IMG/VR virus record: IMGVR_UViG_3300045978_000317
Location: 1 to 24,381 of that record
Source: a virus
DNA: 24,381 nucleotides
Strand: one strand, 5' to 3'
A model generated the notes under the pieces. That model had not been told where the DNA came from. It did no database searches and worked only from the letters and a program-made list of their open reading frames with translations. The position numbers were made by a program, and so were the translations under genes. Positions 1 through 24,381 of the stretch are shown piece after piece (position 1 is the first letter of the stretch; every line of letters begins with the position of its first letter).

Positions 1-32
1 ATCTCATCCTCGCCATTCGCGACCGCCGGTAG
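1..32 (+). CDS. 3' end of the ribbon-helix-helix regulator gene (junction copy)
   Basis: This is the last ten codons and the TAG stop of the gene seen in full at 23999-24208, repeated here because the window is terminally redundant. It is not a separate gene. In the circular genome it places the regulator directly upstream of the attachment site and the integrase operon. Confidence 0.9.
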   Translation, partial: LILAIRDRR

Positions 33-118
33 CCAGAGCCGCGCCGCTTGGTAGAGCCGCTTGGAAGGATCGCAGTAACTACTTTAGATACAACACGTTA
101 GATAGCTGCGGGAGTTTT

Positions 119-164
119 CTTCTAAGTCGGATGTCGCAGGTTCGAGTCCTGCCGGGCGCGCCCA
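119..164 (+). other. attP: attP core: 3' half of tRNA-Arg(UCU)
   Basis: The stretch starts with an anticodon loop CTTCTAA (119-125, anticodon TCT). It continues with a 3' anticodon-stem strand (126-130), a five-base variable loop, a T arm (GCAGG 136-140, loop TTCGAGT, CCTGC 148-152), an acceptor 3' strand CGGGCGC (153-159) and discriminator G160. The bases upstream (GTTTT) cannot pair with the stem, so homology to the host tRNA begins at the anticodon loop, a usual crossover site for tRNA-targeting tyrosine integrases. Insertion would restore the host tRNA 3' half. The CCA end is not exactly encoded (CCCA follows G160). Confidence 0.85.
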
Positions 165-202
165 TTTTTCCTCAGCAAATCCGTAAGTTTGGCACTTTGG
201 GC

Positions 203-231
203 TTGACAGTCTTCCAAGTGACGATGAAAAT
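203..231 (+). promoter_or_regulatory. Candidate sigma-70 promoter for the integrase operon
   Basis: A perfect TTGACA (-35) at 203-208 is followed after 17 bp by GAAAAT (226-231), which matches four of six -10 positions. An imperfect inverted repeat, CACTTTGG (193-200) and CCAAGTG (214-220), brackets the -35 box and could be an operator. Its position upstream of 336-2556 fits. No experimental support is implied. Confidence 0.45.
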
Positions 232-335
232 GAATGACACGTAATTGCTAACAAAAACAACGGATGCTATTCTAGCGCTTGGAGGGAGCGCTTGGAGGGA
301 TTTCACTATCGGCCCGCCGGCAAGGAATCGGTGTA

Positions 336-632
336 ATGCCACGTCGTGACCGGCTGGCGACCGGGATCTATGCCGACCGCTACGGCATCAGTGCCATCGT
401 CACCGTCGGCGCGAAACGCGCCGAGCATCGCTTCCCACACAAGACGCCGCTAAAGCAGATGCAGGCGTGGCGGCACATGCGTCGAGTCGAATTGCAACTC
501 GATCGCCCGTCTCGGGAGGACAGGCTAATTGATCTGGAAACGCAGATCGCCGCACTGCGGGCCAGCCTGAGCGCCTGTCAGGAGGACGTACGCATGATTC
601 AACAATTCGTCTTCAACAAGGAATCGGTGTAA
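336..632 (+). CDS. Stand-alone copy of the integrase N-terminal (arm-binding-like) domain plus coiled coil
   Basis: This 98-residue protein repeats the N-terminus of the next gene, the integrase. Residues 5-50 (RLATGIYADRYGIS and on to FPHKTPLKQMQAWR) align with integrase residues 10-50. At DNA level 351-395 is identical to 659-703 over 45 bases. The second half (about 58-92) is a heptad-like, probably coiled-coil segment not found in the integrase. I chose ATG 336 because AAGGAATCGGTGTA stands before it exactly as before the integrase start. The stop overlaps the integrase ATG (TAATG), so the two are probably translationally coupled. In tyrosine integrases this region binds arm-type sites. 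A free copy could compete with or help the integrase, for example as a directionality factor; that role is inference. Confidence 0.75.
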   Translation: MPRRDRLATGIYADRYGISAIVTVGAKRAEHRFPHKTPLKQMQAWRHMRRVELQLDRPSREDRLIDLETQIAALRASLSACQEDVRMIQQFVFNKESV

Positions 633-1807
633 TGGCACGTCGTGACGGACAACGAAAGCGGCTGGCGACCGGGATCTATGCCGACCGCTACGGCATCAGT
701 GCCGTCGTTACCGTGGGCCCCCTGCGCGACGAGGGCCGGTTTCCGCACGGCACGCCGCTCGACACGATCGAGGCGTGGCGCCTGGAGCGGCGCGCGGCGT
801 TCCTGAAACAGCGCGGCCGCGCCGAGAAGGGCACGCTGAGCGGCGACATGCAGACGTTCCTCGGCACGGTGCCGGAGGGGGGCCGGACGCGGGAGGATTA
901 CGAGCGGTTCTTCCGCCAGTGGCGGGATTCGCCGCTGGGCGCCGTGCCGCGCCACGCCATCACCGAAACGGACATCCGGACGCAGCTCGCCGCCTGGGCG
1001 CCGTCCTACGCGCCGGGCACGCGGCGGCACTTGCTCCGCGTCCTCCGCACCCTCTATCGCCGCCTCGACGGCGCGGGCGCCGCGAACCCGACCGCCGGAA
1101 TTACCATCCCCCAGCCCAAGCGGGCGCCGCGCGCCGTGCCCGTCGCCCTCGTCGAGCAACTGCTGGCGCACCTGCCCGATCGCGGGCGGCCCGTGAAAGG
1201 CGAGCCCCGCAGTACGGTGAGCGAGACCAAGATTCGCCTGCGCGTGATGGCCTGGACCGGGCTGCCGCAAATGCAGCTCGAACGCCTGCGCGAGACGGAC
1301 GTCCGATTTACGGCCGGGCTCCTCCGCTACCCGGGGCGCCACAAAGGGCAGGGCGTGGCCGGCGGCACGTGGGTGTCCTTACTCCCGCCCGCCGTCGAGG
1401 CCCTGCGCAACTACGCGGCGGCGGGCCTCTGGGGCAAGCGCTTCTCCCGCAAGAGCATGTCGCAAACCTGGAAACGCACGATCGCCCGCACGCGCCGCGC
1501 GATCGTGGCGCGCGTGCAGGAGAGCGGCGACGTGACGGAGCTGGAAACGTTTGACGCGGCGATTCCCGACGGCTGCCGGCCCTACGATCTGCGGCATTCG
1601 TTCCTGACGGAAGCCCTACGGACGAGCGGCGATTTGATCGCCGTCGCGGAGTTGGCCCAGCACGCGAGCATCACCACGACGCGGCAGTATGTGGCAGGCG
1701 CCGCCGCGGAACGCGCGCACGCCGCCGTCGCCGCCATGGCGGCGCGCTGGACGCCGACGCCGCCTCCCGTGCCCGCGCCGCGCCTCGTCAAAGGGCACGG
1801 CCGATGA
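632..1807 (+). CDS. int: Tyrosine-type site-specific integrase (divergent active site)
   Basis: This 391-residue protein has an N-terminal arm-binding-like domain (about 8-55), a SAM-like core-binding domain (about 65-150) and a C-terminal catalytic domain (about 165-370). The C-terminus shows YDLRHSF (318-324), LAQHAS (341-346) and the nucleophile Y353 in TTRQYV. K238 in GRHKGQG fits the beta-hairpin lysine. Two catalytic positions are unusual: the TGLR box reads TGLPQMQL, with P212 where arginine is expected, and box II has Y318 instead of histidine. It lies next to the tRNA-Arg attachment site, which supports phage integration and excision. The start overlaps the stop of the preceding gene. 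The divergent box I may mark a distinct subfamily or an arginine supplied from elsewhere. The identification as an integrase is firm. Confidence 0.93.
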   Translation: MARRDGQRKRLATGIYADRYGISAVVTVGPLRDEGRFPHGTPLDTIEAWRLERRAAFLKQRGRAEKGTLSGDMQTFLGTVPEGGRTREDYERFFRQWRDSPLGAVPRHAITETDIRTQLAAWAPSYAPGTRRHLLRVLRTLYRRLDGAGAANPTAGITIPQPKRAPRAVPVALVEQLLAHLPDRGRPVKGEPRSTVSETKIRLRVMAWTGLPQMQLERLRETDVRFTAGLLRYPGRHKGQGVAGGTWVSLLPPAVEALRNYAAAGLWGKRFSRKSMSQTWKRTIARTRRAIVARVQESGDVTELETFDAAIPDGCRPYDLRHSFLTEALRTSGDLIAVAELAQHASITTTRQYVAGAAAERAHAAVAAMAARWTPTPPPVPAPRLVKGHGR

Positions 1808-2016
1808 CCCTGCAGGACGTCCTCGCCGATCTCGCCGCCGCGCAGCAGGCGCTGCACCGCTCCTCGCACGCCTTTGACGAGGCCATCGACGCGATGCAGC
1901 AGACGCTCTCCGCCATCGGCGCGGCCAACCGGGCGCAGGGCGAGGCCATCGCCGCCGTCATCGCCGCCACCGAAAAGGCGCTCGCCCTGATCGCGACCAA
2001 CGGGCAGCAACACTGA
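1804..2016 (+). CDS. Small alpha-helical coiled-coil protein
   Basis: This 70-residue protein starts inside the integrase stop (ATGA overlap) and is therefore probably coupled to it. The sequence is almost wholly helical and alanine-rich with heptad spacing (for example AIDAMQQTLSAIGAAN), with no cysteines and no membrane segment. I do not recognise a family. Its initiation region, CAAAGGGCACGGCCGATGAC at 1789-1808, recurs with one mismatch at the next gene. As a satellite of the integrase it could be an accessory or regulatory protein, but nothing in the sequence proves this. Confidence 0.6.
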   Translation: MTLQDVLADLAAAQQALHRSSHAFDEAIDAMQQTLSAIGAANRAQGEAIAAVIAATEKALALIATNGQQH

Positions 2017-2055
2017 TGACGCCACCCGATCATCCCATCACAAAGGGAACGGCCG

Positions 2056-2259
2056 ATGACTGAGCAGGAAAAGGCACTGGTGCGCAAGCACTTCGAATTC
2101 CAGATGGAACTCTTCAAGGCGCAGGGCGACGAGATCGAGCGCCTGAAAGCCTCGCTCGCGAACCTCGCGCGGATGCATGCGCTGCTCGAGGCGATGATGC
2201 AGATCACCCAAGCCCTCATTCGGCGCCCGGGCGTCCGAGCGTCAACGCGGAAGGTATAA
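2056..2259 (+). CDS. Small coiled-coil protein, unknown function
   Basis: This 67-residue protein has a charged heptad-like helix (about 8-50, EFQMELFKAQGDEIERLKAS) and a short basic tail. AAAGGG lies nine bases before the ATG, in a 20-base cassette (2041-2060) almost identical to the one that starts the preceding gene. The gene is 39 bp downstream of it and in the same direction, so it belongs to the integrase operon. I do not recognise a family. A self-associating or partner-binding accessory protein is possible, by inference only. Confidence 0.6.
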   Translation: MTEQEKALVRKHFEFQMELFKAQGDEIERLKASLANLARMHALLEAMMQITQALIRRPGVRASTRKV

Positions 2260-2260
2260 T
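2255..2260 (+). promoter_or_regulatory. Isolated TATAAT -10-like hexamer
   Basis: A perfect TATAAT overlaps the stop codon of the preceding gene, 27 bases before the start at 2287. No convincing -35 lies 16-18 bp upstream, and there is no TG extension. It may be chance or a weak promoter for the last rightward gene. Confidence 0.25.
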
Positions 2261-2286
2261 CACGGTTATGCGACCTTTGGGAGTGG

Positions 2287-2556
2287 ATGCCGACCATCGC
2301 TGAACTCTTCCGCGCCGGTCACGTTCGCATACGTAAGCCGCTGTGGGGCCATGCCGACGATTACATCGTGCTGGACGTGCTGATGCACAACGACGAGCGG
2401 CACTATGGCCCGTGGGGGCACCTGTATTCGCCCGTGCAGGGCCTGCTCGGTCTTGAGCGTCCGCAGACGTTTCCGGTGATCCTTGACCATGACACCGATT
2501 GGGAACCGTTCACCGGACAACCTGCCGACGACGAGAAAAGCGGTGGGCGAGGCTGA
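2287..2556 (+). CDS. Hypothetical protein, last gene of the rightward operon
   Basis: This 89-residue, acidic-ended protein has no recognisable motif. It is rich in tryptophan, histidine and tyrosine (PLWGHADDYIVLD, HYGPWGHLYS), with no membrane segment. GGAG stands just upstream of the ATG but is close (three bases). It ends 41 bp before the stop of the convergent tail-hub gene, so it closes the rightward block. An open frame on the other strand overlaps it; I prefer the + strand because of direction and composition. Function is unknown. Confidence 0.5.
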   Translation: MPTIAELFRAGHVRIRKPLWGHADDYIVLDVLMHNDERHYGPWGHLYSPVQGLLGLERPQTFPVILDHDTDWEPFTGQPADDEKSGGRG

Positions 2557-2597
2557 GGCCGACTGCTGACCCTACCGTAAGCAGATCCGATCATCCC

Positions 2598-5500
2598 TCA
2601 CGGCCGCACCACGATCTGGCGTAGCAGATCCTCGAACGTCCAGCGCACACTCGACGCTTCGACGGTGTAGCGAGGAAGTAAACCCTTCGCGATGCCAATC
2701 TGATCGATCGTCACGGTCTGGATCAGGTAATCGCCCAGGACGGCCAACCCGGGAATGTCAGCATGCACCGTTTTGCCGGAGGCCGTCTTGCGGTCGCGGC
2801 TCGCATACCGCAGCGTCGCAATCGGCCGCGCGAACAGGCGGAGGTCCGCCGTGCCCGTCGCCGCGGCATCGGCCCAGGCGAGCCGGCTGTCACTGAGGCG
2901 ATGTTCGTAAATCCCGGTACTGTCGCCGCCCTCGAGCGCGGCGAGTTCCGCCTGGGCCGCCGCGTCGTTGACGATCGCCAGCACGAGCACGGGATCGCCC
3001 GCCGCAATCGGGGCCTCGAGGGTGGCGCCCACCAGCATCGACTCGAGCAGCACTTCGGCCCCGGCCCGGAGCGGCGCGACGAGCGCGCCCGGCCCGCTGG
3101 CGGGAATCCCCGTCAGCGTGTTCCCGCTGACGCCGCTGTAGCGGAACCGCTGGCTGCCACTCTTCGCCCAGCCGCCCGCCGCCGGGAAGGCCGAGGCGTC
3201 CGCGAGCTGCAGCGACGTGGCCCCGGCGACGGCGCCGATCGTACTGACGGTGGGCGCCAGCTCGCCGAGATCCTCTTCCGCCGTCGCGTCCAGATACGTC
3301 GTCGTCGTGTTGTCGCCGAGGTCCGCCACGCGGCGATAGAGGCCGGCGCTGTCGCGCCGATACAGGCGCCGGGCCGTGATCGTGGCGTCACCGGTCGGGA
3401 TCCCCGTCACGCTGACGATGGAGGCGCCGGCCGTGTTCGCGGTCGGGGCGACCGGGCCGAGGTCCGTATCGATCACGCCGTCGGTCAGGGTCGACGTCGT
3501 GTTGTTCGGGATTTCCGCGGCGAGGTAGTAATCGACGCCGCCGGCGCGCGTCCGGTAGAGGCGCCGCCCCGTGGTACCAACGGGCCCGAGCGGAATCCCC
3601 CCGACGGCGATCTGCTGGCCGCCGGCCGTATGCACGGTGGGCACCGTCGTCGCGCCCAGGCCGGCGTCGGGTTGGCCGTCGGTATACGTCGAGGTGGTGT
3701 TGTCGGCGAGTTCCGCGACGTGCCGATAACTCGCGCCGCCGGCGGTCGTCCGGTAGAGGCGCCGGGCCGTCGTGCCCGTCGGCCCCGTCGGCACGGTGAC
3801 CGTGATCGTTTCGCCGCCCGCTGTCGCGAGGATCGGCGCCTGCACGGTGAGGGCGCTGTCGGGCGTCGTGTCGGTGTAGGTGGCGCCGGCCGTGTTGTGA
3901 TCGACCTCGCCAATCCGGAAATACGTACTCCCGCCGACCTTGGTGCGGTAGAGCCGGCGGCCGAGGGTGCCCGCCGGCCCCGTCGGCAGGTTCAGCAGGA
4001 CCGGATGGCCGTTCACGTTGGCGGCGGGCGCCGTCTGCGTCAGCGCCCCGTCCGGCGTCGCATCCACCATCGTCGTCGCGGTGTTGTTGTCGAGCTGCCC
4101 GACGAGGAAATAGGCACTCCCGCCCGCCTTCGTCCGGTAGATGCGCCGGGACGTCGTCCCCGTCGGCCCCGTGGGGATGCTCGAGACGGTGATGGCGCGG
4201 CCCAGGGTGGCGAGCACGCCGCCGTCGCCGGGGCCGGTCTGCGTCGTATGCGTGAACGAGGGCGCGCCCACACCCATATCCGCGACGCGGTACATCGGCG
4301 CGCTCGCGCCCGTGCCGGCGGTGACGGTGCCCGTGCTGTACACCGTCCACCCGCACCCGGCGGGGAGGCCGTTGACGATCACGACCGGGTTCGTGCCCTT
4401 GTTCGTATCGACGGTGCGCGGCGACTGGGCACTGGGCCCGTACACCGGGTGGACGTAGGCCACCGCATAGGCGATTTCCGCGCCCGTGCCGTCGCCGCTG
4501 ACGCTGGGTTGTTGCGCCGTGACCACGGTCGCCGTCACGGTCCCCGAGGCCGTGCCGAGGCTTTCCCCGAGGGCCGACACAAACGCGACGCGGTAACTGA
4601 AGACGCCGATCAGTGGGCCGATGTCCGTCACGGCCGCCGTCGGGGCACTCGGTGTGTAGCCCGTGACGGTGAGACTCGCCACGGTGCCCGGGAGGGTTTC
4701 GCCGTACGCCGTCAGGTAGGCGACGCGATACGAGTACGCGCCGACGAGCGGGGCGACCTGGCCGGCCACCTCGGCGACGCCGGGCGCCGAGGGTGCCGCC
4801 AGCGCGGTGGCCGTGTAACTCGCCGCCGGGCCGGCGGTCGTTTCGCCGTACTGCGTGACGAACGTCACTCTGTAGCCGTACTGCCCGACGAGCGGCCCGA
4901 AGCCGCCCGGCGTCAGCGTCGGCGCATTCGGCGTCGGCCACGCGACGAGCGTGACGAACGCGGCCGGGGTGGTGGGATCCGTCTCGCCGCGCGCCGTGGT
5001 GAACGTCACGACGTACGAGTAGGCGCCGATCAGGCGCCCGATCCCAGTCGCGGCCGTCGCGAACAGGCCGACCGGCGGGCGCGCGAACGCCACACCCAGG
5101 ACGGAATTACTGGCCGGGCCGGGTACCGTTTCCCCGGCGCTGTTCCGGAACGAGGCACGGTAGTTGACGGTGCCCAGCACGCCCCCGGCGCCCTCGGCGA
5201 TCGCCGCCGCCGGCGTGCCGGCGCCGCCCACGGGGCCCGTCATCCCTTGCACAAACGAGCCGCCGCCGCCCACCACGAGCGACGTATACGGGATGCGCTG
5301 CGTGCCCGAGACGACCAGCCCGCCGGCCGGGTTGTACCAGCTCGCATCCTCGATCGGCACCCGGGTCTCGGTCGCGAGGACCTCGACCGTCGCCTGCGCG
5401 CCGCCGCCTTCCACCAGGACGCGCGTGCGAATCTGCGAGAGGTCGCGCGCGTCCGTCAGGGACGGATCGGCCAGCAGCGTCGGCGTCGTCGGCGTCAGCG

Positions 5501-6959
5501 CGTCGGGCGGCGCCGTGGTTTCCGTCAGAAACGCGTGCACCACTTTCGAGTAATCGACGTACCAGTACCCGCCGACGCGTTGCAGCAGGCGCCGCAGGCA
5601 CAGGCCGAGCTCCTCGTCGGTGAAATCGATCCCGCCGTCCACCGTCGGCAGGCCCGCAGCGATGGCCGCCGTGGAAAAGCCGAGGCTGTAGCGCGTCACC
5701 AGATCGATCGCGATGGCGGAGGCCGATTGCGGCGCGTAATGCCGCCGGACCAGGGTGCGGTTGAGCCGCTGCCACCAGTCGATACAGGACACCCGCCACG
5801 CGCGATTGACGGGGCGCTGCCCTTCGTAAAATTCCTCGACGGCCTGAATCGTCCCCGCGAACAGCAGGTCGGATCCGGTGACGCTGCCGAGGCCAATCTC
5901 GACGACTTGCCCGACGTGCGGCGGCGTCGTGTCGACCACGAACGCGCAGGTGTTCGGGGCGTCGTTGAGGTTGTCCTGAATCGAGAGGCCGGCGATCCGC
6001 ATGTGCGGCGCCACGCCGTCGATGCGGATGATGAGCCGGTTCGGGTCCGTTGAGGTGAACGTCCAGATCGGGCCGTCCGTCGTCCCGCCGCTATTCCGCG
6101 AGCGGATCCGCCAGTAGTACTGCAGGTCGACGGCGAGATCGCCCGGCGGGTCATAACTGAGCCCGGGCCCCTGCTGCACGACGTTCGTCGGCGGCGAGCC
6201 GGTCCCGAACAGGACGTCGTACGACGTGGCGTTGAGGGCCGCGCCCCAGGTCAGGATCGCCGATAGCGACACGTCCACGGCGCCGTCGGCCGGGAACGGC
6301 GTGGACGCCGCGCCGAGGACCCAGGTATCGAAATATTGATTCCCCGAGTCGGGGCTCATCCCGGCGTTGTTGACCGCCCGCGGCGCCCAGTAGTACCGCG
6401 TGGCATTCGCCAGCGGCGTCGGGAGGGCATACGAGGGCGACGTGAGCCCCGAGGCGATAATCGGCGGCGCCGTGGGCGACGTGCCGAACCGCACCGTCCA
6501 CGTCAGGAACGGCTCCATGCTCGGCTGGGTCCACGAGAGGGTGATCGTGTTCGGGTTATTGCCGGACGTGTGCGGCGGGAGCAGCGACGTCGGCACGGGC
6601 GGTACGGCCGCGGTGAACGTCCAGAGCGGCCCCGTCGTCGTGCCGTAGATGTTCTTGGCGACGACGTACCAGTAGTAGGTGAGGCCCGGCGTTTGCGCCG
6701 GCACGTTGACCGCCGTCCCGGTGAGATTGCCGGTATACAGGGGTGGCGTCGGCGTCGTCCCGTAATAGACGTCGTACGACGAGGCGCCGCCGCTGGCGCC
6801 CCACGAGACCTGGTAGGGTCCGCCCGAGAACCCGGGCGCGGGCGTCGGCGTGTGCGGCGCCAGCGGCGGGCCGAGCACCGCATTGAGCCGGCCGGCGTCG
6901 AGCCGAAGCTTATTGAGACGGCAGGACGTGAGGGCGACTTGCCCGGGGCCGAGCGCCAT
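2598..6959 (-). CDS. Giant tail hub/tip protein with fibronectin-like and two nested repeat arrays
   Basis: This 1,453-residue protein is the last gene of the lytic operon. In order it has: three fibronectin-type-III-like domains (about 36-117, 120-214, 218-303; each with a YYW or similar core and a WTF or FDTW end); a baseplate-hub-like section (about 308-560, including a CIDWWQRLNRTLVRR stretch and a DLSQIRTRVLVEGGG motif); six repeats of about 47 residues built on YSYRVTF...YGET (about 595-850); five repeats of about 65 residues built on PTGPTGTT.RRLYRT.AGG...DNTT.T..D (about 925-1245); and a C-terminal hub-like section (about 1245-1453). Its place after the tape measure and fibre fits the tail-tip (Tal/gpJ-like) protein that organises the adsorption apparatus. 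I see no peptidoglycan hydrolase domain. Tail-tip identity is an inference from order and composition. Confidence 0.8.
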   Translation of the reverse strand: MALGPGQVALTSCRLNKLRLDAGRLNAVLGPPLAPHTPTPAPGFSGGPYQVSWGASGGASSYDVYYGTTPTPPLYTGNLTGTAVNVPAQTPGLTYYWYVVAKNIYGTTTGPLWTFTAAVPPVPTSLLPPHTSGNNPNTITLSWTQPSMEPFLTWTVRFGTSPTAPPIIASGLTSPSYALPTPLANATRYYWAPRAVNNAGMSPDSGNQYFDTWVLGAASTPFPADGAVDVSLSAILTWGAALNATSYDVLFGTGSPPTNVVQQGPGLSYDPPGDLAVDLQYYWRIRSRNSGGTTDGPIWTFTSTDPNRLIIRIDGVAPHMRIAGLSIQDNLNDAPNTCAFVVDTTPPHVGQVVEIGLGSVTGSDLLFAGTIQAVEEFYEGQRPVNRAWRVSCIDWWQRLNRTLVRRHYAPQSASAIAIDLVTRYSLGFSTAAIAAGLPTVDGGIDFTDEELGLCLRRLLQRVGGYWYVDYSKVVHAFLTETTAPPDALTPTTPTLLADPSLTDARDLSQIRTRVLVEGGGAQATVEVLATETRVPIEDASWYNPAGGLVVSGTQRIPYTSLVVGGGGSFVQGMTGPVGGAGTPAAAIAEGAGGVLGTVNYRASFRNSAGETVPGPASNSVLGVAFARPPVGLFATAATGIGRLIGAYSYVVTFTTARGETDPTTPAAFVTLVAWPTPNAPTLTPGGFGPLVGQYGYRVTFVTQYGETTAGPAASYTATALAAPSAPGVAEVAGQVAPLVGAYSYRVAYLTAYGETLPGTVASLTVTGYTPSAPTAAVTDIGPLIGVFSYRVAFVSALGESLGTASGTVTATVVTAQQPSVSGDGTGAEIAYAVAYVHPVYGPSAQSPRTVDTNKGTNPVVIVNGLPAGCGWTVYSTGTVTAGTGASAPMYRVADMGVGAPSFTHTTQTGPGDGGVLATLGRAITVSSIPTGPTGTTSRRIYRTKAGGSAYFLVGQLDNNTATTMVDATPDGALTQTAPAANVNGHPVLLNLPTGPAGTLGRRLYRTKVGGSTYFRIGEVDHNTAGATYTDTTPDSALTVQAPILATAGGETITVTVPTGPTGTTARRLYRTTAGGASYRHVAELADNTTSTYTDGQPDAGLGATTVPTVHTAGGQQIAVGGIPLGPVGTTGRRLYRTRAGGVDYYLAAEIPNNTTSTLTDGVIDTDLGPVAPTANTAGASIVSVTGIPTGDATITARRLYRRDSAGLYRRVADLGDNTTTTYLDATAEEDLGELAPTVSTIGAVAGATSLQLADASAFPAAGGWAKSGSQRFRYSGVSGNTLTGIPASGPGALVAPLRAGAEVLLESMLVGATLEAPIAAGDPVLVLAIVNDAAAQAELAALEGGDSTGIYEHRLSDSRLAWADAAATGTADLRLFARPIATLRYASRDRKTASGKTVHADIPGLAVLGDYLIQTVTIDQIGIAKGLLPRYTVEASSVRWTFEDLLRQIVVRP
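3225..4187 (-). repeat. Five coding repeats of about 195 bp (RRLYRT type) in the tail hub
   Basis: The motif RR(I/L)YR occurs at residues 938, 1001, 1066, 1132 and 1197, giving a period of 63-66 residues. The copies are alike but not identical at DNA level, so they look like old duplications of a beta-rich module rather than a fresh expansion. A weaker sixth relative may lie just before them (about residues 860-920). Confidence 0.8.
4410..5177 (-). repeat. Six coding repeats of about 140 bp (YSYRVTF..YGET type) in the tail hub
   Basis: Copies centre on residues about 598, 647, 694, 742, 787 and 829, a period near 47 residues. The pattern is a beta strand (VNYRASF, YSYVVTF, YGYRVTF and so on), then a turn with GET/GES and a proline-rich linker. 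It looks like a small immunoglobulin-like or fibre-type module. Confidence 0.75.
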
Positions 6960-6973
6960 GTCGCCTCACGTCG

Positions 6974-7210
6974 TCAGGAGACAGACTCCGCCGGTTCCAC
7001 CACGCTACACGCCGCATCGACGAGCGCGTACTGGCGGTCGGTCGCCAGCCCGTACTGGGCCGCCGTCTCCGTCCACGCGGCGTGCCAGCGGGCGCGGGCC
7101 GCCTCGTACCGGGCCTCGGCGAGCTGCGCGTGCGCCTGGGCCAGGTCGCGCTCCGCCGTCAGCGTGCGGAGGCGCCAGTACGTGGCGGGATCGAGGCGCG
7201 TCTCCGGCAT
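6974..7210 (-). CDS. Small coiled-coil tail protein, unknown
   Basis: This 78-residue protein is mainly one charged helix (about 14-50, TLTAERDLAQAHAQLAEARY) followed by a short tail. Its ATG overlaps the stop of the preceding gene (TGATG), and it ends 14 bp before the hub start, so it lies firmly in the tail operon. I do not recognise a family. The helix could be a trimeric coiled-coil stalk or a chaperone for the hub; both are inference. Confidence 0.65.
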   Translation of the reverse strand: MPETRLDPATYWRLRTLTAERDLAQAHAQLAEARYEAARARWHAAWTETAAQYGLATDRQYALVDAACSVVEPAESVS

Positions 7211-7548
7211 CAGTTGCTCATCTTGGCGAGCGCCTGCTTAATGGCGTCGAAGACGAACTGCTGGCTGCCGTTGTTCATCATCTTCGTGACGAGCGCGTCC
7301 AGCTCCAGGAACATCGACCGGGCGTCTTCGTTCTGCGCGGCGGGATCCTCACCGGCAATGCCAAACAGCGGCACGAGCGGCGCGTACGTCGCCGGATCGT
7401 CGTCACTGCCGCCCGTCACTTTCATCTGGATCATGGCGTCCCGGATCGCCGGCCCGCCGGTCATGAAGTTCGCGAGGCCTTCGAGCGCGTGCCCGAGCTT
7501 GTAGCCGTGCGGCTTGTTGCGGTCGTAGGAGATGTGATTCGTGGCCAT
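7210..7548 (-). CDS. Hypothetical tail-region protein
   Basis: This 112-residue soluble protein follows the fibre gene by seven bases. No signal peptide or membrane helix is apparent. It has a Gly/Asp-rich middle (about 46-52, GGSDDDP) and a helical C-terminus (ELDALVTKMMNNGSQQFVFD). I do not recognise the family. Its position between fibre and hub suggests a structural or assembly role in the tail tip. Confidence 0.65.
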   Translation of the reverse strand: MATNHISYDRNKPHGYKLGHALEGLANFMTGGPAIRDAMIQMKVTGGSDDDPATYAPLVPLFGIAGEDPAAQNEDARSMFLELDALVTKMMNNGSQQFVFDAIKQALAKMSN

Positions 7549-7555
7549 GCAAACC

Positions 7556-8476
7556 TCAGTTCGTGGTGACGTACATCGCCGTCACGTGAATGGTCTTGCC
7601 GCTCATTTGGGCATTGCTCAGTTGCACCGCGCCGGGAAAGGTAAAGAACTGCAGGACGTTCGTCCCGGCCGCCACGCCCGCGGCGAACGCCCCCGCCGTG
7701 TAATCGCTGTACGCGATAGCTGCGGCGTAGCGCGTCACGCCGGTGGCGCCGGCCGTCACCGGCAGGCCGAGCGCGACCGCGGCGCCGTTGCTCGTCGTCG
7801 GAAAGGTGATGTTGAGGGTGCATTGCACCGCGCGGGCGCATTTGACGTAGTACCCCGCATTGACCGAGAAGGTGAGGCCGGCCCCGCTCGCGTCCGTCGC
7901 GGTAAACGCCGATTCGCGGTAGTCGTCGAAGGTGTATGCGTCGGTCGAGGGTACTTGTGTCGTCGGGAACTGGAGTTGCCCATACGGGAGCGTGACGAGC
8001 CCATCACTCCCCCGCACCCGCAATGCCGGGTTGCCGTCCCCGCGCATGACCTCGAATCCCGCCCCGGCCAGCGTGCCCAGCCCGACGCGCAAATTGCCAC
8101 CGACGCCCGCGACCTGATTCCCGTAGACCGCGAGGTACGGGCTGCGCGTGACATCGGTCCCGCTTGCAGCGGTGAGCACGAGATAGCCGTTGTCGGAGCC
8201 CGCCACGGTGTTGCGGCGAATGATGCCGCCGGTGGCGCCCAGCACGAGATCCCCGCCCACGCTGAGGACCTTCGTGCTCTTGTTGTACGTGAGCCCGCTA
8301 TCCCCGCCCCAGGCGCCGCTGTCGTTGAATTGCACCTGCGTGTTGGCGCCGCCCGCCGCCAGGTCGATCGGATCGAGGATGACGACCTTAATCGCGTCCT
8401 TGTTCCACACTGATCCCGTCGTGCCCGATCCGTCGTCGTCGATCAGCGCATTCCACGGGCCGCGATTAATCGCCAT
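7556..8476 (-). CDS. Tail fibre / receptor-binding protein
   Basis: This 306-residue protein has a short anchor-like N-terminus and then the passage ANTQVQFNDSGAWGGDSGLT (44-63) and YNKSTKVLSVGGD, a phrase typical of many phage fibre shafts. A Gly/Val-rich beta region follows, then a C-terminal domain (about 185-306) resembling jelly-roll fibre heads (GYYVKCARAVQCTLNITFP, then a GLP turn and LSNAQMSGKTIHVTAMYV). AGAAGGG stands eight bases before the ATG. The gene lies directly after the tape measure. It most likely contacts the host receptor. The C-terminal fold assignment is by pattern only. Confidence 0.75.
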   Translation of the reverse strand: MAINRGPWNALIDDDGSGTTGSVWNKDAIKVVILDPIDLAAGGANTQVQFNDSGAWGGDSGLTYNKSTKVLSVGGDLVLGATGGIIRRNTVAGSDNGYLVLTAASGTDVTRSPYLAVYGNQVAGVGGNLRVGLGTLAGAGFEVMRGDGNPALRVRGSDGLVTLPYGQLQFPTTQVPSTDAYTFDDYRESAFTATDASGAGLTFSVNAGYYVKCARAVQCTLNITFPTTSNGAAVALGLPVTAGATGVTRYAAAIAYSDYTAGAFAAGVAAGTNVLQFFTFPGAVQLSNAQMSGKTIHVTAMYVTTN

Positions 8477-8488
8477 CGGACATCCCTT

Positions 8489-9664
8489 CTAGGCGGAGGG
8501 CCACTTGCGGCCGGTTTTCATGCTCGCGGTGATGTGCCGTTCCACCGTGCGCGCAATCTCTTCACCCGTGCCGTTCACGGCAAAGTTGTTGACGACGTTC
8601 ACGCTGGGCGGCGCCGATGCGGACAGGCGTGCGCTCGCGTCCAGCGTGCTCTGGATCAGGTCCAGGATGTCCCCTTCGCCAGAGAACCCGACGACGCCGC
8701 CAGGCGCGCCCGGCGTCACGGCCAGCGGTCCCCCGCGGATCAGACTGCCGGTATTCGGCACACTCGGCCCCTGCCCGGTGACCGTGAAGGCGGTCGCGTA
8801 GTACGCCTCTTCGTCGGCGCGTTTTTTGGCGAGCATCGCGGCGTGCGCGTCGGCTTCCGCCTGCAGGCGCTTCCCTTCGTCCTCGAGGTGCCGTTCGCCG
8901 AGCATGTTTTGAAACTCGCGAAACTGCTGTTCTTCGCGCGCACGCTGTTCGTCGCGTTCTTCATCCAGACGTTTGCGCTTCTCGACGTCCTCCTGGTACT
9001 TGCGGTTGCGCCGTTCGACGTCGGCCTCCCAGTCCTTCAGGACATCCGCGCGCCAGCGGCGGGTGGCCTCCGCCGCCGCCTCGGCCGCCTTCTTCTGCTC
9101 TTCCGCCATCTCCCGCGCCGCGTCCTTGTTGATCCGCATGGCCTCGGTCAGATCGGTGATCGCGCGGCCGGCGTTTTGCGAGGCGCGGGCGAGCATATCG
9201 GCCTTGTAGCCCGCCACTTCCGCGGCGACGTCGCCCCAGTCCATGAGCTTCGCCGTCGTGTCCGCGATCCATTGGCTCGCGTCTTTCATCGCGCCCACGA
9301 TCTTCGGGCCGAATTCCCACGCGAGCAGCGCCGCCGAGACGGCGGCAATCGCCAGCCCTAACGGCGTCATGGACGTCTGCAGCGCCAGCATGGCGATCCG
9401 TAATTCGCGCAGGCCGCCGATCGCCTTGGTGACGTTGATGCCCATCAGCGCGAGCGAGCGATCGACGGAATCGAGCCCGCCGACCATCTTGTCGAAGCCG
9501 GCCACGGCCGAGGCCGTCGCGCCTTTGAAGGACGCGAAGGACTGCGCGAGCGGCTGCCCGACGGTCCCGCCCGTCTGTTTCAGGGACTCGAGCGAGGCTT
9601 CGGCCTTCCGCGTCTCGCGGTAGAAGTCTTCAAAGTCAGCGTCGAGCGTGGCGGTAATCGGCAT
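8489..9664 (-). CDS. Tail tape measure protein (very short)
   Basis: This 391-residue protein has an N-terminal helical part, a hydrophobic segment (about 88-120), a long charged coiled coil (about 185-300, with repeated EEQKKAAEAAAEA and EERDEQRAREEQ blocks) and a C-terminus (NVVNNFAVNGTGEEIARTV) like those of known tape measures. It starts four bases after the GT chaperone stop, the standard place for this gene. Tape measures set tail length; at the usual relation of about 0.15 nm per residue this would give a tail of at most about 60 nm. Most siphovirus tape measures are more than twice as long. No lytic transglycosylase or peptidase domain is visible. Confidence 0.88.
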   Translation of the reverse strand: MPITATLDADFEDFYRETRKAEASLESLKQTGGTVGQPLAQSFASFKGATASAVAGFDKMVGGLDSVDRSLALMGINVTKAIGGLRELRIAMLALQTSMTPLGLAIAAVSAALLAWEFGPKIVGAMKDASQWIADTTAKLMDWGDVAAEVAGYKADMLARASQNAGRAITDLTEAMRINKDAAREMAEEQKKAAEAAAEATRRWRADVLKDWEADVERRNRKYQEDVEKRKRLDEERDEQRAREEQQFREFQNMLGERHLEDEGKRLQAEADAHAAMLAKKRADEEAYYATAFTVTGQGPSVPNTGSLIRGGPLAVTPGAPGGVVGFSGEGDILDLIQSTLDASARLSASAPPSVNVVNNFAVNGTGEEIARTVERHITASMKTGRKWPSA

Positions 9665-9668
9665 CGGC

Positions 9669-10174
9669 TTACGGCTGCTGTTGCTGTTCCTCGAGGAGCA
9701 AGGCGATTACTTCCCGGTACACGTCCGCGTCTAATGCAACGACGTCGGCGTAGGTCCAGCCGCATCGGCGGGCGATGGCAACGTTGGTGCGGACCCAGCG
9801 CGCCCATCCGTTTTTTTTTCGGCCGCCCGCGCCGCCTGCATGGCGTCGGCATGCGCGCGGATCGCCGCGAAGATTTCGGCGAAGTCTTCCTGATGCAGGT
9901 CGCGCAGGCGGGCGAGGACGTCCGCGTCGGGCTGGTGCGCGATCGGCACCTTCTGGCCGGCGTCGTCGGTCAGCGACCAGTCCAGCAGATACGCGCGGAC
10001 GATCGACCAGCGGATCTCCGCGTAATTGACCTGCGGCGTCCCGTCCACCCCGGCGGCATACAGCCGGACGTCGTGATCGTGGACGTCGCCGGCACTCAGG
10101 TACCGCTTGACGGTCAACGTATCGCCGTTCGCGAGTTGCAGGGTGACGGCTTCCGGTTTCACAAAACGTGACAT
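9669..10174 (-). CDS. Frameshifted tail assembly chaperone (GT-type fusion)
   Basis: A -1 slip on the A-run at 9811-9819 joins residues 1-121 of the upstream frame to a 47-residue tail in the other frame (NGWARWVRTNVAIARRCGWT and on). This gives a 168-residue product that ends at 9669, four bases before the tape measure start. The tail (WTYADVVALDADVYREVIALL) resembles the T part of lambda-type GT chaperones. Such proteins guide tape measure and tube assembly and are absent from the virion. The slip itself is inferred from sequence and from the conserved arrangement. Confidence 0.85.
9731..10174 (-). CDS. Tail assembly chaperone (G-type, unshifted product)
   Basis: This 147-residue protein is made when no frameshift occurs. 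The first 121 residues are shared with the GT product: MSRFVKPEAVTLQLANGD opens with a beta-rich, probably ubiquitin-like region, and about 95-118 is a helix. After the slippery run the frame gives a Pro/Ser/Thr-rich tail (GSAPTLPSPADAAG) with no sign of folding. It lies between the tail tube module and the tape measure, exactly where G is found in lambda-like phages. Confidence 0.85.
   Translation of the reverse strand: MSRFVKPEAVTLQLANGDTLTVKRYLSAGDVHDHDVRLYAAGVDGTPQVNYAEIRWSIVRAYLLDWSLTDDAGQKVPIAHQPDADVLARLRDLHQEDFAEIFAAIRAHADAMQAARAAEKKTDGRAGSAPTLPSPADAAGPTPTSLH
9811..9820 (-). promoter_or_regulatory. Slippery sequence for programmed -1 frameshift
   Basis: The minus strand reads G followed by nine A and then C. 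Frame zero is GAA AAA AAA ACG. A -1 slip gives GAA AAA AAA AAC and opens the 47-residue extension. The A AAA AAA type is one of the best-known bacterial slip sites. Its position near the end of the G-type gene matches siphovirus practice. Confidence 0.85.
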
Positions 10175-10189
10175 CGCGGGTCTCCTCGG

Positions 10190-10465
10190 TTACGTGACCG
10201 GCGGCCCCAGGCGGGCCGTCAGCCGGCGATCGACCAGTTCCAGCTCCAGGATCGGCCACAGCCAGATCCGGTTGTGTTCGAGTTCCGCGGCGAACGTCAG
10301 CGGGCGTTGCCGCAGGCGGTAGGCGTCCGCCAGCGTGACCGTGGCGGACAGCGACCACAGGCCGGCCCCGATCGGCCGCACGGCGTAGCCCTCGATCGCC
10401 GCGGCGGTGTAGTACGCCCACCGCACGGCGCCCCTGGTGCCGCGGATCGGGATGCTGGCGCCCAC
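10190..10465 (-). CDS. Hypothetical tail protein
   Basis: This 91-residue protein starts with GTG 12 bases after the tail tube stop. Its only visible features are a small aromatic N-terminal part and a basic, leucine-rich C-terminus (LELELVDRRLTARL). No strong ribosome-binding site is seen, so coupling to the upstream gene is likely. I do not recognise a family. Its place between tube and chaperone suggests a minor tail or assembly role. Confidence 0.65.
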   Translation of the reverse strand: MGASIPIRGTRGAVRWAYYTAAAIEGYAVRPIGAGLWSLSATVTLADAYRLRQRPLTFAAELEHNRIWLWPILELELVDRRLTARLGPPVT

Positions 10466-10477
10466 CGGCGGCCGCGC

Positions 10478-10885
10478 CTACGGCGCCTGCGTCCAGTTGT
10501 CGGCCGCGACCCAGCTGCCCGAAAACGTCGCCGCGCCGGTCGCGCTGACCTCGAGGCCGCCGTCGATGTAGGCCTTGCCGGAGAAAAAGAACGTCGGCTC
10601 GAGGCTGGACGGGACCAGCTTCAGCCATACGGGCACGCCCGCCAGGATGGCGTCAAAGATGGCCGGGGATGTTAAGGAATTCCAAAATCCCGATAGATCG
10701 CCGGAGAAATCCGGCAGGCCCGTGACGCGCTGCTTGTTCGTGTCGTTGAAGCACGTCACCTCGACCTTGTCGGTCGAGAGGCTCAACGTGTACGAGTTGA
10801 GGTCGCTGAGCTTTGAATAGGTCGGCGTCGCGCCGCCGGCCGGGTCCATCCAGATTTCCCCGTGCTTGCCGTGAATGCGTCCCAT
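10478..10885 (-). CDS. Major tail tube protein
   Basis: This 135-residue protein has the pattern of phage tail-tube proteins: a beta-rich N-terminus (IHGKHGEIWMD), then LNSYTLSLSTDKVEVTCFND and VTGLPDFSGDLSGFW, with a C-terminal SATGAATFSGSWVAADNW. I chose ATG 10885 because AAAGGG lies eight bases upstream; the longer frame from 10954 overlaps the previous gene and has no site. It polymerises into the tail tube around the tape measure. Neighbours (tail terminator before, G/GT after) agree. Confidence 0.88.
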   Translation of the reverse strand: MGRIHGKHGEIWMDPAGGATPTYSKLSDLNSYTLSLSTDKVEVTCFNDTNKQRVTGLPDFSGDLSGFWNSLTSPAIFDAILAGVPVWLKLVPSSLEPTFFFSGKAYIDGGLEVSATGAATFSGSWVAADNWTQAP

Positions 10886-10908
10886 CGTCGTTGCCCTTTC
10901 GTTACCCG

Positions 10909-11325
10909 TTACAGACTCATCACCACGTGATACAGCCCGCCGCGGTGAAACCATCGGAGTTTGGGATCGACCTCGTCAATCACATCGAAGCGGAGCGACT
11001 CGTCCCGCTCCACGACCATCGTGGTGTAACCCGGCACGGTGAGGACGGCATGTTCGAGGAGGGCCTCGATCCGCGCCGCCGCCTCTTTCATTTGCGGGTT
11101 CGTCGTCGAGAGCCCGCGCGCGAGAATCCGGTACACCTTGTCCTCATGCGACCGGGCCCCAAACATCGCCACGTCATCCGTCGTGACGTAGTCCACCGTG
11201 ACGAACCGCGTCGAGCCAGGCGGCGCGGTACTGAAATACACGCCGTTCGGCATGTAGCCGAGGAGGGTCGCGTCCGAGGCCAGCTTCATGATCACGGCCT
11301 GATCGATGTCGGAGGTGTCGGGCAT
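10909..11325 (-). CDS. Tail terminator / tail completion protein (HK97 gp10-downstream, DUF3168-like)
   Basis: This 138-residue protein has the alternating pattern of the tail-completion family: an N-terminal helix (AVIMKLASDATLLGYMP), VYFSTAPPGSTRFVTVDYV, a long helix (MKEAAARIEALLEHAVL) and a beta C-terminus (LRWFHRGGLYHVVM). It overlaps the previous gene by one base (TGATG). Proteins of this family cap the tail tube and join it to the head. Gene order supports the call. Confidence 0.8.
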   Translation of the reverse strand: MPDTSDIDQAVIMKLASDATLLGYMPNGVYFSTAPPGSTRFVTVDYVTTDDVAMFGARSHEDKVYRILARGLSTTNPQMKEAAARIEALLEHAVLTVPGYTTMVVERDESLRFDVIDEVDPKLRWFHRGGLYHVVMSL

Positions 11326-11747
11326 CAGGCCGCCTCCCCGCTGACGGTGAAGCCTTCCCGCTCGAGGAGCGCGACGAGCTGGGCGTACATCCGGCCGCGG
11401 GCGCGATGGATGCGGGGCAGGAACACGTTGCCGGCCGGCATGATCCCGCGCGGCCAGCCGGCCCGCGTCAGGCGGGCAGTGGTGCCGTGCTCGAAGATGT
11501 GCGCGTGCGGCGCCGTGTTCCGCACATGGGCGACGACGCCAAACGGCCCCCGCTGGCGGAGCTGCACGACGACGCTATCGGCGAGGCGGCCTGTCCGCCG
11601 CGGATAGGCGGCGCGGATGTCGGCGGCGGCGAGCTGGGCCGTACTCTCCACGATCACGCGCGCCTCATAGCGGAGCCGCCCCGGCAGGCGCCGGAACTCC
11701 TCGCGCAGCTCGAGCACGCCCGCCCATTTCAGCGACAGTCCCGGCAT
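11325..11747 (-). CDS. HK97 gp10-like head-tail/neck protein
   Basis: This 140-residue protein has a helical N-terminus (ELREEFRRLPGRLRYEARV), the typical YPRRTGRLADSV segment, an HAHIFEHGT motif and a basic C-terminus, all as in HK97 gp10-type proteins of the neck region. The ATG overlaps the preceding stop by one base (TGATG). A longer upstream extension is open but runs through the previous gene, so I leave it out. Role: joining of head completion and tail. Confidence 0.83.
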   Translation of the reverse strand: MPGLSLKWAGVLELREEFRRLPGRLRYEARVIVESTAQLAAADIRAAYPRRTGRLADSVVVQLRQRGPFGVVAHVRNTAPHAHIFEHGTTARLTRAGWPRGIMPAGNVFLPRIHRARGRMYAQLVALLEREGFTVSGEAA

Positions 11748-12106
11748 CAGTGCGGCACCTGTTCCTCGCAGAACGCGATCGTGTGGCTGTTGCGTTCCTC
11801 CGGATTGATGACCCCGTTCACGTAGAACACGCGACCGCGGAACGTGATCTCGGTTGCCGTCGTGATGCCCGGGTGGTAGCTCCCCTCGAGGATGTGACTG
11901 GCGCGGGCGATCGTCGTCCCGGCCGTCACAAATTCCAGGTCCCGCACCGACGCCGGATCGATCCGGCAAAACCACGTGGGCGGATCCAGCGGGAGCCGTG
12001 TTTCGGTCCAGCCGCCGTCATTGTTCGGCACCGGGGCGGCCGGGCCCGTCAGCGTCACCAGGTGCCGGCGGGCGCCGCGCGGCGCGCGATCGCGGAGCGG
12101 GCTCAT
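11747..12106 (-). CDS. Head closure / head-tail joining protein
   Basis: This 119-residue protein matches the SPP1 gp16-like head-closure pattern: a small basic N-terminus, then WFCRIDPASVRDLEF, HILEGSYHPGITTATEITF, GRVFYVNGVINPEERN and a final CEEQ. The start overlaps the preceding stop (ATGA). Such proteins sit on the connector ring and close it. Position between connector and gp10-like genes agrees. Confidence 0.82.
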   Translation of the reverse strand: MSPLRDRAPRGARRHLVTLTGPAAPVPNNDGGWTETRLPLDPPTWFCRIDPASVRDLEFVTAGTTIARASHILEGSYHPGITTATEITFRGRVFYVNGVINPEERNSHTIAFCEEQVPH

Positions 12107-12411
12107 ACCAGCGCCGGATCGCGCCGGCGCACGAGGATGCGCGCGATCGCCTCCCAGGTGATTTCGTCGCGCCTGGCTTCATCCTCGCCGCCCCGGTTCT
12201 CCATGAGGTTGCTCAGCAGGAGTTTCACGCCGGCTTTCACCTCCGGCGGCGCCGTCGTGTCGTCCCAGGCCGGGTCCGCCTGCGCCTTGAGGTAGCTGAC
12301 GATGATGGCGCTCGCCTCGAGCGTCTTGGCGGTGATGTCCTCGTCGTTCGCCGTCGACACCTCGCGGAGGTGCGTCTTCGCTTCGGCGAGGGTGAGGAGC
12401 GGCACACTCAT
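12103..12411 (-). CDS. Head-tail connector protein (HK97 gp6-like)
   Basis: This 102-residue protein begins MSVPLLTLAEAKTHLREVST, the typical opening of gp6-like connectors, then a helix (TLEASAIIVSYLKAQA) and PPEVKAGVKLLLSNLMENRG. I chose ATG 12411 because it overlaps the preceding stop (ATGA), the coupling used often in this phage; the frame upstream lies inside the fibre gene. It forms the ring under the portal that leads to the tail. Confidence 0.82.
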   Translation of the reverse strand: MSVPLLTLAEAKTHLREVSTANDEDITAKTLEASAIIVSYLKAQADPAWDDTTAPPEVKAGVKLLLSNLMENRGGEDEARRDEITWEAIARILVRRRDPALV

Positions 12412-12848
12412 GGCCGGCCCCGCGCGTCGCGGCCGTGTTTCACCATCAGCGTCCACGTCGCCGCGGACCCGGCCTCGCCGGGCCGGCTCGTCGTCCCGTC
12501 CTGGCAGTGCCAGGCCGACCCGTCCCAGCTCACGACGTCACCGCGCGCGTAGGCCGTGCCGGCGGTGTAAACGCCGCGGTAGGTGAGACCCGCCACACCG
12601 TCTTTCCCTGGGAGGCCGTCTGTCCCGTCTTTCCCGTCTGCCCCGGGCGGCCCCGGCGGGCCCGGTACCGGCCACTTGCCCTCGAGCCCGGCGACTCGCT
12701 CGCCCAGGCCGGCGAGGGCCGCGAGCTGCTGCCGCAGCGCCTCGAGCGCGCTCAGTTGCGCCTCGAGCGCCGCCTGTTTGACGCGGAGCGGCGCTAGCGC
12801 TGTGTCGATCGTGTCCACGATGAGCGAGGCGAGCGCGTCAGGCTGCAT
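12408..12848 (-). CDS. Collagen-like coiled-coil fibre with a carbohydrate-binding-like tip
   Basis: This 146-residue protein has three visible parts. Residues 1-58 form a heptad coiled coil (VKQAALEAQLSALEALRQQL). Residues about 62-87 are a Gly-X-Y collagen-like run (PGPPGPPGADGKDGTDGLPG). Residues about 90-140 resemble small chitin/carbohydrate-binding modules (YRGVYTAGTAYARGDVVSW, DGSAWHCQDG). A coiled coil plus collagen segment is the design of a trimeric fibre. It lies in the head block between portal and connector, not among the tail fibres, so it could be a head fibre or a neck whisker. Family placement of the tip is by pattern only. Confidence 0.72.
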   Translation of the reverse strand: MQPDALASLIVDTIDTALAPLRVKQAALEAQLSALEALRQQLAALAGLGERVAGLEGKWPVPGPPGPPGADGKDGTDGLPGKDGVAGLTYRGVYTAGTAYARGDVVSWDGSAWHCQDGTTSRPGEAGSAATWTLMVKHGRDARGRP

Positions 12849-14223
12849 ACCAGCGTTCCGCCCGCCGCCGCAGGGCCAGCGCCAACCGCGCCAGGTCGTC
12901 CTCGTCGTCCGCCTCGTCCGACGGCGGGGCGGGCGGTGGCGGCGCCGGTGGCGGCGGCGGCCCGGCCGCGTCGCGGGTCGCGAGCGCCGCGAGGCTGTAA
13001 TACTGCTGCTGCATGTACGGCGAGGCGCCGCCCGGCACCGACCCGATCCCGTAGTACTTCTTGCGCGCTTCGTCCGGCGAGAGCGCGCCGGCGCTAATCC
13101 CGTCGCCGGCGGCCTTGGTGCGCGTCGCGGTGTCGAGCCAGATCAGATCGTCCGGATTGACCTCGACGCCGTAGCGGTTGCCGAACGCCGGGCCAAGGCC
13201 CAGCCCCTCGTCCAGCGATCCCTCGAGGTTGACGATCAGACTCTGCAGACACTGCGCGTGATAGAGCTGCACCAGCGGCTCGACGTTCGCATAGGGCGGC
13301 GGGTCGCCTAACCCGATCATGTAGGGCGGCACGTGGAAACAGGAACACACGGTTTCGCCCGTCCACTGCAGTTGCTCGATCAGCTGGGCATCGACCGCCG
13401 TCATGGTGAACGCTTCGTACTTCAGCCCGTCGCCGCCCACCAGGGTCTCGCCGGCTTTCTTCGCGTTGAGGGTCGTGAGCAGCCGGGTCGCCGTCTCGTC
13501 CGCAATCGCGCCGGGCGCCGTCAGCATCCCGCTCGGGTTCGCCCCGTTCTCGAAAAAGGTGGTACTGGTGCCCTGAATGCTGAGCCCCTGCATGGCCGCG
13601 ACGCCGGACGCGAAAATCGGCGACACCCCGATCAGTGGGTGCCACAGACAAATCATCGTGTCGTGGATGATTTCGCTGGCCGGGAGCGTGATCGCCTCCT
13701 GTGGCTGGCCGGACAGGTCGTCGCGCCGGATGTCATAGAACACGTCCCCCGACGGCGAGACGAGCGGCGTCACGCGCGCGGGGTCGAGCACATAGAGCGC
13801 GGTCACGACGTTCCGGTCGTCGCGCGTTTTGAGGACGTAGGTATTCCCGTGTATGAGTTTGCTGGTGATCCACTGCTCGATAAATTTGATGGACGTCTGG
13901 TAGCGGTTCGGCTTGCGGAGGACCGGCGAGAACGCCGGCGACTCGGCCTCGTTCCAGATCCCCTCGGCGTCGAGCGCCATGAGGCGGAGGCCGAGCTTCG
14001 CGATGTCGCTCGCGATCAGCGTGATACACGCGAACACGGCGCTATAGGTGAGGACCGCCTCGGTCGTGACCTCGACGTTCTGCTGCCAGGCGCCGGCGTA
14101 GGATTCGCGCACGACGGGCCGCCAGCCGCCGGTGCCCCGTCCGACCGGCGCGAGCGGAAACGCGGCGCGCGGACGTGCGGCGAGCGCCGCCGTCCGCGCG
14201 ATCGTGTAGCCGAAGAGTTCCAC
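12838..14223 (-). CDS. Portal protein (HK97 family)
   Basis: This 461-residue protein fits the HK97-family portal: VLTYSAVFACITLIASDIAK (about 58-77), SPVLRKPNRYQTSIKF, LIHGNTYVLKTRD, YVLDPARVTPL, FENGANPSGML and VPPYMIGLGDPPPY. The C-terminus has a proline-rich stretch and an acidic and basic tail. It starts with GTG overlapping the previous stop (TAGTG), with no clear ribosome-binding site, so coupling is likely. Twelve copies form the ring through which DNA enters and leaves the head. Confidence 0.95.
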   Translation of the reverse strand: MELFGYTIARTAALAARPRAAFPLAPVGRGTGGWRPVVRESYAGAWQQNVEVTTEAVLTYSAVFACITLIASDIAKLGLRLMALDAEGIWNEAESPAFSPVLRKPNRYQTSIKFIEQWITSKLIHGNTYVLKTRDDRNVVTALYVLDPARVTPLVSPSGDVFYDIRRDDLSGQPQEAITLPASEIIHDTMICLWHPLIGVSPIFASGVAAMQGLSIQGTSTTFFENGANPSGMLTAPGAIADETATRLLTTLNAKKAGETLVGGDGLKYEAFTMTAVDAQLIEQLQWTGETVCSCFHVPPYMIGLGDPPPYANVEPLVQLYHAQCLQSLIVNLEGSLDEGLGLGPAFGNRYGVEVNPDDLIWLDTATRTKAAGDGISAGALSPDEARKKYYGIGSVPGGASPYMQQQYYSLAALATRDAAGPPPPPAPPPPAPPSDEADDEDDLARLALALRRRAERWYAA

Positions 14224-14441
14224 TAGCGTGTCGCCGGCGGCGGCGGCGGCCCGTCGGGCGGCGCCGCCGCCGCAAGCTGGGCCCGCCGTTCGGCCGCGGC
14301 CGGCGGCGGCAAGGCATACCCGAGCAGCCGCAGCGTCTCGAGGTGCCCGGCCTCGGCCTGGTACGTCGTGCCCACGGGCCGATCAATGCCGTCGTAAGTG
14401 TGCGGGGCGATCGATTCCACGTCGACGAGCTCGTCGGCCAT
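14223..14441 (-). CDS. Small head-region protein, unknown
   Basis: This 72-residue protein has the pattern seen in small phage proteins next to capsid and portal genes: a hydrophobic/acidic opening (MADELVDVESIAPHTYDGID), then PVGTTYQAEAGHLETLRLLG and a proline/alanine-rich tail. I chose ATG 14441 because AGGAG precedes it and because the longer frame runs into the capsid gene. It starts 18 bp after the capsid stop. A role as a decoration or head-completion factor is inference. Confidence 0.65.
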   Translation of the reverse strand: MADELVDVESIAPHTYDGIDRPVGTTYQAEAGHLETLRLLGYALPPPAAAERRAQLAAAAPPDGPPPPPATR

Positions 14442-14458
14442 ATCAGGCGCTCTCCTGC

Positions 14459-16342
14459 TTAGGCAACGTAGGTTGCCACGGTGAACTGCACGCACCCGGT
14501 GCGCGCTTTCTTCCACGTAATGAACCGCTCCGCCCGTAACCCGACGAGGTTGTTTTGCCAGAACGACGTCATGACGACGGTCGCGTCGGCGGGATTCATG
14601 GGCGCCGTATCCATTTGCACCGACGCCTCCCGGCTCACATCGATCGTCACGCCACCGTCATCGGCCAGCAGGATGGAGCTGGGCTCGAGCGCGACGACCC
14701 ACGAGCCCATCGATTGACTCGTCACAACCGGAATGCCCAGCGCGTTCCCGCCCGAGGGGCCGAGGCTCGGGAACAGCGGCTGGCCGAGCGGGTTCAGCCC
14801 GAACCCGAGCGCCAGCGCGTTGGCTTCAGACATCAGGAGCACGGCCTGGGAGACCGGCAGGCCGGCCGCCGCGAGCGCGTTCAGGAGCGCCTGGATATCG
14901 GTGCGCGCATTCGCCGGCGTCGTGCCCGCCGACGTGATCGGCGTGACGCCGTTGGTGATCGAGCCGGGCGACACGTTCGCGACCGCCGCCTTGGCCGGGT
15001 CGACGAATTCGGTATTCAGAAACGCCGCAATGCCGGCCACCATGTCCTGGCGGATGAGATCCTCCGCCGGCGGCGACGAGGTGCGGGCGAGCTCCTCGGT
15101 GATCGCGATAATGCCGGCGACCTTGTTGATCGCCAGCGTGACCGTGCCGAACGCGAGCTTCCCGACCGGTTTCGGCGCCCCCTGCCCGACCCAGCCGTAC
15201 GTGCCGCCGCCCGTCTGCGACGGGACGGAGATATTGAACGGCACCTGCCGCAGTCCAGGGATGTTGCCGATCAGCGTCTTGGGGCGGAGCATCGCGAGGA
15301 ATTCGTTGACGAGCGGGCGCATCGGCGCGAGCGGCCCGGCCCAGGTCGCGTCCGTCGTGGTGCCGGCCGCGACGGCCGCCTTGAGCACCAGCTCGATTTC
15401 CGGCGTCGAGTCTTTCCATTGTTTGGCGAATTCGGCCGCCTCGCTCCGCGAGCCGCGCCCGACGGCCAGCGCCTGGCAATAGCGGATGAAGCCGGTGCCG
15501 GGCGGGACGTTCGGCCGGACGGAAATCACAGGAAGGCCGCCCCGCTGCGCGCTCGCCTCGGCGGCCGACTTCGCCGTGATCGGCACGGCCGAGGCGACCT
15601 GCAGGGCTTCGGCGGTCTTGAGGCGGGTCAGCTGCTGGTCGATGCTCTTGACCTCGCGCTCGAGGCTGTCGAATTCCTCCGCCTGCGCCTCGTCGAGCGT
15701 CGCGCCGGCCGCGGCGGAGACCGCCATCAGTTCGGCAATCTTGGCGGCCTTCGGCGCGCGGGCGTTGGACCACTGGGTGACTTGTTCGCTGATCGTCATG
15801 ACGGACGCATCCTTCCTGGGGCGACCCCCAGTTGCGCCCGTAACGCCGGGCAGAGGTGAACGGCGGCCCATCGCGGCCTGGTCGGCGGACTTGATCGTCA
15901 GAATCGTCGCCTCGACGTTCTGGGGAATGGTGACGGCGGAGAGTTCCGCCCACAACCACTCGAGGACATGCACGCCGTAGGTGCCCTTGATCGCCTGCGC
16001 CTTGAGCGGTTTGAAGCCGATCGAGAGCCCGCGCACCAGCCGGCTGCGGACGGACTGCCACGCTTCGTCGAGCCGGTCCTTCAGGGCCCCGGGTTCGGTG
16101 ACCGTGGCGAGTTGCGCGGTAATCAGAATCCCGGCCGGCGTGACGGTCGCGGCCAGCACTTCGCCGATCGGCTGGTCGCTTTTGTGTTGCCAGAGGAGCG
16201 GAATCGGGAGCGCGAACTGCGCGCCCATCGGCTCGACGATATCGCCGGCCCGATCCGTCGTCGGGGTCGTGGCGATCCCTTCGATGATGCGCCGGGCGTC
16301 GTCAACGCCTTTCAGCTCGAGGAGCGCGTAGGCCCGGTCCAT
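14459..16342 (-). CDS. Fused prohead protease and major capsid protein (HK97 fold)
   Basis: This 627-residue protein joins two usually separate genes. Residues 1-155 are an HK97-type (U35) prohead protease with H53 (LLWQHKSDQPIGEV), S107 (RGLSIGF) and E133 (WAELSAVTIPQN) in the expected places. Residues about 183-250 are a coiled-coil delta-domain-like scaffold. Residues about 265-627 are an HK97-fold capsid protein (for example TYGWVGQGAPKPV, INKVAGIIAITEELAR, LLMSEANALALG). The joint protein is expected to assemble, cut itself and free mature capsid subunits. ATG 15799 (residue 182) has AGGAAGG about 11 bases upstream and could yield capsid protein alone. The main start at 16342 has a poor ribosome-binding site. 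The fusion has been seen in other phages. Confidence 0.93.
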   Translation of the reverse strand: MDRAYALLELKGVDDARRIIEGIATTPTTDRAGDIVEPMGAQFALPIPLLWQHKSDQPIGEVLAATVTPAGILITAQLATVTEPGALKDRLDEAWQSVRSRLVRGLSIGFKPLKAQAIKGTYGVHVLEWLWAELSAVTIPQNVEATILTIKSADQAAMGRRSPLPGVTGATGGRPRKDASVMTISEQVTQWSNARAPKAAKIAELMAVSAAAGATLDEAQAEEFDSLEREVKSIDQQLTRLKTAEALQVASAVPITAKSAAEASAQRGGLPVISVRPNVPPGTGFIRYCQALAVGRGSRSEAAEFAKQWKDSTPEIELVLKAAVAAGTTTDATWAGPLAPMRPLVNEFLAMLRPKTLIGNIPGLRQVPFNISVPSQTGGGTYGWVGQGAPKPVGKLAFGTVTLAINKVAGIIAITEELARTSSPPAEDLIRQDMVAGIAAFLNTEFVDPAKAAVANVSPGSITNGVTPITSAGTTPANARTDIQALLNALAAAGLPVSQAVLLMSEANALALGFGLNPLGQPLFPSLGPSGGNALGIPVVTSQSMGSWVVALEPSSILLADDGGVTIDVSREASVQMDTAPMNPADATVVMTSFWQNNLVGLRAERFITWKKARTGCVQFTVATYVA

Positions 16343-16381
16343 CGTGGCGGTGCCGCTGAGTCTCGCACCGCGCCGAATTGT

Positions 16382-16391
16382 TGTACGTACA
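16382..16391. promoter_or_regulatory. Perfect 10-bp palindrome, candidate operator
   Basis: TGTACGTACA is its own reverse complement. It lies between the stop of the RHH gene (16397) and the capsid start (16342). RHH proteins bind short palindromes, so this may be its operator for controlling capsid expression. The link is inference. Confidence 0.4.
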
Positions 16392-16396
16392 GGAAT

Positions 16397-16597
16397 TCAG
16401 CGGCGCGGGAACACGCGCCGGTCGGCGTAGTCGGCCACGTAGCCGTTCACCGCCTCGCGCACCAGGCCGGACGCCGTCGTCCCGTTCTCGAGCGCGACGC
16501 GCCGCAACTCCAGCCGTTCCGCCGGCGTCAGGCGCAGCGCGAGCCGCGCCGCCGCCGGCGCAGGGACACGCGGGCGGCCACGGCGGCGGTCAGACAT
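16397..16597 (-). CDS. Ribbon-helix-helix DNA-binding protein in the packaging block
   Basis: This 66-residue protein fits the RHH (CopG/Arc-like) fold: a beta strand (ARLALRLTPAERLELRR, about 18-34), helix 1, a turn with NGTT and helix 2 (ASGLVREAVNGYVADYA). It overlaps the terminase stop by eight bases and is followed by a palindrome and the capsid gene. RHH proteins are dimeric repressors or activators. Finding one between terminase and capsid is uncommon; it may regulate late genes or bind DNA in packaging. Both roles are inference. Confidence 0.75.
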   Translation of the reverse strand: MSDRRRGRPRVPAPAAARLALRLTPAERLELRRVALENGTTASGLVREAVNGYVADYADRRVFPRR

Positions 16598-18326
16598 GCG
16601 GGCGGCCGAGGACGAAGAGCTGATAGGGTTTCGGCGGGTCCACCGGGCGCCGCACGATGCGGTCCAGCGCCATATCCAGCGCGACCTGGCCGTCGATCTT
16701 GTCGGCCGCGTGGTCCTTGTCCGGCCGGACTTCCCTTTTGGTGCCGTGGCGCAGCACGTAGTTGCTCGCCATCCACGTCAGGATCGGATCGCCGCCGTGA
16801 CAGAGCTGCCCCGTCGTCACGAGCTCGAGCTTCTTGCGGATGGCTTCGTTGAGCTGGAATCCCTGGGGCGTGTTGACCATGGTGATTCCCCGTCCGAGCA
16901 GATGCTGGGCGAGCTGCTCCGCGAAGCGCCTATCGTATGCCACTTCCCGCACGCCGTCGGCGTCGCAGTCGGCAGCCACCGTCGCCTCGATCAGGTCGTA
17001 ATCGGTCGTGTCGCCTTCGGTGACCGTGAGCGCGCCGGCCCGCCGCCACTCCTCATACGGCCGGTCGCGGTAGCGCTCGAGCGCGACGGACGGGAGCCAG
17101 AACCGGCATTTGACGGCGACGGCGCCGCCGTCGAGCTCCCAGACACGGACCCAGGCCGACAGGTCGTCCGACTGCCCGAGGTCGAGGCCGCCGACGCACG
17201 GCCGGCCGGCAAGCGCGGCATCGGCCGGGCGGGCTTGGCACGCCTGCCACCGCTGCAGGTTGATCGGCCGGCTCTGCGCCGTCGTCCAGACGCAGAAGTT
17301 GAACCGCAGCAGGTCCGAGACGGCATCGGGTCGCGCGAGGGCCTGCGTCACGAGCTCGCGGTAGTACTGCCAGGACACCGACACGCCGAGGTTCGGACAC
17401 GCCTTCGTCCAGTGGGCCCCTTCGACGCGCCAGTCGTCGCAGGTCTTGCAGTCCTCGGCCGGGAACTCCTTCCCGGCATCCAGGCAGGTGGGGCACGGAT
17501 CGAGGCCGCAGACGAAGGCGAACCAGGCGTCGTCGACCGTGGCGCCCTCGAGCACCTTACGCGAATGGTCGTGGTCGTGCCAGCAGATCGATTGCCGATC
17601 CACGCCGCTGTTGGTCGTCCGCACGACGAGCGCATTCCGCCGGCCTTTGGTGCCGCGGCGGACCTTGCTCACGACGACGTCGGTGCGGTGTTCGTGCTCC
17701 TCGTCGATCAGCGCGCCGTGGACGCGCTTCCCGTCGAGGCCGCGCTTCTCGGAACTGATGGGCCGGAGGTACGAGCCCGTCTCGAGGATCGCCAGGTTGT
17801 TCACCTTGCGGTCGACGAGCACGCGCAGGTACGGCGAGGAGGCGACCATCTTGTCGGCGTCGGTAAAGGCCAGCTTCGCCTGGTCCTTGCTGACGGCCGC
17901 CATGTAGACCTGGGCGCCGCGCTCCCCGTCCGCGATCAGCAGGTAGAGCATCAGGCCGGCGCCGAGCGGCGTCTTGCCGCACCCCTTGGCCGTTTCGATG
18001 AAGGCATCGCGGTAGCGGCGCGTGCCTGCGGTCGTCCACCAGCCCAGCAGGGACCCGACAATGAACTGTTGCCAGGGCTGCAGCCGGAAGGGCGTCCCCT
18101 CGAGCGGGGCCTCGGGGTCCGGGTCCTGCGTATCCTCCGGCAGGCAGAGGATGTCGGCGAAAAAGGCAATGGCCCGATCGACCTCGGCGACGTCCCAGCG
18201 GAGGCCGCGGGCCGCGCCCGTCTCGAGGTCGCGGAGGTGGCGGGCGCCGGCCAGCCGGACGAGCCGGCTCGCGATGATCGTGCCATCGACGACGCCGCGG
18301 GCGTAGGCCGTGACGGGATCTGTCAC
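16590..18326 (-). CDS. terL: Terminase large subunit
   Basis: This 578-residue protein is the packaging motor and nuclease. The ATPase part (about 75-260) has Walker A AKGCGKT (113-119) and Walker B ALIDEEHEH (205-213). The nuclease part (about 375-560) has acidic residues at D382 (GLDLGQSDD), D465 (AYDRRFAEQ) and D545 (KIDGQVALDMAL). Two CxxC pairs (C278/C281 and C293/C296) between the domains look like a small zinc knuckle. It starts with GTG (18326) and follows the small subunit by 30 bases. It moves DNA into the prohead through the portal. Confidence 0.96.
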   Translation of the reverse strand: MTDPVTAYARGVVDGTIIASRLVRLAGARHLRDLETGAARGLRWDVAEVDRAIAFFADILCLPEDTQDPDPEAPLEGTPFRLQPWQQFIVGSLLGWWTTAGTRRYRDAFIETAKGCGKTPLGAGLMLYLLIADGERGAQVYMAAVSKDQAKLAFTDADKMVASSPYLRVLVDRKVNNLAILETGSYLRPISSEKRGLDGKRVHGALIDEEHEHRTDVVVSKVRRGTKGRRNALVVRTTNSGVDRQSICWHDHDHSRKVLEGATVDDAWFAFVCGLDPCPTCLDAGKEFPAEDCKTCDDWRVEGAHWTKACPNLGVSVSWQYYRELVTQALARPDAVSDLLRFNFCVWTTAQSRPINLQRWQACQARPADAALAGRPCVGGLDLGQSDDLSAWVRVWELDGGAVAVKCRFWLPSVALERYRDRPYEEWRRAGALTVTEGDTTDYDLIEATVAADCDADGVREVAYDRRFAEQLAQHLLGRGITMVNTPQGFQLNEAIRKKLELVTTGQLCHGGDPILTWMASNYVLRHGTKREVRPDKDHAADKIDGQVALDMALDRIVRRPVDPPKPYQLFVLGRPHV

Positions 18327-18356
18327 TTCCTGTTTTGCCTTCTCATTTGAGAGGCA

Positions 18357-18839
18357 TCACGGCCGCCTGGGCGCAAGAAACCGAGCGAGCGGATTGACCG
18401 GCACCGTCGTGGCCTCCGGCTCAACCATGGGTTTCCCGCAGGGTGACAGGTTGAAGCGCAGCAGCTCGGCGTCGACCCGCTGCAGCACGCCACGGTGATT
18501 CGGGCCGCCCTGAAACATAGGGGACTCAGCCAAGACGCGCTCGAGCAGTACGTTGCGGACGAGCACCCGAAAGGCGACGAGGGTCGCCGGCGTCAGGGTC
18601 CGTTGCGCGAAGGCATGCGGCGCCAGCTCCTCCCAGACGCCGCGCTCCTCCGGCGTCCAGCTGTCCGGGCAGGGAAACACCTGGGACGCCGGGACAACTG
18701 GCGGGACATCCAGGCCGGGATACGGGAGCAACCGGCCGCGATGCCCCGCGTTCCCGGTGATGTCCCGCGTCCGCGCGTCCAGCGGCTTTCTCCCGGCCCC
18801 GGGACGCCGCCCGCCACTCAACCCCTTCTGGCCGCTCAT
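18357..18839 (-). CDS. terS: Terminase small subunit (P27 family)
   Basis: This 160-residue protein has the P27-type pattern: a Gly/Arg-rich basic start (SGGRRPGAGRKPLDARTRDI), ITGNAGHRGRLLP, then a helical part (TPEERGVWEELAPHAFAQRT, TPATLVAFRVLVRN) and a C-terminal section ending in basic residues. It lies just upstream of the large subunit. The protein recognises the packaging site. The start has no strong ribosome-binding site (only GAG just before the ATG). Confidence 0.88.
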   Translation of the reverse strand: MSGQKGLSGGRRPGAGRKPLDARTRDITGNAGHRGRLLPYPGLDVPPVVPASQVFPCPDSWTPEERGVWEELAPHAFAQRTLTPATLVAFRVLVRNVLLERVLAESPMFQGGPNHRGVLQRVDAELLRFNLSPCGKPMVEPEATTVPVNPLARFLAPRRP

Positions 18840-18953
18840 CTCGGCGTGATTTGATTTCTAGAGGCCTTCATTTGAATTCCTGAACCGCGTTTGAAACCGC
18901 GACTGCGCACGCGTGACAGGGAGATGGTTTGCGGTCGAATCGTGCCCGAACAT
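18840..18953. other. Intergenic region before the terminase genes; candidate cos/pac site
   Basis: These 114 bases have no gene. They are less GC-rich than their neighbours and include an imperfect palindrome (CCGCGTTTGAAACCGCG at about 18883-18899) and repeated TTTGAA. The cos site of lambda and HK97-like phages lies next to terS, so this is the natural place for a packaging site; that is inference from position. Confidence 0.25.
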
Positions 18954-19130
18954 TCACACGCCCCCCCGGCTCGGCGCGAGCGGCTCGTCGTCCTCGAGCG
19001 GCGGCAGTTCCTCTTCGACTGGCGGTTGCGGTTCCTCCCACATCGGCGGCTCGTGTTGATGCGGCGGTCGCCGCGGCTGCCGATCGGGCGGGGTCTTGGG
19101 TGTCGGTGTCGGGTTCTCTGGGTCGGCCAT
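18954..19130 (-). CDS. Proline/glutamate-rich small protein
   Basis: This 58-residue protein is nearly all Pro, Glu, Asp, His and Arg (PENPTPTPKTPPDRQ, EPPMWEEPQPPVEEELPP) and is expected to be disordered. The ATG overlaps the HNH stop (TGATG), and AAAGGGG stands seven bases before it, so it is very likely translated. The function is unknown; a Pro-rich acidic tail could bind a partner such as the terminase or nuclease. Confidence 0.65.
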   Translation of the reverse strand: MADPENPTPTPKTPPDRQPRRPPHQHEPPMWEEPQPPVEEELPPLEDDEPLAPSRGGV

Positions 19131-19462
19131 CACTGCCCCTTTCCTGTTTTCTGCGCGTGACACGATGGACACAAGGCCTGCAAATTCGACCTCCGCCAAA
19201 AGGCCCCCCGGTCGCCGCGGTGCGGTTCGATGTGATCGACGTCGAGGACAGCCGCGACGTGGCCGCAGCCGGCGCAGGTGTGCGCCGCATCGCTGAGCAC
19301 CTGCACCCGTAACCGTTTCCATCGGGCCGTGCGGTACCAGCGGCGTGCGGCCCACTGCGGGCGCGCGTGCTCGCGCTCTTGGGCGTGCGCCGCACACCGA
19401 CTGCCGGTGACGAGCGCGGCGCAGCCCGGCTCAGCACACGGTTTCAGTGCGGCCGTCGGCAC
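19130..19462 (-). CDS. HNH homing-type endonuclease next to terminase
   Basis: This 110-residue protein has the HNH fold: CAGCG, VDHIEPHRGDRGAFWRRSN and LQALCPSCHAQKTG give the D-H...N...H layout and two CxxC pairs for a structural zinc. A second Cys/His group (CAEPGC, CAAH) lies at the N-terminus. HNH nucleases next to terminase are common in HK97-like phages and take part in terminase cutting. The start is uncertain: GTG 19462 follows GGAGGTGAT directly, while an ATG at 19519 would add 19 residues and overlap the preceding gene. Confidence 0.85.
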   Translation of the reverse strand: MPTAALKPCAEPGCAALVTGSRCAAHAQEREHARPQWAARRWYRTARWKRLRVQVLSDAAHTCAGCGHVAAVLDVDHIEPHRGDRGAFWRRSNLQALCPSCHAQKTGKGQ

Positions 19463-19463
19463 A

Positions 19464-19760
19464 TCACCTCCAGCGCACGCAGCGTTGGTGCGGGCCCGTG
19501 TGATCGGCCGGCAGTTCACACCTGTAACCGTCGGGACTTCGTGCCAGGCACGAGGTCACACCATCCCACGCCACAATCTCCGGTAAGAGCAACCGGCCGT
19601 CATCCGTGAGGTACGCCTCAGTCAGTTCGATCACACGCTCCTCGAGTGGGTGATCGCTCTTGAAGACTGTCAGGTGCCCATCGAAGCAGAAAACCAAGCG
19701 GTGGTCGTTGGGGGTCCGGACGATTTCGGTCGTCAGGGTCGGCTTCTTTGGCTCGGCCAC
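19464..19760 (-). CDS. Hypothetical protein with Cys/His tail
   Basis: This 98-residue protein starts with GTG (19760) four bases after the preceding stop. The first part is beta-rich (DHRLVFCFDGHLTVFKSD), then helix (ERVIELTEAYL). The C-terminus CLARSPDGYRCELPADHTGPH has C-x8-C-x6-H-x3-H spacing, like small zinc knuckles in other phage and actinobacterial proteins. I do not recognise a family. It lies in the early-to-packaging transition of the operon. Confidence 0.6.
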   Translation of the reverse strand: MAEPKKPTLTTEIVRTPNDHRLVFCFDGHLTVFKSDHPLEERVIELTEAYLTDDGRLLLPEIVAWDGVTSCLARSPDGYRCELPADHTGPHQRCVRWR

Positions 19761-19763
19761 TAG

Positions 19764-20315
19764 TTAATTCTCTTCGTCGTCGTCTGGTGTCGGGAGCAAG
19801 CTTTGTTGCGCGTCAGGCTCGATCTCAGGGATGCGCGGCAATTCTTCGCGCAGGTGCCGTCGCAGACGCTCGCCGGTTTCGGGTGCCGTGATTCCCCGCG
19901 CGACGTCGTTGGCGTTCTCTTGGGAAATGTGTTTAAGCAACCCGATCCCCAGGTGGGCGCCACTGCCGTTGACTTCGCCGCGCACGAGGTCATCTGGCAG
20001 CGCGCGGCGTATCGCGACCGGCCGCTTACCACCCGAGTTGTAGACGTTACAGCGTCGGGCGGTCGCTACGTCGGCGATCGGCGTCTCGGCATATTGCCGC
20101 GCACAGAAGTCGTTAACCGGGGTGCAGGGATAGCCCGCACGTTCGACGATCTCGGCGGTGTCCACGAGTTGATCGACGACGCGCTCCGCGAAGTCATGAT
20201 CGAAGTCGCGATCGAGCTTCGTCACGAGATCGCGAAACGACACCGTGCGGCGGCCTGTGTTGAACAGTTCAATCGTGACCTTTGCGAGTAACGAAGGACT
20301 ACAGATTTGCGGCAT
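19764..20315 (-). CDS. Hypothetical protein, winged-helix-like N-terminus
   Basis: This 183-residue protein has AGGAGG eight bases before ATG 20315. The N-terminus (about 6-60, LLAKVTIELFNTGRRTVSFR and a helix DFAERVVDQLVDTAEIVERA) looks like a small winged helix. Then come a middle part and a hydrophilic tail ending in DDDEEN. It overlaps the ParB-like gene stop by 17 bases. The two genes may work together in DNA binding, but this is inference. Another frame over 19760-20032 is a shadow. Confidence 0.65.
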   Translation of the reverse strand: MPQICSPSLLAKVTIELFNTGRRTVSFRDLVTKLDRDFDHDFAERVVDQLVDTAEIVERAGYPCTPVNDFCARQYAETPIADVATARRCNVYNSGGKRPVAIRRALPDDLVRGEVNGSGAHLGIGLLKHISQENANDVARGITAPETGERLRRHLREELPRIPEIEPDAQQSLLPTPDDDEEN

Positions 20316-21396
20316 GGGGGTGTCCTCCTTTCAGTAAGCGGCGCCGCGGGGTGATGTCACGCTCACTGCGTGCCGTGAGACGGTTGATCCACTTCAAGAA
20401 GAGCGCGCGGGTGCGGGTGTCGGCGAACGTGAGCGCATCGAGCAGGTGTTTCAGCACTGCATCGGGGACTTGATCGCGGTAGGGCAAGACGTCATTCAGC
20501 ACGCCGTCAATCTCGGTTTCAAGATTGACGATGCGCGATCGCAATCCATCGGCGCGCTGCTGCACGAACTGCGCGATCGCGGGCGGCGTGCGCTCGACAC
20601 CGGCGGCGGCGCGGCCAATCTTGGCCGCTTCGTCATGCACCTTCGACGCGATCGCGCCTTGCTTAATGCGCGTTACCGTCTCGCGCGCGGCGCGTGCGGC
20701 GGCCGCGTCGGCCTCGGCTGTTGACCGGCCCGCACGGCGCGCGACTGTGCGCGCTGACTTAACCGCGCTGAGCACCGCCGTCGTCGCTTCACGCGTGCGG
20801 TTATCTTCGGGGAGCTTGAGCAACGCCGGAATTACATTCGCGTGATACGCCGCGAACGCGATCCGACAACCGTTCGTCGGCTCAGGTTCCTGTCCTTTGT
20901 GCTGCTTCGTCCATCCTAGGAACCGGGCGACAGTTGCACAGGTATAGGCTCCGCCATTCGGCGGAGCCTTATAGACGTGTGCCTTGTTTGTGTCCTTTGC
21001 GACGGGTTCAAATTCAATCTCGCCGCGCCCGAAGGCGGCAATCGTCGCCCCAATGGTTTCCGTCGCGACGAGTTGATCGCCCTTGAATTCCTCGCGGTTC
21101 TCGAACGCCATCATCCGCAGCATGTCGGCGTCCGAGCGTTTCGCGACGACGAGCCCAACCTCGTGCAGGTTGCGCCGTTTCGCTGCTTCGATCCGATGAT
21201 GGCCGAAGGCGATCTCAACCTTGCCCGCCCGCGTCGGGTGCGGGCGTGCCTGCAGCGATCCATCCCAAAAGCCGCTCATGTCGTAACTCTGAATCAGCGC
21301 GGCGATCTTCTCTTCGCTGATGCGGTAGCGGTCGATCTGCCGATACGGATTCGCTTCGATGTCGCGAAGCGCGATGCGTTGAATGCTCACTTTCAA
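20299..21396 (-). CDS. ParB-domain protein
   Basis: This protein of about 365 residues has a ParB/Srx-type N-terminal domain: IQRIALRDIEANPYRQI, YRISEEKIAALIQSYDMSGFW, then AFGHHRIEAAKRR (the conserved nucleotide-binding box). The middle binds DNA by expectation, and the C-terminal half is long, alanine/arginine-rich and probably helical. I put the start at TTG 21396, after AAAGGAGGG; ATG 21411 overlaps the preceding stop (ATGA) and GTG 21390 is also possible. No ParA partner is near, so plasmid-type partition is unlikely unless the host supplies one; a regulator or nuclease role is common for such lone ParB proteins in phages. Confidence 0.83.
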   Translation of the reverse strand: MKVSIQRIALRDIEANPYRQIDRYRISEEKIAALIQSYDMSGFWDGSLQARPHPTRAGKVEIAFGHHRIEAAKRRNLHEVGLVVAKRSDADMLRMMAFENREEFKGDQLVATETIGATIAAFGRGEIEFEPVAKDTNKAHVYKAPPNGGAYTCATVARFLGWTKQHKGQEPEPTNGCRIAFAAYHANVIPALLKLPEDNRTREATTAVLSAVKSARTVARRAGRSTAEADAAAARAARETVTRIKQGAIASKVHDEAAKIGRAAAGVERTPPAIAQFVQQRADGLRSRIVNLETEIDGVLNDVLPYRDQVPDAVLKHLLDALTFADTRTRALFLKWINRLTARSERDITPRRRLLKGGHPHAANL

Positions 21397-21407
21397 TGGC
21401 CCTCCTT

Positions 21408-21545
21408 TCATCGCGGCCAGCCGAGCGTGAGCAGATTGGCGACGGTGAGGATGAGCACGGCGACCCACAGCGGCGCCTTACCGATGGCGGCGGCGACAGC
21501 GAGCCCGAGCGCGATGAGCAGCAGCAGCGCGGTCAGCGTGATCAT
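21408..21545 (-). CDS. Small two-helix membrane protein, holin-like by size only
   Basis: This 45-residue protein has two membrane segments (TLTALLLLIALGLAVAAAI about 3-21; LWVAVLILTVANLLTLGW about 26-43) with a short polar turn (GKAP). AAAGGA lies nine bases before ATG 21545. A longer reading from GTG 21668 (86 residues), overlapping the preceding stop, is also open. It is the only clear membrane protein I find in the genome. It lies in the early block, next to ParB, and no endolysin is near. A holin or superinfection-exclusion role is only a guess. Confidence 0.6.
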   Translation of the reverse strand: MITLTALLLLIALGLAVAAAIGKAPLWVAVLILTVANLLTLGWPR

Positions 21546-21664
21546 GGGGCGATGTCCTTTCGTCGAAAGCGGCGCGTCATGGATGCGGAACACGGCCGGG
21601 TTCCCGTTGACGGGCCGGCGCGCTCGCGTCGGTGCCGAGGGCGTAACGGAGTCAAGGCGCGGGG
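21546..21664. other. 119-bp gap between zinc-finger and membrane-protein genes
   Basis: If the membrane protein starts at 21545 this stretch holds no separate gene. It may instead be the first 41 codons of the longer reading from GTG 21668. I see no terminator or clear promoter. Confidence 0.4.
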
Positions 21665-21901
21665 TCACCGGGCCGCCTCGAGCAGGTCGGCGAGCGGCCC
21701 GCGGTAGACGGCCGCGGTGCAGGGGCCGCAGAGCGGCCAGCGGACCCAGTCCTCGAGCGTCAGCCAGGCGACGACGTGATCGGCGCAGAGGATGACGCGC
21801 CCGCAGCGGTAACAGCCAAACAGTTTCCCGGCCTCGAGGCCGGCGCCGCAGATGGCGCACGCCACCTGGCGCAGCGTCCCGCGGGTGGCGGCCATCAGCA
21901 T
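21665..21901 (-). CDS. Cysteine-rich zinc-finger protein
   Basis: This 78-residue protein has CAIC, CYRC, CADH and CGPC groups, eight ligands in four pairs, as in a two-zinc treble-clef or RING-like fold. The start overlaps the previous stop (TAATG); a second ATG follows two codons later. The family is not recognised. It follows the nuclease gene, so a DNA-binding or nuclease-partner role is plausible inference. Confidence 0.65.
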   Translation of the reverse strand: MLMAATRGTLRQVACAICGAGLEAGKLFGCYRCGRVILCADHVVAWLTLEDWVRWPLCGPCTAAVYRGPLADLLEAAR

Positions 21902-22230
21902 TAGGCCTCCCGCACGGCGAGCGCCCGCTTGACAAAGGCGAGCGTCGGGGCCTCGGCGAGCGTCGACGGCAGGCAGCGCAAGACGACCCAGCCGAGACAC
22001 TGCGCCGTGTTGTACTTCTCGAGGTCCTTGACGAAGCCGGCGCCGCGCGTATGCCGGCCCGCCTGCCAGATCCCGCCCTCGACCTCGAGCGCGACGTGAT
22101 GCGACGGCCAGGCGTAGTCGAACCGCCAGCGCCGGCCTTCCTGCAGGGCAAACGGGTATTCGGTGACCGGACGCGGGAGGCCGTAGGACTCGCAGCAGAG
22201 GGCGAAGGGGACACCGGATCGTGTCGGCAT
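21901..22230 (-). CDS. PD-(D/E)XK-type endonuclease, resolvase-like
   Basis: This 109-residue protein has the passage RRWRFDYAWPSHHVALEVEG (33-52), then GGIWQAGRHTRGAGFVKDLEK and CLGWVVLRC. The FDYAW...LEVEGG pattern gives an Asp and a Glu-x-Glu in the places needed for a PD-(D/E)XK active site, as in small phage nucleases related to Holliday-junction resolvases. AAAGG stands seven bases before ATG. It follows the replication gene closely, so it may process replication or recombination intermediates. Confidence 0.78.
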   Translation of the reverse strand: MPTRSGVPFALCCESYGLPRPVTEYPFALQEGRRWRFDYAWPSHHVALEVEGGIWQAGRHTRGAGFVKDLEKYNTAQCLGWVVLRCLPSTLAEAPTLAFVKRALAVREA

Positions 22231-22247
22231 TCGTCAGCCTTTCGTCC

Positions 22248-22856
22248 TCAGTCGCGCCGGTTTTCCACAGTTTCCACAGTTTCCACAGGCCTTCTCTGAT
22301 CTCTGATCTCTGATCCTGATCTGATCTCTGGCTTCGATGGGGCATCGGAGCCCCATCCGATGCCCTTGGTGTCGGGAAAGAGCGGCAAGCCCGCTCCGCC
22401 GCTCGCCTCGCGCCGCCGTGGCAGCAGGAGCGCGGCGGCGTAGCGGTCGAAAAACGCGGCGAGGTACGGGTTGGGCGCGAGGTTCTCGTAGAGCGTGACG
22501 ACGGCGCGGTGGCGCTTGTCGCGCCGCGCGAGGACGTCGGTGGGCCCGAGGTTGAGCCGGATGCGCGCCAGGGTCGGCACCCAGACGTGGCCGGTCGGCT
22601 CGTCGTAAAGCGCGAAGGGCCCCGATGGCAGCGTCGCCAGCGCCCGGAAGGCCTGGCGGAGCCGCATCCGCGTCGGCAGCACCGGCAGTTCATGCTCAAC
22701 AAACAGCAGCGGCAACTCGTAGAGGCCGATCATCGTCGCGTGTTCGTTGATGCCGAGGTAGAGGCCCAGGATCACCGGGTCGGACCCGGCCGCCTGAATT
22801 TCGCGCCCGGTCGGGCCGGTGAAATAGCGCGCCGTGTACACGCCGTACCGATTCAC
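22248..22856 (-). CDS. Replisome-organizer-like protein (winged helix)
   Basis: This 202-residue protein has the phage replication N-domain pattern: YTARYFTGPTGREIQAAG, VILGLYLGINEHATMIGLYE, LPLLFVEHEL, RLRQAFRALATLPSGPF and GHVWVPTLARIRLNLG, as in DnaD/replisome-organizer-type proteins of other phages. The C-terminus is disordered and includes VETVETVEN and EIRSGSEIRD, made by DNA repeats that look like origin iterons. It starts with GTG (22856) after GGGAGG. It is likely to bind the origin and recruit host replication proteins; no phage helicase or polymerase is seen. A PD-(D/E)XK nuclease gene follows. Confidence 0.7.
   Translation of the reverse strand: MNRYGVYTARYFTGPTGREIQAAGSDPVILGLYLGINEHATMIGLYELPLLFVEHELPVLPTRMRLRQAFRALATLPSGPFALYDEPTGHVWVPTLARIRLNLGPTDVLARRDKRHRAVVTLYENLAPNPYLAAFFDRYAAALLLPRRREASGGAGLPLFPDTKGIGWGSDAPSKPEIRSGSEIRDQRRPVETVETVENRRD
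22261..22331. other. Candidate replication origin (tandem DnaA-box-like and CTCTGAT repeats)
   Basis: TTTCCACAG occurs three times in tandem (22262-22270, 22271-22279, 22280-22288); the first with its preceding T gives TTTTCCACA, a match to the DnaA box consensus TTWTNCACA. Next to them CTCTGAT occurs three times (22294-22300, 22301-22307, 22308-22314), followed by CCTGAT and CTGAT. Both lie in the 3' end of the replication gene, as lambda's origin lies in gene O. Confidence 0.6.
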
Positions 22857-22885
22857 GCCGCGCCTCCCTTCGTCGTCACCGGGGG

Positions 22886-23128
22886 CTAGTCCAGAAACAA
22901 TCGCGTCTCGTAGACGCCATCGATTCGGTTCGACGGTGGTTTGTGCTCCTGTAACTCCGCCACAAATTGCGTGTGGTCCTCGTCTTTGTGGACAGCGATC
23001 CGGGTCACGAAGACATGGACGGGGATGCCGCTCGCGGTCGTGCCTTCCCAGATGCGCGCCGGCATGCGGCCGCCGTCGCGCGTCTCGAGGTCGACGATCT
23101 TCGTCGTCGATTCAATGGTGATGGTCAT
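22886..23128 (-). CDS. Conserved-looking small early protein, unknown
   Basis: This 80-residue protein reads MTITIESTTKIVDLETRDGG, then ARIWEGTTASGIPVHVFVTR, VAELQEHKPPSN and a final YETRLFLD. It is similar in pattern to small early phage proteins I have seen, but no function is known to me. AGGAGG precedes ATG 23128, so I do not use the longer start at 23161. It lies between a small CxxC gene and the replication gene. Confidence 0.7.
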   Translation of the reverse strand: MTITIESTTKIVDLETRDGGRMPARIWEGTTASGIPVHVFVTRIAVHKDEDHTQFVAELQEHKPPSNRIDGVYETRLFLD

Positions 23129-23145
23129 CTCGCCTCCTGTTCCGT

Positions 23146-23310
23146 TCAGCCGATCGCCCACCCCGGGGTCCGCGCGCCGCAGTGCCAGCAGACGAGCGCG
23201 AGGCGCGTGGGCTGCAGCTCCAGGCGCCAGTCATGCCCCGTCGTCAGCCGGCAGTAGACCTGCCCGAGCCGGCGGCTGACGCGCGCCGCCACCTGCCGGA
23301 CGTCGTCCAC
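23146..23310 (-). CDS. Small CxxC protein starting with GTG
   Basis: This 54-residue reading begins at GTG 23310, two bases after the stop of the HTH gene, and ends at 23146, before the AGGAGG of the next gene. It reads DDVRQVAARVSRRLGQ, then a beta-like HDWRLELQPTRLALV and CWHCGARTPGW, a CxxC knuckle. The frame fills the gap between its neighbours exactly, and the content is protein-like. There is no strong ribosome-binding site, so translation would be coupled. Function unknown. Confidence 0.5.
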   Translation of the reverse strand: MDDVRQVAARVSRRLGQVYCRLTTGHDWRLELQPTRLALVCWHCGARTPGWAIG

Positions 23311-23312
23311 CG

Positions 23313-23636
23313 TCAGCGCCGGCGGCGGGTCGGCTGGGCGGGCCTCGGGGCCGCGGCGCGGGTGGCCGCCGCCGCCTGCCGGCTTCGTTCGTCCAGGTCC
23401 TGCTCGACGGCGGCGCGAAGCCAGCGGTACGGCCGCGTGTCGTATGGGGGCGGGTGGAACGTGCCCCGCTGACAGTCGCGCCGGATCGTGCCCAGGGACC
23501 GCCGGTAAATCCGGGCGATGTCGGGGGCCAGCAGGATGAGGGGGAGGGCGGAGAGGTCACGAATCGGGGCGTCGGCCGGGTCCGGCAGGGGCTCAGACTC
23601 GACGACGGAGGATGAGGCCGGCGACGAAACAACCAT
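23313..23636 (-). CDS. HTH protein (excisionase / early regulator type)
   Basis: This 107-residue protein is the first gene of the leftward operon. Residues about 32-80 resemble MerR/AlpA-type excisionase folds: LILLAPDIARIYRRSLGTIR, RDCQRGTFHPPP, YRWLRAAVEQDL. The C-terminus is Ala/Arg-rich and basic. AGGAGG stands five bases before ATG 23636, the best site in the genome. It could be the directionality factor for the integrase or an early gene regulator. Confidence 0.68.
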   Translation of the reverse strand: MVVSSPASSSVVESEPLPDPADAPIRDLSALPLILLAPDIARIYRRSLGTIRRDCQRGTFHPPPYDTRPYRWLRAAVEQDLDERSRQAAAATRAAAPRPAQPTRRRR

Positions 23637-23682
23637 GAACGCCTCCTAAACGACGACGACGCCAATCGGCGACGAGCGTTGA

Positions 23683-23711
23683 AAACTAAAGGAGCGCGCG
23701 AAGTCTGTCAA
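23683..23711 (-). promoter_or_regulatory. Candidate sigma-70 promoter of the lytic operon
   Basis: On the minus strand a perfect TTGACA (23711-23706) is followed after 17 bp by TAGTTT (23688-23683), which keeps the key T, A and T of the -10. Transcription would begin near 23676, about 40 bases before the AGGAGG-led first gene. Confidence 0.55.
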
Positions 23712-23885
23712 ACCGATGACTACAGAGTCCCCTTACGCGTCATTCCTTTGAATTGGTATGCATTTATGTCTGTGATGTCGGCGCGACGCGGACAGGCCGT
23801 ACCACCGGGATTCCGGGGGAGGGGAGGCGCGATCACACGACGACACGTACCCGGGTGTCAACTCGTCAATATGCCGGTTGAGGCC

Positions 23886-23983
23886 CTAGTACTTCTACGA
23901 GGTATAGGGCTTATTCATGCCTATAGATGTGCATTTGTTAGTGCCTATAGGCTTGCTTGGTTGTCTAATACTTCTGCGGTTAT
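23886..23983. repeat. Operator-like repeats upstream of the RHH gene
   Basis: Two direct copies of CTARTACTTCTRCGR stand at 23886-23900 and 23965-23979. Between them is the palindrome GCCTATAGGC (23943-23952), a matching half at 23919-23926 (GCCTATAG), and a looser relative TATAGGGC at 23903-23910. The TGCCTATAG copies (23918-23926 and 23942-23950) are 24 bp apart, near two helical turns. Confidence 0.6.
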
Positions 23984-23998
23984 CTAGGATGGCCGCGC

Positions 23999-24208
23999 AT
24001 GGCCCGCAAGTCTCCCCGGCGGCTGAAGCGGCAAGTCAACGTGCCCCTCGCGGCGCCGCTCGCCCAACGCCTCGATGCCGCGGTCGGCGTCCTCGGCGAC
24101 TCCCAGGCCAAAATCGTGAGCGACGCGCTCACCCTCTGGTTCGAGTCCTTGCCGCCCGATACGCGTCACGCCATCGATCTCATCCTCGCCATTCGCGACC
24201 GCCGGTAG
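23999..24208 (+). CDS. Ribbon-helix-helix regulator, candidate repressor
   Basis: This 69-residue protein has a basic start (ARKSPRRLKRQVNVPLAAPL) and an RHH pattern: strand RQVNVPL, helix 1 (AAPLAQRLDAAVGVL), turn GDSQ, helix 2 (AKIVSDALTLWFESL), plus a C-terminal helix. AGGA lies nine bases before ATG 23999. It is the only gene reading away from the lytic operon across the control region and is next to the attachment site and integrase, as lysogeny genes are. Repressor role is inference from position; RHH proteins can also be activators. Confidence 0.78.
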   Translation: MARKSPRRLKRQVNVPLAAPLAQRLDAAVGVLGDSQAKIVSDALTLWFESLPPDTRHAIDLILAIRDRR

Positions 24209-24381
24209 CCAGAGCCGCGCCGCTTGGTAGAGCCGCTTGGAAGGATCGCAGTAACTACTTTAGATACAACACGTTAGATAGCTGCGGGAGTTTTCTTCTA
24301 AGCCGGGGGTCGCAGGTTCGAGTCCTGCCGGGCGCGCCCATTTTTCCTCAGCAAATCCGTAAGTTTGGCACTTTGGGCTTG
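24177..24381. repeat. Right copy of the 205-bp terminal direct repeat
   Basis: This copy matches bases 1-205 with mismatches at 24303 (C for T), 24307 (G for A) and 24308 (G for T). It ends in the middle of the integrase leader, at the first bases of the -35 box. The downstream sequence continues at base 206 in the circular genome. Confidence 0.95.
24295..24340 (+). other. attP: Second attP core allele (tRNA-Arg 3' half)
   Basis: The same tRNA 3' half as at 119-164, but the 3' anticodon-stem strand reads GCCGG (left copy GTCGG) and the variable loop GGGTC (left copy ATGTC). Both are acceptable tRNA sequences. The T arm and acceptor strand are unchanged. Confidence 0.82.

Follow-up and report, generated by a model that had tools for sequence, protein, structure and literature searches.

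Why should a phage carry, directly ahead of its integrase gene, a second gene that copies the integrase's own arm-binding domain? The locus raising this question lies in the window, i.e., the whole stretch of DNA analysed here, a virus record of 24,381 nt. Its terminal 205 nt are alike at both ends (1-205 versus 24177-24381, with 202/205 positions identical), and the contig therefore looks like a circular phage genome with overlapping ends. Rightward from attP, the gene order is P0001 (336-632) and then integrase P0002 (632-1807). The first-pass annotation had placed a 98-residue product at 336-632, coupled upstream of the integrase gene (int). Its coordinates and reading are correct: P0001 is an ATG-initiated open reading frame of 98 codons, and its stop overlaps the start of the 391-codon int as TAATG, in the manner of translationally coupled genes.

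336-632, plus strand: P0001, stand-alone arm-domain gene, 98 aa (ORF calling; arm HMM, E 7.5e-20)
336-500, plus strand: P0001 arm domain, residues 1-55, three main strands and a helix (AlphaFold2, PDB matches)
513-620, plus strand: P0001 long helix/coiled coil, residues 60-95 (AlphaFold2; likeness to the L093 tail)
632-1807, plus strand: tyrosine integrase P0002, 391 aa, arm domain at residues 9-61 (PF00589, E 7e-7; PHROG_1, E 4e-23)

Assignment of the P0001 domain to the integrase arm type is borne out by an HMM of 58 integrase N-termini, which matches P0001 at E 7.5e-20, as well as by its AlphaFold2 fold and by PDB matches (at weak E-values). The arm-binding (AB) domain is defined as three β strands followed by an α helix (PMC8138268). 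With an alignment of 50 arm domains as input, AlphaFold2 places strands in P0001 at residues 11-14, 17-24, and 27-33 and a helix at 39-55, plus a short N-terminal strand, consistent with the AB fold (pLDDT 91-98 at residues 1-50 and 83 at 51-60). In a Foldseek search of the PDB, 3jtz and 3rmp ranked first and second (probability 0.85-0.90, with weak E-values of 0.47-0.50), and entries with a probability of at least 0.85 were solely HPI/P4-like integrase arm domains (weak E-values of ~0.5). The corresponding search of BFVD returned nothing significant, with weak matches to HNH and GIY-YIG endonucleases. Given the weak Foldseek E-values and these endonuclease matches, the fold match by itself is not decisive, and the sequence evidence of the arm HMM is the stronger argument. 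Neither Pfam nor PHROGs yielded a named family for P0001, and no HTH family matched it, the predicted fold being that of an arm domain and not of a winged helix/HTH. The R-K-H/Y-R-H-Y catalytic domain is absent from the 98 residues of P0001 and present in P0002, which retains R202, K238, R321, H344, and Y353 at the positions expected to be catalytic, and for which the AlphaFold2 model (pLDDT 92.5) matches Xer, Tn1549 Int, and lambda Int in Foldseek.

The coiled coil proposed for the remainder of P0001 is supported by AlphaFold2, in which residues 60-95 form a single helix (pLDDT ~66-83). A stand-alone ("free") arm protein from the related locus L093 has the same arm-plus-coiled-coil build (28% identity to P0001 over 103 aa), and the two tails resemble each other (heptad-preserving shuffle p 0.004). 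Below the Pfam threshold, this L093 protein (L093:4022-4369) also matches PF24203, Phage_ProQ_C_like (E 0.0019; 19.3 bits versus a cut-off of 27). Two small genes follow int in the window (1804-2016 and 2056-2259), of which the second encodes a product similar to the coiled coil that ends the free-arm protein of L093 (p 0.002 in the heptad-preserving shuffle).

The relationship between P0001 and the integrase N-terminus is also apparent at the DNA level, where a block spanning the start of each gene is repeated.

321-395, plus strand: near-identical repeat block 1, copy 1, with SD, start, and codons 1-20 (repeat comparison)
617-703, plus strand: near-identical repeat block 1, copy 2, with a 12-nt insertion (repeat comparison)

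Positions 351-395 and 659-703 are exactly identical (45 nt), as first noted, and constitute the sole repeated 20-mer family in the 24 kb besides the end repeat. The first-pass annotation had P0001 copying about 46 residues of the integrase N-terminus; the copying is real, but its extent was understated, since homology reaches approximately codon 56 (with the same residue at 37/56 aligned codons) and the leader CAAGGAATCGGTGTA-ATG was duplicated too (321-350 versus 617-646; 97%, with a 12-nt indel). The two copies form a mosaic: codons 1-21 are identical at 61/63 nt (dS 0), and codons 22-56 (block 2) are identical at 62/105 nt, with 18/35 residues kept (dS ~1.3, dN 0.45) and differences distributed 10/11/22 by codon position, i.e., mostly at the third (dN/dS ~0.36). 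From this pattern, we infer either two older, protein-constrained copies of which the front was recently homogenised, or a recombination junction within block 1. In block 2, the integrase is closer to that of the related locus L059 (67%) than to P0001 (55%), such that P0001 would be either older than the integrase/L059 split or faster evolving, with low tree support. In a tree of the 50-residue domains, P0001 fell next to the integrases of the window and of L059 (support 0.35), and the remaining free arms grouped separately (0.72-0.94); such a domain is too short to date the duplication. As the GC3 of P0001 (0.73) is lower than that of int and the structural genes (0.88-0.91), P0001 may be a recent import.

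Two less functional accounts can be weighed here. P0001 could be debris, i.e., a functionless but still open remnant of a partial tandem duplication or recombination of the integrase 5' end, as would suit the dS of 0 in block 1 (a recent event), the lower GC3, an upstream arrangement unique to the window contig, and an arm copy lacking a convincing start or tail at the related locus L149, itself a doubtful case. We consider this unlikely given the open 98-codon frame with its own SD and TAATG coupling, a tail resembling that of the L093 protein, the third-position bias of block 2 divergence, and the conserved place beside attP and purifying selection encountered in relatives (below). Alternatively, assembly could have joined two phage strains at the repeated block; the locus is known from a single metagenomic contig, the border between identical and diverged blocks is sharp, and the end repeat holds three mismatches. 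The longest exact shared stretch, at 45 nt, would nonetheless be a short bridge for a chimeric join, and gene order and spacing around attP are consistent and agree with those of relatives, making a chimera extremely improbable.

The surroundings of attP provide the setting in which P0001 would act.

1-205, also 24177-24381, no strand: end repeat (202/205 identical)
45-67, plus strand: predicted P-arm sites CGCTTGGWRG, at 45-54 and 58-67 (motif count)
~119-164, plus strand: attP core, the 3' half of a tRNA-Arg(TCT)-like gene, from anticodon loop to 3' end (sequence, T-arm scan)
203-231, plus strand: promoter-like TTGACA-17-GAAAAT, ahead of the P'-arm sites and P0001 (10/12; 0.3 expected by chance)
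276-298, plus strand: predicted P'-arm sites CGCTTGGAGG, at 276-285 and 289-298 (motif count; same geometry in relatives)

The 3' tRNA half lies inside the end overlap and no complete tRNA gene was found in the window, hence its designation as the attP core. The three end-repeat mismatches (127, 131, and 132) all fall just 3' of the anticodon loop, with one copy more tRNA-like than the other (GCCGGGGG); these differences may record a mixture of attP and integrated-junction molecules in the sample. CGCTTGGWRG occurs at 45, 58, 276, and 289, plus the two end-repeat copies, and nowhere else in the 24 kb (0.23 expected), and the pairs flanking attP are predicted to be arm-type sites. Just left of the predicted P-arm sites ends the gene for a 69-aa product (23999-24208), by eye of a small ribbon-helix-helix type; at L059, a 58-aa ORF of similar type, again by eye, overlaps the integrase start.

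Relative to the T-arm anchor, the window sites lie at -91, -78, +140, and +153. Comparable positions were found for GTTACC in L093 (-88/-75/+145/+156), GTTGC in L132 (~-87/-74 and +145/+157), CTTGCC in L108 and L115 (-85/-72/+144/+156), GTTGCC in L111 (-87/-74/+144/+155/+167), and GGATGG in the sister phage G002 (-89/-76/+144/+157/+169). Site spacing around attP is thus near-constant across related phages, with a motif that differs from phage to phage, and this conserved geometry is as expected of paired arm-type sites. The combination of near-constant geometry and varying motif (L059-L132) would also lend itself to matching residues of the arm domain to the motifs they recognise.

Do other phages carry such a gene? 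Single-protein searches for integrase relatives returned nothing, and an alignment search was needed, yielding 61 distinct loci (window included) after removal of duplicates, plus the later L149 and L153. The HMM of 58 arm domains detected stand-alone arm proteins besides P0001 in G005 (L048/L119), L108, L115, L088, L132, and L093. In all seven relatives with arm copies, the doubtful L149 included, int is followed by the tRNA 3' half, then the right-hand sites, then the free-arm gene, the last always being first 3' of the tRNA half and right-hand sites, which is the place of P0001 in the window. The free-arm ATG lies 180-220 nt from the T-arm scan anchor in these relatives and 201 nt from it for P0001; in G002, the integrase itself begins at 206 nt. 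P0001 thus occupies the place of int in its sister phage and that of the free arm in other relatives. Free arms were present in 7/14 loci where the tRNA piece follows int in the same orientation, and in 0/25 loci with the piece on the opposite strand (strict scan), the loci in both counts being related to each other. In the five tRNA-Gly-type phages (six records), each contig holds a single tRNA piece, which fits attP in a phage genome, as opposed to prophage attL plus attR. Four of the free arms share a tail, and with dN/dS values of 0.2-0.4 among them, these are real genes under purifying selection.

The concern that the small gene might be absent or broken in all relatives holds for the coupled arrangement, but not for the gene itself. 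None of the relatives examined, among them L059 with the nearest integrase and the sister phage, has an arm gene coupled upstream of int, and an arm gene between attP and int occurs only in the window contig, a single metagenomic contig; intact, constrained stand-alone arms nevertheless exist across attP from int. Since relatives carry such genes under purifying selection, P0001 is best described from these comparisons as an odd arrangement of a recurring module, not a one-off. The idea that relatives keep another coupled small gene in the upstream slot was dropped, the test being a weak one in which the script missed some overlapping ORFs. The same comparisons bear on whether the P0001 ORF is a translated leader, which would set int translation through the TAATG coupling while its peptide remains inert. 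The repeated SD-start block and TAATG overlap would suit such a leader; the stand-alone arms of relatives, however, lack coupling to int, and it is their protein products that are under constraint, rendering this account very unlikely.

The relatives also offer a glimpse of what a free arm might bind. Immediately before the free-arm gene in L108, L115, and L119, GTTG is repeated four times at intervals of 10-11 nt (~+166 to +197 relative to the T-arm anchor), adjoining the CTTGCC int sites. This array does not occur in L099, where the tRNA and int sites are the same and the available sequence shows no free arm. It has the look of an operator for the free arm protein, laid out along one face of the helix. 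In L108 and L115, the repeats nearest the free gene read GTTGCA and the int sites CTTGCC, a difference because of which these free arms may not share the sites of Int.

Building on the computed domain homology, predicted fold, site pairs, place beside attP, and purifying selection in relatives, our leading proposal is that P0001 binds arm sites without being catalytic, thereby repressing its own operon and tuning how intasomes assemble; we hold the chances of this proposal being right or wrong to be even. DNA binding by P0001, site sharing with Int, oligomerisation, repression, and an effect on recombination are all inferred, as follows. P0001 would be the first gene of an attP-P0001-int operon, and its domain would recognise the CGCTTGG repeats predicted for the arm domain of Int, the helical tail joining subunits into pairs or oligomers. 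The P'-arm sites sit between the promoter-like site (203-231) and the P0001 start; P0001 bound to these sites in its own leader would repress the P0001-int operon and would compete with or alter Int loading there, thereby tuning formation of integrative versus excisive intasomes. Once the phage has integrated, P0001 would directly follow the rebuilt host tRNA gene, and the lysogen may therefore express it as a brake that does not cut DNA. Autorepression is documented for intS and other tRNA-int genes in which the int promoter overlaps the attL arm sites (PMC2951348). In lambda, integration and excision employ different arm sites, and arm-site choice governs direction (PMC4880445). By analogy with these systems, action of an arm-only protein at the predicted arm sites is mechanistically plausible.

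P0001 could instead be the excisionase/RDF of the phage, binding arm sites to favour excision; its position directly upstream of and overlapping int resembles that of xis. Such is the arrangement in lambda-like phages, where xis sits directly upstream of and overlaps int. The governance of direction by arm-site choice in lambda (PMC4880445) would also agree. A separate candidate is, however, encoded elsewhere in the window:

23313-23636, minus strand: HTH_17-like (AlpA/Xis-like) protein, RDF candidate (43% identity over 72 aa to an L001 protein matching PF12728)

HTH_17 proteins are a common RDF type, and this relative of the L001 HTH_17 protein is a better excisionase candidate than P0001. 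Moreover, L059 has, by eye, a gene similar to the HTH_17-like one upstream of int, and the free arm in relatives is not beside the start of int. As the HTH_17-like protein is encoded at 23313-23636(-), P0001 is probably not the excisionase, a role that we regard as quite improbable for it.

Returning to P0001 as a non-catalytic arm-site binder, a broader and more tentative reading, which we think somewhat more likely to fail than to hold, is that of a new class of recombination accessory. Here, a split-off, non-catalytic arm domain encoded by the first gene beyond the P'-arm sites would control integrase expression and recombination direction, with the host tRNA promoter turning its gene on after integration, and phages of the P0001 group would have split off copies of their integrase arms repeatedly. 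The proteins tried matched nothing among GenBank phages and plasmids, and a viral scan for P0001-like genes recovered two integrases only and no close P0001 relative. No free arm was found in 289 Alphaproteobacteria genomes, a search that shows little, having returned only weak matches besides the known integrase, nor in 398 Pseudomonadota genomes, where a search run without a positive control likewise shows little. No report of free-standing arm domains turned up in the open-access literature searched, and we know of no description of a stand-alone arm-domain module beside attP. Taken with the similar genes in relatives, this soil phage suggests an undescribed non-cutting helper or brake for integration.

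How does P0001 compare with known systems? With the arm domains of HPI/P4-like integrases (3jtz and 3rmp), it shares the predicted three main strands and helix, homology to integrase N-termini, and predicted arm-type sites in paired direct repeats around attP. It differs in being a separate protein, devoid of core-binding and catalytic domains and furnished with a tail, coiled-coil or other. Negatively autoregulated, tRNA-associated integrase genes of the KplE1 intS type, in which tRNA and int have the same orientation, likewise have the arm sites of attL/attP placed between the tRNA and the start of the gene (PMC2951348). In the window, however, the first gene encodes an arm-only protein and int is second in the operon, and relatives of the window have int across attP from the arm-only gene. 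Like lambda Xis, AlpA/TorI, and HTH_17 excisionases, P0001 is small, predicted to bind DNA, and adjoins int, but its fold and origin differ, as it derives from the integrase's own arm domain. The isolated lambda Int N-domain supplied in trans is a laboratory construct in which an arm domain acts apart from the catalytic part; in the window phage, this split is encoded naturally. Phage integration direction is normally set by an integrase together with an Xis of unrelated origin. A stand-alone arm domain that occurs naturally and repeatedly next to attP would be a third kind of control element, built from the integrase itself, as well as a ready tool for testing how arm-site occupancy alone decides between integration and excision.
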